DNA of 64,000 nucleotides. Source: Halolamina sp. CBA1230. Its GTDB lineage: Archaea > Halobacteriota > Halobacteria > Halobacteriales > Haloferacaceae. Numbering within the stretch: the first letter of the stretch is position 1; the number at the start of each line of letters is the position of its first letter. The stretch lies in contig NZ_CP054588.1 in NCBI RefSeq assembly GCF_002025255.2, forward strand, positions 124,001 to 188,000, written 5' to 3'. Below the pieces are notes generated by a model. That model searched no databases and was not told the origin of the DNA. It saw nothing but the letters and a program-made list of their open reading frames with translations. Positions 1-64,000 of this stretch are shown here, one piece after another. The position numbers were made by a program, and so were the translations under genes.

Positions 1-2
1 CC

Positions 3-1538
3 CCCGCCGCCGCTTCTCCCGACCGAACCGGCGAGCGAGCCGGCAGCGCGGGCGAGTACCGCCGCCGCGACAGCGTCACGGTCGTTGACAACGTGGTGGT
101 CTCACGACAGCCGCTGACTGCGACACGGCTCAACGACGCCGCCGTGGCGCTCGTCGAGGCGCTCCCGACGGGCCAGTTCCGCGCTCCCGAGCGCGTCGCC
201 GCGGAGACGGGCCACGAGCTCGACACCGTCGAACGACTGTTCGAACGGCTCGCCACCCGTGACTTCCTCGAGTGGCGACCGTCGCGTGACCCCGAGCACC
301 GGCCGCCGGTGTCGGTCGTCGTCACGGTCCGAAACGATCGCGAAAACCTCGCCCACTGTCTCGACGCGCTGGCCGAACTGGACTACCCCGACTCCGAGGT
401 AGTCGTCGTCGACGACGGCTCGACCGACGGGACGCGGGAACTGGTCGAGAGCCGTGAGGGGGCCGGCGACGAGGTCCGACTCGTTCGCGTCGGTGCCCCG
501 GACGACCCGATCGGTATCGGCGCCGCACGGAACCGCGGCGTCGACGCGGCGCGCCACGACGTGATCGCGTTCACCGACGCCGACTGCCGACCGCGGCCCC
601 GGTGGCTCGCCGATCTCGTCCCGTGTCTCGCGGTCGCGGATCTCGTGGGGGGTCGCGTCCGGCCGGCCGGCGAGGGCGCGGCGAGCGCCTACGAGGGGGT
701 GAACTCCTCGCTCGATATGGGGGCGTACGCCACCCGTGTCGACCCCACCGGACGGACGCCGTACCTCCCGACCGCGAACCTCGTCGGCCGTCGTGCCGTG
801 TTCGAGACGGTACGGTTCCCCGAACGAAACGTCGCCGAGGACGTGGCCGTCTGCTGGGGTGCGCTCGACGCCGGGTACGCGGTGGTGTACACGCCGCGCG
901 GCGTGGTGGAACACGCCTACCGTGACGCCCCCCGAGCGTTCGCCGCCCGACGGGGGGCCTACGGCGCGTCGGAGGCACTGCTGGCGAGCGAGCACGACCG
1001 CGAGGACGGCAGCGTCGGCGTCCCGGTCGTCGCGCTGTTGGTCGCCGTCCTCGCAGTGGTCGGCGTCGTCGGCACGGGTACAGTCGCGACTGGCGCGGTC
1101 GCGCTCGGCGTGGCCGTACTCGTGGGGACCGCCGGCCTTCGAGGCTGGCGCGGCTGGCGGCGTGCCCGGCGGCTCGCCCCTGCGGTCACGACGAGCGACC
1201 TCGCCGCGAGCTGGGCCCGCACTCGACTCTCGTCGGCGTACGCGCTCTCACGGGAGGTGACACGGTACTACTCGCTCCCCGGCGCGGGGCTCGCGGTGGG
1301 CTGCTGGCTGGTCGGCCCGGCGTGGGTCGGTTCGGCTGTCGCAGCCGCGCTCGTCGGCGCGGTCGGCCTCCCGGCGGTCGTCGAGTACCACGTCCACGCG
1401 CCGGCGACGTCCCGGTTCGCCTACGCGGGCTACTACCTCGCGGACCACCTCGGCTACCAGCTCGGCGTCTACCGGGGCGCACTCGCCCACGGGACGGTCG
1501 CCCACCTCCGGCCGAGCGCGCGGTTCCGGCTCACCTAG
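3..1538 (+). CDS. mftF: MftF-like mycofactocin-system glycosyltransferase (5' end outside window)
   Basis: GT2-family glycosyltransferase of the MftF type, which adds sugars to the mycofactocin peptide cofactor. A GTG at 93 could serve as start, but the same frame stays open to base 3 and encodes YRRRDSVTV...PLTATRLNDAA, which fits the N-terminal MftF domain, so the real start probably lies upstream. Seen: GT-A nucleotide-binding segment (SVVVTVRNDR, then VVVVDDGSTDGT), an FTDADC motif for metal/sugar binding, an EDVAVCW motif, the RRGAYGASEALLA block typical of MftF, and C-terminal hydrophobic helices indicating membrane attachment. It ends four bases into the convergent etfB gene. The core mftABCDE genes would be expected just left of the window. 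Confidence 0.82.
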   Translation, partial: PAAASPDRTGERAGSAGEYRRRDSVTVVDNVVVSRQPLTATRLNDAAVALVEALPTGQFRAPERVAAETGHELDTVERLFERLATRDFLEWRPSRDPEHRPPVSVVVTVRNDRENLAHCLDALAELDYPDSEVVVVDDGSTDGTRELVESREGAGDEVRLVRVGAPDDPIGIGAARNRGVDAARHDVIAFTDADCRPRPRWLADLVPCLAVADLVGGRVRPAGEGAASAYEGVNSSLDMGAYATRVDPTGRTPYLPTANLVGRRAVFETVRFPERNVAEDVAVCWGALDAGYAVVYTPRGVVEHAYRDAPRAFAARRGAYGASEALLASEHDREDGSVGVPVVALLVAVLAVVGVVGTGTVATGAVALGVAVLVGTAGLRGWRGWRRARRLAPAVTTSDLAASWARTRLSSAYALSREVTRYYSLPGAGLAVGCWLVGPAWVGSAVAAALVGAVGLPAVVEYHVHAPATSRFAYAGYYLADHLGYQLGVYRGALAHGTVAHLRPSARFRLT

Positions 1539-2392
1539 AGCAGCCCGTTCCGCCGGAGGTAGTCGACGACCTGCTCGGCCGCCTCCTCGGGCGGGGCGTC
1601 GATGCGCTCGCCGGCGCTGGAGCCCTCGTCGGTGCCGCGGCCGAGCATCCGGTAGATTCGCTGTTCGACGGTGCCGGTTCTGGGCGGGCGGCCGCGCCCC
1701 CAGCGCTCGTTCGGGGTCACGTCCTCCACCGTTGCCGCGCCGACGCTCATCGAGAACCGGGACTCCCCGGGCGCGACGTCCTCGAGCGGTGCCGTCTCGA
1801 TCTCGGCCCGCTGGCCGGCGACGACCGTCGAGAGCGGCGCGCGGTCGGGGTCGGTGTAGCCGACGTCGATCCCCAGCACCGTCGGCGACTCGACGACGAC
1901 CGCCTCCTGCCGGCCGATCGCCAGCTTCCGCTGGACGGCGATCTCACCCTGATCGACCGAGAGTTCGGCGTCGATCTCCGGTGTGCCGAGCCCCGTCACC
2001 CGCGTCGCGGTTGGCCAGTCCAGCTGCTCGCCCACCAGCGTCGCGATCTCGGCGCCCGCGAACGAGGACGACTGCCCCACGACGACGACGTCCGGCGACT
2101 CGCGGGCAGCGACGCGTGCCAGCACGGTCGCGTACTTGTCGCCGGCGGCCTCCTCGATCGGGTCGTACGCCACGTGGAGCCCGGCGTCGGCGCCGCCTTC
2201 GAGCGCCGTCCGAACACAGCGCTTCGCCGGGTCGCCGCCGATGCCGACCGCCGTCACGTCCTCGGCAAGGTCGCGGGCGGCCGCCAGCGCGACGCGGTCG
2301 TCGATGCTGAGCTGGGGGCGGTACGGCTCCGCGTTCCCGTCGTCGTCGACGACCCGGTGGGGTTCGGGGCGTGCCGTGACGAGCGCCTTCAT
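1535..2392 (-). CDS. fixA: Electron transfer flavoprotein beta subunit (EtfB/FixA family)
   Basis: 285-aa beta subunit of a heterodimeric electron transfer flavoprotein that takes electrons from dehydrogenases and passes them to ETF:quinone oxidoreductase. The ETF beta fold is seen in order: the N-terminal nucleotide-binding strand with GIGGDPAKRCVRTALEGGAD, the DVVVVGQSSSFAG segment, and the late conserved QRKLAIGRQEAVVVESPTVLG region. The start ATG overlaps the stop of the SDR in ATGA fashion. It is the last gene of the minus-strand OYE-etfA-fixC-fixX-SDR operon. Unusually, an SDR separates it from the other fix genes. The C-terminus holds a charged tail, so it could instead belong to a specialised FixA-like branch. 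Confidence 0.85.
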   Translation of the reverse strand: MKALVTARPEPHRVVDDDGNAEPYRPQLSIDDRVALAAARDLAEDVTAVGIGGDPAKRCVRTALEGGADAGLHVAYDPIEEAAGDKYATVLARVAARESPDVVVVGQSSSFAGAEIATLVGEQLDWPTATRVTGLGTPEIDAELSVDQGEIAVQRKLAIGRQEAVVVESPTVLGIDVGYTDPDRAPLSTVVAGQRAEIETAPLEDVAPGESRFSMSVGAATVEDVTPNERWGRGRPPRTGTVEQRIYRMLGRGTDEGSSAGERIDAPPEEAAEQVVDYLRRNGLL

Positions 2393-3168
2393 CGGGCGGT
2401 GTACCCCCCGTCGACCGGGATCGTCGCCCCGGTGACGAACGCCGCGTCGTCGGACGCGAGGAACGCGATCGCGCGGCCGATATCCTCGGGGTCGGCGATC
2501 CCCAGCGGCGTTTCCTCGATCATCGACGCCATCGTGTCGGGGACGTCGCCGTCTCCCGCTGACTCCATGGCGGCTTCGAGCATCGGCGTCTCGACGATGC
2601 CGGGGCAGACGGTGTTCGCACGGATCTCGGGCGCGTACTCGACGGCGATCGAGCGGGTCAGCGAGACGAGCGCGCCCTTCGTCGCCGTGTAGATGTCCAT
2701 CCCGGGCTCCGCGATCAGCGCGGCGATGGAGGCGTTGTTGACCACGACGCCGGTCCCGTCGCCGGTGTCGAGCATCGCGGGGATCGCGTGCTTGGCGGCG
2801 TACATCGGCCCCTTGAGGTTCACGCCGGTCAGGAACTCGTAGGCGTCGTCGTCGAACTCCGTGATCCGGCTGTCGGCCTCCCGTGAGGCGACGGCGGCGT
2901 TGTTGACGAGCACGTCGACGCTGTCGAACGTCGTTTCGGCGTGCTCGACCATCGCCGCGACGGCGTCCTCGTCGCTCACGTCGGTCTCGACGAACGAGGC
3001 GTCGCCGCCGTCCTCGGCAGTTATCGAGTCGGCAACCGCTTCACCCTCCTCGACGGAGAGATCCGCGACGACGACGTCCGCGCCGCGCTCGGCGAGCACG
3101 CGACACGTCGCCGCGCCGATCCCGCTCGCGCCGCCGGTCACGATCGCTGTCTGGTCGTCGAGGTTCAT
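2389..3168 (-). CDS. Classical SDR oxidoreductase inside the fix operon
   Basis: 259-aa NAD(P)-dependent short-chain dehydrogenase. Seen: N-terminal TGGASGIG nucleotide-binding motif, NNAA, a serine in NNASIA, catalytic YTATK, and a PVDGGYTAR end. The ATG at 3168 is chosen because the frame upstream of it only reads through fixX in another frame. It lies 2 bases after the fixX stop and overlaps etfB by 4 bases, so it is translationally coupled to electron-transfer genes. It lacks the extra PYDL-type insert of the tandem SDRs at 11-16 kb, so it is probably an ordinary NAD(P)-exchanging enzyme working on a neighbouring intermediate. The substrate is unknown. Confidence 0.85.
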   Translation of the reverse strand: MNLDDQTAIVTGGASGIGAATCRVLAERGADVVVADLSVEEGEAVADSITAEDGGDASFVETDVSDEDAVAAMVEHAETTFDSVDVLVNNAAVASREADSRITEFDDDAYEFLTGVNLKGPMYAAKHAIPAMLDTGDGTGVVVNNASIAALIAEPGMDIYTATKGALVSLTRSIAVEYAPEIRANTVCPGIVETPMLEAAMESAGDGDVPDTMASMIEETPLGIADPEDIGRAIAFLASDDAAFVTGATIPVDGGYTAR

Positions 3169-3170
3169 GG

Positions 3171-3461
3171 TCAGCCGAAGTCGAACTCGACGCCCTTGCC
3201 GCCCTCTGCCTTCGACCACGAGACGGCCCCCTTCTCGGGGTCGTTCGCACAGAACACCATACAGGCGCCACACTCCACGCACGGCTCGTACGCGAAGTAG
3301 ATGCCGCCCTCCTGGTCCTCCTGGTAGTCGAAGCACTCCGCGGGACAGAGATGCAGACAGGGTTTGTCCTCGCAGGTGATACACTGCTCGTTGTCGACGG
3401 TGATGTGGGCGTCCTCGCTGACGTCCCACTCGACCGTCTCCAGGTCGTCCTGAACGCTCAT
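3171..3461 (-). CDS. fixX: FixX-like ferredoxin
   Basis: 96-aa ferredoxin-like protein of the FixX family, the iron-sulfur partner of FixC. Two cysteine clusters are visible: CITCEDKPCLHLCP in the N-terminal third and CVECGACMVFC in the middle. The second is a standard 4Fe-4S binding pattern; the first is degenerate for a cluster but typical of FixX. It starts at ATG 3461, 82 bases after fixC, and ends next to the SDR start. Together with FixC it forms the split equivalent of single-chain ETF:quinone oxidoreductase and is expected at the membrane. Confidence 0.9.
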   Translation of the reverse strand: MSVQDDLETVEWDVSEDAHITVDNEQCITCEDKPCLHLCPAECFDYQEDQEGGIYFAYEPCVECGACMVFCANDPEKGAVSWSKAEGGKGVEFDFG

Positions 3462-3543
3462 CGGTCTGTGCCTCCGCCGGCCACGTGTGGTGTGTGTGAA
3501 CTCATAGCTCTGTGTTCGTGTCGATCGGTATTGCTCTTTGGGG

Positions 3544-4857
3544 TCACAGCGACCTGAGCCCCCGGTAGCCGTCCTTGAGCAGGTCGAGGAACCCGGCGTC
3601 GCTCCGCCGGAACGCGCGGTACGCCTGCCGCCACGTCAGCCCGGACGCGTCGGTCTCCGCGGAGTACATCCCCCGGAGCGTCTCGGTCGCGATGCCCGGG
3701 TACGCGCCGTACATCCGCTCGTTCTTCAGGAACTTCGGCAGGTGGCGGTGCTGCTTCATATCCTGGAGGACGTACGACGCCTCCAGTCGGTCGTCGTACC
3801 GCCGGCCGAACGCATCCCAGTTCCCGTCCTCGGCACACTGCATCGCGGCCTCGGCGGCGACGAGCCCGCTCTTGATCCCGTAGTCGAGGCCGCGGAACGT
3901 GTACCCCTTGTTGAGGACGAGCCCCGCGGCGTCGCCGACGAGCGCGACCCGCCGGTCGTGGCGGTCGGGGAGCGTGTCGTAGGAGTGCTCTGGCACGAGG
4001 ATCCCCTGATACTCCTCGACGGCGTCACCCTGCACGTAGGGGCGGACGGTGTCCAGCTCCATGAACTCCTCAAGCAGCGAGTACAGCGGGGTGCCGGTGT
4101 CGCCGTACCCCTCGTCGCCCAGCCACCGGAGCGTCTCGAGGCCGCCGACCGCGCCGACGGAGATGTACTCCTCGAACGTGTAGAGGAAGTAGCCGATCGT
4201 CGGCGCGCCCTCGGGGAACCCCGTGTAGATGTACGCGGCGCCCTCGTCGCTGTCGAGGTTGAACCGCTGGTCGATCGTCTCCCGGCCCACGTCGATCACT
4301 TTCTTGACCGACAGTGCCATGTCCTCGTTGCGCATCGTGCGCTGGATCCCCGTCTTCCGACCGACGGTCGTGTTCACGCCGTCGGCGCCGATCACGGCGT
4401 CGCAGGCGATGTCGCCGTTCTCGCGGTCGGTGTGGACCACCGCGCGGTCGGCCTCCTGTGTCACGTCCTGGACCGTCGTCTCGGAGACGAACGTCACGCC
4501 CCGTTCGACCGCGCGGTCGACGAACCACCGGTCGAACTTCCCGAGCATCAGCGTGTAGTTGGGCTCCTCCCGGAGCTCGAGGTCGCGGTAGCCGATGGAG
4601 ACCTCCGCGTCGCCGTGGAGCAGTTTGATGTTGTGCTCGACGACGTGGCGTTCCAGCGGCGCCTCCTCGGGGAACTCCGGCACGAGGTCGTCCAGGATGC
4701 TGCCGTAGAGCACGCCGCCGGTGACGTTTTTCATCCCGGCCTGTTTGGCGCGCTCGACCAGCGCCACCTCGAACCCCTCGTCGGCGAGCTTGTAGGCGGC
4801 GGCGACGCCGGCCCGCCCGGCGCCGACGACCACCACGTCGACGGAGACGTCGGTCAT
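3544..4857 (-). CDS. fixC: FixC-like ETF:quinone oxidoreductase flavoprotein
   Basis: 437-aa FAD enzyme that passes electrons from ETF to membrane quinone. Seen: N-terminal Rossmann motif VVVGAGRAGVAAAYKLAD, an internal AVIGADGVNTTVGRKTGI, and VALVGDAAGLVLNKG, the late FAD-binding GD motif. The length matches the FixC family. The start codon overlaps the etfA stop by 4 bases, so they are translationally coupled. No signal peptide is present; membrane association would be peripheral, as for other ETF-QOs. The position inside a mycofactocin-type island suggests this is the exit of electrons to menaquinone (inference). Confidence 0.92.
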   Translation of the reverse strand: MTDVSVDVVVVGAGRAGVAAAYKLADEGFEVALVERAKQAGMKNVTGGVLYGSILDDLVPEFPEEAPLERHVVEHNIKLLHGDAEVSIGYRDLELREEPNYTLMLGKFDRWFVDRAVERGVTFVSETTVQDVTQEADRAVVHTDRENGDIACDAVIGADGVNTTVGRKTGIQRTMRNEDMALSVKKVIDVGRETIDQRFNLDSDEGAAYIYTGFPEGAPTIGYFLYTFEEYISVGAVGGLETLRWLGDEGYGDTGTPLYSLLEEFMELDTVRPYVQGDAVEEYQGILVPEHSYDTLPDRHDRRVALVGDAAGLVLNKGYTFRGLDYGIKSGLVAAEAAMQCAEDGNWDAFGRRYDDRLEASYVLQDMKQHRHLPKFLKNERMYGAYPGIATETLRGMYSAETDASGLTWRQAYRAFRRSDAGFLDLLKDGYRGLRSL

Positions 4858-5852
4858 TCGGCCACCTCCTCGGCCGCCGCGGACTCGTCGTCCGCTCTCG
4901 CTTGCCGGATCGCCTCGGCCAGCGCGGGCCCGTACTCGTAGGCGTCGCCGACGATCCCGATGTCGGCGAAGTTGAAGATCCGCGCTTCGGGATCGGAGTT
5001 GATCGGGATCAGGTGGTCCGCGTTCACCGAGCGCATGTGGTAGGAGTCGCCCGAGATCGCACAGGGGACGTACAGCTCCACGTCGATCTCCTTCCCCGTC
5101 ACGCCGATCTGGCGGTCGTAGGCCACCCAGCCCTCGTCGGAGGGCGGGCGCGACGCCCCCACCGCGGCGCCGAACGCGTCCGCGAGCTCCTCGATCAGGT
5201 CGAACCCGTCAGCGCCGCCGAGTCCGAACCCGCCGGCGACGATGCGCCGCGCCTTCGCGAGGTCGGCCTCGGGCACCTCGAACGTCTCGACGTGCCGGAT
5301 GCGGTCGTCGTCGGCCACGTCGACCGCGACGGTGCGTTCGGTCGGCTCGCCCTCTGGGGGCTGATCGGGCGTCCCGAGCGCCTCGGTGTTGAGCGTCACG
5401 ACGGGGGGCTCCCGCTCGAAATCGAGTTCGGCGTACGCGCGACCGCCGTAGGCGGGCCGGCCGGCGCGCAGTTCACCGTCCCGCACACGCAGCAGGCAGT
5501 CGGTGACGCAGGCGCCCCGCCGCTGCCGCGCCGTCGCCGCCGCGAGGTCGGCACCGTCCGCGGTGTCGGGCAGCAGGACGGCCCGTGCGTCGTCGGTCAG
5601 TTCCGCGAGCGCCCGTGAGCGGGCACGGATGCCCGCCGCGCCCGACGTGAACGTCCCGTTCTCCCGTGTCACGTGCAGCACCTCGTCGGGAGCCCCCGCT
5701 GTGGCTTCCGCCGGCGTGACGAGGCCGTCGAACGCGACGGCGACGACGGTGGGTGGTTCCGCACCGGCGTCGCCGAGCGCCTCGGCGAGTCGGTGGGCTT
5801 CGTCCAGCAGCGCAGCGTCGTCGGCGTCGGGCACGGCCACGATCTGCGTCAT
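4854..5852 (-). CDS. fixB: Electron transfer flavoprotein alpha subunit (EtfA/FixB)
   Basis: 332-aa alpha subunit of ETF. The C-terminal FAD domain is clear: AGGFGLGG, then YDRQIGVTGKEIDVELYVP and the SGDSYHMRSVNADHLIPINS block that contacts FAD, then an IGIVGD end. The N-terminal domain is shorter and diverged, as usual in ETF alpha. It starts 17 bases after the OYE stop and overlaps fixC by 4 bases. With the fixA gene at the operon end it forms the soluble electron carrier of this cluster. Confidence 0.92.
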   Translation of the reverse strand: MTQIVAVPDADDAALLDEAHRLAEALGDAGAEPPTVVAVAFDGLVTPAEATAGAPDEVLHVTRENGTFTSGAAGIRARSRALAELTDDARAVLLPDTADGADLAAATARQRRGACVTDCLLRVRDGELRAGRPAYGGRAYAELDFEREPPVVTLNTEALGTPDQPPEGEPTERTVAVDVADDDRIRHVETFEVPEADLAKARRIVAGGFGLGGADGFDLIEELADAFGAAVGASRPPSDEGWVAYDRQIGVTGKEIDVELYVPCAISGDSYHMRSVNADHLIPINSDPEARIFNFADIGIVGDAYEYGPALAEAIRQARADDESAAAEEVAE

Positions 5853-5868
5853 CGGTCACACCTCACAG

Positions 5869-7806
5869 TCATGCGGATAGCTCCCGGGCGAGCAGCTCGC
5901 CGTCGTAGATGGCTTTGTCGATCAGTCGCGGCGCGACGCAGTCGCCGACACGGTGGACCGCGTCGGCCGCGAACCCCTGTTCCTCCAGCGCGTCGGCGAG
6001 GCCGGTCCGAGCCTCCCGGCGTTCCGCAACCACGAGCGAGTCGGCAGCGACAGTGTGCACGTCCTCGGAGTAGACGTTGAGCAGCTGGGCGGTGTTGCCC
6101 TCGAACCCGATGACGGTGACGTGCGTCTCGATGTCGACGCCGTGTTCGTACAGCGTCTCGAGGAACGGCGGGACGTTCGTCCCCTCCAGCTGGTCGCCCG
6201 GGTGGTAGGAGGTCGTCACGAACGTCACGTCGTGGTCGGCCGCGAGGTACTCCGCGACGCTGACCCCCGCCGCGTGTTTGTTGTTGTCGAAGACGATCAC
6301 CGAGTCCCCGACGTCGTCGCCCCGGAGCACGTCCCACGAGCGGTGGACGTCCGGCCCCTGCAGGTCCGGCTGGCTCTCGCTGGCGCCGATGGCGACGACC
6401 ACGTCGTCCCACGCGTCGGCGTCGACGGCCTCGGGGACGACCTCCGTGTTCGTCTCGACGGTCACGTCGCGGTTCCCGAGCTGGTTCTTCAGGTTCCGCA
6501 CCGCGTCGCCGAACTCCTGTCGGGAGTCGACCTGTGTCGCGATGTTCGACTGGCCGCCGAGCTGGGCCTCCCGTTCACGGATCGTCACCTGGTGGCCGAG
6601 GTCGGCGGCCGTCACGGCGAAGGAGAGCCCCGCGGGCCCGCCGCCGACGACGAGCACGTCCCGTGGCGTCGACGCCGGATCGCGGTCCTCGAGATGGGGG
6701 ATCTTCGTCTCCCGCCCCGAGCGTGGCGTCTGGATACAGCCGACGTGGCCGTTGGTGTGGATGCCGCCCAGACAGTTCTGGTTGCAGGCGATGCAGTGGG
6801 TGACCTCCTCGTCCTCGCCGCGGCGGACCTTCCGGACCGTGTCGGCGTCGCAGATCAGTTGGCGGCACATCCCGACGAAGTCCGCACGGCCCTCCTCCAG
6901 CACGTCGTTGGCCTTCGTGAGGTCGTTGATCCGGCCGGCCGCGATGACCGGGATGTCGACCTCCTCCCGCGCGGCGCCGTAGTACTCGGACGTGTAGCCG
7001 AGCGGCGCGTGCATCGGCGCGTCGGTGATGTACAGCTTCGAGATCGTGGCGATGTCGGAGTCGATGAAGTCCAGGCTCGGGTGGAGCCGGCGGATGACTT
7101 CGACCGCGTAGTCGTAGTCGTAGCCGCCCTCCTCCATCTCGTCCAGCGTGAGCCGGATCCCGACCGGGAACTCCTCGCCCACGCGGTCCCGGATCGCCTC
7201 GACGACCTCGTTCACGAGGCGGACACGGTTGTCCAGCGAGCCGCCGTACTCGTCGTCGCGGTTGTTGTACTTCGGCGAGAGGAACTGCCGCAGGATCCCG
7301 TCGTGGCCCGCCTTGAGTTCGATCCCGTCGAGGTTCCCCCGTTCGACGTGCTCGGCGGTTTTCGCGAAGCCGAGTTTGATCTCCTCGATGTCCTCGTGCT
7401 CCATCCGCTTGGGCATCTCGTAGCCGTACTCCGACGGGACCGCAGACGGCGCCCACGTCTCCCGCATCGCGTGCTCGCCGGTGTCCTCCCCACCGGTGTG
7501 CTGGAGCTGGGCGAACACCTTGGTCCCGTGGTCGTGGACGGCGTCGGCGATCATCCGGAGCCGCGGGATCACGTCCGGGTCGTACCCCGAGGCGTACATC
7601 GGGTTCGACGCGCTCGGGTGGACGAGCATGCTCGACGGGCCGATGATGAGGCCGACGCCGCCGCGGGCCCGCGCCTCGTAGTAGGCGGCGTCGCGCTCGG
7701 TCGGCAGGCCGTCCTCCGCGAACCCCGTCTCGTGGGCGAGGAACACCGTTCGATTCGGGATCGTCACTGACCCGATTCGTCTCGGCGTGAAAAGCATGTC
7801 TGGCAT
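5869..7806 (-). CDS. OYE/2,4-dienoyl-CoA reductase-type FMN/4Fe-4S/FAD oxidoreductase, mycofactocin-associated type 1
   Basis: 645-aa multidomain flavoenzyme. Residues 1-340 form an FMN TIM barrel (PNRTVFLAHETGF, FAQLQHTGGEDTG, DEYGGSLDNRVRLV). Cysteines in HCIACNQNCLGG and GHVGC bind a 4Fe-4S cluster. Residues 375-645 carry an FAD/NAD domain (LVVGGGPAGLSFAVTAADLGH). This layout is that of 2,4-dienoyl-CoA reductase FadH and of the OYE-family enzymes that co-occur with mycofactocin biosynthesis genes. It is the first gene of the fix operon. A paralogue lies at 17478-19388. It probably reduces or oxidises an enone or enoyl intermediate; the substrate is not readable from sequence. Confidence 0.85.
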   Translation of the reverse strand: MPDMLFTPRRIGSVTIPNRTVFLAHETGFAEDGLPTERDAAYYEARARGGVGLIIGPSSMLVHPSASNPMYASGYDPDVIPRLRMIADAVHDHGTKVFAQLQHTGGEDTGEHAMRETWAPSAVPSEYGYEMPKRMEHEDIEEIKLGFAKTAEHVERGNLDGIELKAGHDGILRQFLSPKYNNRDDEYGGSLDNRVRLVNEVVEAIRDRVGEEFPVGIRLTLDEMEEGGYDYDYAVEVIRRLHPSLDFIDSDIATISKLYITDAPMHAPLGYTSEYYGAAREEVDIPVIAAGRINDLTKANDVLEEGRADFVGMCRQLICDADTVRKVRRGEDEEVTHCIACNQNCLGGIHTNGHVGCIQTPRSGRETKIPHLEDRDPASTPRDVLVVGGGPAGLSFAVTAADLGHQVTIREREAQLGGQSNIATQVDSRQEFGDAVRNLKNQLGNRDVTVETNTEVVPEAVDADAWDDVVVAIGASESQPDLQGPDVHRSWDVLRGDDVGDSVIVFDNNKHAAGVSVAEYLAADHDVTFVTTSYHPGDQLEGTNVPPFLETLYEHGVDIETHVTVIGFEGNTAQLLNVYSEDVHTVAADSLVVAERREARTGLADALEEQGFAADAVHRVGDCVAPRLIDKAIYDGELLARELSA

Positions 7807-7917
7807 AGCTTGTGTGTGGTTCTCTCTCAGGTCTTGTCCGGGCGAGGATAAAGGTGTACCGCCGGTGGTAGGTCCGGAACTTGTTTATAACCATCTGTCC
7901 CATTGTGAGACACTGAC
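7807..7917. promoter_or_regulatory. Divergent promoter region between OYE operon and chelatase operon
   Basis: A 111-base gap between two outward-facing operons. For the plus gene, TTTATAA at 7884-7890 sits about 28 bases before the ATG at 7918, the spacing expected for a leaderless haloarchaeal transcript. For the minus operon, TTTATC on the minus strand (7847-7852) is a weaker TATA candidate about 42 bases from the OYE start. No Shine-Dalgarno sequence is evident for the plus gene. Confidence 0.6.
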
Positions 7918-9906
7918 ATGGAGGTATCGTACCCGTTCACCGGGATCGTCGACCAGCAAGCGATGAAGCGTGCGTTACTGATCAACGCCGTCAACCCGGA
8001 CGTGAGCGGCGTGCTGCTCCGTGGTGAACGCGGGACCGCCAAGTCGACTGCCGTGCGTGCGCTGGCGGAGGTGCTGCCCGAGATCGCGGTCGTCGCGGAC
8101 TGCCCCTACGGCTGTCCGCCCGCCGACCCCGATCGGATGTGCAGCGACTGCCAGCAGCGCCACGCGGCCGGCGACGACCTCCCGGTCGAACGACGACGGA
8201 TGCGGGTGGTGGATCTGCCGCTGAACGCCTCGGAGGACCGGGTCGTCGGCAGTATCGACCTCCAGCGAGCCGTCGAGTCGGGGGAAGCGACGTTCGACCC
8301 CGGTATCCTGGCGGACGCCAACCGCAACGTGCTCTACGTCGACGAGGTGAACCTGCTCGACGACCACATCGTCGACGTGCTGCTCGACGCGGCGGCGATG
8401 GGCGAGAACATCGTCGAACGCGAGGGCGTCTCCTTCCGCCACCCGTCGGAGTTCGTTCTCGTCGGCACGATGAACCCCGAGGAGGGCGGGCTCAGACCCC
8501 AACTGCTCGACCGCTTCGACATCGTCGTCGACGTCGGGGCCAGCGACGATCCCGGGGAGCGCGTCGAGATCGCCGAGTGCCGGGAGGCGTTCGACGCCGA
8601 CCCCGAGGCGTTCCGCGCGGCGTACGCCGACGAACAGCGAGCGCTCCGCGAGCGCCTCCGGGCGGCCCGCGAGCGCCTCGGGAGGGTCGAGATGGCCGAG
8701 GACCGACAGCGTGACGCCTCCTACGAGGCGCTCCGGCAGCGCGCCCACGGGATGCGCGCGGACATCGCCGTCTCCCGGATCGCCCGCGCCATCGCCGCAC
8801 TCGACGGCGAGGACGAAGTGACGGAGTCCAGCGTCGCGGAGGCTCAGTACTTCGCGTTCCCCCACCGCGTGGAGGGGGTCGCCGAGATGACTTTCGGCGA
8901 AGCAGCGCTCTCGACCGGCAACGACGAGGACGCCGAGGAGGGCGAGGACGACGACGACGAGTCCGAGGGCGACGACTCGGCCGACCAGCAGGGGGGCGGC
9001 ATCCCCATCGCCGAGGGCGAGGCGTCCTACACGGTCGACCGGACCGCCATCGACCCGGAGAAGGACCGGACGATGCGGAGCGCGCTCGCGCGACGGACCC
9101 CCTCGCGGGTCGACGTGCGCAGCGGGCGGTACGTCCGCTCGCGGATCCGGGAGGACGTCGACGACGTGGCGATCGACGCGACGCTGCGTGCGGCTGCGCC
9201 CCACCAGCGACAGCGTGGCGGGGAGGGCGACGAACTGGTGATCGAACCGCGGGACCTCCGGCAGAAGCTCCGCGAGCGGACCGCGCGTGCGCTGGTGGTG
9301 TTCGTCGTCGACGCCAGCGGCAGCGTGATGAGCGGCCGGCAGATGATGGAGACCAAACGCGGCCTGCTCTCGCTGATCGAGGACGCCTACCGCGCCCGAA
9401 ACCGGGTCGCCGTGGTGGTGTTCCGCGGCGAGGGGGCGTTCACGCTGGTCGAACCCACCCGCAACCACCGGCAGGCCCGCGACGCCGTCTCGGGGCTGAC
9501 CGTCGGCGGGAACACGCCGCTGGCTCACGGGCTGGTCGAGGCGTACCAACTGGTCCAGCGGGAGCAACGCCGCGACCAAGAGCTCTACCCGCTTGTCGTG
9601 GTGCTGTCCGACGGGCAGTCGAACGTCGAGTACCGCGAGGACGGCGACGCCAAGGAGGACACGTTCCGCGCCGCGGCGATGTTCGACGACGACGACATCC
9701 CGTCGGTGTTCGTCGACACCGGCCACAAGATCGACACGACGCCGGACGAGATCTGGACCGACCGGAAAGCCCGGCGGATGAAGCGGAAACGCCACGAGCG
9801 CAACCGCGAGTTCGCGGCGGCGATGGGGGCGGACTACCTGCCGCTGATCGATCTCCCGCGTGACGTGGACCTCGAGGCGCTCGACTGGGAGGAGGGAACG
9901 GCATGA
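7918..9906 (+). CDS. Mg/Co-chelatase-like fused AAA+ ATPase and von Willebrand A protein (ChlID type)
   Basis: 662-aa fusion of the chelatase I and D subunits. The AAA+ module occupies about residues 1-330: Walker [10 protein letters not shown] near 45, a Cys4 insert (CPYGC then MCSDC) near 62-79, Walker [13 protein letters not shown], and sensor [10 protein letters not shown] very acidic linker near 335-365 follows. The C-terminal VWA domain (about 460-640) has the MIDAS motif DASGSVMS, a NTPLAHG threonine and LSDGQSN. Such proteins drive metal insertion by CobN/BchH-type chelatases or act as MoxR/VWA-like maturation machines. No large chelatase subunit is in view. The start overlaps no other gene, and the next gene overlaps it by 4 bases. 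Confidence 0.85.
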
Positions 9907-11042
9907 CCCGACGCGACGGGGACGAGACCGACGACGATCGACCACAATCGATGACGAACCACGACATCACACACGACACGCCGGGAGCCGAGGAGGAACC
10001 GCGAGCCGCCGGGACGTTCCCGTTCACGGCCATCGTCGACCAGACCGAGATGAAGCGCGCGCTCGTGCTCAACGCCATCAACCCCGACGTGGGGGGCGTG
10101 CTGATCCGGGGCGAGCGCGGCACCGCCAAATCCACCGCCGTCCGTGCGCTGGCGGAGGTGCTGCCCGACATCGAGGCCGTGGCGGACTGCCCGTACGGCT
10201 GCCCGCCCGACGACCACGACCGGATGTGTGACGACTGTCGGGAGCGCCACGCGGCCGGCGACGACCTCCCAACCGAGACCCGGTCGATGCGGGTGGTGGA
10301 CCTGCCGCTGAACGCCTCGGAGGACCGCGTCGTCGGCAGTATCGACCTCGAACGCGCGGTGCAGGCTGGCGAACGACAGTTCGAACCCGGCATCCTCGCG
10401 GACGCCAACCGGAACATCCTCTACGTCGACGAGGTGAACCTGCTCGACGACCACATCGTCGACGTATTGCTCGACGCGGCAGCGATGGGGGAGAACATCG
10501 TCGAACGCGAAGGCGTCTCCTTCCGCCACCCGTCGGAGTTCATCCTCGTCGGGACGATGAACCCCGAGGAGGGCGACCTCCGCCCGCAGCTGCTGGACCG
10601 GTTCGGCCTCGTCGTCGACGTCGAGGGTGTCACGGAGGTGGACGACCGCGTGGAGATCAGCCGCCGCCGCGCCGCGTTCGAGGCCAACCCCGAGGCGTTC
10701 CGTGCGGAGTACGCCGACGAGCAGGCGGCGCTCCGGGAGGATATCGCTGCTGCCCGGACGCGGCTCGACGGCGTGGCGCTCGGCGACGACGTCGCCCGGC
10801 TGATCGCCGGCATGAACATCGAACTCGACGTCGACGGCCACCGTGGCGACATCACGCTCCGGCGGGCCGCCCGCACGCTCGCGGCGTTCGAGGGCGACGA
10901 CGAGGTGACCGCCCGGACCGTCCGCCGCGTCGCCCGGATGGCGCTGGAACACCGCCTCCAGCGCCTCCCGTTCGAGGAGGAGGAACAGGACGTGATGGGC
11001 GTCTTCCACGACGTGCGGCGCGAGCTGGGGCTCGAGGACTGA
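9903..11042 (+). CDS. Mg/Co-chelatase-like AAA+ ATPase (ChlI type), tandem paralogue
   Basis: 379-aa AAA+ ATPase very close to the first 330 residues of its upstream neighbour: same Walker A (GERGTAKST), same Cys4 insert (CPYGC, MCDDC), same [12 protein letters not shown] and GTMNPEEGD. It has an N-terminal extension of about 35 residues and no VWA domain. An alternative start at ATG 9951 would shorten the extension. The overlap with the ChlID gene implies co-translation, so a mixed AAA+ hexamer is likely. Long stretches of DNA identity with the upstream gene show a duplication. Confidence 0.85.
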
Positions 11043-11230
11043 GCCCCGACCGAGACCGATTTTCCGCTGTCGATCTGGTTTCTCAACCACGGGGAGATAA
11101 TTTATTAAATCTGATAGGTCCCCGAGTATTGATGAGTTGGAGTACACTTATTGTGGATGATAAAACATGGTAATGTGGGAACACACACCGCGTTAGTACA
11201 TAACGCAGGGTCGTTCCCGGAGACAGACCC
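11043..11230 (+). promoter_or_regulatory. Promoter region of the SDR array with nested inverted repeats
   Basis: AT-rich start (ATAATTTATTAAAT around 11096-11109) suited to a TATA element. Further down, GCGTTA-GTACA-TAACGC (11190-11206) is a perfect inverted repeat, enclosed by GGGAAC (11177-11182) and GTTCCC (11213-11218). The nested palindromes end 12 bases before the first SDR start at 11231 and look like an operator. The binding protein is unknown; the IclR regulator at 19775 is one candidate. Confidence 0.45.
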
Positions 11231-12052
11231 ATGCCAGAGTACGACTTCACCGGTCAGGTGGCCTTCGTCACGGGGGCTGCACACGGACAGGGGCGCTCAC
11301 ACGCACAACACTACGCGAGACACGGTGCCGACGTCGTCGCCGTCGACATCGCTCACAACAAGGACACGGTGCCGTACGACCTCGGTACGGCCGACGAACT
11401 CGACGAAACGGCGAGTCTCGTCGAGGACGAAGGCCAGCGAGCACTCACTGTCGAAGCCGACGTCTCCGACGAAGCCGAAGTCGAGGCCGCCGTCGACGAG
11501 GCGCTCGACGAGTTCGGCCGTATCGACATCCTCGCCAACAACGCCGGCATCGAATCGATCGCCGACCTGACGGAGATGGACGAGGCGATGTGGGACGAGC
11601 TCGTCGACGTGAATCTCAAGGGGGTATGGCTCTGCTCGAAACACGTCGGACAACACTTCATCGACCGTGGCGACGGGGGAAAAATCGTCTCCACCGCGTC
11701 GACCGCCGGGCAGGTCGGCATTCCGAGTAACGGCCACTACGTCGCCGCGAAACACGGCGTCATCGGCCTCACGAAGACGCTCGCGCTCGAACTCGCCGAG
11801 TACGACGTCAACGCCAACTGCATCGGGCCGACAGCTGTCGACACCCCGATGGTCGCGGGGATGCTCGAGGGGTACGGCGAGGAGTTCATGAACGAGATGG
11901 GCGCCGTAGCGGGGCCGATGAGCGTCTTCCCGGACACGGACATGATCGAACCGAGCGACATCAGCGAGGCGTACATGTGGCTCTCCAGCGACGCCGCACG
12001 CTACGTCACCGGCATCTTCCTCCCCGTCGACGCCGGGTTCCTCGCGAAGTAA
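11231..12052 (+). CDS. Mycofactocin-coupled SDR dehydrogenase, copy 1
   Basis: 273-aa SDR. Seen: N-terminal VTGAAHGQGRSHAQHYA, catalytic serine in VSTASTAG, HYVAAKHG (YxxxK), and C-terminal SEAYMWLSSDAARYVTG. An insert after the second beta strand (TVPYDLGTADELDETASLVE) is characteristic of the SDR family that co-occurs with mycofactocin and holds its NAD without exchange. Members oxidise alcohols, carveol-type terpenoids or similar compounds. It is the first of five consecutive copies on the plus strand, spaced 2-33 bases apart, so an operon is likely. The real substrate is not readable. Confidence 0.88.
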   Translation: MPEYDFTGQVAFVTGAAHGQGRSHAQHYARHGADVVAVDIAHNKDTVPYDLGTADELDETASLVEDEGQRALTVEADVSDEAEVEAAVDEALDEFGRIDILANNAGIESIADLTEMDEAMWDELVDVNLKGVWLCSKHVGQHFIDRGDGGKIVSTASTAGQVGIPSNGHYVAAKHGVIGLTKTLALELAEYDVNANCIGPTAVDTPMVAGMLEGYGEEFMNEMGAVAGPMSVFPDTDMIEPSDISEAYMWLSSDAARYVTGIFLPVDAGFLAK

Positions 12053-12085
12053 CGCACGACAGATAACAATCAACAACCCAACAAC

Positions 12086-12907
12086 ATGGTACAGTACAAT
12101 TTCGACGGTAAGGTCGCGTTCGTCACTGGCGCCGGTCACGGCCAGGGACGGTCGCACGCACAGCACTACGCGAAACACGGCGCCGACGTCGTCGTCACCG
12201 ACATCTGCGAGAACATCGAGACCAACCCCTACGACCTCAGCACGTCGGACGAGCTCGAGGAGACGGCGAGCATGGTCGAAGACGAGGGGCAGGAGGCGCT
12301 CGCCATCCAGATGGACGTGCGCGAGGAGGACGAAGTCGCCGCGGCCGTCGACGAAGCTATCGACGAGTTCGGCAGGATCGACATCCTCGCGAACAACGCC
12401 GGCATCTTCAACGCGGCCGACATGACGGAGATGCCCGAACAGCAGTGGGACGAGATGATCGACACGAACCTCAAAGGCGTGTGGCTCTGTGCCAAACACG
12501 TCGGGCAGCACTTCATCGACCGCGGCGACGGCGGCAAGATCGTCTCCACCGCGTCGGCTGCGGGGCTGATCGCGACCCCCTCCGCGGGCCACTACGTCGC
12601 GACGAAACACGGTGTGCTCGGCCTGACGAAGACGTTGGCGCTCGAACTCGCGGAGTACGACGTCAACGTCAACGCCGTCTGTCCCACCGGCGTTCAGACG
12701 CCGATGATCGCCGGGTTCACCGAGGCCTACGGCGAGGAGCTGATGGACGAGATGGGGGCGCTCACCGGGCCGTGGAGCGTGTTCGAGGACGTGGACATGA
12801 TCGAGGCGAAGGACGTGAGCGAGGCGTACATGTGGCTCTCCAGCGACGCCGCACGCTACGTTACCGGGATCGGGCTCCCCGTCGACGCAGGGATGACTTC
12901 GAAGTAA
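12086..12907 (+). CDS. Mycofactocin-coupled SDR dehydrogenase, copy 2
   Basis: 273-aa paralogue with VTGAGHGQGRSHAQHYA, the insert TNPYDLSTSDELEETASMVE, VSTASAAG, HYVATKHG and the shared C-terminal block. It is closest to copy 5 (14597): both have ICENI/VDTNPYDLS and IFNAAD, and much of the DNA is identical. Loop residues near the active site (ATPSAGHY) differ from the other copies, which suggests a different substrate side chain. Confidence 0.88.
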   Translation: MVQYNFDGKVAFVTGAGHGQGRSHAQHYAKHGADVVVTDICENIETNPYDLSTSDELEETASMVEDEGQEALAIQMDVREEDEVAAAVDEAIDEFGRIDILANNAGIFNAADMTEMPEQQWDEMIDTNLKGVWLCAKHVGQHFIDRGDGGKIVSTASAAGLIATPSAGHYVATKHGVLGLTKTLALELAEYDVNVNAVCPTGVQTPMIAGFTEAYGEELMDEMGALTGPWSVFEDVDMIEAKDVSEAYMWLSSDAARYVTGIGLPVDAGMTSK

Positions 12908-12920
12908 CCGAGACAACACA

Positions 12921-13742
12921 ATGCCAGAGTACGACTTCAGCGGCAAGGTGGCGTTCGTCACCGGCGCCGCACACGGACAGGGGCGATCGCACGCACAACA
13001 CTACGCGAAACACGGCGCCGACGTCGTCGTCACCGACGTCGGCCACAACCTGGAGTCGGTCCCCTACGACATGGGGACCACGGAGGAACTCCACGAGACG
13101 GCCAGCATCGTCGAGGACGAGGGACAGGAGGCGCTGGCCCTCGAAGTGGACGTTCGCGAGGAGGAGCAGGTCGCGTCGGCGGTGGACCAGGCGCTCGAGG
13201 AGTTCGGGAGGATCGACATCCTCGCGAACAACGCCGGCATCTGGCCGATGGCGGATCTCGTCGAGATGGACGAGGCGCTGTGGGACGTCGTGATCGACAC
13301 CGTCCTCAAGGGCGTCTGGCTCTGCAGCAAGCACGTCGGCCAGCACTTCGTCGAGCGCGGCGACGGCGGCAAGATCGTCAACACCTCCTCGACGGCCGGC
13401 CTCGTCGGCGCGCCCGGCGCCGGCCACTACGTCGCAGCCAAACACGGCGTTATCGGCCTCACCAAGACGCTGGCGCTCGAACTCGCCGAGTACGACGTCA
13501 ACGTCAACGCCGTCTGCCCGACAGCGCTGGACAGCCCGGGTATGAACAACTACATCGAGACGTACGGCCCGGAGATGCTCGAGGAGATGGGCGAGCTGAC
13601 CGGCCCGATGAACGTGTTCGAGCCGGGCGAGATGATCGAGGAGAAAGACATCAGCGAGGCGTACATGTGGCTCTCCAGCGACGCCGCACGCTACGTCACC
13701 GGGATCGCACTGCCCGTCGACGCGGGCGCGACAGCCAAGTGA
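12921..13742 (+). CDS. Mycofactocin-coupled SDR dehydrogenase, copy 3
   Basis: 273-aa paralogue. It has the TGAAHGQGRSHA nucleotide motif, insert SVPYDMGTTEELHETASIVE, serine in VNTSSTAG and HYVAAKHG. It begins 13 bases after copy 2 and ends 2 bases before copy 4. The segment DSPGMNNYIETYG replaces the DTPM motif of the other copies, altering the substrate-loop region after strand F. Confidence 0.87.
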   Translation: MPEYDFSGKVAFVTGAAHGQGRSHAQHYAKHGADVVVTDVGHNLESVPYDMGTTEELHETASIVEDEGQEALALEVDVREEEQVASAVDQALEEFGRIDILANNAGIWPMADLVEMDEALWDVVIDTVLKGVWLCSKHVGQHFVERGDGGKIVNTSSTAGLVGAPGAGHYVAAKHGVIGLTKTLALELAEYDVNVNAVCPTALDSPGMNNYIETYGPEMLEEMGELTGPMNVFEPGEMIEEKDISEAYMWLSSDAARYVTGIALPVDAGATAK

Positions 13743-13744
13743 CC

Positions 13745-14566
13745 ATGGTCGAGTACGACTTCAGCAACAAGGTGGCGTTCGTCACGGGGGCGGCACACGG
13801 ACAGGGGCGCTCGCACGCCCAACACTACGCGAAACACGGCGCCGACGTCGTCGTCACCGACATCAGTCGGAACGTGGAGACTGTCCCCTACGACCTCGGG
13901 ACCAGCGAGGAGCTCGCGGAGACAGCCAGCCTCGTCGAGGACGAGGGGCAGGAGGCGCTGGCGATCGAGATGGACGTTCGCGACGAGAGCGACGTCGAAG
14001 CCGCGGTCGAACGCGCCGTCGATCAGTTCGGCAAGATCGACATCCTCGCCAACAACGCCGGCATCGCGTCGATGTCGGACGCAGTGGAGATGGACGAGGC
14101 GATGTGGGACGAGATGATCGACACGAACCTGAAAGGCGTCTGGCTGGCCTCGAAACACGTCGGCCAGCACTTCGTCGAACGGGGCGACGGCGGCAAGATC
14201 GTCTCGACGGCCTCGACCGCCGGCGCGATCGGGATCCCCGGGCAGGGCCACTACGTCGCCGCGAAACACGGGGTCGTCGGTTTGACGAAGACGCTGGCGC
14301 TCGAACTCGCCGAGTACGACGTCAACGTCAACTGTATCGGCCCGACCGGGGTCGACACGCCGATGATCACGGGGGTCAACGAGGCCTACGGCGAGGAGGC
14401 GCTCGGGGAGGTGACGGAGCTCACCGGGCCGTGGAACGTTTTCGGCGACGGCGGGATGATCGAGTCGAAGGATATCAGCGAGGCGTACATGTGGCTCTCC
14501 AGCGACGCCGCACGCTACGTCACCGGCGTCTATCTTCCAGTCGACGCCGGGTTCCTCGCGAAGTAA
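13745..14566 (+). CDS. Mycofactocin-coupled SDR dehydrogenase, copy 4
   Basis: 273-aa paralogue; ATG 13745 is chosen because it gives the conserved MVEYDF start, while the frame upstream only reads through copy 3. Seen: TGAAHGQGRSHA, insert TVPYDLGTSEELAETASLVE, VSTASTAG, HYVAAKHG. It is most similar to copy 1 (both end PVDAGFLAK). Confidence 0.88.
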   Translation: MVEYDFSNKVAFVTGAAHGQGRSHAQHYAKHGADVVVTDISRNVETVPYDLGTSEELAETASLVEDEGQEALAIEMDVRDESDVEAAVERAVDQFGKIDILANNAGIASMSDAVEMDEAMWDEMIDTNLKGVWLASKHVGQHFVERGDGGKIVSTASTAGAIGIPGQGHYVAAKHGVVGLTKTLALELAEYDVNVNCIGPTGVDTPMITGVNEAYGEEALGEVTELTGPWNVFGDGGMIESKDISEAYMWLSSDAARYVTGVYLPVDAGFLAK

Positions 14567-14596
14567 GCTAACCAATCGACGATAACCACTCACTCA

Positions 14597-15418
14597 ATGG
14601 TCGAATACGATTTCGACGGTACGGTCGCATTCGTCACTGGCGCCGGTCACGGCCAGGGGCGTTCACACGCACAGCATTACGCGAAACACGGCGCTGACGT
14701 CGTCGTCACCGACATCTGCGAGAACGTCGACACCAACCCCTACGACCTCAGCACGCCGGACGAGCTCGAGGAGACGGCGAGTCTCGTCGAGGACGAGGGC
14801 CAGGAGGCACTCGCGATCCAGATGGACGTCCGCGAGGAGGACGAGGTCGAAGCGGCTGTCGAGCAAGCAGTCGACCACTTCGGCAAGATCGACGTCCTCG
14901 CGAACAACGCCGGCATCTTCAACGCCGCCGACGCGACGGAGATGAGCGAGCAGCAGTGGGACGAGATGATCGACACGAACCTCAAAGGCGTGTGGCTCTG
15001 TGCCAAACACGTCGGGCAGCACTTCATCGACCGCGGCGACGGCGGCAAGATCATCTCCACGGCGTCGACGGCCGCGTTCACCGCGTCGCCGGGGAACGGC
15101 CACTACGTGGCCGCCAAGCACGGCGTTCGCGGGCTGACGAAGACGCTCGCGCTCGAACTCGCGGAGTACGACGTCAACGTCAACGCCGTCGCCCCGACGG
15201 GGATGGACACGCCGATGATTTCGGGGTACGTCGAGGCGTACGGCGAGGAGCTCCTCGAGGAGACGATGGCGATGACCGGACCGGCGAACGTGTTCGACGA
15301 GGGGGAGATGCTCCAACCCAAGGAGATCAGCGAGGCGTACATGTGGCTCTCCAGCGACGCCGCCAGCTACGTCACCGGGACGACGCTGAAAGTCGACGCG
15401 GGGATGACCGCGAAGTAG
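14597..15418 (+). CDS. Mycofactocin-coupled SDR dehydrogenase, copy 5
   Basis: 273-aa paralogue and near twin of copy 2. Seen: TGAGHGQGRSHA, insert TNPYDLSTPDELEETASLVE, ISTASTAA, HYVAAKHG and a KVDAGMTAK end. It is preceded by a 30-base gap. It is the last of the uninterrupted run; a small convergent membrane-protein gene follows. Confidence 0.88.
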   Translation: MVEYDFDGTVAFVTGAGHGQGRSHAQHYAKHGADVVVTDICENVDTNPYDLSTPDELEETASLVEDEGQEALAIQMDVREEDEVEAAVEQAVDHFGKIDVLANNAGIFNAADATEMSEQQWDEMIDTNLKGVWLCAKHVGQHFIDRGDGGKIISTASTAAFTASPGNGHYVAAKHGVRGLTKTLALELAEYDVNVNAVAPTGMDTPMISGYVEAYGEELLEETMAMTGPANVFDEGEMLQPKEISEAYMWLSSDAASYVTGTTLKVDAGMTAK

Positions 15419-15459
15419 CTGCGACCGACTCGGGTGCCCTCGCGGGGCACCCCCGAGCG

Positions 15460-15741
15460 CTACTCTCCCCAGTACGACGCCAGCCCGACAGCCATCGCCG
15501 TCCCAGTTACGAACGCGACCGCGAGCGTGGTCGGTTCGACAGCGTCGCGATACACCCACGCCAGCGACCCCGCGACGAGGACGTTGATGCTCCCCCAGAC
15601 CGCGTTCGCTACGGCGCTCGACTCCGGCCCCAACGGCGTCATGTGCCGTTCCCCGGTGACGCCTTTCACGAAGTGGGGCACCGCGTTCGCCCCGAACAGG
15701 CCGATGACCGCGAACACCACGAGTTCGACAGGGGTTGCCAT
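15460..15741 (-). CDS. Small membrane protein, function unknown
   Basis: 93-aa hydrophobic protein with three or so predicted membrane helices (VELVVFAVIGLFGANAVPHF, then VWGSINVLVAGSLAWVY, then LAVAFVTGTAMAVGLASY). ATG 15741 gives a clean hydrophobic N-terminus; the upstream frame is polar and lies in the intergenic space. The GANAVPHFVKGVTG motif is of a kind common in small conserved membrane proteins of bacteria and archaea, but I cannot name a function. It sits on the opposite strand between SDR copies 5 and 6. Confidence 0.7.
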   Translation of the reverse strand: MATPVELVVFAVIGLFGANAVPHFVKGVTGERHMTPLGPESSAVANAVWGSINVLVAGSLAWVYRDAVEPTTLAVAFVTGTAMAVGLASYWGE

Positions 15742-15827
15742 ACCCCTCGTGTAGAAACGTTTAGTAATAGTTCTGGCGTCGGACCCACCACAAGCTAAAT
15801 CGTGTCGCAGGACGAACACCACCAATC

Positions 15828-16646
15828 GTGCCCGAATACGCGTTCGACGGCCAGGTCGCGTTCGTCACCGGCGCCGGCCGAGGCCAGGGCCGCTCCCACG
15901 CCCGGCAGTACGCGAAACACGGCGCCGACGTGGTGGTCGTCGACGGGCCAAAGGGGATCGAGACCAGTCAGTACCCGCTCGCCTCCGCGGCCCAACTGGA
16001 CGAGACCGCCAGCCTCGTCGAGGACGAAGGTGGGGACGCGCTCGTCGTGCGTGCCGACGTCCGCCGGGAGTCCGCCGTCGAAGCCGCCGTCGACGAGGCG
16101 CTCGACCGGTTCGGCAAGATCGACATCCTCGCCAACAACGCCGGCATCTGGAACGTCGCCGATCTCGTGGCGATGGACGAACAGCGCTGGGACGAGCTCG
16201 TCGACACCGTTCTCAAGGGGACGTGGCTCTGCAGCAAGCACGTCGGCCAACAGTTCGTCGAGCGCGGCGATGGCGGCAAGATCGTCTCCACCGCGTCCAC
16301 GGCGGGGCTCGTCGGCGCCAGGGGCTCGGGCCACTACGCCGCCGCCAAACACGGCGTCGTCGGGCTGACGAAAGCGCTCGCGCTCGAACTCGCGGAGCAC
16401 GGCGTGAACGTCAACGCGGTCGTCCCGACCGGCGTGGCGACGCCGATGATCGACGGCATCCTCGAGACGATGGGCGACGACGCGCTCACGTCGGTGTCGG
16501 ACGCCAGTGGATCGATGAACGTACTGGACGACCAGCTGATCGAACCCCGGGACGTGAGCGAGGCGTACATGTGGCTCTCCAGCGACGCCGCCCGCTACGT
16601 CACCGGGATCACCCTCCCCGTCGACGCGGGGATGCTCGCGAAATGA
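15828..16646 (+). CDS. Mycofactocin-coupled SDR dehydrogenase, copy 6
   Basis: 272-aa paralogue with GTG start. Seen: TGAGRGQGRSHARQYA, a diverged insert (SQYPLASAAQLDETASLVE), VSTASTAG, HYAAAKHG, and the same SEAYMWLSSDAARYVTG end. It is the most diverged of the six and is separated from the others by the small membrane protein. Its stop overlaps the next SDR start (ATGA), so the two are co-translated. Confidence 0.86.
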   Translation: MPEYAFDGQVAFVTGAGRGQGRSHARQYAKHGADVVVVDGPKGIETSQYPLASAAQLDETASLVEDEGGDALVVRADVRRESAVEAAVDEALDRFGKIDILANNAGIWNVADLVAMDEQRWDELVDTVLKGTWLCSKHVGQQFVERGDGGKIVSTASTAGLVGARGSGHYAAAKHGVVGLTKALALELAEHGVNVNAVVPTGVATPMIDGILETMGDDALTSVSDASGSMNVLDDQLIEPRDVSEAYMWLSSDAARYVTGITLPVDAGMLAK

Positions 16647-17470
16647 CCATGGCGCCCGATCACTCCCCCGTCGTCCTGATCACCGGCTGTTCCTCGGGGA
16701 TCGGTCGCGCGACCGCTCGGCGCTTCCTCGACGCCGGCTGGCGGGTCTGGGCCACCGCTCGGGACCCGACGGACATCACCGATCTCGCCGACGCCGGCTG
16801 TCGGACCGCCGCGCTGGACGTGACCGACGGGGGACAGATCGACGCCGTCGTCGAGCGCGTCGTCGCCCGCGACAGCCGGATCGACTGTCTGGTGAACAAC
16901 GCCGGCTACGGGCAGGCCGGCGCCGTCGAGGAGATCCCTGTGGACCAGCTGCGCGCGCAGTTCGAGGTCAACGTGTTCGGCCCCGTCCGGCTCGCGCAGG
17001 CCGTCCTGCCCCACATGCGTGGGGCTGGCAGCGGGCGGATCGTGAACGTCTCCAGCCTGCTCGGTCGGGTCGCCTACCCCACTCGCGGCGCGTACGCCGG
17101 ATCGAAACACGCGCTCGAAGCACTGAGCGAGTCGCTCCGGGCGGAGACCGCCGGGGTCGGCGTCGACGTCGTGCTGATCGAGCCCGGCGCCGTGCGGACG
17201 GGGTTCGAGGACCGGCTCCACGAAACCGAGTCCACGCTCGACGAAGTCGCCGAGTACGGACGCCTCCGTCGGCTCGTGGACCGCGCACAGCGACTCAGTG
17301 AACGTCGCGGGATGGCGCCCGAACGGGTCGCCGACGAGATCTACCGCGCCGCGAGCGTCGAGCGGCCGGAGCGCCGCTACGTCGTCGGCTGGGACGCACG
17401 GCTCGCGATCCTGGCCGACCGCGTGGTTCCGGCACGGGTGACGGAGTGGCTGTACCGGCGACTCGCCTGA
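16643..17470 (+). CDS. Classical SDR (17-beta-HSD/retinol dehydrogenase-like)
   Basis: 275-aa SDR. Seen: TGCSSGIGRATARRF, NNAGYG, VNVSSLLG, catalytic YAGSK, and a long C-terminal region after IEPGAVRTGFE. The family oxidises or reduces lipophilic alcohols/ketones with exchangeable NAD(P). The start is either ATG 16643 (overlapping the previous stop) or ATG 16649. It lacks the mycofactocin-type insert. Being coupled to SDR copy 6 suggests the two act on the same substrate, one with bound and one with free cofactor (inference). Confidence 0.85.
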   Translation: MTMAPDHSPVVLITGCSSGIGRATARRFLDAGWRVWATARDPTDITDLADAGCRTAALDVTDGGQIDAVVERVVARDSRIDCLVNNAGYGQAGAVEEIPVDQLRAQFEVNVFGPVRLAQAVLPHMRGAGSGRIVNVSSLLGRVAYPTRGAYAGSKHALEALSESLRAETAGVGVDVVLIEPGAVRTGFEDRLHETESTLDEVAEYGRLRRLVDRAQRLSERRGMAPERVADEIYRAASVERPERRYVVGWDARLAILADRVVPARVTEWLYRRLA

Positions 17471-17477
17471 CCGAGCG

Positions 17478-19388
17478 TTACAGCCGCCGTGCGAGCAGTT
17501 CCCCGTCGTAGTACGCACGGTCGAGCTTCCGGGGCGAGACGGCGTCGCCCACACGATACACGTCGTCGCGCTGCTCGTCGAGTTCGAGGTAGAGCGACTC
17601 GTCGGCCTGCCGCCGGCCGACGACGACCACGGTGTCCGGCTCTCGGCTCGCGCCCTCGCCGGTGAGCGTGTTCCGGAGCGTGACCGTCCCGTCCTCGGCA
17701 ACCGAGTCGACGGTGTGGTTCCCGGTGAACGCGGCGCCCTGTGCCTGGAGCGCCGCGACGAAGCCGGGGAGGTTCGGCTGCTCGGTGCGGAACGCCGGGT
17801 AGTGGTCGCTACTGACCATCTCCAGCGACGCGCCGCGGCCGAGGAGCTCCAGCCCGGTCTGGGCGGTGACGACCCAGCGGTTCTCGTCGAACAGCAGCAC
17901 GTCCTCCCCCACCTCGGCGCCCTCGAGCACGTCGAACGCGTTCACGACCTCGCCGTCGAACCGGTCCCCCGTCTCGGGTCGCGTCGCACCCGTGGCAACG
18001 ACGACAGCGTCCCACGACGGCGCCACGCTGTCGGCGTTCACGAGCGACGCCAGTTCGACCGTGACGCCCGCGTCGCGCGCCGCGGCCGCCAGATCCTCGC
18101 TCGCCCGCGCGAACGGTGCGAGCGGCCCCTGTGCGGCGAGGCCGAGCTGGCCGCCGAGGCTGTCGCTCGCCTCGCGGAGCGTCACGTCGTGGCCGCGCTC
18201 GGCCGCAACCGCAGCGAAGCGCAGCCCCGCCGCCCCACCGCCGACGACGAGGACCTGCTGCGGGAGCGCCGCGTCGTCGAGGGCGGAGAGTGCTGGCAGC
18301 TCGGACTCCCGGCCGGTCCGGGGGTTCACGACACACTCGACGTGGCCACCGTGAGCGTGGCCGTACACCGCTTCGAGACACTTCTGGTTACACTGGATAC
18401 AGCGGTTGGGGCGCTCCCCCGCGTCGGCTTTCGCGAGCGTCTCGGCGTCCGCCAGCAGCTGGCGAGTGAAGCTCACGAACTCGGCGCCGGCGTCGAACAG
18501 CGCGTCGGCGTCGTCGACGCTCGTGAACGGGAGCCGCCCGATCACGGGGACGTCGACGGCGTCGGCAGTCGTCGCGATCGGGTCACGCAGCTCCGGCGCC
18601 TCCGCCGAGATGCCGGCGTGTGTCTGGTTGTACGTCGCGTGGCTCCCCACGGTACAGGAGAGGTAGTCGAACCCCGCGAGCGCGTCGAGGATCGCGGGAA
18701 CGTCGTCGAACCCGTAGCCGCCGTACTCCAGTTCCGCCAGCGAGAGGTGGAGCCCGACCGGCCCGTCGATCCGCCCGGCGACCGCGTCGATCGCCTCGTT
18801 CACGAACCGCGCCCTCGCGGGCCAGTCGCCGCCGTACTCGTCGTCCCGGGCGTTGTACCGCGGGGAGAGGAACTGTCGGAGGACGGAGAACGGGCCCGCG
18901 GCCAGTTCGACGCCGTCGAAGCCGGCCGCATCGAGGTTCGCCGCCGCGTCGCCGAACCCGGATAGCACCTCGTCGATGTCGTCCCGGGTCATCGTTTTGG
19001 GCATCTCGTAGGCGGCGTCGGAGGGCGACGCCGAGGGGGCGAGCTGGGGCTGCATCTCCCAGTCGCCGCGGGACTCCGCCCCCGTGTGGGTGAGCTGGCC
19101 GACGATCTTCGTGTCGTGGTCGTGGACGGCGTCGACGACGCTCGTCAGCGCCGAAACCGTTCCGTCGTCGTACGCGTCGACGAAGGCAGGACCACTGGCC
19201 GAGGGGTGAACGAGCATCTCGGCGGGACCGACCACCAGCCCGGCACCGCCAGCCGCGCGGGCGCCGAGATGGGCCGCGAGCTCCTCGGTCGGTCTCCCGT
19301 CGTCGACAAATCTCGTTCGCACGGGGCGGAAGACGGCACGGTTCGGCACCGAAAGAGATCGGACTGTGCCTGAATCGAACAGATCCAT
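17478..19388 (-). CDS. OYE/dienoyl-CoA reductase-type FMN/4Fe-4S/FAD oxidoreductase, mycofactocin-associated type 2
   Basis: 636-aa paralogue of the enzyme at 5869-7806. Seen: FMN barrel (PNRAVFRPVRTRF, GQLTHTGAESRG, YNARDDEYGG), cluster cysteines CIQCNQKCLEA and GHVEC, and FAD domain LVVGGGAAGLRFAAVAAERGH. ATG 19388 is preferred over ATG 19403 because it gives the usual MDLFDSGTVR start. It is convergent with the SDR at 16643. A long nested inverted repeat begins one base upstream of the start (19389-19424). Confidence 0.84.
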   Translation of the reverse strand: MDLFDSGTVRSLSVPNRAVFRPVRTRFVDDGRPTEELAAHLGARAAGGAGLVVGPAEMLVHPSASGPAFVDAYDDGTVSALTSVVDAVHDHDTKIVGQLTHTGAESRGDWEMQPQLAPSASPSDAAYEMPKTMTRDDIDEVLSGFGDAAANLDAAGFDGVELAAGPFSVLRQFLSPRYNARDDEYGGDWPARARFVNEAIDAVAGRIDGPVGLHLSLAELEYGGYGFDDVPAILDALAGFDYLSCTVGSHATYNQTHAGISAEAPELRDPIATTADAVDVPVIGRLPFTSVDDADALFDAGAEFVSFTRQLLADAETLAKADAGERPNRCIQCNQKCLEAVYGHAHGGHVECVVNPRTGRESELPALSALDDAALPQQVLVVGGGAAGLRFAAVAAERGHDVTLREASDSLGGQLGLAAQGPLAPFARASEDLAAAARDAGVTVELASLVNADSVAPSWDAVVVATGATRPETGDRFDGEVVNAFDVLEGAEVGEDVLLFDENRWVVTAQTGLELLGRGASLEMVSSDHYPAFRTEQPNLPGFVAALQAQGAAFTGNHTVDSVAEDGTVTLRNTLTGEGASREPDTVVVVGRRQADESLYLELDEQRDDVYRVGDAVSPRKLDRAYYDGELLARRL

Positions 19389-19424
19389 GCTAACAGATAT
19401 CAAGTAACTGTACTTGAAGTTAGC
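19389..19424. promoter_or_regulatory. Nested inverted repeat at the OYE-2 start, candidate operator
   Basis: Outer arms GCTAAC (19389-19394) and GTTAGC (19419-19424) enclose inner arms CAAGT (19401-19405) and ACTTG (19412-19416). The inner centre AACTGTACTTG recurs as AACTGTACTAG at 19745-19755 upstream of the iclR gene. A shared operator for the IclR protein is a reasonable guess. Confidence 0.5.
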
Positions 19425-19774
19425 GCAGCCGAGAGCCGGGGGACGACTGGCTACCGGGTCGCCGACGAGGATTCACCGGAAAGACGGGGACGGCGCTCCA
19501 GACCAAGCTCGCCCCTGGTGCGGTCGGTTCTTTCCACGGTACGGGGAAAGAGTTATTCACGACATAACGAGGGTTCAGTGTAGCTAAACAATAGTTGCCG
19601 ATAGTCCATCGTAATTCGTGAAACATTTTCTTAGTTCGGCCCGCATCGGCACAGGGAGCTTCGTTCGAAAATCCGAAACGTCGAGGGGAGAACCCCACCC
19701 GAGTACAGTATGAGTGAGTATTCGTTCAGCTCAGTAGAACAGAGAACTGTACTAGCTGAACACCCAGTCAATTT
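19425..19774. other. Intergenic region between OYE-2 and iclR
   Basis: About 350 bases without a convincing gene. It should hold the promoters of both divergent genes. The only clear signal is AACTGTACTAG at 19745-19755, 20 bases before the iclR ATG. An AT-rich stretch near 19555-19640 may carry further promoter elements. Confidence 0.4.
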
Positions 19775-20569
19775 ATGACAACGGCTACCGAGGAACAGCG
19801 TATGGACGAAAAACACGGTTCGGAGGTGAGCGCGGTCAGTCGGGCAGTACGGATCGTGGAAGCCGTTCGCGAGCTCCAGCCTGCAGGGGTTACCGAGATC
19901 GCCGGGTCCACGGAGATCCCCAAAAGTTCGGTGTACAACCACCTCGGAACCCTGGAAAACAGGGGGTACGTCATCAAGAACGACGGGGAGTACGAACTGG
20001 GGCTACGGCTCCTCCCCCTCGGGGAGGCCGCGAGACAGCGACTCGGCATCTACCGAGCTGCACGTCCCGAGATCGAGCAGCTCGGCAGCGATACGGGGAC
20101 CAACACGTACCTGTCCGTCGAGGAACGGGGACGGGCGACAGTGATCTGTCGCCACATGGAGAACGAGATCGATCTCGGCTCCATCGGCACGACAGTGCCG
20201 CTGACGACGTCGTCCATGGGCAAGGCGATCCTCGCAGAGCTCCCACGGGAACGGGTCGACGAGATCATCGAACGCCACGGGCTCCCCGAGATGACCGACT
20301 CCAGTATCGTCGACCGAGAGGCGCTCGACGAGGAGCTCGAACGGATCCGGGAGCAGGGGTTCGCACTCGACAGGGGGGAGCACGTCAAGCGGCTCAGGGC
20401 CGTGGGAGCCGCCGTGTTGGGGCCCGACGGTGAGGTACGTGGCGCGGTCAGCGTCGCGGGCCCGGAACGGGAGCTGCGGGGCTCGTTCTTCGAGGAGGAG
20501 CTTCCGGATGCGGTCCTCGACGTGACAAACGTTATCGAACTGAAACTGATGGAGGATATCTCGATCTGA
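19775..20569 (+). CDS. IclR-family transcriptional regulator
   Basis: 264-aa regulator. The N-terminal winged helix (about residues 15-75) reads SRAVRIVEAVRE...IPKSSVYNHLGTLENRGYV. The C-terminal IclR effector domain has GSIGTTVPLTTSSMGKAILAE, the GFALDRGEHV motif and VSVAGPEREL. IclR proteins sense small organic acids or aromatic and short-chain metabolites. Start ATG 19775; ATG 19802 is a possible shorter start. It is divergent from OYE-2 and is the only regulator in the redox island, so it probably controls it. Confidence 0.9.
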   Translation: MTTATEEQRMDEKHGSEVSAVSRAVRIVEAVRELQPAGVTEIAGSTEIPKSSVYNHLGTLENRGYVIKNDGEYELGLRLLPLGEAARQRLGIYRAARPEIEQLGSDTGTNTYLSVEERGRATVICRHMENEIDLGSIGTTVPLTTSSMGKAILAELPRERVDEIIERHGLPEMTDSSIVDREALDEELERIREQGFALDRGEHVKRLRAVGAAVLGPDGEVRGAVSVAGPERELRGSFFEEELPDAVLDVTNVIELKLMEDISI

Positions 20570-21389
20570 AGGGGCCGAACCCCGACATCGGTTCGAGCGG
20601 ATCCAGTACCGGCGGCTATTAATAACAACAGTACCTTTGTTAGGTATTCGTGAACCGCGGAACCTTATCGCTCCCGACTCGCCAGTTGGGGATCGATCGT
20701 GGAAACGGGAAGTCGAGCAGTTCACACGACCGCGAGTTCGATCTCGCTCGGGTTCGGCTCACCGGTCGAAACGGGGACCCCCGTCGAAGATGCGTCCTTT
20801 CTCTTCGATACGATCTGTTTTATCTCGTTACTCTGGTATGATCTCGTGTTGCTGTAGTGGATTGTTTTATTTCATAGTTACTAACTATAGTGTATCTACC
20901 TCGGTTCTCCACCATGTGATCGGAGGCGTCGCTGGAAGCGGATATTCGACAGTTGAGCCACTTTATCGCCGATATCGACCACGTCACGGACGTGATCAAC
21001 CTCGGATAGCTCGAGTACTCGGTTCTCGCTCCGACCTCGTGGGAGGAGGTGACCACGAACGGGCGGTATATCGCAGCAATGAGCGTAATTACCCCTCGAT
21101 CGATGGTGAACTGTCGATCTCGATTTCCCCAGTGGTCAGTTCACCGCTGCCATTCTGAGACCGGAATATACCGAAACCACATATAATCTTTCGATATGGT
21201 AAGTATCGTTTTCTGACGAGGGATACGATCTCCATCGACGAGCTTCGATACGCGGTAGTACCCCAGCTCGTTTCCACGCCGTTCGTCCCGGGACGGGGCC
21301 GTCGAACAGGAGAAGGTGGATACCGTCCACACTGACAGCACGGATCAGGCGTTCTCGTCGCCCTGTACTCCCGAGAGGGTTCCGCCGGC
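20570..21389. other. Long intergenic region, no intact gene seen
   Basis: 820 bases of lower GC than the neighbours. It holds a perfect 15-base palindrome ATAGTT-ACT-AACTAT at 20874-20888. A short coding-like remnant lies at 20923-21009, reading LEADIRQLSHFIADIDHV and so on to a stop. Open frames here have poor, non-acidic composition and are not convincing. It may be the site of an old deletion. Confidence 0.4.
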
Positions 21390-23045
21390 CTACTCCCCGA
21401 ACCGCTGCTGTTCGCGCTCCCGGAGTTCGATCCGGCGGGTTTTCCCCGACGCCGTCTTCGGCAGCTCGTCGACGTACTCGATCCGGCGCGGGTACTTGTA
21501 CGGCGCCGTCTCCTCCTTCATGTACTCTTGAAGCCTGTCGGTGAGCGCGTCGTCACCCTCGTACCCGTCGGCGAGCACGACGTACGCCTTCACCACGTTC
21601 CCCCGCTCATCGTGGGGTGAGGCGACCGCCGCCGCTTCGGCGACGGCCTCGTGGGAGACCAGTGCGTCCTCGACCTCGAACGGGCCGATGCGGTAGCCGG
21701 CGGAGAGGATGATGTCGTCGGCGCGTCCCTCGAAGAAGAAGTAGCCGTCCTCGTCTTTGCGGGCCAGGTCGCCGGTGCGGTAGTAGTCGCCGTCGAACGT
21801 CTCCTCGTCGAGATCGGGCTTCTCGTAGTAGCTGTCGAAGATGCCCGGGCAGTCGACCGGCACCGCGATCTCGCCGATCTCCCCCTGTTCGACTTCTTCC
21901 TCCTCCTGCGTGTCGATGATCGTCGTCCCGAGTCCCGGCGTGGGTTTGCCCATCGAGCCCTCCTTCACGTCGATCCCCGGGTAGTTCGAGACGACCGCGA
22001 CGGTCTCGGTCTGCCCGTAGCCGTCCCGCGGCGTGATGTCGTAGGCGTCCTGGATGGCCTCGATCGGTTCGCGGTTCAGCGGTTCGCCCGCCGACAGCGC
22101 CTCGACGAGATCCAGGTCGTACTCCGCGAGGTCGACCTGGGTGAACATGCGGTACTGGGTCGGCACCGCACAGAGCCGCGTCACCCCCTCCTCGGCCATC
22201 ACGGAGAGGAACTCGTTGGCGTCGAACTCGCCGTCGTAGATGAGCTGTCGCGCGCCCGTGGTGAGGCCGACGCCGACCGGCGACCAGAACCACTTCGCCC
22301 AGCCGGTGCCCGTCGTCGCCCAGAGCAACTCCTCGTCGAGGTCCGCGGGCTCGCCCTCGGCACCTGGCGCCTGCTCGTCCTCCGCCGAGATCCCCCACCA
22401 GTACGGGCCGTTCACCAGTTCGAACGCCCGGAGCCACCGGTGGCGGTGGAGGACGGGTTTGGGCTGCCCGGTCGTGCCCGACGTGTAGTTGATGCTCATC
22501 GGGTCTTGCGCGCCGATCTCGGGGCCGTCGTGCTCCGTCCCGGCGCCGTCGAGCAGGTCGCCGAAGGACTCCCACCCCGCGGGCGAGCCGTCGAGGGCGA
22601 TCGTCGTCTCGATCGGCGTCTCGTCGAGTACCGGCTCTACCATGTCGACGAGGGACTCGTGGGCGACGATGGTCGTCGCCTCGCAGTCGTTCGCCCGGAA
22701 CGCGATGTCTTTGGGTTTCAGCATCGCCGAACAGGGGACCAGCAGCGCGCCGCGTGCGAGCACTCCGAGTTGGATCGCGAACGCGTCGGGGTGGCGAGGG
22801 AACAGATGCATCACGCGGTCGCCCTCGCCCACGCCCAGATCCGCGAGCGCGTTCGCGAAGCGGTTCGTGTCGTCGCGGATCTCGGCGTAGGTGCGCTCGG
22901 CGCGGGTCCCCTCCTCGTCGAGGAACGTGACGGCAGTGCGATCGCCGAAGGCGTCGGCGTGCTCCTCGATCACCGACGGGATCGCGTACTCCTCGGGGAT
23001 GTCCCACTCGAAGGACTCGACCGCCTCCTCGTAGTTGACAGGCAT
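21390..23045 (-). CDS. AMP-binding acyl-CoA synthetase
   Basis: 551-aa member of the ANL superfamily, forming acyl-CoA from a carboxylic acid, ATP and CoA through an acyl-AMP. Seen: INYTSGTTGQPKPVLH (P-loop), DGYGQTETVAV (A5), YYRTGDLARKDEDGY (A7), GRADDIILSAGYRIGPFEVE (hinge, A8) and C-terminal KTASGKTRRIELRERE with the catalytic lysine. ATG 23045 is chosen because it gives the standard MPVNYEEAVESFEW start; the frame upstream is out of the gene. Similarity is to acetyl/medium-chain acyl-CoA synthetases. It probably activates the acid made by the upstream dehydrogenases. Confidence 0.92.
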   Translation of the reverse strand: MPVNYEEAVESFEWDIPEEYAIPSVIEEHADAFGDRTAVTFLDEEGTRAERTYAEIRDDTNRFANALADLGVGEGDRVMHLFPRHPDAFAIQLGVLARGALLVPCSAMLKPKDIAFRANDCEATTIVAHESLVDMVEPVLDETPIETTIALDGSPAGWESFGDLLDGAGTEHDGPEIGAQDPMSINYTSGTTGQPKPVLHRHRWLRAFELVNGPYWWGISAEDEQAPGAEGEPADLDEELLWATTGTGWAKWFWSPVGVGLTTGARQLIYDGEFDANEFLSVMAEEGVTRLCAVPTQYRMFTQVDLAEYDLDLVEALSAGEPLNREPIEAIQDAYDITPRDGYGQTETVAVVSNYPGIDVKEGSMGKPTPGLGTTIIDTQEEEEVEQGEIGEIAVPVDCPGIFDSYYEKPDLDEETFDGDYYRTGDLARKDEDGYFFFEGRADDIILSAGYRIGPFEVEDALVSHEAVAEAAAVASPHDERGNVVKAYVVLADGYEGDDALTDRLQEYMKEETAPYKYPRRIEYVDELPKTASGKTRRIELREREQQRFGE

Positions 23046-23160
23046 ACACACGGAGACTCGCTGCCGAGGAAATAATGATTTTGTTCCGAGGGGCTTGGTG
23101 TTGGAGAACTCTGACGGGCGCCCCGCCGGTCGACCGGTTCGCGCCGCGAACCGTACTACT

Positions 23161-25263
23161 ATGTGTACGGCACGGGAGCCACACACGATTACTCCAGTGA
23201 CGACCCTCCTGCCCGACGCCACAGCGCCGGTGCCTGTGCTCCTCCAGCAGCTCCCCGTGCAGCTCCCGGTGTCGGTGGACGTGCTCGTCGTTCTCGGGGT
23301 CGTCGCCGTCGCGCTCGTCCTGTTCGTCCTCCAGCCGGTCTCGATCGACACGACCGCCATCGCCCTGATGGTCGCGCTGATCCTCCTCGGGCCGTGGACC
23401 GGCGTCTCCCCCGAGGAGGGTGTCTCGGGGTTCTCGAACCCGGCGACGCTGACCGTGCTGGCGATGTTCATCCTCAGCGAGGGCGTGCGCCAGACCGGCG
23501 TCATCCAGATCCTCACCCGGAAGATGGAGGCGTTCGCGGGCGACAGCGAGTCGCGACAGCTGCTCGCGACGGTCGGGCTCTCCGGCCCCTCGGCGGGGTT
23601 CGTCAACAACACGCCGATCGTGGCCGTGCTCATCCCGGCCGTCACGAACCTGGCCCGGAAGACGGGCACGTCGCCGTCGAAACTGCTCATCCCGCTCTCC
23701 TTCGCCTCGATGCTGGGCGGGACGCTCACCGTCATCGGCACGTCGACGAACCTGCTCGCCAGCGACATCTGGGCGCAGGTCGGCGGCCCCGGAGCCGAAC
23801 CGTTCTCGCTGTTCGAGTTCACCCAGCTCGGCGTCGTCGTGCTGGCCGTCGGTATCGTCTACCTGCTGACCGTCGGGCGGTATCTCACGCCCGCCCGCAT
23901 CCCGGCGGAGGGCTCCGCCACCGACCAGTTCGGGATGGCCGACTACCTGACCGACGTCGTCGTCCACGAGGACTCCGACCTCGTCGACTCGCGCGTTCAC
24001 GAGGTCCGGCGCGACGACCTCGATCTCGACGTGTTCCAGATCGTCCGCGACGGCCGCACCATCGTGCGCGGGCTCTCGACCGAGCGGATCCGCGCCGGCG
24101 ACATCCTCTCGGTCAGGGCGAACCAGGAGACGCTCGAACAGGTGCTCGAGGACGAACACCTCGTCCTCCTGCCGGAGCTGCTCGAGGCCGCGGCCGACGA
24201 GGACGAACCGCTGCCCGAGGGGTTCGTCCCGGAACACCACGCGTGGAACCGGTCGCTGGCGACGCTCGACGCGGAGATCGAGCAGGCCGCCGCGGCGGAA
24301 TCGTCAGTGGAGGGGAGCGACAGCGAGGAACCATCGGGCGAAGGGGACGACGGCGACGGAGATCCGGGAGAGGAAGGCGACGACGAGGAGAAGGCGAAAC
24401 CGGACGAGCCGGAGACCTCGCTGTCGGAGGTCGTGTTGCTCCCCGGGCCGTGGTCGAACCGTCGCGACGGCGTCGCGGGGTTCGAACGCGAGTACGACGC
24501 GACGGTGCTCGCCGTCCGTCGAGGGAACGAAGTGATCCGCCAGCGGCTGCGGGACGTCAGCCTCCAGGCCGGGGACGTGTTGCTGGTCCAGACGAGCGAG
24601 GACGTGCTCGATCGGCTCCGGGCCGACACCAACGTCGCCGTCTCCGGTGACGGGCGCTGGGAGGAGTTCGACAAGCGTCGTATCCCGATCGCGCTGGGGA
24701 TCGTCGCCGGCGTCGTGGGGCTGGCGGCGCTCGAGTACCTCCCGATCATGGTCAGCGCCCTCACCGGCGTCGTCGCGATGCTGTTCTCGGGGATCCTCCG
24801 GCCGGCGGACGCGTACGACGCCGTCGACTGGGACGTCATCTTCCTGCTGGCGGGCGTCATCCCCCTCGGGATCGCGTTCGAGTCCTCCGGCACGGCGGAC
24901 CTGATCGCGACGGGGATCGTCGCCGGCAGCGCGATCCTCTCGCCGATCGCGATGCTCGCGACGTTCTACCTCGGCACCGCGATCATCACGGAGATGGTGA
25001 GCAACAACGCAAGCGTCGTGTTGATGCTGCCCATCGCCGTCGAGGCCGCCGGCCAGCTTGGCGTCAACCCGTTCGCGTTCGCCCTCGCGGTGACGTTCGC
25101 CGCGAGCACGCCGCTGCTCAGCCCGGTCGGCTACCAGACGAACCTGATGGTGTACGGCCCCGGCGGCTACAAGTTCACGGACTTCGCACGGGTCGGCGCG
25201 CCGCTCCAGCTCATCCTGACCGTCGTCACGACGGTCGGCATCGAGTACTTCTGGGGGCTGTAG
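23161..25263 (+). CDS. SLC13/DASS-type permease with two RCK_C (TrkA_C) domains
   Basis: About 700-aa transporter. Membrane blocks lie at about residues 15-245 and 500-700. Conserved motifs SAGFVNNTPIVAVLIPAV and GGTLTVIGTSTNLL in the first half are repeated as TEMVSNNASVVLMLPIA and SPVGYQTNLMVYGPGGY in the second half. Between them lie two soluble RCK_C domains separated by an acidic, Ser/Glu-rich linker. The family carries dicarboxylates, sulfate or other anions with sodium. Start is ATG 23161 or GTG 23197. It is divergent from the acyl-CoA synthetase, so it may import the acid substrate. Confidence 0.88.
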   Translation: MCTAREPHTITPVTTLLPDATAPVPVLLQQLPVQLPVSVDVLVVLGVVAVALVLFVLQPVSIDTTAIALMVALILLGPWTGVSPEEGVSGFSNPATLTVLAMFILSEGVRQTGVIQILTRKMEAFAGDSESRQLLATVGLSGPSAGFVNNTPIVAVLIPAVTNLARKTGTSPSKLLIPLSFASMLGGTLTVIGTSTNLLASDIWAQVGGPGAEPFSLFEFTQLGVVVLAVGIVYLLTVGRYLTPARIPAEGSATDQFGMADYLTDVVVHEDSDLVDSRVHEVRRDDLDLDVFQIVRDGRTIVRGLSTERIRAGDILSVRANQETLEQVLEDEHLVLLPELLEAAADEDEPLPEGFVPEHHAWNRSLATLDAEIEQAAAAESSVEGSDSEEPSGEGDDGDGDPGEEGDDEEKAKPDEPETSLSEVVLLPGPWSNRRDGVAGFEREYDATVLAVRRGNEVIRQRLRDVSLQAGDVLLVQTSEDVLDRLRADTNVAVSGDGRWEEFDKRRIPIALGIVAGVVGLAALEYLPIMVSALTGVVAMLFSGILRPADAYDAVDWDVIFLLAGVIPLGIAFESSGTADLIATGIVAGSAILSPIAMLATFYLGTAIITEMVSNNASVVLMLPIAVEAAGQLGVNPFAFALAVTFAASTPLLSPVGYQTNLMVYGPGGYKFTDFARVGAPLQLILTVVTTVGIEYFWGL

Positions 25264-25304
25264 TGCGGGGAGGCTATTTCGCTCCTCGGCACTGAGGAGG
25301 GGGT

Positions 25305-25775
25305 ATGTCCGAACCGAACACCGCAGCGAGCCGCCTCGAGTCGACGCTGTGGGATCGCCACGCGAACCCCAAGAGCGGCTGGACCCGCGTGCCGACCGGC
25401 GCAGCCATCGTGTACGCGGTGTACCGCCGCAACCCGCGACTGCTGCTCGCCGCGCTGCTCTGGGCGGCGATCAACCCGTTCCTCTTCGCCCCACCCGAAA
25501 CCGACGAGGCGTGGATGACCCGCGGCGTGCTCGCCGAGCGCTGGTGGGTCCGCGAGGAGGGGAACGGGACGATCGGGCTCTCCTACCCGAACGTCTGCAA
25601 CGCGGGGGGCGCGCTGGCGTTCGCCTACGCGCTCGTGGCCGCGTGGCGTCGACGTCCCGCCGGGGCGGCGCTCGGGACCGCCCTCGGATCGGCGCTGAAG
25701 CTCTGGTGGATCGGCGTGCTGGTCCGCCGCTACGACGCGCTCAAGAGAGTCGAACAGACCGCCCGACGACGGTGA
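25305..25775 (+). CDS. Conserved haloarchaeal membrane protein (DUF6653-like)
   Basis: 156-aa protein with two or three hydrophobic helices (LLLAALLWAAINPFLF, ALAFAYALVAAW, LGSALKLWWIGVLV) and a conserved soluble start (ESTLWDRHANPKSGWTRV). I believe this matches the DUF6653 family, but the assignment is from memory. It starts 42 bases after the permease, possibly in the same transcript. Confidence 0.7.
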   Translation: MSEPNTAASRLESTLWDRHANPKSGWTRVPTGAAIVYAVYRRNPRLLLAALLWAAINPFLFAPPETDEAWMTRGVLAERWWVREEGNGTIGLSYPNVCNAGGALAFAYALVAAWRRRPAGAALGTALGSALKLWWIGVLVRRYDALKRVEQTARRR

Positions 25776-25856
25776 TCGGCCACCTCCTCGACGGTACGGA
25801 TCGGCCACCTCCTCGACGACGTGGATCGACCATCTCGACCACGACAATCGGAGGAC

Positions 25857-26297
25857 TCAGGCCTCAGACGACGACCCACGCAGGCGGCCGACGCCGACGC
25901 TGAGGAGGTAGCCGACCCCGAACGCCGCGCTCCCGAGGAGGATCGACGCGGCGGCGTAGACGCCGAGGCTCACCGGATCGAGCAGGAACGCGAGTTTGCC
26001 CGGCAGCGAGTGGCTCGACAGCCCGAGGAACGCCCAGTCGGCGTGGAACCCGAGATACGCCGCGAACAGCGACGCCCACGCCGGGAGCAGCGCACCGCGC
26101 CCGTAGCCGATCCAGCCGGCGGCGATGAGGCCGACAACAGTGGCGTCGCTCGGCAGAACGATCACGCCCCCCTCGACGGCGAACAGACCGGTCGCATAGG
26201 CGACGAACGATCCGACGAGGAGGACGGCGGCGCCGAGGAAGTCGAGGTTCCGCTGGAACTGCTCACCGAGCAGGAGGTCGCGCGGGGAGGTGGTCAT
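25857..26297 (-). CDS. Hypothetical membrane protein
   Basis: 146-aa protein with four predicted membrane helices (FLGAAVLLVGSFVAYATGLF, VVGLIAAGWIGYGRGALLP, WASLFAAYLGFH, VYAAASILLGSAAFGVGYLL). ATG 26297 is chosen because the frame upstream is arginine-rich and non-halophilic. No function recognised. Short downstream direct repeats (GATCGGCCACCTCCTCGACG, twice between 25770 and 25820) lie between it and the convergent neighbour. Confidence 0.7.
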   Translation of the reverse strand: MTTSPRDLLLGEQFQRNLDFLGAAVLLVGSFVAYATGLFAVEGGVIVLPSDATVVGLIAAGWIGYGRGALLPAWASLFAAYLGFHADWAFLGLSSHSLPGKLAFLLDPVSLGVYAAASILLGSAAFGVGYLLSVGVGRLRGSSSEA

Positions 26298-26346
26298 ACG
26301 GGGCGTTCGCCCCGACACGAGAAGTCGTTTGTGCCGTTTCGGGGGA

Positions 26347-27225
26347 CTACTCCACTGGCGGCCAGTCCGAATCGACGTCGACCAGTTCGGCGCTGTGCTG
26401 CCAGAGACGCCGTCGCGTCTCCGGATCGGCGGCCTCGTCGGAGGGCGAAACGACGCCGCCGCCGGTGACGTACGCGCCGGTCCGGTCGCCGAACGCAGGA
26501 TCCGTGACGAGCCGGACCAGGCGGTCCCCGCCTTCACTCGGGTCGGTGCCAACGCCGGGGACGAGCCCGGCGGCCCGAACGAGCAGCCGAGTCGGGAGCG
26601 ACGCGTCCCGGAACAGCTCCGTCGACGGCACGAACCCAGGGTGGAAGCAGTTCGCGGTGACGTCGTCGGGGAGCCGCTCGGCGAGTTCGAGGGTGAACGC
26701 GGTCAGCGCGAGTTTCGACCGCGAGTACGCCTGCACGGCGTCGTAGTCGCGTTCGAACTGGAAGTCGTCGAAATCGAGCGCGGCGCGGCGGTGGAGTTCC
26801 GAACTCGTCGTGACGATCCGGGCCGGCGCCGACGACCGCACCAGGTCCAGCAGTTCGTGGGTGAGGAGGTAGGGCGCGAGATGGTTCACCGCGAGCGTGC
26901 GCTCGACCCCGTCGTCGGTCTCGACCCTGTCACTGCTCGAGAGCCCAGCGTTGTGAACGAGCGCGTCGAGCCGGTCGTAGCTATCTCGAACCTCGGTCGC
27001 GAGCGAGCGAACGGCCGACTGCGTCGCGAGGTCGGCGCGGTGGAACCGGATCGCCCCCGACAGCGACGACGCCTCGGCCGCGACTGCTTCTCCGCGGGTT
27101 CGATCACGACCGACGACCGCGACGGTCCACCCGCGTTCGGCCAGTTCCGTCGCCGCGCTCCGGCCGATCCCGCTCGTCCCGCCGGTCAGGAGGACGACGC
27201 GGTCGGTCGCGTTGCTCGTGGACAT
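26347..27225 (-). CDS. SDR oxidoreductase (retinol dehydrogenase/protochlorophyllide reductase-like)
   Basis: 292-aa SDR. Seen: TGGTSGIGRSAATELAERG, HNAGL, VTTSSELH, YSRSKLAL (YxxxK), and CFHPGFVPSTELF. It belongs to the branch with retinol dehydrogenases and oxidoreductases of large lipophilic substrates. ATG 27225 is chosen; the longer frame upstream reads through noncoding DNA containing an origin-type repeat at 27283-27306. Confidence 0.85.
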   Translation of the reverse strand: MSTSNATDRVVLLTGGTSGIGRSAATELAERGWTVAVVGRDRTRGEAVAAEASSLSGAIRFHRADLATQSAVRSLATEVRDSYDRLDALVHNAGLSSSDRVETDDGVERTLAVNHLAPYLLTHELLDLVRSSAPARIVTTSSELHRRAALDFDDFQFERDYDAVQAYSRSKLALTAFTLELAERLPDDVTANCFHPGFVPSTELFRDASLPTRLLVRAAGLVPGVGTDPSEGGDRLVRLVTDPAFGDRTGAYVTGGGVVSPSDEAADPETRRRLWQHSAELVDVDSDWPPVE

Positions 27226-27282
27226 ACGGGATGGTTCGGCTGGGGGGAGGGTGAAGGTTCGGTCCGTCGGGACCGGAACCCC

Positions 27283-27306
27283 GGACCCCCGGGGGTGTCC
27301 GCAATT
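27283..27306. repeat. Origin-type repeat, outlying copy
   Basis: Minus strand reads AATTGCGGAC then ACCCCCGGGGGTCC, the same core as the origin repeats at 30813, 32359, 32663 and 32825. It lies in the 5' region of the SDR gene, 5 kb from the main cluster. Confidence 0.55.
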
Positions 27307-27476
27307 CGCCGCCAGTACACGACCGCTTCTCCGAGCCCACGGTGTCCGCCGTTCAGCGCGACGACCAGGTAATCGGCTCAGAAAGACACTCCCCGGGGGA
27401 GAGTCGCTGCAAGCGGCTATCTCTTCCTGAGTCTGTTTTGGGTGCGAGAGTCGATCCATCGCCGGAAGCCTTATCA

Positions 27477-27494
27477 CGAATTATCGATAATTCG
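27477..27494. promoter_or_regulatory. Perfect 18-base palindrome, operator of the HTH-PIN operon
   Basis: CGAATTATCGATAATTCG is a perfect palindrome ending 7 bases before the ATG at 27502. The position would block transcription or its start, fitting autorepression by the HTH protein it precedes. Confidence 0.65.
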
Positions 27495-27501
27495 AATTGA
27501 G

Positions 27502-28038
27502 ATGGCGCAATCACCTCCCCGGTCGGGCCAGCCACCAATTCAGCAGCTCCAGACGGTGGCTGACCTTCTCGAGACGCCGGCACTCGCTCAGATTTATGCC
27601 CACATCTTGCAACACGGGCCGGTCACAGTGTCTGATCTCGTCGGCGACCTCGACGTTCCACAGGGAACTGCCTACGACTACGTGCAGAACCTCGAAACCG
27701 CTGGCTTGGTAGAGAAAACCCGTGAGCAGCGTCCGTATGAGTACGACGCCGAGTCGATTGCACTCACACTCTCGACGGACGGCGAAACCCAAACGATCAC
27801 GCCTGCGCTGATCGCCGCAGTTGCCCGCCGCGATGAGGACGAGGATATTGACGTCTACATCGAGCGCCACGGTCTCGACGGCCTTGCCGTCGCTCTCGAG
27901 TACGCCTACGAATACGTCGACGGCACGGTCAACCATCGGATTGCGGCTCGAGAACTTGATCTTTCACCACTTGAGGCCGAGATCATTCTTCAGGCACTGG
28001 AGCCGGTTGCTACCGAATATGCCGACGCCGCTGTATGA
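27502..28038 (+). CDS. Winged-helix antitoxin/regulator (DUF7437-like)
   Basis: 178-aa protein. An N-terminal HTH (about residues 20-85: ALAQIYAHILQHGPVTVSDLVGDLDVPQGTAYDYV...AGLVEKT) is followed by an acidic C-terminal domain. ATG 27502 follows directly on the palindrome. Its stop overlaps the ATG of the PIN gene, the normal order of antitoxin before toxin. The family is widespread in haloarchaea and usually paired with a PIN-like gene. Codon use is less GC-rich than in the redox island, suggesting transfer. Confidence 0.82.
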   Translation: MAQSPPRSGQPPIQQLQTVADLLETPALAQIYAHILQHGPVTVSDLVGDLDVPQGTAYDYVQNLETAGLVEKTREQRPYEYDAESIALTLSTDGETQTITPALIAAVARRDEDEDIDVYIERHGLDGLAVALEYAYEYVDGTVNHRIAARELDLSPLEAEIILQALEPVATEYADAAV

Positions 28039-28562
28039 CGACGGTCTTTATCGCCGATACCGGCGTCTTCGTCCGGTGTGGTGGGCCGGACAAGGACAAA
28101 TTTCAACGACTTCGTCGATCCCTCCGACAGGCCGGCGTTTCGTTACGTGTCCCACAGCGTGTCTACAAAGAACTTGGCGGGGACCCTGCGGCGGACGCGT
28201 ACCCCTCAGGAAATATCCCGTATCCTGATGGCTTTGAAGAGGGATGGATCGTCGTTGCCGACGAACTCGACTACACAAATCCGCTCGTCTCGACGGTGAT
28301 GGACGAGGCACGCCGGTTTATCGCCAACGAGACCGATCGTGAGGAGGACATCACTGAAAAAGCAGATACGGCGCTCGTGGGGCTTGCTGCTCAGGTACTC
28401 GATACTGGAGAAGCAGACCAAGTGGTTCTTTTGACGACCGATAAACCGGCGGGACGAGCGGCCGAGACGTTCTTGCCACAGCACGGGTTCGACGGCCGTA
28501 TCGAATTTCGGTATGTTAGCGTCGAGTATCTCGAAATGGTCACAGCTGACGAATTTCGGTGA
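28035..28562 (+). CDS. PIN-like ribonuclease toxin partner
   Basis: 175-aa protein. N-terminal VFIADTGVFVRCGG carries the first acidic residue of a PIN fold; later acidic positions include DTALVGLAAQVLDTGEADQVVLLTTDKPAG, matching the final DxxD-type site. The protein is longer than a standard VapC (about 130 aa). Overlap with the upstream HTH gene (ATGA) indicates a type II toxin-antitoxin operon. Nuclease action on RNA is inferred from the fold. Confidence 0.8.
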   Translation: MTTVFIADTGVFVRCGGPDKDKFQRLRRSLRQAGVSLRVPQRVYKELGGDPAADAYPSGNIPYPDGFEEGWIVVADELDYTNPLVSTVMDEARRFIANETDREEDITEKADTALVGLAAQVLDTGEADQVVLLTTDKPAGRAAETFLPQHGFDGRIEFRYVSVEYLEMVTADEFR

Positions 28563-28637
28563 CCCACTCTGGGGGTATTCGATATCGTGGGGCCTGGAGG
28601 TGACGGACCTCGTTCTTCGCACGTCCGTTCTTGGCAG

Positions 28638-28820
28638 ATGAATAAACGCCGACAGAGCTACCCTTGGAAGTTCTACGCGCTCACCGAGAAGGGGCGAGAG
28701 TTCCTGGAAGCCCACAACCTGCTTGCCGCCGAAGAGACGCTCCAGCAGATCTACGACACCATCTCCGACAAGCCCGAGAAGATGGTCAAGTACGAGAACG
28801 CACCTCCGGAGGACAAGTAA
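28638..28820 (+). pseudogene. 3' remnant of a winged-helix regulator
   Basis: About 60 codons reading YPWKFYALTEKGREFLEAHN then AEETLQQIYDTI and KYENAPPEDK. This is the C-terminal wing and tail of a common haloarchaeal PadR/ArsR-like regulator; the DNA-recognition half is missing. The frame extends up to 28587 without usable sequence. It sits between the PIN gene and a TnpB element, so a rearrangement probably removed the 5' part. Confidence 0.6.
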
Positions 28821-28835
28821 AACTCGGTAAGCTAA

Positions 28836-30197
<1,362 letters not shown>

Positions 30198-30851
30198 TTT
30201 CCGCGCTGTTTCCGCTATGAATGAGGACACCAACCCAACGTTTCCGACGTGTCGAGAGATACACTCGTGATCAGGGGTGTGGTGAGCGAGCGAAACGGGA
30301 GCTAGGTTTCTTACCGTTTTCCAAGTGCATTCAGCACAGAAAGAAGAATCTCTCCCCACGAGAACCCCCGTTTTTCGTGGCCCTCACCCCACTCTCCTGT
30401 TGGTTTTCACTCTGGACGAGGGGTGTGTGGACAACGACTTCTCTCCAGCTTCCAGTCCGTGTTTCTACTCAGTATTAACCAACAGATCTCCTGACACCTC
30501 GATAGTGTTGGTTAACTTTTCTCAATTTCGAGGAAGGCCGCCAAATTCGTACATCTAGTTTCCGCAATTTCGCATTGAATCTCCGTCCGATCCCGCCTAA
30601 TCGGTGACAGCACACTCTCGACAAATCTTCCTGTCATCGACGACTACGTACTCGATGTCCTTCCACAGCGGTTCAGACCCCAGGCCGATCTGTCACGGCC
30701 GTCTCGACGTGTACCAAGGGCCATTTCCTGAAGATGGCACGTTCGGACACCCCCACGTCCGCCGTACTATCATCTGCCGTTTCGACGTACGAAACCGGCC
30801 GATACCGGCGAAAATTGCGGACATCCCCGGGGGTGGGTCCCCAGCCGAGGA
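30198..30851. other. Gene-free region downstream of orc1
   Basis: About 650 bases with no convincing gene and lower GC. It contains an origin-type repeat at 30813-30839, an inverted repeat TTAACCAAC (30475-30483)/GTTGGTTAA (30507-30515), another CCACGA (30356-30361)/TCGTGG (30375-30380), and a partial TCCGCAATT near 30560. Confidence 0.45.
30813..30839. repeat. Origin-type repeat downstream of orc1
   Basis: AATTGCGGAC followed by ATCCCCGGGGG on the plus strand, immediately beyond the 3' end of the Orc1/Cdc6 gene. Confidence 0.6.
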
Positions 30852-32243
30852 TCACTCGAACGTCTGCTGGCTCGACCCCTGTTCACGAAGCCAGGTCTGT
30901 GTGAGATCGTCGAAGTCGACCGAGTCGAACCGGGAGACGGCTTCCAGCACCTCGATCGCCGTCGACGGCTCGACCCGGAGTTCGAACGTGTAGGCGTTCC
31001 CGCCGACCGAGCCCGAGGCGGACTTTCGGGCGCGGATGATGCTCAGCATGTCGAGTTCGATCAGGTGGTCACGCATCCGGCGCTGGGCGAGCTGATCGGC
31101 GTCGATGTGGTCGGCGAGGGACTTGTACACGTCGTACACGTCGCGGGTGCGGATCCCCGAATGACCGGCCAGTTCGAGCACCGTCACGGCCGCGAGCGCG
31201 AGGTGGCCCTGCATCGTGAGCTGCTCCATCCCCTCGACGATCAGTTCGCGCTCAGCCTCGCCCTGGGCCGCGCGGACGTGTTCTTCCTCGACCTGGGACT
31301 GGCCCTCGGACTCGGCGATCGCGGCGGCCTTGCGGAGGTACTTGATCGCCTGCCTGGCGCTCCCCTTGTCCTGGGCGGCGTAGGCCGCACACAGCGGGAT
31401 CACGTCGCCGGAGAGCGCCTCGGAGTCGACGCCGACCAGGTCGTACGCGTCGCGATCGGCGCCGGCGTCGTCGAACGCCGCGTCGAGCGTCCCCTCACTC
31501 CCGTTCAGATCGATCGAGATCTCGATCTCGTCGCCGTCGTCGTTCTCGTAGCGCAGCGACGTCCCCCGGAACGCCTTGCTCGCCCGTCGGGAGAGGATAT
31601 CCCGGAGATCGTTGGCGTCGTACGGCGCGAAGAAGATGGAGTCGTCGTAGAGGCTGTCCTTCGCCGCGGGGTCGAGGTTGTCCCGCCACTGCAGGTCGTT
31701 GCTGATCCCGATGATCGACGGGTAGACGTCGTCGTCGACGTACTCCTTGTCCCGGGCCCGGGGGAGGGAGTAGAGGATCTTGTCGTCGGTGCCGAGGTTA
31801 TCGATCTCGTCGAGCACGATGATTATCGTGCCGCCGACGTCGTTCATCGCCGCCCAGAGCCGGTCCAACACCTTCTGCATCGGGTGACCGTTGGGGTTCT
31901 CGCTCCCGAGTTCCTCACAGAGCCCGCAGGCGAGCGTGTAGCTCGAGGAGATCCCCTCACACGAGAAGAAGACGGTCGTGAGGTCGAGATCCTGTGACGC
32001 CGCGAACGATTCGAGCTCGCTCAACTCGGCTTTGGCGGCAGCAGTTTTCCCCTGCCCGGCCTTCCCGGAGAGGAACGTGTTCTCGGCGCCGGCGCCACGG
32101 GCCGCGGGCTTCAGCGACCGCCGGAGCTTGAGGATCTCCTCCCGCCGTTCCGGGAGTGTCGTCGGGGTGTGCCCCTCCTTGAGGTAGTCCTCGCCGCCGA
32201 CCGCGAAGATCTCCGACGTAGTCGAGTACGGAGACGATTCCAT
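30852..32243 (-). CDS. orc1: Orc1/Cdc6 replication initiator
   Basis: 463-aa AAA+ initiator that binds origin repeats and recruits MCM. Seen: Walker A SGKAGQGKTAAAK near residue 60, Walker B IIIVLDEIDNLG, sensor-1 IIGISNDLQW, and a C-terminal winged-helix region (EGMEQLTMQGHLALAAVTVLE onward). The start ATG 32243 faces the AT-rich region at 32.4-32.7 kb, the usual arrangement of a haloarchaeal origin with its own initiator. An acidic insert (YENDDGDEIEISIDLNGSEG) lies in the middle. Confidence 0.93.
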   Translation of the reverse strand: MESSPYSTTSEIFAVGGEDYLKEGHTPTTLPERREEILKLRRSLKPAARGAGAENTFLSGKAGQGKTAAAKAELSELESFAASQDLDLTTVFFSCEGISSSYTLACGLCEELGSENPNGHPMQKVLDRLWAAMNDVGGTIIIVLDEIDNLGTDDKILYSLPRARDKEYVDDDVYPSIIGISNDLQWRDNLDPAAKDSLYDDSIFFAPYDANDLRDILSRRASKAFRGTSLRYENDDGDEIEISIDLNGSEGTLDAAFDDAGADRDAYDLVGVDSEALSGDVIPLCAAYAAQDKGSARQAIKYLRKAAAIAESEGQSQVEEEHVRAAQGEAERELIVEGMEQLTMQGHLALAAVTVLELAGHSGIRTRDVYDVYKSLADHIDADQLAQRRMRDHLIELDMLSIIRARKSASGSVGGNAYTFELRVEPSTAIEVLEAVSRFDSVDFDDLTQTWLREQGSSQQTFE

Positions 32244-32358
32244 TGCCAGTCATCGTGGGTTCCAGTCACATAAACCCCACCGTCCGGAACGTCCTCACCG
32301 TCCGAATAACCCCCCGGTGCGTCCGAGATTCGTTTCGGTATCCGGATACTAACTCCCT

Positions 32359-32386
32359 ACCCGGGGGCCCGGGGTTGTCCGCAATT
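32359..32386. repeat. Origin repeat, left copy
   Basis: Plus strand ends GTTGTCCGCAATT; exact inverse of 32663-32690. Confidence 0.8.
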
Positions 32387-32662
32387 ATCGACGAAGGGAG
32401 GGGGAGGGGTTCCCCTTCCCCTTCACCGGCGATGGAGGTGAACGAACTCCCCGATTACACTCGTATCACCTACCATACAACGCTGTTTCCTTCTTGCTCC
32501 GTTTCCTCTCTCGTGTTCTCATTCACGTTTATTATATATTTTACGGTTATTAGTAGTAGTGTAGTAGTAGGGGGCTCAAAACGCGTGTTCTACATCAGTC
32601 TTTCTCCTATTTATATATGGAAGGCTCCAACTACCGACGTCGGTCGGTCCGTTCCCTCGAAG

Positions 32663-32690
32663 AATTGCGGACAACCCCGGGCCCCCGGGT
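32663..32690. repeat. Origin repeat, right copy
   Basis: Plus strand starts AATTGCGGACAACCCCGGG; exact inverse of 32359-32386 over 28 bases. Confidence 0.8.
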
Positions 32691-32824
32691 TACCGAGGGG
32701 GTTATAAAGCCCGGCGCCAGCTGACCTGATCGCGCTTCCGCGTGTCGGGCATCCCGCCTCTCACCACGTTCCGGGAGTGCTTCTCACCGCGGCCGACACT
32801 GATCCCCACCCTCTCTATCGACAG

Positions 32825-32851
32825 AATTGCGGACGACCCCGGGGGCGGGGG
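32825..32851. repeat. Origin repeat, third copy
   Basis: AATTGCGGACGACCCCGGG followed by a G-run, same orientation as the right copy, in the 3' flank of the symporter gene. Confidence 0.7.
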
Positions 32852-32889
32852 TGAACCGGCGATCGCCGACGGCACTCCAGTCAGTCGGT

Positions 32890-34293
32890 TCATCGTCCCC
32901 GACTGGTAGCGGCGGCGACGCCCAGCCGACAGGCGACGGTCACGACGATCGCGACGACCGCTCGGCCGCCGATGCCGAGGGAGACGCCGACCAGCGGCGC
33001 GACGCTGCTCGACAGCGAGAACAGCACGACGACAGGGAGCACCCAGCCGACCGCCAGCACCCACGGCTCCGCAAGCGGCGCGAAGCGGCCGGCGCCGGTA
33101 CGGAACTCCGCGACCGCGTCGGTCGGGAGCACCCACCCGACGACCGCGAGGAAGGCGAACAGCCCGAGCGACAGCAGCAGGTCCGCGAGGGTCCCCGAGA
33201 CGAACGTGAAGACCGGGCTCGAGAGCGCCAGCCCGCCGCCCGTCACTGCGAGCAGGCCGGAGACCAGCAGCGTCGCCGTCCGGCGCGGGACGTCGTACGT
33301 GTCCACGAGCGTGCCGACGGGCGTCTCGAGCAGGCTGATGCCGCTGGTCACCGCCGCCAGCAGCACTGTTCCGAAGAACGCTGTCGCCACGAGACGACCG
33401 CCCGGGAGCGTCCCGAACGCACCCGCGAGTGCGACGAACAGCGCGCCCGGCCCGCCGCCGCCGGGGTCGACGCCCTGCGAGAACAGCAGCGGGATCACGA
33501 CCAGCCCCGCGAGCACGCCGATGAACGTGTTCGAGATCGCGACCACGAGGGTGTCCCGGGGGAGCGACGTGTCGTCGTCGATGTAGGAGGCGTAGGTCAG
33601 CATCGTCCCGGCGCCCAGCGAGAGCGTGAACAGTGCCTGCCCGGCCGCGGGGCCGAGAACCGACGGGAGGTTGGCGACGAGATACGCGGCGTCGAAACGC
33701 AGGTAGTACTCGTACCCCGCCGCGGTCCCCGGCTGCGTGGCAGTCCACGCCGCAAGCCCGACCAGCAACACCGCGATCGCGGGCAGCATCACCTTCGAGA
33801 CGCGTTCGATCCCGCGGCTCACGCCGAGGAAGACGATCGCCGCCACGATCCCGAGGAAGGCGAGGTGGAACGCCACCGCTTCCGGGCCGTACCCCATCGC
33901 GGCGAAGTACGCCTGGGGCGCCGTGAAGTACGCCCCCGTCGGCGAGGCCAGCGTGTACCGGAGGATCCACCCGCCCACCACCGAGTAGAAGGAGAGGATC
34001 ACCAGCGTCGTGGCGACGTTGAACGCCCCCAGCGCCGTCCCCCACTGGTCGCCGATCAGCGACCGGAGCGCGCCGATCGGCGTCTGCCGACCTCGGCGCC
34101 CGAGGACGAACTCCGCGAGCAGTCCCGGGACGCCGACGCCGACGACGATGAGCAGGTAGACGACCAGGAAGGCGCTCCCGCCGTTTTCGGCTGTCAGCCA
34201 CGGGAACCGCCAGACGTTCCCCAACCCCGCCGCGCTCCCGATCGAGGCGAGCACGAACCCGAGGCTCGACACCCATTTGTCACGTGTACCCAT
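32890..34293 (-). CDS. Sodium-dependent symporter (NSS/SNF family)
   Basis: 467-aa LeuT-fold transporter with about eleven membrane helices. The N-terminal signature WVSSLGFVLASIGSAAGLGN then VWRFPWL is that of the neurotransmitter:sodium symporter family, which imports amino acids or similar solutes with sodium. ATG 34293 gives this start; the longer frame is not conserved-looking. Its 3' end lies against the candidate origin. Confidence 0.93.
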   Translation of the reverse strand: MGTRDKWVSSLGFVLASIGSAAGLGNVWRFPWLTAENGGSAFLVVYLLIVVGVGVPGLLAEFVLGRRGRQTPIGALRSLIGDQWGTALGAFNVATTLVILSFYSVVGGWILRYTLASPTGAYFTAPQAYFAAMGYGPEAVAFHLAFLGIVAAIVFLGVSRGIERVSKVMLPAIAVLLVGLAAWTATQPGTAAGYEYYLRFDAAYLVANLPSVLGPAAGQALFTLSLGAGTMLTYASYIDDDTSLPRDTLVVAISNTFIGVLAGLVVIPLLFSQGVDPGGGGPGALFVALAGAFGTLPGGRLVATAFFGTVLLAAVTSGISLLETPVGTLVDTYDVPRRTATLLVSGLLAVTGGGLALSSPVFTFVSGTLADLLLSLGLFAFLAVVGWVLPTDAVAEFRTGAGRFAPLAEPWVLAVGWVLPVVVLFSLSSSVAPLVGVSLGIGGRAVVAIVVTVACRLGVAAATSRGR

Positions 34294-34428
34294 TCGTGAA
34301 CGGAGATGTACAACGAACGCCAAAATCGATGTCGGTTCCGGGTCGCCGATCACCCGGTAGAACGGTTACTGAGGGGACATTCGGCACGATCGGCTCGAAA
34401 CCGTCGCGTGAAGCCACGGAAAGATTAA

Positions 34429-34449
34429 GGTATTACGACCAGTATTACC
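34429..34449. promoter_or_regulatory. Imperfect palindrome before vapB
   Basis: GGTATTAC-GACCA-GTATTACC, one mismatch per arm, ending 4 bases before the AbrB-type antitoxin start. It is likely the autoregulatory site. Confidence 0.5.
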
Positions 34450-34453
34450 ACGT

Positions 34454-34714
34454 ATGGGCCAGTCCACTCGGATCACCGAGAAAGGACAGACGACGATCCC
34501 GAAACCCCTCCGCGAGAAGTACGATCTGGACCCCGGCGACGAGGTGGTCTGGATCGACACCGACGACGGGCTCGTCGTCAAGAAGCGGACCCGGACGGAG
34601 GGTCGGGGGCTGCTCGTTCCGGACGACCTGGACGAGTCGTCGCGCGACGCGGTCGCCGACGAGCTCCGCGAGCGCGTCCGGGACCGTCGAGACCGGAACT
34701 ACGAGGGGGCCTGA
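34454..34714 (+). CDS. vapB: AbrB-type antitoxin (VapB)
   Basis: 86-aa protein with an N-terminal swapped-hairpin AbrB domain (RITEKGQTTIPKPLREKYDL, then PGDEVVWIDTDDGLVVKK) and a charged C-terminal tail that would wrap the toxin. It is followed one base later by the PIN gene. Normal length for a VapB of this type. Confidence 0.88.
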   Translation: MGQSTRITEKGQTTIPKPLREKYDLDPGDEVVWIDTDDGLVVKKRTRTEGRGLLVPDDLDESSRDAVADELRERVRDRRDRNYEGA

Positions 34715-34715
34715 G

Positions 34716-35120
34716 ATGGCGTACACCGCCGACGCGGTCTCGTTGCTGACGTATCTCGTTGACGCGCTCCCGCCTACCGCCGATCGACTGTTCGCGGAGG
34801 CGGAGGCCGGTGAAACGCTGCTCCGGGCTCCGAGTACGGCGCTCTCGGAGGTGCTGTACGCGGTTTCTCGGGACAAGGACGTCCGTGGTGTCACGCTCTC
34901 CGGGAGTCCGGAGACGGCTCGCCGGGCGCTCGTGGACAACGGGCCGGTTTCCGTCGCGCCGGTCGGCGAGTCCGAGTTGGCGGAGTACGCCGCACTTGTC
35001 TCGGCGTTCAGCATCCACGACGGCTTGATCGTCGCCAGTCACCGCTCGGTGGGGACCGAAGCGATCGTCACCAGCGACGGCGTGATCCGCGATGCCGGCT
35101 ACGACACCGTCTGGGAGTAG
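34716..35120 (+). CDS. vapC: PIN-domain toxin (VapC)
   Basis: 134-aa PIN ribonuclease. Seen: acidic AYTADAVSLLTYLVD at the N-terminus, a glutamate in STALSEVLYAVSR, and SIHDGLIVASH plus TSDGVIRDAGYD at the C-terminus, matching the four-acid site in order. It is the expected partner of the preceding AbrB-type gene. Confidence 0.85.
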   Translation: MAYTADAVSLLTYLVDALPPTADRLFAEAEAGETLLRAPSTALSEVLYAVSRDKDVRGVTLSGSPETARRALVDNGPVSVAPVGESELAEYAALVSAFSIHDGLIVASHRSVGTEAIVTSDGVIRDAGYDTVWE

Positions 35121-35143
35121 CGAGTACCTCCGGTTCGGCTCTG

Positions 35144-35192
35144 GTCAACTACCCCACACTAAGCGGCTTCGGCGCTTTGAGGGTGGGGCTTG
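35144..35192 (-). mobile_element. Orphan TnpB-type right end
   Basis: On the minus strand this reads AAGCCCCACCCTCAAAGCGC, then GTGTGGGGTAGTTGAC. The tnpB right end of element B on the plus strand has AAGCCCTACCCTCAAGGAGC and closes with GGGTAGTTCAC. The match in stem, loop border and terminal GTAGTT-AC shows a solo end of the same family without a transposase gene nearby. Confidence 0.55.
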
Positions 35193-35404
35193 TCCGTGAA
35201 CTCGGCCTTGAACCCGCCCGGGTGGGCGTTGAAACCCTATTGGTTCGACACCTTTTTCTCGCTGAAACAGTCTTTAGTTAGAACTATCGCTTATATAATA
35301 GTTAGATATATTCTGACTGAAACTATTCAATGTGAATAGTTCTATGACTCCCTGAGTGGTTGATTCAAAAATTATCCTAGAGGGCCTGGACTGCCCGCTA
35401 TCTT

Positions 35405-35430
35405 TATGTCTTATGAGGTCATAGACCATA
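35405..35430. promoter_or_regulatory. Imperfect palindrome before the TumE-type gene
   Basis: TATGTCTTATGA-GG-TCATAGACCATA; nine of twelve arm positions pair. It ends 12 bases before the ATG at 35443. Confidence 0.45.
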
Positions 35431-35442
35431 GATAGGTAGAGG

Positions 35443-35748
35443 ATGGACGGGAACCACCCGCTGGAACTAAACCGCGCGGTCCCTGGCGGTCGCGTGGAAA
35501 TGTTCGCCATCTCCGACGACGAATACCCCGGCGGGTGGTTCTACCGGTTCCAGTACTACCACCCGGAAGAGGGAGAGATACTGCGCTTCGACAACGCTCA
35601 CGATGACGACGATCTCGGCTGGCATCACCGACACGTCAGCTTCGGGAAGGACAACGAGATCACGTTCCAGAGTATAACCGCGCACGTCGCTCGCTTCCTT
35701 CAGGAAGTCGCCCACCTCACTCACACCGAGGACACAAACAATGACTGA
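35443..35748 (+). CDS. TumE/DUF6516-like toxin
   Basis: 101-aa protein with the pattern of the TumE toxin family: FYRFQYYHPEEGEILRFDNAHDDDD followed by WHHRHVSFG. Known TumE proteins are paired with a DNA-binding TumA antitoxin, and the next gene, overlapping by 8 bases, is a winged-helix protein. Toxic activity is inferred from this pairing. Confidence 0.75.
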   Translation: MDGNHPLELNRAVPGGRVEMFAISDDEYPGGWFYRFQYYHPEEGEILRFDNAHDDDDLGWHHRHVSFGKDNEITFQSITAHVARFLQEVAHLTHTEDTNND

Positions 35749-36199
35749 CCCCACCGACGACGGATGGCCCGACAAGTACAGCGATCCTCGTGACCGCCCT
35801 CACCCTAGCGTGCTCCGTGTCACTGTGGAGTCGTTCGACCAAATGCGCGATGACACCCTCGATACTATCGGCGCGCTTAGCGAAGGCGAGGAACAGCCCG
35901 CGGTCGTGTCGTTCTCGACCGTCGGTGAGCTGCGGAAGATCCTCACCGACCGCCGACTCGAACTCCTCCAAACGCTCATGGAGACCGACGGGGCAGCCGA
36001 GAGTATTACCGCCCTCGCGGAAGATCTCGATAGGGACTACCGGACGGTTCACGACGACGTCTCGCTGCTCGCCGACTACGGGCTCCTGTTCGTCATTGAA
36101 GAGGGGCAGGCCAAGCGCCCGTATCTGCCCTACGAGCGTATCCATCTCGATGTCGAACTCGTCGGAGCGCGCGGTAGCGAGGAACAGGCTCCGGCGTGA
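35741..36199 (+). CDS. HVO_A0114-like winged-helix antitoxin (TumA type)
   Basis: 152-aa DNA-binding protein. The HTH region reads RRLELLQTLMETDGAAESITALAEDLDRDYRTVHDDVSLLADYGL. It overlaps the toxin gene by 8 bases, toxin first. This gene order and pairing are typical of the haloarchaeal TumE/HVO_A0114 modules. Confidence 0.8.
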   Translation: MTDPTDDGWPDKYSDPRDRPHPSVLRVTVESFDQMRDDTLDTIGALSEGEEQPAVVSFSTVGELRKILTDRRLELLQTLMETDGAAESITALAEDLDRDYRTVHDDVSLLADYGLLFVIEEGQAKRPYLPYERIHLDVELVGARGSEEQAPA

Positions 36200-36251
36200 T
36201 GCCGTCTCGAATCTGTCTAGGCTGCTACCTCCGGCTAAAGTCTTAGTAAAC

Positions 36252-36277
36252 AGCCTCGGGCGCGGTGGCCCGAGGCT
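36252..36277 (+). terminator. Stem-loop with T-run after the TumE-TumA operon
   Basis: AGCCTCGGGC-GCGGTG-GCCCGAGGCT followed by TTTT. It could end transcription of the toxin-antitoxin operon. It may also be the left-end hairpin of element B, since a second stem (GCGCTAAGC...GAGCGC) follows within 60 bases. Confidence 0.5.
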
Positions 36278-36454
36278 TTTAGCTGAATTGAGGCGCTAAG
36301 CCCCCTTCCTCAGCGAGCGCCGACCGAAGGGAAGGCGCGAGCAGGGAGGGGATACAGCGCCGCACGGTTCTCATACACTCTACGGTTGCAGGCCCACAGG
36401 CCCACGCAGTCCTAACGTTTTTGGAGTAGGGTAGCATAATATTGGTCGAACCTA

Positions 36455-36859
36455 ATGGAATACGACTTCGATTCGGGAGCGCACTCGACGTTTTCCCTGC
36501 ACTACCACCTGATACTCACCACGAAGTATCGGCGCGGAGTGCTAACCGAGGAGCGAACCCAATTCATACACGAGGTCATCAGCGGGTTCACGGACAACTA
36601 CGGTGTCGAAGTGACCAATCTTGACGGCGAGGACGACCACGTACACATCCTCTTCCGAGCGAAACCCACCACGGACCTCGTGAAGTTCATCAACACTGTT
36701 AAAGGCGCGACCGCCCGCCGTATCCGCAACGAATACGCGGATGAACTGAAGACCGAACTGTGGGGCGACTCGTTCTGGAACGATTCGTACTGCCTCATCT
36801 CGACGGGGCAGGTGTCGCTGGATGTGCTGAAACAGTACGTCGAGGACCAACGCGAGTAG
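36455..36859 (+). CDS. tnpA: IS200/IS605 Y1 transposase TnpA
   Basis: 134-aa single-strand transposase. Seen: the HUH motif in DDHVHILF and the catalytic tyrosine in LKQYVEDQ near the C-terminus. Length is normal, so it looks intact. It precedes tnpB by 6 bases and could mobilise the tnpB-only elements in this window if their ends match. Confidence 0.92.
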   Translation: MEYDFDSGAHSTFSLHYHLILTTKYRRGVLTEERTQFIHEVISGFTDNYGVEVTNLDGEDDHVHILFRAKPTTDLVKFINTVKGATARRIRNEYADELKTELWGDSFWNDSYCLISTGQVSLDVLKQYVEDQRE

Positions 36860-36865
36860 AGCGTC

Positions 36866-38107
36866 ATGTACTACGCCTACAAGTACCGTCTCAAGCCGTC
36901 CGACGCCCACCGTGAGGAGTTGGACCGACACCGAGACATTTGTAGGCAACTGTACAACCACACGCTCTACCGTCTCAACGAGTACCAAGAGAACCACGGC
37001 GAACTACCGTCCATGACCACCCTGCGGTCGGAACTGCCCGACCTCAAGAAGTGGTGGGACGGCCTCAACGAGGTGTACTCGAAGGTCCTCCAAACCGTCG
37101 TGGAACGCCTGTTCGACAACCTCAAAGGACTCTCCAAACTCAAAGAGAACGGCTACGGCGTCGGTCAACTCAAGTGGAAGCCGCCACGGGAGTTCCGCAG
37201 TTTCACGTACAGTCAGTCTGGCTTCAAGCTCGACAAGAAGGGCGGTCAGACTGTCCTGTCGCTCTCGAAACTTGCGAACATACCGATTCGACTCCACCGC
37301 GCCATCCCCGACGACGCGAAGCTCAAACAGGTCACGGTTAAGAAGGAACCGACGGGCGAGTGGTTCGCCACCTTCGGCGTCCAAATGGACCGTGAACCAC
37401 CCGAACCGCCTGAGAACCCCGAGAAGTGCGTCGGCATCGACGTTGGGATTCTCAAGTACGCTCATGACACCGACGGCACGGCAGTCGGATCGCTCGACCT
37501 CTCTGACGAGCGCGAACGCTTGGAGCGCGAGCAACGGAATCTCTCGCGGAAGCAACACGGGTCGAATAACTACGAGAAGCAACGGCGTCGGGTTGCGGAG
37601 TGTCATGCCGACCTTCGACGGAAGCGCCGTGACTTCTTGCACAAACTCTCGAACTACTACGCGGGAGAGTACGACCTCGTAGCGGTCGAAGACCTGAACG
37701 TGAAGGGGATGATGGAGTCGCCGTCGAACAGCCGCAACACGGCGTCTGCCGCGTGGCGGACGTTCCTCTCGTTGCTCGAATACAAGTGCGAGCGGGAGGG
37801 AACGCACTTCGTAGCGGTGGACCCGAGAGGGACGACCAAGGAGTGCGCGGCGTGCGGTGTCTCGACGGAGAAGCCGTTGTGGGTCCGTGAACACTCTTGT
37901 CCCTCGTGCGGGTTCGAGGCAGACAGGGACGCGAACGCGGCGTGGAACATTCTTTCTCGCGGCCTCGAAGATGTAGGAGTGGGATACTCCGAATCAACGC
38001 CTGTGGAGACTGCGCTCCCTGTGGACACCTCCGTGTCTGCAAAGCGCGTCGTGGAAGCAGGAAGCCCTACCCTCAAGGAGCGAACGGCGTCAGCCGTGAG
38101 CGAGTAG
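36866..38107 (+). CDS. tnpB: TnpB RNA-guided nuclease (element B)
   Basis: 413-aa TnpB. Seen: RuvC-I GIDVGILKYAHDTDG, RuvC-II VAVEDLNVKGMME, zinc ribbon CAACG...CPSCG, RuvC-III DRDANAAWNIL. All catalytic acids are present. The 3' end overlaps the right-end stem, as for the omega RNA of TnpB systems. Confidence 0.93.
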   Translation: MYYAYKYRLKPSDAHREELDRHRDICRQLYNHTLYRLNEYQENHGELPSMTTLRSELPDLKKWWDGLNEVYSKVLQTVVERLFDNLKGLSKLKENGYGVGQLKWKPPREFRSFTYSQSGFKLDKKGGQTVLSLSKLANIPIRLHRAIPDDAKLKQVTVKKEPTGEWFATFGVQMDREPPEPPENPEKCVGIDVGILKYAHDTDGTAVGSLDLSDERERLEREQRNLSRKQHGSNNYEKQRRRVAECHADLRRKRRDFLHKLSNYYAGEYDLVAVEDLNVKGMMESPSNSRNTASAAWRTFLSLLEYKCEREGTHFVAVDPRGTTKECAACGVSTEKPLWVREHSCPSCGFEADRDANAAWNILSRGLEDVGVGYSESTPVETALPVDTSVSAKRVVEAGSPTLKERTASAVSE

Positions 38108-38169
38108 GGTAGGGTAGGGTAGTTCACAGTTCTTGGTAACCCTGACCCGAACCGCGGAACGGCGGCGAA

Positions 38170-39744
38170 CTACCCGTTCCCGTCCGGGGTGGTCGTTCCC
38201 GACGAAGTCGCGGTCGACGCGCCACGACCCTCTGCCGCCCGTCGACGCCGCCGCAACGAGTCGTACAGCGCCCCCGCGACCTGCTCGCGGAGGCGTTCGA
38301 CGGTCTCGCGGCTCACGTCGACGGCCGCGGCGTCGTTGCCGACAAGGCTGCGCGAGCCCGCGGTGTCGATCGTCACGGTGCCCAGCCGTCGCCGCCGCTG
38401 GAACACCGTTTCGGTGCTCAGCACCGTCTGGACCCGGTAGTAGGGGACGACCTTCAGCTGTCGCACCCAGAACCCGTTCCGGGTCACGACGTGGTCGTCG
38501 CCGACGTAGTACCCCCGAGCTTTCCACTTCAGGTGAGCAGCGACGGGGACGAGCACCAGCGCCGCCAGCGGCGCCCACCAGTAGAACGAGACGTCGAGCA
38601 CCGTCTGCACCCCGTAGAGCAGGCCGGTCAGGAGGAGGACGACGCCGGCGTAGCGCGCCGCGTAGCGCTCGCGGGCCCGCTTGGGCGGGCGCTCGAACGT
38701 CATCTCCCCCGCCGGTTCGATCGAGTTCGCGAGTTCGAGCACGCGCGAGCGCTCGGCGATCGGGACCGCCGACTGGGAGGTGTTCTCCCCGCCTTCGCCG
38801 CCGCTCCCGCCGGCGGTCTCGATCTCCAGCGAGGCGTAGCCCAGCGCCCGCGCGAGCACGTTCTCCTCGATCGTGAGCGACTGCACCTTCGAGAGCGGGA
38901 TCGTCCCGCTGTACCGCTGGAGCAGGCCGCGCTCGTAGCGCAGCTCCTCGTCGCCGCGACGCAGCGTGAACCCGTAGTACAGCGTGGCGTTGATCACGCC
39001 GTACACGAGTCCGAGGAGAACGATCCCCACGAGCGTCGCGAGCGGGCCGAGCAGCCCGGTCAGGCCGGCGTCGAACCCGAAGAACCACTCGGCGTCGACG
39101 ATCGCCCCGAGCGCGGGCATGAACACGGAGCCGACGACGAACAGGATCGAGATCAGCTGGGCGTCGGCCGACACCAGCGCGAGCACCCCCAGCTCGCGGT
39201 CGGTGATTTCGAACACCGTCTCGAACCGCTCGGTCTCCTCGGCCGGCTCGCCGTCGTCGCCGGCGCGGCTCAGCCGGCTGATCTCCGCCTGGAGTCGGTT
39301 CGCGCGCTCCTCGCCCACGAACTGGAGTTGGGCCTCGCTCCCGCTCGCGCCGGCGGTCTCCAGCCGGAGCTCGGCGATCCCCAGCACGCGCTGGACCACG
39401 TTCTGGCTGATGTCGACGTTCTGGATCCGACGCAGCGGGATCTCCCGTTCGCGCCGGGCGAACACGCCCGAACGGATGTCGAACGTGTCGGTCGTGAGCT
39501 CGTACTCGAAGCGACGGTAGTAGGCGACCCCGTAGGCCACGACGGTGATCGCGATCCCGGCGGCGAGCGCGACCGCGAGCCCGACGCCCAGGAACCCCCT
39601 GATCGCGCCGAACGCCGGGATGCCGACGAACAGCGCGACGACCACGAGGCCGATCCCGTTCTCCACGATCCGGTACGGGACCGACAGCGGGTGGAGGCGG
39701 AACGCACGCCCCGTGAGCGGCTCCTCGCTCCCCCCGTCAGTCAT
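38170..39744 (-). CDS. PH-domain (bPH2/DUF304) membrane protein, YdbT-like
   Basis: 524-aa membrane protein with repeated bacterial PH-2 modules. Three modules are marked by similar segments: [38 protein letters not shown] and [17 protein letters not shown]. Each follows a pair of hydrophobic helices. The family partner YdbS is the next gene upstream, overlapping by 4 bases. The biological role is not well understood; membrane surface or protein sorting roles have been proposed for homologues. Confidence 0.85.
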
Positions 39745-40388
39745 ACTGCGTCTTCCTCCTCGGACTCGGTGGTGAGCCGTTCCAGCCGCTCCTGGAGCGT
39801 CGACGCGCGCTCGGGCGTCAGCCCCGGGATCGTCACGTCCGCGCCCCGCGAGCCGGCGGTGTACACCACCAGCGTCGACAGGCCGAGCACGCGCTCGAGC
39901 GGGCTCCGCGTCGTGTCGATATGCTGGACGCGGACGTAGGGGACGACCGTCCGCACGCGGGTGAACACCCCGCGGCTCAGGAACAGCGAGTCAGCGCGGA
40001 CGACGTACTCCCACGACCGGTACAGCAGGACGGCCCGAACGACGCCGACCAGCACGAGCAGCGCGGCCACCGCGCCGCCCATCTGGACGGCGGTCTCGAC
40101 GCCGGCCGGGAGGAGCGCCGTCTGCTCCCCGACGACGTAGGCGATCCCGCCGAGGACGGCGCCGGCGACGAGCGCGCCGATCGTCGAGCCAACGATCCAC
40201 AGCAGGCGGACCGTCGACGCCAGCTCGCGGGGGGTGCCGACGACCGACTCGTCGATTCCTGCCTCGGCGGCGACGGAGGGCTGGTCGTCCGCGTCCGGAT
40301 CGCCGTCGTCGGCCGTCGACGGGCCCGACTCCTCCCCGGGTGCTGACGGGCTGTCGTCCGTCGCGACGTCGTCTGGGGGATCGTTCAT
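39741..40388 (-). CDS. PH-domain (bPH2/DUF304) membrane protein, YdbS-like
   Basis: 215-aa protein. An acidic disordered N-terminus of about 55 residues is followed by two membrane helices ([38 protein letters not shown]) and one PH-2 domain ([19 protein letters not shown]). ATG 40388 is chosen; upstream frame is noncoding. Coupled to the larger PH-domain gene. Confidence 0.83.
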
Positions 40389-40548
40389 ACCGGTTACGTG
40401 GCACAACGGCGGCTTAACCGTACCGCCCGCCGGATGGGGGGATCGACACACCCCACTGTGGCGGTACGGCGACTCCATCGACGGCTGGAGGGTGGACCGC
40501 CACCCGCCCGTTCACAAAAAACAACGACCGTGCCGCCCGTGTTCCCGT

Positions 40549-41064
40549 CTACTCGTCTTCGGAGGCGTCCCCGAAGCGGCGTGCCGCTTCGGCACTCAGC
40601 GAGACACGGACGGTTTTCCCCGCTCTCTCGCGCTCGAACACGCCGGCGTCGGTCAGCCGGTCGACGTGGTAGGATGCGGTGCTGGCTGCGAGGTCGGTTC
40701 TCGCTGCCAGCCCGGTCACGGACACCGGTTCGGCCGTCCGGACCGCGTCGACGATCGCGGCGGGTGCCGTCAGCGCGGCGGCGAGTTCGGGGTCGTCCTC
40801 GAACCCGGCCGGGTAGAGCCGCGCGCGGCCGTCCATACGCTGTCGGTCGACCAGATCCTCACGTTCGAGGACCCGAACGTGGTACCGGGCGGTCGAGACG
40901 GGGACGCCGACGTCCCGAGCGATCGCCGTCACCGACTGGCCGGGTGTGCTGGTGACCGTGTCGTGCAGTTCCTGTCTGGTTGGGTGCTCCAGCGGATCCG
41001 ACTCGTCGTATCGACTGTAGCCCGCCGCTACCGCCCAGATCGGCTCCACGGACGGCGGCTCCAC
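40549..41064 (-). CDS. Double winged-helix regulator abutting an insertion
   Basis: About 171 aa with two tandem HTH domains: QSVTAIARDVGVPVSTARYHVRVLE and VSVTGLAARTDLAASTASYHVD. A GTG at 41064 is the most likely start. The frame stays open to 41100, where the TnpB element C hairpin begins 36 bases further up, so the native promoter or N-terminus may be lost. Homologues often carry an N-terminal membrane segment before a GYSRYDESDPLE motif; here only WAVAAGYSRYDES remains. Confidence 0.65.
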   Translation of the reverse strand: MEPPSVEPIWAVAAGYSRYDESDPLEHPTRQELHDTVTSTPGQSVTAIARDVGVPVSTARYHVRVLEREDLVDRQRMDGRARLYPAGFEDDPELAAALTAPAAIVDAVRTAEPVSVTGLAARTDLAASTASYHVDRLTDAGVFERERAGKTVRVSLSAEAARRFGDASEDE

Positions 41065-41100
41065 TGCGGCCGCGATCTGCGTGACACGTAGCGAGCGGAA

Positions 41101-42634
41101 GCTCACTCCTTTAGGGGTGGGTGTGAGCGGACACTCCCGATCAACAATCCACCGCCTCATCGCCCGGCGGTGATTCCCACCGCATCTGCAGCCTTTACAA
41201 CCAAAGAGCCACACAGTAATCGCTGTCATGCGGCGGGTCAACACCTTCCGAGTCAGCCCCCTTCAGGAGAGAGACAAGCTGATTCTCTACGAGGTGCTTG
41301 ATGCGTCCGCCGCACTGTGGAACGAACTCACCTACCACCGCCGCCAAGCCTTCTTCCAAGACCAAGACGTCTGGAGCGTCGACGCCGACGAATACCGAGT
41401 GAAGTACAAGGGCGTCCTCGGCAGTGCCACCGCCCAACAGATCATCCGCCGCAACGACGAGGCGTGGCGGTCGTTCTTCAAGCTCCTCGAAAATGGCGAA
41501 CGCCCCTCGCCGCCCGGCTACTGGAAGGACGAAGACAGCGGCGAACGCACCCTTCAGACCCTCGTGCGCAACGATATGTACTCGGTGGAGTGGGGCGAAC
41601 GGAGCAGGTTGGAGATCCCGGTCGGTCACGACCTCAAAGAGAGGTACGGTCTCGGCTACCACGAGCGACTCCGACTCGAAGCACAAGGCGACCCACGGTG
41701 GCGTGGGGAGCAAGGTCGGTTGGAACTGGTGTACGACAAAAGTGCTGAAGCGTTCAGGGCACGACAACCCGTCAAAGATGCTGTCCTACGACGGGATGAT
41801 GAATCACTGGCCACCACCTCGGGCGACGACGGGGCGGTGGCAGCCTTGGACATCGGCGCCAACAACCTCGTCGCCGTCACCACCACCACCGGCCACCAGC
41901 GCCTCTACCACGCACGCCCCCAATTCAAACGCTTCCGCCAAACTACCCAACAAATCGCCGCCCTGCAACAAGACCTCGCGTATGGCACGTGGTCAAGTCG
42001 GCGCATCCGGAAGCTGTATGGCCGGCGCACCGAGCGTGTCTACCACCTCCAAGACGCTCTTGTCCGCGACCTCGCGGAGTGGCTCGCGGAACTGGGTGTC
42101 AGTGAGGTAATCGCCGGCGACCTCGGCGACGTGCTGCAGAAGCACTGGAGTGCCGTAGTGAACGAGAAGACACACCAGTTCTGGAGCCACGGTCGGTTCC
42201 GTCGGCGTCTCCGAGAAGTCCTAGAGGGCGAGTACGACATCTCTGTGCGAGAGGTTTCCGAGTCCGGTTCATCCTCGAGGTGTCCGGAGTGTGGCGCGGG
42301 GAACGTCCATCGAGAGGGTGATCTGCTCACGTGCTACGACTGCAGTTTTGAGGGGCACAGTGATTTGGCGGCGTCGGAGAACCTGTTGGTGGAACACGCA
42401 GATGATGGGTCGATGGCTCGGCCCGCGGTCTCTCGAGAGAACACGACGGAGAGGGCACATGGAGACGTGGCCCGCCTCGAGTGGGACGATCACCGTTGGC
42501 GACGGCGGGATCAACAGACCAAAGAGGAACCTGCAGACCGGAGTACCCTGCACAGGGGGAAACTTGCCTCCGGTGCTGGTTCAGGCACGGCCTGAATCAT
42601 CCACGCGGAGGAATCCCACCCTTTCAGGGGTGGG
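41101..42634 (+). mobile_element. TnpB-only IS1341-type element C
   Basis: Left hairpin GCTCACTCCTTTAGGGGTGG...GTGAGC (41101-41128) and right hairpin CCCACCCTTTCAGGGGTGGG (42615-42634), the latter followed by AGGAAGTCA. No TnpA. It is inserted between the double-HTH gene and the second orc gene. Confidence 0.75.
41228..42595 (+). CDS. tnpB: TnpB-family protein with altered RuvC-II motif (element C)
   Basis: 455-aa TnpB. RuvC-I is ALDIGANNLVAVTTTTG, the zinc ribbon is CPECG...CYDCS, and RuvC-III is HSDLAASENLL. At RuvC-II the usual Glu-Asp/Asn-Leu is replaced by VIAGDLGDVLQKHW, that is, Gly-Asp-Leu. The protein at 51711 has the same change. The last 40 or so residues read into the right end, so the functional protein may be shorter. 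Confidence 0.88.
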   Translation: MRRVNTFRVSPLQERDKLILYEVLDASAALWNELTYHRRQAFFQDQDVWSVDADEYRVKYKGVLGSATAQQIIRRNDEAWRSFFKLLENGERPSPPGYWKDEDSGERTLQTLVRNDMYSVEWGERSRLEIPVGHDLKERYGLGYHERLRLEAQGDPRWRGEQGRLELVYDKSAEAFRARQPVKDAVLRRDDESLATTSGDDGAVAALDIGANNLVAVTTTTGHQRLYHARPQFKRFRQTTQQIAALQQDLAYGTWSSRRIRKLYGRRTERVYHLQDALVRDLAEWLAELGVSEVIAGDLGDVLQKHWSAVVNEKTHQFWSHGRFRRRLREVLEGEYDISVREVSESGSSSRCPECGAGNVHREGDLLTCYDCSFEGHSDLAASENLLVEHADDGSMARPAVSRENTTERAHGDVARLEWDDHRWRRRDQQTKEEPADRSTLHRGKLASGAGSGTA

Positions 42635-42744
42635 AGGAAGTCAAGGTTGTATCGAAACGTTTCGCGCCGTTCGCGGCCCGACCGGAACCGACCGGAACGT
42701 TCGGGGGTCCACTTATCACCGCAGGCCGAAACAGTGTCGGGTAG

Positions 42745-43749
42745 ATGCTGCGAGACGGGACGGTCTTCGAGGACGAACATCTCCCCCGCGAGATCGTCGG
42801 CCGAAACAGTCAGATGAACGAGGTGACCGACGCGCTCACGCCCGTCGAGGACGGCGCCCGCGCGGAGAACTGCTTCCTGTTCGGCCCCAGCGGCGCCGGC
42901 AAGACCACCGTCGCCCGCGCGGCGGTCCGGGAGCTCCGGCGTGCGGTGCATGGCGTCCCGACGGCCTACATCAACTGCTGGAAGGATTACACCCGGAGCG
43001 GCGTGCTCGAACGCGCCGCGAAGGATCTCGCCGGCGCCGCCGTGCCGAAGAACGTCGCCGCCCGCGAGTTGATCGACACGCTCCAGAACGGGATCGATTC
43101 GCCGAGCGTGATCGTCCTCGACGAGGTCGACCAGCTCCAGGACCCCGGGACGCTGTACGACCTCCACTCCGTCCCGGGGTTGGCGTGGATCTGTATCGCC
43201 AACCGCGAGGTCGACCTGCTCGCCCGCCTCGACGAGCGCGTCCACTCCCGGGTCTCCGTGGGCTACCGCGTCCAGTTCGACCGCTACACCGTCGACACGA
43301 CCGCCGAGATCCTCGACCGCCGGGCGGCGGAGGGGCTGGAGCCCGGCGCCGTCGACCGGCCGACGCTCGATCGGATCGCCGAACTGGTCGACGGCGACGC
43401 CCGACAGGCGATCACGGCGCTCAGGGTCGCCGCGCGCAAAGCCGAGCGCGAGGGGCTGTCGACGATTCCGCCCCGGCTCGTCGACGACGCCGTGCTCGAC
43501 GCCGAGGCCGCGGTGCGGCAGAAGACGATCTCGAAGCTCAACGACCACCAGCGCGTGCTGTACGAGTGTATCGAGGCGTCGGGCCCGCTGATCCAGAAGG
43601 AGCTGTACGAGCAGTACGAGCAGGAACACCCCGACCCCATCACGCTCCGGGGGCTGCGGAAGACCCACCTGCCCAAGCTGGAACACTACAACCTGATCGA
43701 GACCGAACGCGGCGGCGACGGCAAGACCTACCGGCTCGCGTCGGGGTAG
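42745..43749 (+). CDS. Orc1/Cdc6-family protein, second copy
   Basis: 334-aa AAA+ protein. Seen: Walker A GPSGAGKTTVAR, Walker B VIVLDEVDQLQD, sensor-1 WICIANREVDLL, lid region (GDARQAITALRVAARKAE) and a C-terminal winged helix (HQRVLYECIEASGPLIQKELYEQY). It is shorter than the orc1 at 30852, typical of the short Orc paralogues of haloarchaea. No copies of the 30-32 kb origin repeat are seen next to it. A palindrome CGAAACGTTTCG lies about 90 bases upstream. Confidence 0.92.
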   Translation: MLRDGTVFEDEHLPREIVGRNSQMNEVTDALTPVEDGARAENCFLFGPSGAGKTTVARAAVRELRRAVHGVPTAYINCWKDYTRSGVLERAAKDLAGAAVPKNVAARELIDTLQNGIDSPSVIVLDEVDQLQDPGTLYDLHSVPGLAWICIANREVDLLARLDERVHSRVSVGYRVQFDRYTVDTTAEILDRRAAEGLEPGAVDRPTLDRIAELVDGDARQAITALRVAARKAEREGLSTIPPRLVDDAVLDAEAAVRQKTISKLNDHQRVLYECIEASGPLIQKELYEQYEQEHPDPITLRGLRKTHLPKLEHYNLIETERGGDGKTYRLASG

Positions 43750-44060
43750 CGGTCGGTCCGCGACCGGGACGACCCGTGCTGGTCCGGTGTTCCCGTTCTG
43801 CCGTCCGGATACTGCCCGACCGCGAGGACGTGGGAGGCGAGGACGACGCCCGCGGCCAGCCACAGCACCGCGTCGACGTCGAGGAACCCACCCCGCCAGC
43901 CGACGTAGACGAACAGCCAGAGCAGCCCGCTCGCCGTGAGCGGCGCCCGGCCGCGACTGGTGAACACGCCGAGGAACCACGCCAGCCCGCGCGAGTGGTC
44001 GTGCCCGCCGAACCCGGGGGGCTCGTGTGCCGACGCGGAGTCGTCTCTCGCCCGCCGCAT
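43728..44060 (-). CDS. Small membrane protein, unknown
   Basis: 110-aa protein with two hydrophobic helices (APLTASGLLWLFVYVGW; DAVLWLAAGVVLASHVLAVG) between polar ends. ATG 44060 is chosen; the frame upstream is arginine-rich and unlike halophilic proteins. The 3' end overlaps the end of the convergent orc gene by 22 bases. No family recognised. Confidence 0.55.
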   Translation of the reverse strand: MRRARDDSASAHEPPGFGGHDHSRGLAWFLGVFTSRGRAPLTASGLLWLFVYVGWRGGFLDVDAVLWLAAGVVLASHVLAVGQYPDGRTGTPDQHGSSRSRTDRYPDASR

Positions 44061-44407
44061 CGCGTCCTCGTGCCGATACCGACCGGTCGATCGCGCACCT
44101 CGAACGGCGGCGGTCGCCGATCCGGACCGCCGCCGAGGCGAGGTCGACGCCCGTCGAACTCGGCGCCGTGGCTCGCCGCGGCCAGTCCGCCGTCGGTCCT
44201 CCCGCTCGTCAGTTTGCGTCGACGAATCGTGCTCCATACCCCTCCTCCGTCCCCCGACGCCATGAGTGCTCGTCGGCCCGTTCCGTTCGGTTCGATTCAC
44301 CGGAAACTACCTGATGGCGAAGGGAAGGATCTGTTCCGTCCCTCGTTCCGAGTTGAAAAATCAACGCCCGTCGGCGGAGCGACGACGGGCGGTGCGAGAG
44401 CCGACCC
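44061..44407. other. Gene-free gap
   Basis: About 350 bases; open frames here are arginine- and proline-rich and do not look like haloarchaeal proteins. No other signal seen. Confidence 0.4.
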
Positions 44408-45688
44408 CTACCGCTCGTCGACCACCGCCACGTCGAAATCCGCTGGCTCCGCGCTCGCGACGGTCGGGAGCCGGCGCAGTCGTGGGCGGAGGAACACGTA
44501 CGCGGCGGTGAACCCGAACCCGGCGGCGGCGAGCGCCATCGTCGTCCCGTGACCGATCGCGTCGCCGACGGCGCCGCCGAGCAGCGAGCCCAGCGGGAGC
44601 GTCGCGCCCGAGGCGGTACCCTTGATCGCGGACACCCGGCCCAGTCGGTCAGCCGGGAACAGTCGCTGGTTCAGCGTCGACGTGAGCACGCCGCTGACGC
44701 CGATCGGAACCCATGCGAGCCCGAACAGCCCGACCGTGAGCGCCGTTGACGGGGCGAGCACCGACGCGAGCCACGCGCAGGCGCCCAGCCCGTTCCCGAC
44801 GATCAGGAACGCGCCGTAGCGAACGCCCTCGAAACGCGGGCCGACAACCGAGCCGATCAGCCGCCCCGTGCCGAGCGCGCCGAGCAGGAGGCCGTAGGCC
44901 GCGGGCCCGCCGACGGCGTCGCCGAACGCCGGCAGCACCGCGAGCGTCACACCGGTCGTGAAGTTCGCGACCGCCGTCGTGAGCACGAGTTCGACGAACG
45001 CCGTGCCACGGAGGATCTCCACGCCTTCGCGCATGTCGTCCGCGTAGGACCGCAGCGCCGCGCGAACCGAGGCGCCGGCGTCGTCGGGCGCGACCTCCGG
45101 GACGCCCATCCGGGCGAACAGCAGTGCCGCGAGCGCGAACGTGACCGCGTCCGCGAGGAACAGCGCCGTCGGGCCGAACAGGGCGATCAGCCCGCCGCCG
45201 ACGGCGTCGAACAGCATGTCCAGCCCGAGCGTCACCGTCGCGAGCGCGGAATTGGCCTGTGACAGCCGGTCGTCCGCGACGATCCGGGGGACCAGCGTCG
45301 CCTCGATCGGCCCCATCACCAGCGTCGCGAGCATCAGGATCGGGACGACCCCGAGCAGGAGGTCGACGTCGAGTCGCCCCGCCACTGCCGCGAGCGGGAA
45401 GACGAGCACGACGACGCCCTGGACGACCTGCGAGCCGACGAGCAGGGGTTTGACCGGGAAGCGGTCGACGACCGGGCCCGCGACGGCCTGCAGCAGCCAG
45501 GGGAGCAGCAGGATCGCGTTCGCGACGCCGACCAGCGTCGTCGAGCCGCTGAGTTCGAACACGAGCCACAGCACCGCGACGGTGTAGAGGCTGTCCCCGG
45601 CGTTCGTGACGAACTGCCCGGCGACGAACCGCCGGAAGTCGCGGTTGGCCCGGAGCGGGTGGTCCCGCCCGATGGCGGGCAGGATCAC
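44408..45688 (-). CDS. MFS transporter (MFS_3/enterobactin-exporter-like)
   Basis: 426-aa membrane protein with about twelve helices. The N-terminal FRRFVAGQFVTNAGDSLYTV then AVLWLVFELSG and the later GPIEATLVPRIVADDRLSQANS are typical of the MFS_3 branch, usually drug or siderophore exporters. No neighbouring biosynthetic genes suggest a substrate. Confidence 0.88.
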   Translation of the reverse strand: MILPAIGRDHPLRANRDFRRFVAGQFVTNAGDSLYTVAVLWLVFELSGSTTLVGVANAILLLPWLLQAVAGPVVDRFPVKPLLVGSQVVQGVVVLVFPLAAVAGRLDVDLLLGVVPILMLATLVMGPIEATLVPRIVADDRLSQANSALATVTLGLDMLFDAVGGGLIALFGPTALFLADAVTFALAALLFARMGVPEVAPDDAGASVRAALRSYADDMREGVEILRGTAFVELVLTTAVANFTTGVTLAVLPAFGDAVGGPAAYGLLLGALGTGRLIGSVVGPRFEGVRYGAFLIVGNGLGACAWLASVLAPSTALTVGLFGLAWVPIGVSGVLTSTLNQRLFPADRLGRVSAIKGTASGATLPLGSLLGGAVGDAIGHGTTMALAAAGFGFTAAYVFLRPRLRRLPTVASAEPADFDVAVVDER

Positions 45689-46061
45689 CGCCGATCACCC
45701 CCGGTTCGATCGCGCGGCGGATTCGGTTCACGTCCCGGCGGACGCGAGCGATGCGACTGGGAGTCGGGAGTCGGTGCGGCGTCGTGTGAGCCCCGGTGTA
45801 GCGGGGGCTCGGTGGCGTTAGGCATCTGGCGTGTTCGATCGAGGAACTGCGGCTACCGCGCCGGTAGCGGAGCGAACCCGAGTGCTGCGGCTATCGGGCC
45901 CGCCGCGCGGCCGGCGGCGCGGTCGGATCGAACACCGGACGAATCGAGAGCCGGCGGAACATCGACGCTTCGCTCGGGTCGTCGGTGACGCAGCTAAAAG
46001 GTGTACCGGTCCGGACGGATCGATCGAGTAGCGGTGGCTACGGCTGGGTGGTGAAAACGTG
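45689..46061. other. Gene-free gap with a stem-loop
   Basis: About 370 bases. GAGCCCC (45788-45794) and GGGGCTC (45804-45810) form a stable stem-loop; a weaker GC-rich hairpin lies near 45852-45875. No T-run follows on either strand. It could end the minus-strand operon at 46062-47053. Confidence 0.4.
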
Positions 46062-46487
46062 TCACTGCCAGAAGTCGCGCTGCCGGGTCTCGACCTCCCG
46101 CAGCACGGCCGCGAGCACGTCACGCCAGTCGTCGGGGTGTGCGTCGTCGTCCCCGGGCGTCGGCGCGTCCGGTCCCGGATGGACGTGATCCCGCTCGTTG
46201 TGGCTCGAGGGGTGTCTGTCCCAGCGGTGGTCGAACTTGCCGTCGGGGTGGTCCTCGTGGTAGTGGATGGAGAAATCGCCGTTCTCGTACCAGCTGATCT
46301 CCAGTCGCGCCGCCTCGACGCTCGCCGGGTAGTAGCGCGGGTCGTAGACGCAGACGACCCGTTCGGGCGCGTACGACGGCTCTCGGTCGACGCTGACGAA
46401 CCGATCGCCGGCGGCCAGCCGCTCGTGGACGGCGTCGAGGCGGTCCGCGTCGAGCGGCGCCGCCTCGCGGTCGTCCCCGCCGCTCAT
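46062..46487 (-). CDS. TumE-like candidate toxin partner
   Basis: 141-aa acidic, histidine-rich protein. The core VVCVYDPRYYP...LEISWYENGDFSIHYHEDHPDG and then WDRHPSSHNERDHVHPG resembles the HYH/H..R.D..H pattern of the TumE/DUF6516 group, as in the gene at 35443. Its ATG overlaps the stop of the upstream winged-helix gene. Toxin function is inferred only from this pairing and pattern. A conserved DUF of unknown role is the alternative. Confidence 0.6.
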   Translation of the reverse strand: MSGGDDREAAPLDADRLDAVHERLAAGDRFVSVDREPSYAPERVVCVYDPRYYPASVEAARLEISWYENGDFSIHYHEDHPDGKFDHRWDRHPSSHNERDHVHPGPDAPTPGDDDAHPDDWRDVLAAVLREVETRQRDFWQ

Positions 46488-47053
46488 ACCGTGGCTCGAC
46501 GGTCCGAGGCGTCGTCGCGGTCCGGCGAGAGCGCCCGCTCGAGCAGCTGGACGTGTCGGCGGGCAGTCCGCCACTCCGAGAGCTCCGCCCAGACCGCCGA
46601 GACGGAACGGTCCGATCCGGTCGTCCGCTCCGAGATCGACACCTTGTCGGGCGAGTCGACCCCGTACTCGTCGACGAACGCGTCGACACGCTCGGTCTCG
46701 CTCTCGAGGAACGTGAGCAGTTCCTCCGTCGTGTACTCCTCCCGGAGCCGCTGGACACGCCGCCAGTTCAGGTACGACTGGTTCCGCTCGTAGGTCGCCG
46801 GCGACTCCGTGACCCGGGTCACGATCCCCATCCGCTCGAACCACTCCAGATACTCCCGCGCGGCGTCGACGCCGTGACCCGCGCGGTCGGCGATATCGCT
46901 GACAGAGGCCGGCTCCGAGAGCCCGAGGACGGCGTCCAGGAAGTCCTCGCGCGTCCGACCGCCGCGGACCAGCTCCGCGGGATCGGAGAGCGCGTCGAAA
47001 TCCGGCGGCTCCGCACGCTCGTCGGCGCGACGCTCGGGACGCGGTTCTTCCAT
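46484..47053 (-). CDS. Winged-helix regulator (DUF7342-like), candidate antitoxin
   Basis: 189-aa protein. HTH region about residues 32-80: DFLDAVLGLSEPASVSDIADRAGHGVDAAREYLEWFERMGIVTRV. A following segment NQSYLNWRRVQRLREEYTTEELLTFL is typical of the haloarchaeal DUF7342-type regulators. Translationally coupled to the TumE-like gene downstream. Confidence 0.75.
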   Translation of the reverse strand: MEEPRPERRADERAEPPDFDALSDPAELVRGGRTREDFLDAVLGLSEPASVSDIADRAGHGVDAAREYLEWFERMGIVTRVTESPATYERNQSYLNWRRVQRLREEYTTEELLTFLESETERVDAFVDEYGVDSPDKVSISERTTGSDRSVSAVWAELSEWRTARRHVQLLERALSPDRDDASDRRATV

Positions 47054-47203
47054 GCGAACGGGTTGGGGCTGACGTGATATATCTCCTTCGGCGGGTATAT
47101 TCCGTGAATCCTCGTTCGACGGTCGACCCCCACAGGTTCGTCCGTCCGAGCAGCCTCGCTATGCGTGACGGGTCCGTCGGCGGAAACGTCGATCCCGGCC
47201 GCG

Positions 47204-47527
47204 CTACTCGTCGCCAGTTTCGAGTTCGTACTCCCACGCCTCGTAGCCGCCCGCCATGCTCCGGACCTCGTCGTCCTCGCTCACGTCCTCGAAGGAGTCG
47301 ATGAGCCGGGCGGCCTGTACGGAGGACTGGCCGATGGGACAGGCGACGACCACGTCGTCGCCCCACTCCACGTCGTCGACGCGGGAGGGGAGTTCCGACA
47401 TCGGGATGTTGATCGCGCCGGGGATGTGGCCCGCCTCGAACTCGGCGGGCGGGCGGATGTCGACGACCTGCACGCCGTCCTCGTCGAGCTTCTCCTCGAC
47501 CTCGTCGGGAGTAATCTCGTCGACCAT
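47204..47527 (-). CDS. Single-domain rhodanese sulfurtransferase
   Basis: 107-aa rhodanese fold: VVDIRPPAEFEAGHIPGAIN, active-site loop VVACPIGQSSVQAARL with the catalytic cysteine, and MAGGYEAWE. It transfers sulfane sulfur. It follows the TusA-like gene with a one-base overlap, so both belong to one sulfur-relay operon. Confidence 0.92.
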   Translation of the reverse strand: MVDEITPDEVEEKLDEDGVQVVDIRPPAEFEAGHIPGAINIPMSELPSRVDDVEWGDDVVVACPIGQSSVQAARLIDSFEDVSEDDEVRSMAGGYEAWEYELETGDE

Positions 47528-47826
47528 TACGCTTTCCGGAGGAAGATGCGGTACAGTCCGTCGCCGCTGCGCCAGACCTGTGCCTCGGCCTCGCCCTCGA
47601 CGGACTTGGGCACGTTCTCGGTGCTCGGGACGTGGTCAGTCTCCTGGACGAGCAGGTCGCCCGACTCGAGGCGCTGGATCGCCTTCTTGGCCTCGATCTG
47701 CGGATAGGGGCACACCTCGCCGGTCATGTCTTGGACCGCCGCCGCCCCCTCGAGCAGCGACTCCGCGGTCTCGTCGTCGAGCTCCTCGGGGGAGTCGACG
47801 ACGTCCTCCCAGTCTGCGTGACTCAT
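47527..47826 (-). CDS. TusA-like sulfur carrier protein
   Basis: 99-aa protein. The TusA motif is present as GEVCPYPQIEAKKAIQRLESGD, with the sulfur-carrying cysteine. An acidic N-terminal extension of about 35 residues precedes the domain. ATG 47826 is chosen over the longer frame because it gives an acidic start. Paired with the rhodanese gene. Confidence 0.88.
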   Translation of the reverse strand: MSHADWEDVVDSPEELDDETAESLLEGAAAVQDMTGEVCPYPQIEAKKAIQRLESGDLLVQETDHVPSTENVPKSVEGEAEAQVWRSGDGLYRIFLRKA

Positions 47827-47979
47827 GTGCCGGGGTTGGCCGTTTGCGCGTATAGCGGTTTCGTCGCCCACACTCCTCTCCTCTTTCTCCGACGGACCGG
47901 CACGTTGACCTCCTCCCGCGCCTAAAGACGCGGGAATCCCACCACGGGATTTCGGGCCGGTCGAACCGACCCTCCGGTT

Positions 47980-49218
47980 TCAAGACGCATTCGTTCCAAG
48001 CGTCTCTTGCTGGGTCTCAGCATCGGCTTGGCTGTCTTGTGGGGCGGTCAAACGCCCCCCATCCTCAGCCGAGTCATCGCCATCCGTGTGTTCTCTTGAA
48101 TGGCTCTCTCCACTGAGGTAGCGGTCTGCGATATTTATCGCGCCGTTCACGTCCGCTTGGTACTCACCCATCCAGCACGCGTCGTTCGGACACGTGAACG
48201 TCGCCTGTCGCGGGCGATATCCTCCCTCACCGCACGCGTGGCACTCCTTCGACGTGTTGCGCGGGTTCACCGTCTCGACGGGAATCCCCTTCTCGACGGC
48301 CTTGTAGCGTATCTGTGCGTGGAGTTTGGCGAATCCCCATCCGTGGAGACGCCGGTTCCTGAAGTCGCCGTAGTCCATCGACTCCCGTATGTACGTCAGG
48401 TCTTCCAGAACGAGAACGGGGGTCTCGACGGACTCCGCGTACTCCACGACTTCGCGGGTAACGCGGTGGAACACGTCGTCTATCTGGTTCCACAGGTCGT
48501 CACCGAATGACTCCGCGATACGCTCGCTTCCGCGCGTCTGGAGTCGGCGCTTGGCGGTGAAGTAGGTCTTGCGGAGCCGACGAACGGTCTTCCCCTCGTC
48601 GGCCCACAGTTCGGGCGCGGTCGGCGAACCGTGGTCGTCGCGGTGACACACCGTGACGAGTGACGCTTCCCCGATGTCCACTCCGATGGGCGTCCGTTCT
48701 TCGGCGGACACCTCGGAGCGTTCCTCCACGTCGCGGGTGGCGGTGATGTGGAGATACCACGTCCCGTCCCGCTCGAACAGCCGACTCTCGCCCATCGTGG
48801 CGTCTCCCGCGTGCAACGCTTCCAGCCAGTCTCGCTGTTCGGGATTCGGTTGTGCTGGCATCCAGAGGTGGTAGTCCTCGTGGTGCGGGATTTTGACGTA
48901 CCACTCAATGGCGTTCTCGGGCTTATGGTCAAGTCGTACCCCGTCGTTGGTGAATCGGACCGGGTGATCGTCGTGCAGTTCGCCCGCGTTGTACGTCGTC
49001 GTCAACTGTGGGACGTACTTCTTGAGCGCGTTTTTCGCGTACCCGCTCAGGTCGTAGTTGACCACCACGTCGTTCGCTTCGGGCTGGGTGGTACATCGGT
49101 CGTCGAAGGCGTCTTGCAGGGCGCGCTGGTACGCTTCTCGCGTCTCTCGGAGTTTCCGCCGCTTGTGGGCGTTCGGCTCCACAAGTTTGAGTTCCAGCGT
49201 CTTCGTGAGTTCGGTCAC
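47980..49218 (-). CDS. tnpB: TnpB RNA-guided nuclease (element D)
   Basis: 412-aa TnpB. Seen: RuvC-I GVDIGEASLVTVCHRDD, Ruv[16 protein letters not shown], zinc ribbon CHACG...CPNDACW, RuvC-III ADVNGAINIADRYL. Intact catalytic acids. Its ATG overlaps the tnpA stop by 4 bases. Confidence 0.92.
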   Translation of the reverse strand: MTELTKTLELKLVEPNAHKRRKLRETREAYQRALQDAFDDRCTTQPEANDVVVNYDLSGYAKNALKKYVPQLTTTYNAGELHDDHPVRFTNDGVRLDHKPENAIEWYVKIPHHEDYHLWMPAQPNPEQRDWLEALHAGDATMGESRLFERDGTWYLHITATRDVEERSEVSAEERTPIGVDIGEASLVTVCHRDDHGSPTAPELWADEGKTVRRLRKTYFTAKRRLQTRGSERIAESFGDDLWNQIDDVFHRVTREVVEYAESVETPVLVLEDLTYIRESMDYGDFRNRRLHGWGFAKLHAQIRYKAVEKGIPVETVNPRNTSKECHACGEGGYRPRQATFTCPNDACWMGEYQADVNGAINIADRYLSGESHSREHTDGDDSAEDGGRLTAPQDSQADAETQQETLGTNAS

Positions 49219-49604
49219 GAATCGCCCTCCTTGTGTTGCTGGATGTAGTTCTCGACCGTCTCACTCGAAACGTGCCCGGCGGTCCCTGCGTAGTATCCTC
49301 GCGCCCAGCCGATTTTCTCGCCGTCGTGGTCGGCGAATCGGTGGTTGTACTTGCGCGAGGAGATACCCTTGAACCAGTTGGCGAGGAGCGCCGGTTCGTT
49401 CTTGGGTGGGCTACTGACGAACAGGTGAACGTGGTCGGGCTGTACAGTGAGCTCGAGGATTTCGACGCCTTTGTCGTCGGCTATTTCGTGGAGGATGGAC
49501 CGGACACGGCTGGCGACCTCGTTGACGAGTACCGGCTGCCGGTACTTCGGCAACCACACTATGTGGTAGTTGAGGGTGTAGGTCGCGTGCCGTGTGGTCT
49601 TCAT
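49215..49604 (-). CDS. tnpA: IS200/IS605 Y1 transposase TnpA (element D)
   Basis: 129-aa transposase with HUH motif in QPDHVHLFVS and the catalytic tyrosine in VENYIQQHKE. Full length for the family. It is a different subfamily from the TnpA at 36455. Confidence 0.92.
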   Translation of the reverse strand: MKTTRHATYTLNYHIVWLPKYRQPVLVNEVASRVRSILHEIADDKGVEILELTVQPDHVHLFVSSPPKNEPALLANWFKGISSRKYNHRFADHDGEKIGWARGYYAGTAGHVSSETVENYIQQHKEGDS

Positions 49605-49854
49605 CCGTATTGTACACTATAGTCCGTCGGCGTCTTAATACTGCCGGTAGAACGGTGGGAAATCCAGCTGTGACGTCGTCGGTGGGTGTGTAGGCTATTG
49701 TCCGCTTGACCCCCGCCTAAAGACGGGGGTATGCGCTCGTATCTTTATCACGGCGTGGACTCGGCGACCACGCGACGGAGCGTGTGGTAGCTCGCTGGCC
49801 GTGATCGGCACCGCTTACGTCAGAACCTTCACCTCCCCATGGCCTACCCCGGGT

Positions 49855-50874
49855 ATGTCCGATCCCACGGTCGACGAGTCCACCATCGGCGGGACGCCGC
49901 TGGTGGAACTCGCCGTCGACGTGCCAGCGACCGTCTACGGCAAAGCCGAGTGGTTCAACCTCTACGCCGCGGAGTACGGCGGCGGCTCGGTGAAGTCCCG
50001 GATCGCCCGCGAGATGCTCGACGGCGCCGAGACACGCGGCGACCTCGACGGCGACCGTACCGTGATCGAACCGTCCAGCGGCAACACCGGCAGCGAACTC
50101 GCCCGGGTCGCAACCGCGCGGGGGTACGACGTGGAGATCGTCGTCCCCGACAACGCCAGCGGCGGGAAACTCGACGCGATCCGGGACGCCGGGGCGGAGA
50201 TCCACGTCGTCGACGCCGACCTGGGGTACGATGCGGTGATCGAGCGCTGCGAGGAGCTGATCGCCGAGCACCCCGACCGCTACTACCGGCCGAACCAGTA
50301 CGAGAACCCCGACAACCCCGGCGCCCACGAGCGCACGACCGCGCCGGAGATCTACGAGGCGACCGACGGCGAGGTGACCCACTTCGTCGCCGGCGTCGGC
50401 ACCGGCGGTACTGTCACCGGGACGGGACGCGGGCTCCACGACCGCGGCGATGTGGACGTAATCGGCTTCGAGCCGGCGAACCCGCTGCACGCGATTGACG
50501 GGCTGAAGTATCTTCGCTCGGGCGATCACTACCACCCCGGGACGTACGACGAGGCGGTGCTCGACGACAAGCTGTACGTCGACACCGAGGCCGCCTACGA
50601 GCGCGCCCGCGAGCTCCGCGATCGGTTCCAGGACCGCGAGATCCCCATCCGGGACACGGGCCAGCACGACGAATCGACCGTGCGGGAACACCTTCGCGTC
50701 GACGGCCAGTTCGTCGTCGGCACCTCCAGCGGCGCGGGCGTGCAGGCGGTCCACCAACTCCACGAGGAGGACGGGCTCGACGCCGACAGCGTGGTCGTGA
50801 TCCCGCTCTGTGACCGCGGGGACAAGTACGCCGACATCCCGCTCTGGGAGGCGTACCTGGACGGCGAGAACTGA
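49855..50874 (+). CDS. PLP-dependent cysteine synthase family protein
   Basis: 339-aa fold-type II PLP enzyme. Seen: the lysine in GGGSVKSRIAREML for the Schiff base, IEPSSGNTGSELARVA, phosphate-binding GVGTGGTVTGTGRG, and the late GTSSGAGVQAV. It makes cysteine from an activated serine and a sulfur donor. ATG 49855 is chosen over GTG 49801. Its nearness to a CysO-like carrier, JAMM protease and E1 suggests it may use a protein-bound thiocarboxylate, as CysM does (inference). It could also be a standard O-acetylserine or cystathionine-type enzyme. Confidence 0.9.
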   Translation: MSDPTVDESTIGGTPLVELAVDVPATVYGKAEWFNLYAAEYGGGSVKSRIAREMLDGAETRGDLDGDRTVIEPSSGNTGSELARVATARGYDVEIVVPDNASGGKLDAIRDAGAEIHVVDADLGYDAVIERCEELIAEHPDRYYRPNQYENPDNPGAHERTTAPEIYEATDGEVTHFVAGVGTGGTVTGTGRGLHDRGDVDVIGFEPANPLHAIDGLKYLRSGDHYHPGTYDEAVLDDKLYVDTEAAYERARELRDRFQDREIPIRDTGQHDESTVREHLRVDGQFVVGTSSGAGVQAVHQLHEEDGLDADSVVVIPLCDRGDKYADIPLWEAYLDGEN

Positions 50875-50892
50875 CCAGGTTCGAGGAGAAAG

Positions 50893-50922
50893 CCCACGAC
50901 TTCAGTCGTGGGAGGATGTCAG
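50893..50922 (+). mobile_element. Orphan right end of a TnpB element
   Basis: Hairpin CCCACGACTTCAGTCGTGGG (50893-50912) followed by AGGATGTCA, matching the right-end border of elements C (AGGAAGTCA), D and E (AGGAGGTCA). No tnpB or left end is attached; the cysteine synthase gene ends 19 bases before. It may be a scar, or a solo guide-RNA scaffold served by another TnpB. Confidence 0.6.
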
Positions 50923-50969
50923 ACCTGTCGCAGAGGAGCGAAAACGTGGCGAAACGTTTTAGCCTTTTT

Positions 50970-50986
50970 GGACACTAAAAGTGTAC
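50970..50986. promoter_or_regulatory. Near-palindromic operator GGACACT-AAA-AGTGTAC
   Basis: Six of seven arm positions pair. It ends directly at the ATG at 50987, so binding would block expression of the HTH-nucleotidyltransferase gene that follows. Confidence 0.55.
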
Positions 50987-51679
50987 ATGGACACTGAGGG
51001 AGAGCACAGCATAGAGCTACACGTTCCCTTCCCCTTCGGCGAAGAGCAGGTGTTCCGGTACGGGGCAATGGAGGACGTCCTCGAGCTGCTTACTCGCAAC
51101 CCATTTCGTGAGTTCACCGTCCGTCAACTCCGCGAAATCACGGATAACGGCTCGAAGACGACGACGCGAGCGGTCGACCTACTCCAGCAGTTGGATCTAG
51201 TTACCGTCGACGAAAGCGGGCGCAGTCGGAACGTGCAACTGAACCGCGACAGTGTGACAATCCCGGATGAACCGCTGTTCGCAGTACCACAGGATGAGTT
51301 CCGTGAGCCGATACGAGAGTACACTGATCGAGCTCGAACGAAGGTACCGTCGTTTTCAGCCCTGTTGGTGTTCGGGAGCGTCGCCCGGGGTGAGGCAGAC
51401 AGGCAGTCCGACATCGACATTTGGATCCTGATCGATGACGACGAGGATCTCCTGCAAGCCCGGCGTACGGCGACGGACATCGCCAGCAACCTCGGGGAAC
51501 AGCGGTTCGGCAAACAAGGGAACCGATACGAGTTTGAGGTGCTTGTTGAATCCGTACCGTCGGCACTGGATCACGCCAACGCCGAAGCCAGCATCGACGA
51601 AGTGCTGGCAGAGGGAATCGTAATCGAGGACTCAGAAGCCTTGGAGCGGGTCAAGGACTTGACCTCCTCCCACCCCTGA
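50987..51679 (+). CDS. HTH-nucleotidyltransferase (MNT-type antitoxin), partner missing
   Basis: About 230 aa. The N-terminal winged helix (residues 20-90) reads MEDVLELLTRNPFREFTVRQLREITDN then TTTRAVDLLQQLDLV. The C-terminal nucleotidyltransferase domain has LLVFGSVARGEADRQSDID and a third acid in EFEVLVESV. Such genes normally precede a HEPN toxin, which the MNT inactivates by AMPylation or binding. Here element E begins at the stop codon and no HEPN gene follows; the last residues DLTSSHP are read from the insertion. ATG 50987 is preferred to GTG 50981. Confidence 0.82.
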   Translation: MDTEGEHSIELHVPFPFGEEQVFRYGAMEDVLELLTRNPFREFTVRQLREITDNGSKTTTRAVDLLQQLDLVTVDESGRSRNVQLNRDSVTIPDEPLFAVPQDEFREPIREYTDRARTKVPSFSALLVFGSVARGEADRQSDIDIWILIDDDEDLLQARRTATDIASNLGEQRFGKQGNRYEFEVLVESVPSALDHANAEASIDEVLAEGIVIEDSEALERVKDLTSSHP

Positions 51680-51710
51680 AGGGGTGGGATTCCTCCGGTG
51701 GGGATTTCGG

Positions 51711-53036
51711 CTAGGCCGAACTCCAGGAGGCAACTTTTCCCACCTCGTGGTGGGTACTCCGGTCTGTGCGTTCCTCTTTGGGATTTGCCCGCCGGACAGG
51801 CGGGGCGGTTGTGGCGGGCCGCCACTCGTGATTGTCCCACTCGAAGCGCACGGGCCGGGCCATCGGCCCACCTTCACTACCAGTCTCGCGGTCGAGGAAC
51901 ACGCGGCTCGCCTTCAAATCGCTGTGTCCCTCGAATCCACACGCCGTACACCGGAACACGTCCCCGTTCCGGTGCGTCTCCTCGCGCTCGCCGCACTCCG
52001 GACACTCTCGTGTCGTCCACGACTCCGACCTCTCGACGACCTCGATGCCGTATTCCTCGCACACGCACTCGAGGCGGTCGGTGAACCGTGAGAACGCCCA
52101 GAAGTTGTGGGTCTTCTCGTTCACCACGCACTTCCAGTGCGTCTCCAGTACGTCCTCCAGATCGCCGACGTACACCCGACAGACGCCCTCCTTGTACAGC
52201 CGTTCGACGAGATCACGCACCAACGCGTCCTGCGCGTGGTTTCGCCGCTCCGTCCGCTGTCGGTACAGGCGGTCGATGCGCTTGCTCGTCCGCCGCTGAT
52301 CGTCCAGTTTGGACTGGTAGTGGGCGATCTCCTCGGTGGTGTCGCGGAACCGCTCGAAGAGACTGCGGCCCTCGTAGAGGAACTGCTGGCCAGCTGTAGT
52401 GGTGCAGGCGACGAGGTTGTTCGCACCCACGTCCAAGGCGGCCTCGTGGGAGGCCAGTGGTGAATCCCGTCGAGAATCGGGAACTGTGACGGGTTGAAGT
52501 GCCCTGAACCTGTCGCGGGCCTCGTCGTACACCAGTTCCAACCGACCTTGTTCCCCACGCCACTTCGGGTCGCCGCAGGCTTCGAGGCGGAGTCTGCCGG
52601 TGATGTCGTACTCGTCTTTCAATGCCTTTCCGACGGGAATTTCGAGGCGGCTTCGGTTGCCCCACTGGAGGGTGTACTGGTCGTTGCGGATGTACGTCCG
52701 CAGCTCTCTGCCGTCGTCCTCGTTGCCCCAGTAGCCGGGTGGCGATGGCTTCCCGCCGCGATTGCCGTCGTAGTATTTCTCGTTAAGGGCGAAGAACGAC
52801 CGCCACGCCTCACTGTTCTTGCGGGGGATTTGCTGGGCTGTTGCACTGCCCAGTACGTCCTTGTAGCGGTCGCTGGGATTGGTGGCGCGCCAGACCGAAT
52901 TGCCGTCGAAGAAGGCTTGGCGGCGGTTGTAGGTGAGTTCGTTCCAGAGTGCGGCTGACGCGTCGAGGAGTTCGAGGAGTGCCTCACGCTGTTCGGGTGT
53001 GCGCGGGTGTACCTCGAACTCGTTGACGCGCTTCAT
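51711..53036 (-). CDS. tnpB: TnpB-family protein with altered RuvC-II motif (element E)
   Basis: 441-aa relative of the element C protein. RuvC-I is [17 protein letters not shown], the zinc ribbon is CPECG...CTACG, and RuvC-III is [14 protein letters not shown]. RuvC-II again reads Gly-Asp-Leu ([14 protein letters not shown]). ATG 53036 is chosen to match the MRRVN/MKRVNEF start of this subfamily. Confidence 0.88.
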
Positions 53037-53095
53037 CGCCGTACAAATGTGTAGCTCCCGAACCAATATATAGATTGGGTATATATGTGTTTAGT

Positions 53096-53242
53096 ATGGG
53101 CGAAACGAACAAGATATACATCGAGATGGACGACGATGAGCAGTACGAGGAGTTGAAGCGGATCAAGAAGAAGCATGGACTGACGTGGAAGGGACTGCTG
53201 TTGCAGGGAGCGCGGCGAATGGAGGGAGACGACGCGATCTAG
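53096..53242 (+). CDS. Small ribbon-helix-helix-like protein beside tnpB
   Basis: 48-aa acidic/basic protein: MGETNKIYIEMDDDEQYEEL then KKKHGLTWKGLLLQGARRM. A short strand followed by two helices with a TWKGLLLQGA turn is the layout of small RHH-type DNA-binding proteins. It is divergent from the element E tnpB with a 59-base gap containing AT-rich promoter sequence (AATATATAG, TATATATG). It lies inside the element hairpins, so it may regulate tnpB. Confidence 0.6.
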   Translation: MGETNKIYIEMDDDEQYEELKRIKKKHGLTWKGLLLQGARRMEGDDAI

Positions 53243-53368
53243 GCGGTGGGAAATCCACGCCGGCTACCGAGCGTGGATTGTTTCCCTGTTGTCGGCTTCA
53301 TCCCACGGCTAAAGCCGTGGGCTTTCGCCTTGTACTTCTGTAAGATTTCAGCAGGGCCAATTCTCGTG

Positions 53369-53629
53369 CTACCGGCCGCCGCTGGCGGCGGGGATCACGC
53401 GTACGCGGCTGTCGTCGTCGACCGCGGTGTCGAGCCCGTCGACCTCGCTCCCGTCGACGTAGACGTTGATGAACTCCTTGATCGCGCCGTCCTCGATCAC
53501 GCTGTCCCGGAGCGCCGGCCCGTGTTCGTCGGCGTGGTTCTCGAACAGGTCCGCGACCGTCTCGCCCTCGACGTCGACGGTCTCCGTCCCGCCTTCGCCG
53601 AGCACTGCAGGAACCTTGATTTCGGCCAT
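53369..53629 (-). CDS. Ubiquitin-fold sulfur carrier (MoaD/ThiS/CysO-like, SAMP)
   Basis: 86-aa beta-grasp protein: MAEIKVPAVLGEGGTETVDV, then FINVYVDGSEV and a VRVIPAASGGR end. The FINVYVDG...VIPAxSGG pattern matches CysO and the haloarchaeal SAMP/MoaD proteins. The C-terminus is Gly-Gly-Arg, one residue past the diglycine that an E1 must adenylate, so removal of Arg would be needed first. ATG 53629 is chosen. It is divergent from the JAMM gene, which has its start 140 bases away. Confidence 0.88.
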   Translation of the reverse strand: MAEIKVPAVLGEGGTETVDVEGETVADLFENHADEHGPALRDSVIEDGAIKEFINVYVDGSEVDGLDTAVDDDSRVRVIPAASGGR

Positions 53630-53769
53630 ACGCGCGGTTCGATAGCGACGGGAAAAAGCGGCCCGGCGGCGGCAATCGCCGCCCCGGTCAACGACGCGCC
53701 CTGTCGGCTGCCCACCCTCGACGGCGCCGGTGACGCCGGGGTTTTCCCCCCGCCCGGCGAACGGGGGCC

Positions 53770-54189
53770 ATGATCGAGTTCGCACGCGAGGCGTACGACG
53801 ACGTCGTCTACGCGGGGTACGACGGCGCCCCGGAGGAGGCCTGCGGCGTCCTCGCCGGCGAGTACGGCGAGGCGGAGAGCACCGTTCTCGAGGCCCATCC
53901 GACCGAGAACGCCGCCGACACGCCCGAGATCCGGTACTACATCGACCCGGAGGAACAGCTAGCGGTCATCGAGGAGATCGAAGATTCGGGGCTGGATGTC
54001 GTCGGGTTCTACCACACCCACCCCGCCGGCCCCACCCAGCCCAGCGAGACCGACGCCGAGCGGGCGGCGTGGCCGGGCTACTCCTACGCGATCTGTGCGT
54101 TCGACGGCTACCCCTACCTCGGCTCGTGGCGCTGGCAGGGCGACGAGGAGGGGTTCGAGCAGGAGGTCGTTCGCGTGGTCGACCGCTAG
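53770..54189 (+). CDS. JAMM/MPN+ metalloprotease (Mec/HvJAMM type)
   Basis: 139-aa zinc isopeptidase/peptidase. Seen: EEACGVLAG with the upstream glutamate and GFYHTHPAGPTQPSETD, giving H-x-H...D for zinc and the conserved serine. Family members remove ubiquitin-like proteins from targets (HvJAMM1) or release cysteine or C-terminal residues from sulfur carriers (Mec, QbsD). Convergent with the E1 gene, 9 bases apart. Confidence 0.92.
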   Translation: MIEFAREAYDDVVYAGYDGAPEEACGVLAGEYGEAESTVLEAHPTENAADTPEIRYYIDPEEQLAVIEEIEDSGLDVVGFYHTHPAGPTQPSETDAERAAWPGYSYAICAFDGYPYLGSWRWQGDEEGFEQEVVRVVDR

Positions 54190-54198
54190 TTCGCCGCC

Positions 54199-55044
54199 TC
54201 AGTCCGCCGAGGCCTCGGGGTCGTCCTCCCGCGAGATGGCACAGGAGGCGGTGTACTCCACCTCGTGGATCGAGCCGATCGGGTCGTCGCCACAGACCGG
54301 GCAGTCCGCTTTCTTCGTGATCTCGACCTTGTCGAACTCCATGTTGGCGGCGTCGTAGAACACCATCTCGCCGTCCAGCAGTTCGCCCTCGTCGAGCACG
54401 TACTTCACGGCCTCGGTGGCCTGGATGTTGCCGACGGTGCCGGGGAGGACGCCGAGCACGCCCGCAGTCGCGCAGTTGGGGACCATCCCCTCCGGCGGCG
54501 CCTCCGGGAACATACAGCGGTAACACGGCGAGTCGTCGGCGTCGGTGAACGTCGTCACCTGCCCCTCGAACCGGAAGATCGAGCCGTGGGAAAACGGGAT
54601 CCCCGCAAGCGTACAGGCGTCGTTGACGAGGTAGCGCGTCCGGAAGTTGTCCGTCCCGTCGACGACGAAGTCGTACCCGTCGATGAGCTCCTCGATGTTC
54701 TCCGGTTCGACGCGCATCTCGTGTTTCCGGACGGTCACGTCGGGGTTGAGGTTCTCGACGAACTCTGCCGCGCTGTCGACTTTCTTCCGCCCCACGTCGT
54801 CGTTCCCGTGGATCGTCTGGCGCTGGAGGTTCGACAGTTCGACCTCGTCGTCGTCCGCGATGCCGAGCGTACCGACCCCCGCCGCCGCGAGGTACTGGAT
54901 GATCGGCGAGCCCAGCCCGCCCGCGCCGAGCACCAGCACCTCGGCGTCGAGCAGATCGCTCTGGCCCTCCGGCCCCACGTCGTCCATGATGATGTGCCGG
55001 GAGTAGCGGTCCAGCTGTGTGGAGTCGAGATCGAGATCGCTCAT
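54199..55044 (-). CDS. ubaA: E1-like activating enzyme (UbaA/MoeB/ThiF family)
   Basis: 281-aa adenylyltransferase. Seen: LVLGAGGLGSPIIQYLAAAG for ATP, DDDEVELSNLQRQTIH, DGTDNFRTRYLVND, zinc cysteines CYRC...CPVC, and the active cysteine in VPNCATAGVLGV. It activates the C-terminus of ubiquitin-like carriers for sulfur transfer or protein conjugation. It lacks a rhodanese domain; the separate rhodanese and TusA genes at 47.2-47.8 kb could supply sulfur. Confidence 0.92.
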   Translation of the reverse strand: MSDLDLDSTQLDRYSRHIIMDDVGPEGQSDLLDAEVLVLGAGGLGSPIIQYLAAAGVGTLGIADDDEVELSNLQRQTIHGNDDVGRKKVDSAAEFVENLNPDVTVRKHEMRVEPENIEELIDGYDFVVDGTDNFRTRYLVNDACTLAGIPFSHGSIFRFEGQVTTFTDADDSPCYRCMFPEAPPEGMVPNCATAGVLGVLPGTVGNIQATEAVKYVLDEGELLDGEMVFYDAANMEFDKVEITKKADCPVCGDDPIGSIHEVEYTASCAISREDDPEASAD

Positions 55045-55224
55045 ACCGGGGAGAGGTGTGAGACGGGCAAAAGCCCACGGGCGTGTGTCCAGCCTGCCGG
55101 TATCGGGGACGCGGCGCCTCCGCCGGTCGGACCGACCGAGTCGAGCGGTAGCCGTCGCCTTCTCCCCGGCGTCGTGGGGTTACGAACTGACTAGTAAACA
55201 CCCCGGACACCGAGCGTCGCCGTG

Positions 55225-56607
55225 ATGGCTGAACCGAACCCGGACGTACCCGCGCCGGCGGCGGCCACGCGTCCACGGCGGGCCGTCGTCGTCGGGGTCG
55301 GGACCGTCGGTCTCCACCGCGCGCTATCGCTCGACGACGCGGGACTCGAAGTCACCGCCTACGACGTCGACCAGTCGGTCGTCGACGACTACCGCCAGGG
55401 GATCGACGCCACGGGCAGCGTCGGCGACGACCGGATCGCCGGGAGCGACTGCACGTTCACCGCCGACCCCGGCTGTATCGAGAACGCCGACGTGGTGTTC
55501 GTCGCGGTCCCGACACGGTACGACGACGGGACGACGCTCCCGACGGTCCGCGCAGCGGCGGGGACCGTCGGCGACCGACTCACACCCGGGACGACCGTCG
55601 TCCTCGAGTCGACTGTTCCGCCGGGCGGGGTGACAGCGGTGTTCACCCCGGCGCTCGACGCGGCGGCTAGCCCCGACGCCGGCGAGGGGTTCGACGTGGC
55701 CTACTCGCCGGTCAGGCTCTCGCCGGGCGAGCAGCACACCCGGACGAAGCTCGTCGCGGCCGAGCGGGCACCGGTCGCGCGGGCGGTGGCGCGGCTGTTC
55801 GAGCGGACGTACGACTCGGTCCACGTCGTCGCGGACCCCGCGACCGCGGCGGCCGCGAAATGTGTCGAGAACGTCTACCGCGACGTGAACGTCGCGCTCG
55901 TGAACGAGCTCGCTGCGGGGCTGGACGCGCTGGATCTCGACGCCGACCGCGTGCTCGACGCCGCGGCGACGAAGTGGAACGTCCCCCGCTTCCGCCCCGG
56001 GCTCGTCGGCGGCACCTGCCTCCCTGACGATCCGAAGCTGTTCGCCGACAGCGTGGCCGCGGCGGGCGGCTCGACGCCGCTGATCCACACCGCCCGCGGG
56101 ATCAACGACGCGGTCCCCGCACGCGTCGCGGACCGGACCGTCGACGCGCTCGCGACACGGCAGTGCGCACGCGAGCCCGCCGAGCGGCCGGGGGAGGACC
56201 CCGGGATCGCCGCCGACGGCTCCGGTGGCACGGCCGCGGCCAGCGCCCCACCGCCGGACCCGCCGACGGTCCTGCTGCTCGGGCTGGCGTACAAGCCCGA
56301 CGTGGCCGACCTCTCGGGGAGCGAGGCCGCGGCCGTCGCGTCCGAGCTTGACGTGCTCGGGGTCGACGTCGTCGGCTACGACCCGCTGGTCGACGCCGAG
56401 CGCGCGGCGGAGGCGTTCCCGTTCCCGATCCGGACGGGGCGGCCGTTCGAGGACGTCGACGGCGTGACCGTACTGGTCGGCCACAGCCCGTTCGAGGGGC
56501 TGATGCTCTCTGACGTGGCCGTCGAGGGGGACCCTCCGGCGGTCGTGGACGTCCCCGGCGTGTTCGACCCCGAACCGGACACCGACGTCGTCTACCGACG
56601 CCCCTGA
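55225..56607 (+). CDS. Nucleotide-sugar dehydrogenase (UDP-ManNAc dehydrogenase type)
   Basis: About 460-aa NAD-dependent enzyme oxidising a UDP-sugar to the uronic acid. Seen: GVGTVGLHRALSLDDAG at the N-terminus, VFVAVPTRYDDG, ESTVPPGGV, catalytic cysteine in VGGTCLPDDPKLF, and a C-terminal LLLGLAYKPDVADLSGSEA. ATG 55225 is chosen over GTG 55222. It is the first gene of a six-gene glycan operon with overlapping ends; the presence of a UDP-GlcNAc 2-epimerase further down suggests ManNAcA formation. Confidence 0.87.
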   Translation: MAEPNPDVPAPAAATRPRRAVVVGVGTVGLHRALSLDDAGLEVTAYDVDQSVVDDYRQGIDATGSVGDDRIAGSDCTFTADPGCIENADVVFVAVPTRYDDGTTLPTVRAAAGTVGDRLTPGTTVVLESTVPPGGVTAVFTPALDAAASPDAGEGFDVAYSPVRLSPGEQHTRTKLVAAERAPVARAVARLFERTYDSVHVVADPATAAAAKCVENVYRDVNVALVNELAAGLDALDLDADRVLDAAATKWNVPRFRPGLVGGTCLPDDPKLFADSVAAAGGSTPLIHTARGINDAVPARVADRTVDALATRQCAREPAERPGEDPGIAADGSGGTAAASAPPPDPPTVLLLGLAYKPDVADLSGSEAAAVASELDVLGVDVVGYDPLVDAERAAEAFPFPIRTGRPFEDVDGVTVLVGHSPFEGLMLSDVAVEGDPPAVVDVPGVFDPEPDTDVVYRRP

Positions 56608-57461
56608 TGTACCGGAACAACGCGGTCGCAGTCGTCGTGCCCGCCCACAACGAGGCCCAGTTCGTCGGCGACGTCGTCGCCGGGATCCCGGCGTTCGTCG
56701 ACCGCGTCTACGTCGTCGACGACGCGTCGAGTGACGGCACCAGCGCTGCCGCGTTGGCTCCCGTCTCACCGACCGACCGGGGCGACGAGTTCGATCCGTC
56801 ACAGCACCCGCGCCTCGCACCCCGCGTCGCCGAGGCCACCCGTCGGGGCCGCGTGGTCGTGCTCCGGCACGGCGAGAACCGCGGGCCGGGCGGCGCCGTC
56901 GCGACCGGCTACCTCGCGGCGCTGTCGGGCAACGCGGAGCTCGTCGCCACGATCGACGGCGACGGGCAGATGGACACCGCAGCGCTGTCCCGCTTTCTCG
57001 ACCCACTGGTCGAGGGCGACGCCGACTACGCCACGGGAACCCGGCTCCAGGAGGGCGCCCACGCCCGCGAGATGCCCGCGTTCAGACTGTTCGGCAATCG
57101 CCTGCTGACGCTGCTCTGCCGACTCTCGTCGGGCTACCGGACGCTAACCGACCCGGTGAACGGCTACACCGCCGTCACCCGCGGCGCGCTGGCGGCGATC
57201 GACCCCGAGTCGAGCTACGAGGGGTACGGCTACGGGACGGAGATCCTCGCGCGGCTCCACGCCGACGGTCGTCGGGTCGTCGACGTGCCCCACGCGAGCC
57301 GGTACGGCGACGAGGAGAGCGGGATCGACTACCGGCGGTACGCCACGCGGGTTTCCGTGCTGCTGCTCCGGACGTTCGCGTGGCGGCTCTCACGGGAGTG
57401 GCTGGGCGTCGGCGGGAGCCAGCACAGAGGGACACCGAGCGACCCGGGGTGGGAGCTGTGA
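56607..57461 (+). CDS. Family 2 glycosyltransferase
   Basis: 284-aa GT2: VVVPAHNEAQFVGDVVAGIP, VYVVDDASSDGTS, ATIDGDGQMDTAALSRFL (metal motif) and RLLTLLCRLSSGYRTLTDP. It resembles dolichol-phosphate or polyprenyl sugar transferases but lacks a long C-terminal membrane domain. Starts on the stop codon of the dehydrogenase. Confidence 0.9.
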   Translation: MYRNNAVAVVVPAHNEAQFVGDVVAGIPAFVDRVYVVDDASSDGTSAAALAPVSPTDRGDEFDPSQHPRLAPRVAEATRRGRVVVLRHGENRGPGGAVATGYLAALSGNAELVATIDGDGQMDTAALSRFLDPLVEGDADYATGTRLQEGAHAREMPAFRLFGNRLLTLLCRLSSGYRTLTDPVNGYTAVTRGALAAIDPESSYEGYGYGTEILARLHADGRRVVDVPHASRYGDEESGIDYRRYATRVSVLLLRTFAWRLSREWLGVGGSQHRGTPSDPGWEL

Positions 57462-58573
57462 GGGTCCTGTTCGACGTGACCCACCCGGCGCTCGTCCACC
57501 TGTTCGCCCCCGCAGCGACGGCGCTTGAGGACCGGAGCCACGACGTGAGCGTCGCCGCGCGGGAGAAGGACGTCACGACCGAGCTGCTCGACGCCGCCGA
57601 CCTCCCGTACGTCGTCGCGTCCCGCGCGGGCTCGGGGCCGCTCTCGCGGGTCGGGGAGCTGATCGAGCGGACACGCGGCCTGACCGAGATCGCCCGCGAG
57701 GTTCGCCCGGACGTGGTCGTCAGCCAGGTCGATCCCGCGGCGGTCCACGCCGCCCGCCGCGTCGGCGCCCGTGCGGTGGTGTTCGACGACAGCGAGCACG
57801 AACGCGTCGCCGCCGCGCTCACCCACCGGTTCGCGGACGTCGTCTGTACGCCCGCGGGGTTCGACCGCGACGTGCCGAACCAGCGGCGCTACGACGGGTT
57901 CCACGAACTCGCCGCCCTCCACCCCGATCGGTTCGCGCCCGCCCCCGACGCGCTCCGCGACCACGGTGTCGACCCCGGTTCCCCCTACGCAGTCGTCCGG
58001 TTCGTCTCCTGGAGCGCCCACCACGACATCGGGCGCGGCGGCTTCTCGCTGGCGGGCAAGCGGCGGCTGGTGGACCGACTGGCCGACCACGGCTCGGTGT
58101 ACGTCACCAGCGAGGCGCCGTTGCCCGACGACCTGGCCGAGTACGCCGCGCCCGTCCCGCCCGAAGCGATGCACGACCTGCTGGCGTTCGCGGACTGCTA
58201 CGTCGGCGACTCACAGACGATGGCGACCGAGGCAGCCGTGCTCGGCACGCCGGCGGTCCGGACCAACGCGTTCGTCGGCGACGGCGACATGAGCAACTTC
58301 CGGGAGCTGGAGCAGGAGTACGGGCTGTTGCGCTCGTTCGCCGAGGAGGCGGACGCCGTCGACTGTGCCGTCCAGTTCCTGCGGTCGCCGCCCACCGAGA
58401 CGATGGAACGCCGGCGGCAGCGCCTGCTCGACGCGAAAACCGACGTGACCGCGTTCCTCATCGACGTGATCGAGGAGCAGGCCGCTTCGGCGGGCGTCGA
58501 CACTGGGGAGAAAAGCGAGCCGGCGACGGATCCCGCAGCCGACGGCGATCGCCCGGCGGAGGTGGGGCGATGA
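57458..58573 (+). CDS. DUF354 glycosyltransferase-like protein
   Basis: 371-aa protein with GTG start overlapping the previous stop. VRVLFDVTHPALVHLFAPAA, VSVAAREKDVTTELLD and the late FADCYVGDSQTMATEAAVLGTPAVR show the GT-B-like DUF354 family, common in archaeal polysaccharide clusters. The exact reaction is unknown. Confidence 0.88.
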   Translation: MRVLFDVTHPALVHLFAPAATALEDRSHDVSVAAREKDVTTELLDAADLPYVVASRAGSGPLSRVGELIERTRGLTEIAREVRPDVVVSQVDPAAVHAARRVGARAVVFDDSEHERVAAALTHRFADVVCTPAGFDRDVPNQRRYDGFHELAALHPDRFAPAPDALRDHGVDPGSPYAVVRFVSWSAHHDIGRGGFSLAGKRRLVDRLADHGSVYVTSEAPLPDDLAEYAAPVPPEAMHDLLAFADCYVGDSQTMATEAAVLGTPAVRTNAFVGDGDMSNFRELEQEYGLLRSFAEEADAVDCAVQFLRSPPTETMERRRQRLLDAKTDVTAFLIDVIEEQAASAGVDTGEKSEPATDPAADGDRPAEVGR

Positions 58574-59640
58574 ACGTCTGCTCGGTGGTTGGCGTCCGGC
58601 CGGAGTTCGTGATGGCGGCGCCGGTGATCGACGAACTCGCCGCGGCCGGCCACGACCCGACGCTCGTCCACACCGGTCAGCACCACGACGACGCGCTCTC
58701 GGCGGCGTTTTTCGATGAGCTCTCCCTCCCACAGCCGGACCACCACCTCGGCGTCGGGTCGGCCCCCCGCGGGGAGCAGATCGCCCGCGCCGTCGAGCGA
58801 CTCGTGCCGCTGCTGGCTGCCCGGGACCCCGACGCGGCGCTCGTCTACGGCGACACGACGTCGACGCTGGCGGGCGCGATGGCGGCCGTCGCCACCGACA
58901 CGCCGCTGGCTCACGTCGAGGCGGGGCTGCGCAGCGCGGACTGGCGGATGCCCGAGGAGCGGGCCCGCGTCGTCGTCGACCACCTCGCGGACCTGCGCCT
59001 CGCGCCCACGAGCGACGCGCTCGCCGCGCTCGACGCGGAGGGGGTAACGGGGGGCGTCCGAGACGTCGGGGACGTCCGGGCGGACGCGGTCGCGGCGGTC
59101 CGCGACAGCGACCCCGACGGGCTCCCGGCGCCGAGGTCGCCGTACGTGCTCGCGACGGTCCACCGCGCGGCGACGACCGACGACGCGGCGACGCTCCGGG
59201 GCGTGCTGACGGGGCTGGCCCGCGTTGAGGCGCCGGTCGTGCTGCCGATCCACCCGCGGACCGCCGACCGACTGCGGGCGTTCGACGACGCGGACTGGGC
59301 CGCCGAGCAGGTCCGGTTGATCGACCCCGTCGGCTACGCCGAGTTCCTCACGCTGCTCGCCGACGCCGCCGCGGTCGCAACGGATTCGGGCGGCGTCCAG
59401 CGCGAGGCGGCGTATCTCGGCACGCCGTGTGTGACGCTGCGCGACCGGACCGAGTGGCGCGAGACGGTGCGTGACGGTCGGAACGTGCTCGCCGGAACCG
59501 AGCCCGCCGAAATCACGGCGGCGGTCGAGGAAGCCGTCGCCGAGCCGTCGCGCGAACCGGACGTCCCCACGGGTGCGGCGGCGGCGATCGTGGCGGCGAT
59601 CGAGGAGTGGCGCGGCGTTGAGGTGCCGGAGGTCAGCTGA
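58570..59640 (+). CDS. wecB: UDP-N-acetylglucosamine 2-epimerase
   Basis: 356-aa epimerase: VVGVRPEFVMAAPVIDEL, HTGQHHDDALSAAFFDEL, VYGDTTSTLAGA, HVEAGLRSADWRMPEER and SGGVQREAAYLGTPCVTLRDRTEW. All family motifs are present. It turns UDP-GlcNAc into UDP-ManNAc, the substrate of the dehydrogenase at the start of the operon. Confidence 0.92.
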   Translation: MNVCSVVGVRPEFVMAAPVIDELAAAGHDPTLVHTGQHHDDALSAAFFDELSLPQPDHHLGVGSAPRGEQIARAVERLVPLLAARDPDAALVYGDTTSTLAGAMAAVATDTPLAHVEAGLRSADWRMPEERARVVVDHLADLRLAPTSDALAALDAEGVTGGVRDVGDVRADAVAAVRDSDPDGLPAPRSPYVLATVHRAATTDDAATLRGVLTGLARVEAPVVLPIHPRTADRLRAFDDADWAAEQVRLIDPVGYAEFLTLLADAAAVATDSGGVQREAAYLGTPCVTLRDRTEWRETVRDGRNVLAGTEPAEITAAVEEAVAEPSREPDVPTGAAAAIVAAIEEWRGVEVPEVS

Positions 59641-60560
59641 TGCGCGTGCTGCAGCTGGTCCCCAGTGCCGACTCCACCGCCTACCGGGGACAGGTGCGCG
59701 CGCTCAGGGCGCACGGCGTCGACTGTGCGACGCTCGCGGTGCCCGGCGACCACGTCCCGGGCGAGCGGTCACGCTCCCCACGGGAGTACCTCCGTCACCT
59801 CGCGAGCGCGTTCCGTGTCCGCGGGGAGTTCGACGTGGTGCACGCGAACCAGGGGGTCGTCGCGCCGACGGCGCTCGCGCTCGCGGGGCTCCCGACGGTC
59901 GTCTCGCTGTGGGGGTCCGACCTCTACGGCACGCTCGGCCCGGTGAGCCGCGCCTGCGCCCGACTGGCCGACGGGGTCGTCGTGATGTCGACGGCGATGG
60001 CCGCGGAACTGGGGACGGACTGCCGGGTGATCCCCCACGGCGTCGACACCGAACGATTTCGGCCCGGAAACCCGCAGACAGCGCGAGCGGAACTGGGCTG
60101 GGACGACGGCCACCACGTCCTCTTCCCGTACGCTCGCGAGCGAACGGTGAAGAACTACCCGCGGGCCGAGCGGATCGTCGACGCCGCTGCGGATCGACTG
60201 GACGCGGACGTGTCGCTCCACGCGGTCACGGGCGTCCCCCACGAGCGGATGCCGACGTACTTCGTCGCCGCCGACGCGCTGCTGCTGCCCTCGGACCACG
60301 AAGGGTCGCCGAACGCGGTGAAGGAGGCGCTGGCCTGCAACCTCCCGGTGGTTTCGACCCCCGTCGGCGACGTGCCCGAACGCCTCGACGGCGTCACTCC
60401 ATCCGAGACGGCCGCGACCGACACGGGCCTCGCGGCCGCGCTCGCGGACGTGCTCGCCCGGGGCGAGCGCTCGAACGGCCGCGAGCAGGTTCGGGCGCTG
60501 ACCCGGGACCGCACCGCCCGCGAACTGGCCGCGGTGTACCGCGAGGTGCTGGATGGGTAG
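59640..60560 (+). CDS. Family 4 (GT-B) glycosyltransferase
   Basis: 306-aa retaining transferase. Seen: VLQLVPSADSTAYRGQVRAL at the N-terminus and the sugar-nucleotide motif FVAADALLLPSDHEGSPNAVKEALAC, with E-x7-E. Starts at the stop of the epimerase gene. Confidence 0.9.
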   Translation: MRVLQLVPSADSTAYRGQVRALRAHGVDCATLAVPGDHVPGERSRSPREYLRHLASAFRVRGEFDVVHANQGVVAPTALALAGLPTVVSLWGSDLYGTLGPVSRACARLADGVVVMSTAMAAELGTDCRVIPHGVDTERFRPGNPQTARAELGWDDGHHVLFPYARERTVKNYPRAERIVDAAADRLDADVSLHAVTGVPHERMPTYFVAADALLLPSDHEGSPNAVKEALACNLPVVSTPVGDVPERLDGVTPSETAATDTGLAAALADVLARGERSNGREQVRALTRDRTARELAAVYREVLDG

Positions 60561-61380
60561 ACTCGGCGCGTACGCCCACGCCGCCCGGTCGCTGCTCCGG
60601 GAGCCCTGGCGCGGGCGGGCGACGGTCGAACGGACCCGTCCGGACGCGCTCCGCGAGGCGCTCTCGTCGTTCGACGCCGAAGAGGGAACCTCTTCGGGCA
60701 GTCAGACGCAGTCTGACGACGCCGACACGGTCGTCGTCTACGCGGGGCTCTCTGACGTGGCGGCCGCGTTCGGCGGCGACCCGTACGAGCGCCTGCGGGA
60801 CGGGCTGTTCGAGGCGTTCGACGCGGTGCTCACGCCCGGGTTCACGTTCTCCTTCCGGGAGTCCGGGTTCGTGGACCTCGACCGCGCGCTGCCGGAGGTA
60901 GGGGCGTTCGGTCGGCGCTTCCTCGCGGACGCCACGTTCCGCACCGACGATCCGGTGTTCTCGCTGCTCGGCGCCGACGCGTTCGCGTTCGAGACCGACG
61001 GGGCCGACTGTAGCTACGCGCCCGGCGGCTACTGGGACGAGCTCCACGATCGAGACGTGCTCTACCTGAACGTCGGCACCGATCGCTTCCGCTGTTCGGC
61101 GTTCCACGTCGCCGAGGTGCGCCACGAGGTTCCCTACGTCTCGCGGACAGCGCTCCGGGGGAAGGTCCGACGGAACGGTCGTCTCGACGCCGTCACCCAT
61201 TCGATCCCGACCGACGACTACTGGCGGCGGTTCGCTCGGCAGAAGGTGCAGCGAGACCTCGGCGACGCGCTGCTCGATCGGTCCGTGGGCGGCGTCCGGA
61301 TCCAGGGCTGTCGCGCGGGCGCCGTCGACGCCCTGCTCGACGAGCGCCTCGGTTCGGACCCGTACTACCTCGTGACGTAG
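60553..61380 (+). CDS. AAC(3)-like N-acetyltransferase
   Basis: 275-aa protein resembling the AAC(3)/antibiotic N-acetyltransferase fold used for amino sugars: VVVYAGLSDVAAAFGGDP, LTPGFTFSFRESG, DDPVFSLLGADAFAF, LYLNVGTDRFRCSAFHVAEVR. The His-Glu pair in the last motif fits the active site. In a glycan operon, acetylation of an amino-sugar is more likely than drug resistance. Overlaps the GT4 gene by 8 bases. Confidence 0.72.
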   Translation: MGRLGAYAHAARSLLREPWRGRATVERTRPDALREALSSFDAEEGTSSGSQTQSDDADTVVVYAGLSDVAAAFGGDPYERLRDGLFEAFDAVLTPGFTFSFRESGFVDLDRALPEVGAFGRRFLADATFRTDDPVFSLLGADAFAFETDGADCSYAPGGYWDELHDRDVLYLNVGTDRFRCSAFHVAEVRHEVPYVSRTALRGKVRRNGRLDAVTHSIPTDDYWRRFARQKVQRDLGDALLDRSVGGVRIQGCRAGAVDALLDERLGSDPYYLVT

Positions 61381-61419
61381 GCGAGTGACCGACCCGCGGT
61401 GGTGACGACGAGCGGGAGT

Positions 61420-62118
61420 TTATTCGGCGTGGTACGTCACGGTGACGGTCGCCTCGACGGTCACCGGGCCGGGGCGGAGCTCGGTGCTCGCGTCGGCGGA
61501 CTCCAGCGTGCGGCCGGCGAAGACGGGCGTCGAGCCCACTTCGACCTGGTCGACGCCGGTGACGGTCAGCCCCGCGGCGTCGGCGGCAGCGTCGGCGTCG
61601 GCCCGCGCGTCCGCGACCGCGTTCCCGACCGCCTCGGCGCGCAGATCCGCGCGGGTGTCGGCCGAGAGCGTGAAGCTCACGCCCCAGACTTCGGCGGCGG
61701 CGTCGGCGACGGCGGCGTCGATAGCCGCCCCGGCCTCGTCAGGGGCGACTTCGACGCGGTAGGCGTGGACCGCGCGGTACTCCGTGGGGTCGGCGTCCTC
61801 GCGGTCGTACTGCGCGTTCAACGAGTAGCCCGCGGTGGTGATCGTGTCGTCGTCGACGCCCGCGTCACGGAGGGCGTCGACCAGCGCGCTCGACCGGTTC
61901 GCGGCGTCGCTGCGGGCGGCGTCGGCGCTGTCGGCGACGGCGACGACCGACAGCGAGAGCACTGCGAGGTCGGCGTCGGCCGTTACGCTCCCGCTCCCGG
62001 TCGTGACGACGGTGGTTGCGTCGTCGGATTCGGCCGCGGTGGCGGTCTGGAGCGGTGCGGAACAGCCGGCCAACAGGACGATGCCGGCGAGGGCGACTGC
62101 GAGTAGCGGGCGGTTCAT
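61420..62118 (-). CDS. SIMPL-domain (DUF541) lipoprotein
   Basis: 232-aa secreted protein. N-terminal signal peptide MNRPLLAVALAGIVLLAGCS with a lipobox cysteine. The mature part matches SIMPL/DUF541: VVTTGSGSVTADADLAVLSL, alternation of short repeats and EVGSTPVFAGRTLESADA. Function in archaea is unknown; bacterial homologues are periplasmic or signalling-related. Confidence 0.88.
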   Translation of the reverse strand: MNRPLLAVALAGIVLLAGCSAPLQTATAAESDDATTVVTTGSGSVTADADLAVLSLSVVAVADSADAARSDAANRSSALVDALRDAGVDDDTITTAGYSLNAQYDREDADPTEYRAVHAYRVEVAPDEAGAAIDAAVADAAAEVWGVSFTLSADTRADLRAEAVGNAVADARADADAAADAAGLTVTGVDQVEVGSTPVFAGRTLESADASTELRPGPVTVEATVTVTYHAE

Positions 62119-62287
62119 GCTCCGACGTACGCGTCGTGAGGAGATAACTACGACCGTGAGAACGCGAAGCAGTCGCTCACGGTGTCCGGCCGTCAGACGC
62201 GTAGCCTCGGCTTACCCGGCCGTTGACGGGGATCCCGGCCGATAATGGGCGTATAACGAAACCCGTGAGGAGTACTGGGGGAGACGT

Positions 62288-62455
62288 ATGCCCCAGTGTC
62301 GAAACTGCGATGGCCACGTGACGAGCCGGTTCGCCCGCGTGTTCGGCGACAACGGCGACGAGGTGTACCGCTGCCCCGACTGCTCGGCCAACCCCGAACG
62401 CTACGACGGCGGGCCGGACGCCGACCGGAGCGCGATCGCCGGAGGGTGGCGATGA
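62288..62455 (+). CDS. Small zinc-finger protein (DUF7563-like)
   Basis: 55-aa protein: MPQCRNCDGHVTSRFARVFG then YRCPDCSANPERY. Two CxxC pairs form a single zinc site, the haloarchaeal small CPxCG-type proteins. Too short for most gene lists, but the motif and start are convincing. Precedes the gene at 62469 by 13 bases. Confidence 0.75.
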   Translation: MPQCRNCDGHVTSRFARVFGDNGDEVYRCPDCSANPERYDGGPDADRSAIAGGWR

Positions 62456-62468
62456 GCCGCCGGGGCCC

Positions 62469-62867
62469 GTGAGCGCCGACAGCCGCGAGCGCTTCGCCCA
62501 ACTCGACGGCGAGGCGTTCGCCCGGCTGGTCGCGCGGACGTGGCGGGCGTACGGCCGGGCGATCGAGTCAGATCTGCCCGACGGTGTCGGCGACCTGTCG
62601 ACACCGATCGACGGCGGGCGAGTGCTGACGGCACGGGCGGCCGACCGGCGGATCGTCCTCACGCATCCCGGCGGGGAGCAGCTCGCCGCGACAGCGCTGC
62701 TGGCGGTGCTCGCCGAGGTGGAGTCGCCCGAGGAACTGCGTGTCGTCTCCGCGGCGGGGTTCGACCCCGGCGCGCTGAGCGTCGGCGACGCCTACGGGGT
62801 CGATCTCGTCGGTCCGGGGGCGCTCGCGCGGCTCCGGGATCACCAGCCCGACCGGGCGGCGCCGTGA
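62469..62867 (+). CDS. Restriction-endonuclease-like (Mrr-fold) protein, probably degenerate
   Basis: 132-aa protein with GTG start. FARLVARTWRAYGR, then RRIVLTHPGGEQLAATAL, and a C-terminal VVSAAGFDPGALSVGDAYGV then LVGPGALARLR, follow the layout of Mrr-type endonuclease domains. The usual D...ExK active site is not visible. Probably a diverged, non-cutting member; assignment is tentative. Confidence 0.55.
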   Translation: MSADSRERFAQLDGEAFARLVARTWRAYGRAIESDLPDGVGDLSTPIDGGRVLTARAADRRIVLTHPGGEQLAATALLAVLAEVESPEELRVVSAAGFDPGALSVGDAYGVDLVGPGALARLRDHQPDRAAP

Positions 62868-63869
62868 TCACCCGCGGAGCGAGCCGTACAGCTTCGTGAG
62901 CGTCGTCATCGTCCGGCTCCCTGCTTCCAGCGCGTAGTACGGCACCAGCTCCGGCGCGAACTTGGCTTTGAACCGGGCGATCCGGGGGTTGTTCGCGCCG
63001 GCGAGGTCGTAGCTCTCCACCCCCCGCTCCCGGGCGTCGGTGATGTACGCCCAGTCCAGCAGGTCGTTGACGGGCAGGTCGACCGACGGTTTCGCGCCGC
63101 CGATCCAGCAGATCCCCCGCCCGCCGAACTCCACGTTCACGAACCCGCCCGTGAACTCGCCGTCGATCCGGCAGACGTACGGCCGGATCACCCCCTCGGG
63201 CAGCGACTCGTACAGGTCCCGCACCAGGTCGCTCCCGAGCTCGAACGACTCGTCCTGCTCGGCGTGGCGTTCGCGCACCTGCTCGACGATCAGGTCGATG
63301 TCGTCGGCGTCGCCCTCCGCCAGTTCGTAGTTCACGTCGTACTCGTCGGTGACGTTCTTCCGGGCGTCGGTGCTGAACGCCGACAGCAGCTCGTCGGGCT
63401 CGCGGTCGATGTCCACGACGTAGGTGTACCGCAGCGTGGCGTCGTACTCCTGCCAGAGGAACGGCCGCACATCGTCGTACCCCGGCGTGGTCCTGATCGA
63501 GGTGTAGTCGGGGTCGTGTTCGGCCTCGAGCCACTCCAGACAGGCGTCGACGAACCGGCGGTTGCGCTTCTCCGCCCGCCGGCGCTTCAGCTGCTGGCGG
63601 TCGAGCATCCGGGGGCCGAGGTAGGGGAGTTTCACGTTCGGCGGCGGCGAGACCGCCACGGTCACGGGCCCCTTCCGGGTCGTGAACACCGGGAACACGC
63701 CCACCGGCTCCTCGCCCTTGTAGCCGACGAGGCGGTGGCACGTCGCGCCGGTGTGGCGCTCCAGCACGGAAAGCGCCGCGGCGTGGTGGAACCCAGTCGC
63801 CCGGGGGGTGTCGGTCAGTAGCTCGTTCCATCGCTCCGCGTCGTCGGTGGTGGTGACCTCAATACTCAT
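62868..63869 (-). CDS. FemAB/GNAT-like acyltransferase
   Basis: 333-aa protein with two GNAT-like halves: HHAAALSVLERHTGATCHRLVGYKGEEPVGVFPVF and RPYVCRIDGEFTGGFVNVEFGGRGICWIGGAK, ending in YDLAGANNPRIARFKAKFAPELVPYY. This is the FemAB-related family often next to exopolysaccharide genes. It may add an amino acid or acyl group to a glycan. Overlaps the upstream gene by 11 bases. Confidence 0.87.
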   Translation of the reverse strand: MSIEVTTTDDAERWNELLTDTPRATGFHHAAALSVLERHTGATCHRLVGYKGEEPVGVFPVFTTRKGPVTVAVSPPPNVKLPYLGPRMLDRQQLKRRRAEKRNRRFVDACLEWLEAEHDPDYTSIRTTPGYDDVRPFLWQEYDATLRYTYVVDIDREPDELLSAFSTDARKNVTDEYDVNYELAEGDADDIDLIVEQVRERHAEQDESFELGSDLVRDLYESLPEGVIRPYVCRIDGEFTGGFVNVEFGGRGICWIGGAKPSVDLPVNDLLDWAYITDARERGVESYDLAGANNPRIARFKAKFAPELVPYYALEAGSRTMTTLTKLYGSLRG

Positions 63870-64000
63870 CGTCGTCGATGTAGCCGAGCTGTGAGAGCCG
63901 GCGGGTGACTGCGTCTTCGTCGTCGGTACTGTCCGGGGCGGCGTCGAACGGCGGGTAGGCGTCCGTGGGCTCCGCTTCCACCGGCGGGAGCGTCCCGCCG
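63859..64000 (-). CDS. C-terminal end of a gene running off the window
   Basis: About 46 codons read on the minus strand: TLPPVEAEPTDAYPPFDAAP then DAVTRRLSQLGYIDDDEY and a stop. The RRLSQLGYID end is typical of sulfatase/alkaline-phosphatase-superfamily proteins in glycan clusters. The start is outside the window, so the call is tentative. Confidence 0.5.
   Translation of the reverse strand, partial: GGTLPPVEAEPTDAYPPFDAAPDSTDDEDAVTRRLSQLGYIDDDEY

Follow-up and report, generated by a model that had tools for sequence, protein, structure and literature searches.

The middle of archaeal replication origins is usually described merely as AT-rich, and how archaeal Orc1/Cdc6 proteins open the DNA is not settled. 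Haloarchaeal origins adjacent to orc/cdc6 genes were surveyed by Wu et al. in 2012, and those described in the parts of the survey available to us have an orc gene next to inverted boxes that carry G-strings and enclose an AT-rich middle (PMC3528665). Under the rule given there, origins whose Orc proteins are at least 80% identical belong to the same family. The same parts of the survey predict four origins on pHLAC01 of Halorubrum lacusprofundi and omit the boxes of families with one member. In Haloarcula hispanica, boxes flank the initiator gene of oriC2-cdc6E on both sides, and the downstream boxes (oriC2D) lower the activity of the origin (PMC3936714).

We found an origin-like locus of this kind in the window (the whole 64-kb stretch of DNA that was analysed, C2:124001-188000). 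Judging from its sequence, we put the probability at about 0.86 that the locus serves a 254-kb plasmid as an origin of replication that depends on Orc1/Cdc6, in a self-contained cassette of origin and initiator gene (Table 1). The preliminary description had proposed a perfect 28-bp inverted repeat around an AT-rich segment, next to the start of an orc1/cdc6 gene and with a third copy farther out, and had recognized in this the plan of haloarchaeal orc-linked origins. All of these features were found, and the plan is supported at the level of sequence. The two arms are complementary at 28 of 28 positions and 276 bp apart; by chance, about 1e-9 such perfect repeats would be expected in 64 kb at spacings of up to 400 bp. 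The third copy lies at 32823-32852, shows 83% identity over 30 nt and has its box starting 134 bp past the second arm; the orc ATG (at 32243) is 115 bp from the closest arm. The best 60 bp of the bracketed segment are 70% A+T. Two further boxes, both past the orc stop codon, had been missed; the mismatch search placed them at 30813-30831 (plus strand) and 27288-27306 (minus strand).

Table 1. Features of the origin locus. Positions are those of the window unless stated otherwise.
Feature	Position	Strand	Remarks
Fifth box, 3.5 kb past orc stop	27279..27306	-	Mismatch search, weight matrix; position not conserved in relatives
Box directly past orc stop codon, candidate titration site	30813..30840	+	Mismatch search
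orc1/cdc6-family initiator gene	30852..32243	-	463 aa; AAA+ ATPase, Cdc6 lid, C-terminal winged helix; TIGR02928, PF22703, PF09079
TATA-like TTTAT of orc	32270..32274	-	27 bp upstream of ATG; GGGGG-TTTAT context conserved
CGGAC core repeats, directly upstream of TATA-like element	32282..32304	-	Cores 32282-32286 and 32300-32304
Degenerate box in orc promoter	32310..32330	-	Aligned in all orthologs having the upstream region
Inner origin recognition box, orc-proximal (arm 1)	32359..32386	-	Repeat search, mismatch search, weight matrix
AT-rich spacer between inner boxes	32387..32662		51% A+T, background 37%
48-bp conserved AT element, candidate duplex-unwinding element	32523..32570	-	Diverged copy; 92 bp from one inner box, 136 bp from the other
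Inner origin recognition box, distal (arm 2)	32663..32690	+	Repeat search, mismatch search, weight matrix
Outer origin recognition box (third copy)	32825..32852	+	Repeat search, mismatch search, weight matrix
Second candidate origin (L076)	C2, about 52.3-54.5 kb		orc of 448 aa; boxes GATTTCATATCGCACACGGGG on both sides of the gene

Beyond these five boxes, the 254-kb contig has no other good copy. The window has five matches with at most three mismatches (0.03 expected). In the whole genome (four contigs, 3.47 Mb), only these five boxes match with one mismatch or none, and allowing up to three adds two matches, both chromosomal and both with three mismatches. On the 254-kb contig, five matches to a weight matrix scored above 36 and the next best scored 12.3. 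Boxes near the other orc genes of the genome have different sequences, and those that show inverted repeats have other repeats. The window's box is also absent from the boxes quoted in the parts of Wu et al. available to us (PMC3528665), and a literature search for AATTGCGGAC returned no haloarchaeal-origin paper containing it, judged by title.

The orc gene itself is intact and, judged by dN/dS of 0.04-0.20 against its orthologs, under purifying selection. The protein scored 333 bits against TIGR02928 (cut-off 181) and also matched PF22703 and PF09079. Its relatives in the PDB are 2v1u and 2qby, which we take to be DNA-bound structures of archaeal Orc (Aeropyrum and Sulfolobus Cdc6). Origin-bound structures exist for the Cdc6 proteins of both organisms (PMC4010727).

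The locus lies off the main chromosome: its contig (C2, 254,488 bp) has no rRNA genes, and Orc proteins 83-87% identical are found on plasmids of many haloarchaeal genera. Both 16S rRNA genes are on C1, the chromosome (2,904,575 bp). The suggestion of a former plasmid origin thus stands as to the plasmid and falls as to "former": the origin sits on a present 254-kb contig apart from the 16S-bearing chromosome. It does not qualify as oriC1, since the contig has no 16S genes and the box is absent near the chromosomal orc genes. No terminal overlap was found at the ends of C2. GC skew was dropped as a means of locating the origin, because its amplitude over the whole contig was not significant (146 of 2000 shuffles were as large) and its extremes were not at the origin. 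Several other genes lie nearby. Three IS200/IS605-type TnpB-like genes surround the origin (28843-30087, 36455-38107 and 41228-42595; Pfam was run on the first two), one with an adjoining TnpA. A small HTH regulator (DUF7437/TrmB) overlapping a gene with no Pfam match (27442-28562) and a MazE-like antitoxin (34454-34714) are possible plasmid-stability modules. A second orc/cdc6-like gene in the window (42745-43749, plus strand, 334 aa) has the AAA+ and Cdc6 lid domains and no match to the Cdc6_C winged helix. No inverted box repeat was found near it; it is an orphan, with perhaps a regulatory role.

The origin belongs to a family common to the plasmids of more than 10 genera. Orthologs of the Orc protein (83-87% identity) are on complete plasmids of 138-706 kb from Halorubrum, Haloarcula, Halobaculum, Halopenitus, Halostella/Salinibaculum and strain DL31, and on contigs of Halolamina, Halobellus, Haloarchaeobius and others. 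From this distribution, the origin is now plasmid-borne and its family has spread across genera. One member is pHLAC01, whose Orc is 86% identical and whose boxes are the same, placing both origins in one family by the rule of at least 80% Orc identity and similar boxes, as given in the available parts of the survey (PMC3528665). Neither the Orc nor the box had a match in 2.9 million viral contigs, and a virus-borne origin was rejected.

Layout among the relatives was nearly uniform. The AATTGCGGAC..CCCCGGG box was present in 19 of 19 distinct orthologous loci. In 16 of these (window included), the region within 1.3 kb upstream of orc had a single forward box at -143 to -296, followed by at least one reverse box; most orthologs also had outer boxes in the same orientation at about -530 to -1000. 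A reverse box lay +24 to +150 bp past the stop codon in 18 of the 19. At locus L031 the whole box set was shifted to about -1.7 to -2.5 kb, apparently by inserted DNA, and no upstream boxes were seen within 0.14 kb at L035 or within 1.5 kb at L049. With the same box at every locus and the layout at nearly all, the most fitting reading of the window's locus is an ordinary plasmid origin from a family that is widely exchanged. Two near-identical copies of origin and orc (L212 and L216) are on one contig, C2 of genome G400.

Box and initiator change together. In a tree of Orc proteins, each of three box classes corresponded to one clade (support 100/99 or more), and class 1 (AATTGCGGAC, the window's class) was sister to class 2 (AATTGCTGAAAC; support 100/98). 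Box class went with Orc clade across 19 distinct loci, which bears out the idea of a separate origin class. Members of another Orc clade (L096-L103) have a conserved GAAAAGTTTATAATA..GAGCTAGACCG block near orc and no CTA array.

The element between the boxes did not change with them. The best-conserved stretch of the class 1 spacer was CTACTTACTACT..TAATAGAAAAATTTATTATATACG, and class 2 origins had the same kind of AT element between their differing boxes. For nearly all of 17 class 1 loci, the best match of a matrix built from class 2 alone fell where it was expected, and 9 of the 17 scored above all 77 control origins from other Orc clades. These controls had no such element in their upstream regions, ruling out a general haloarchaeal AT element. 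The window's copy was at the expected place but scored 5.0, compared to 13.3 for the best control; taken alone, it would not be recognizable. The class 2 element, used as a blastn query against 7.3 billion plasmid bases, matched only five records: the four listed class 2 plasmids and DL31, which has a class 1 origin. The plain pattern GAAAANNTTATNATA also occurs elsewhere in genomes, and a match to the element matrix at C2:59 kb looked like a chance AT-rich stretch. For the third clade (L105 and L107), where the element was located by pattern search and scored within the control range, its presence is only suggestive.

The distance between box and element was also kept. It was about 92 bp on each side in most class 1 loci and about 115 bp on each side in class 2. 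The larger changes were +10, +11, +23 and +44 in class 1 (+44 being the 136 bp in the window) and +10, -11, -22 and -41 in class 2; L055 had a change of +157. Placements at L040, L043 and L221, where matches to the element were weak, may be off by a few bases. Among these few, hand-picked events, taken from the same data that gave rise to the hypothesis, the larger changes clustered at a period of about 11 bp (none of 20,000 random sets was as good with the full set, in which the shift from class 1 to class 2 was counted on both sides, and 1 of 20,000 without the largest change). Eight previously unused loci had the spacings predicted from the first set: 91/91, then 113-116 on most sides, with 112 once and 104 once. 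From the near-fixed, mostly helically phased distance, it seems that the Orc complexes flanking the element must face it. The parts of Wu et al. available to us describe no common AT element or spacing rule, unlike what we see in this family (PMC3528665).

Since the orc of the second candidate origin (L076), about 100 kb away on C2, has inverted boxes of its own, the window's origin could be silent. That is, it might be a dormant or relic origin that keeps its boxes and orc while replication of the contig starts at the other orc-linked origin, at C2:53 kb. The divergence of the window's AT element, which together with the gap of 136 rather than 92 bp also weighs against the main reading, is compatible with this, as is the tolerance of H. 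hispanica, which survives the deletion of most origins and needs only one active pair of origin and initiator per replicon (PMC3936714). We nevertheless consider dormancy unlikely: orc is under purifying selection, and all of the boxes and promoter elements are intact. A truly decayed relative offers a contrast. At L114 (1383-1650), boxes, AT element and orc promoter repeats are present and no orc gene was detected in the 3-kb locus, though even there the core is still well preserved.

A different doubt concerns the 48-bp element, which could be the BRE/TATA promoter of a short origin transcript and not an unwinding element. GAAAANNTTATAATA resembles what we take to be an archaeal BRE plus TATA box. 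In contrast, the element sits halfway between the boxes, at distances in helical phase, and its orientation varies. At L032, about 300-530 bp upstream of orc, two identical inverted boxes enclose a core that runs opposite to that of the other relatives, as though the boxes had recombined with each other, so the direction of the element relative to orc is not fixed. Its orientation also differs between L105 and L107. Together these differences argue against an orc promoter and favour a role that does not depend on orientation, for instance unwinding, and we regard the transcript promoter as doubtful. A stronger version of the unwinding role is a long shot: a sequence-specific element, made up of CTA/TAG triplets and then GAAAANNTTATAATA, that is retained as the boxes change, must sit midway on a set helical face, and would be gripped directly by Orc at both boxes, convergent with bacterial DnaA-trios. 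The bacterial DnaA-trio (basal unwinding) system likewise has an array of TAG/CTA triplets by an AT-rich stretch and an AAA+ initiator. In its DNA, the window's locus shares with that system only a triplet array. The locus falls outside the bacterial system, as its triplets are about 92 bp from the nearest box and the search rule permits no more than 16 bp (PMC8287927).

The orc promoter has boxes as well. In every ortholog with the upstream region, CGGAC-like repeats come after a degenerate box and abut GGGGG-TTTAT, with the repeats 9-10 bp apart in most; in the window, a third CGGAC core (32321-32325) lies within the degenerate box. In class 2, the element adjoining the TATA-like sequence resembles that class's own box, with CTGAA or CTGTAA in place of CGGAC. 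That the promoter sites vary with box class fits regulation of each orc gene by its own product, and orc may be autoregulated through these class-specific boxes. The box past the stop codon probably titrates Orc. It is alike in position to oriC2D, which lowers origin activity and has 11 boxes of another sequence (PMC3936714), whereas the window has one conserved box past the stop and one 3.5 kb away. It is very improbable that the boxes are mainly operators, used by Orc or some other factor to control orc and the genes around it, with replication secondary: degenerate boxes and CGGAC repeats do adjoin the TATA-like element in every ortholog with the upstream region, and boxes lie past the gene as well, but the inner pair brackets an AT-rich element at a near-fixed distance, more than a promoter needs, and the inversion at L032 leaves the element without a fixed direction relative to orc.

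The anatomy of the locus, its conservation and the joint change of box and Orc point to the following course for an active plasmid origin. Orc made from the adjoining gene would bind the inverted inner pair on either side of the AT element, and the outer boxes would bring additional Orc. Bound Orc would bend the AT-rich middle and help to open the DNA at the 48-bp element, which would melt; Orc would then load MCM, allowing the origin to fire. The helical phase suggests a set three-dimensional arrangement. Orc at the degenerate promoter boxes would limit its own synthesis, and the box after the stop would titrate it.

The kind of origin is already known; the AT element and its spacing are the part worth following. 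Box sequence varies in this family while the central element and its helically phased distance persist, and this offers a clue, open to experiment, as to how such origins are opened. As a candidate vector origin, the cassette would also span many haloarchaeal genera.
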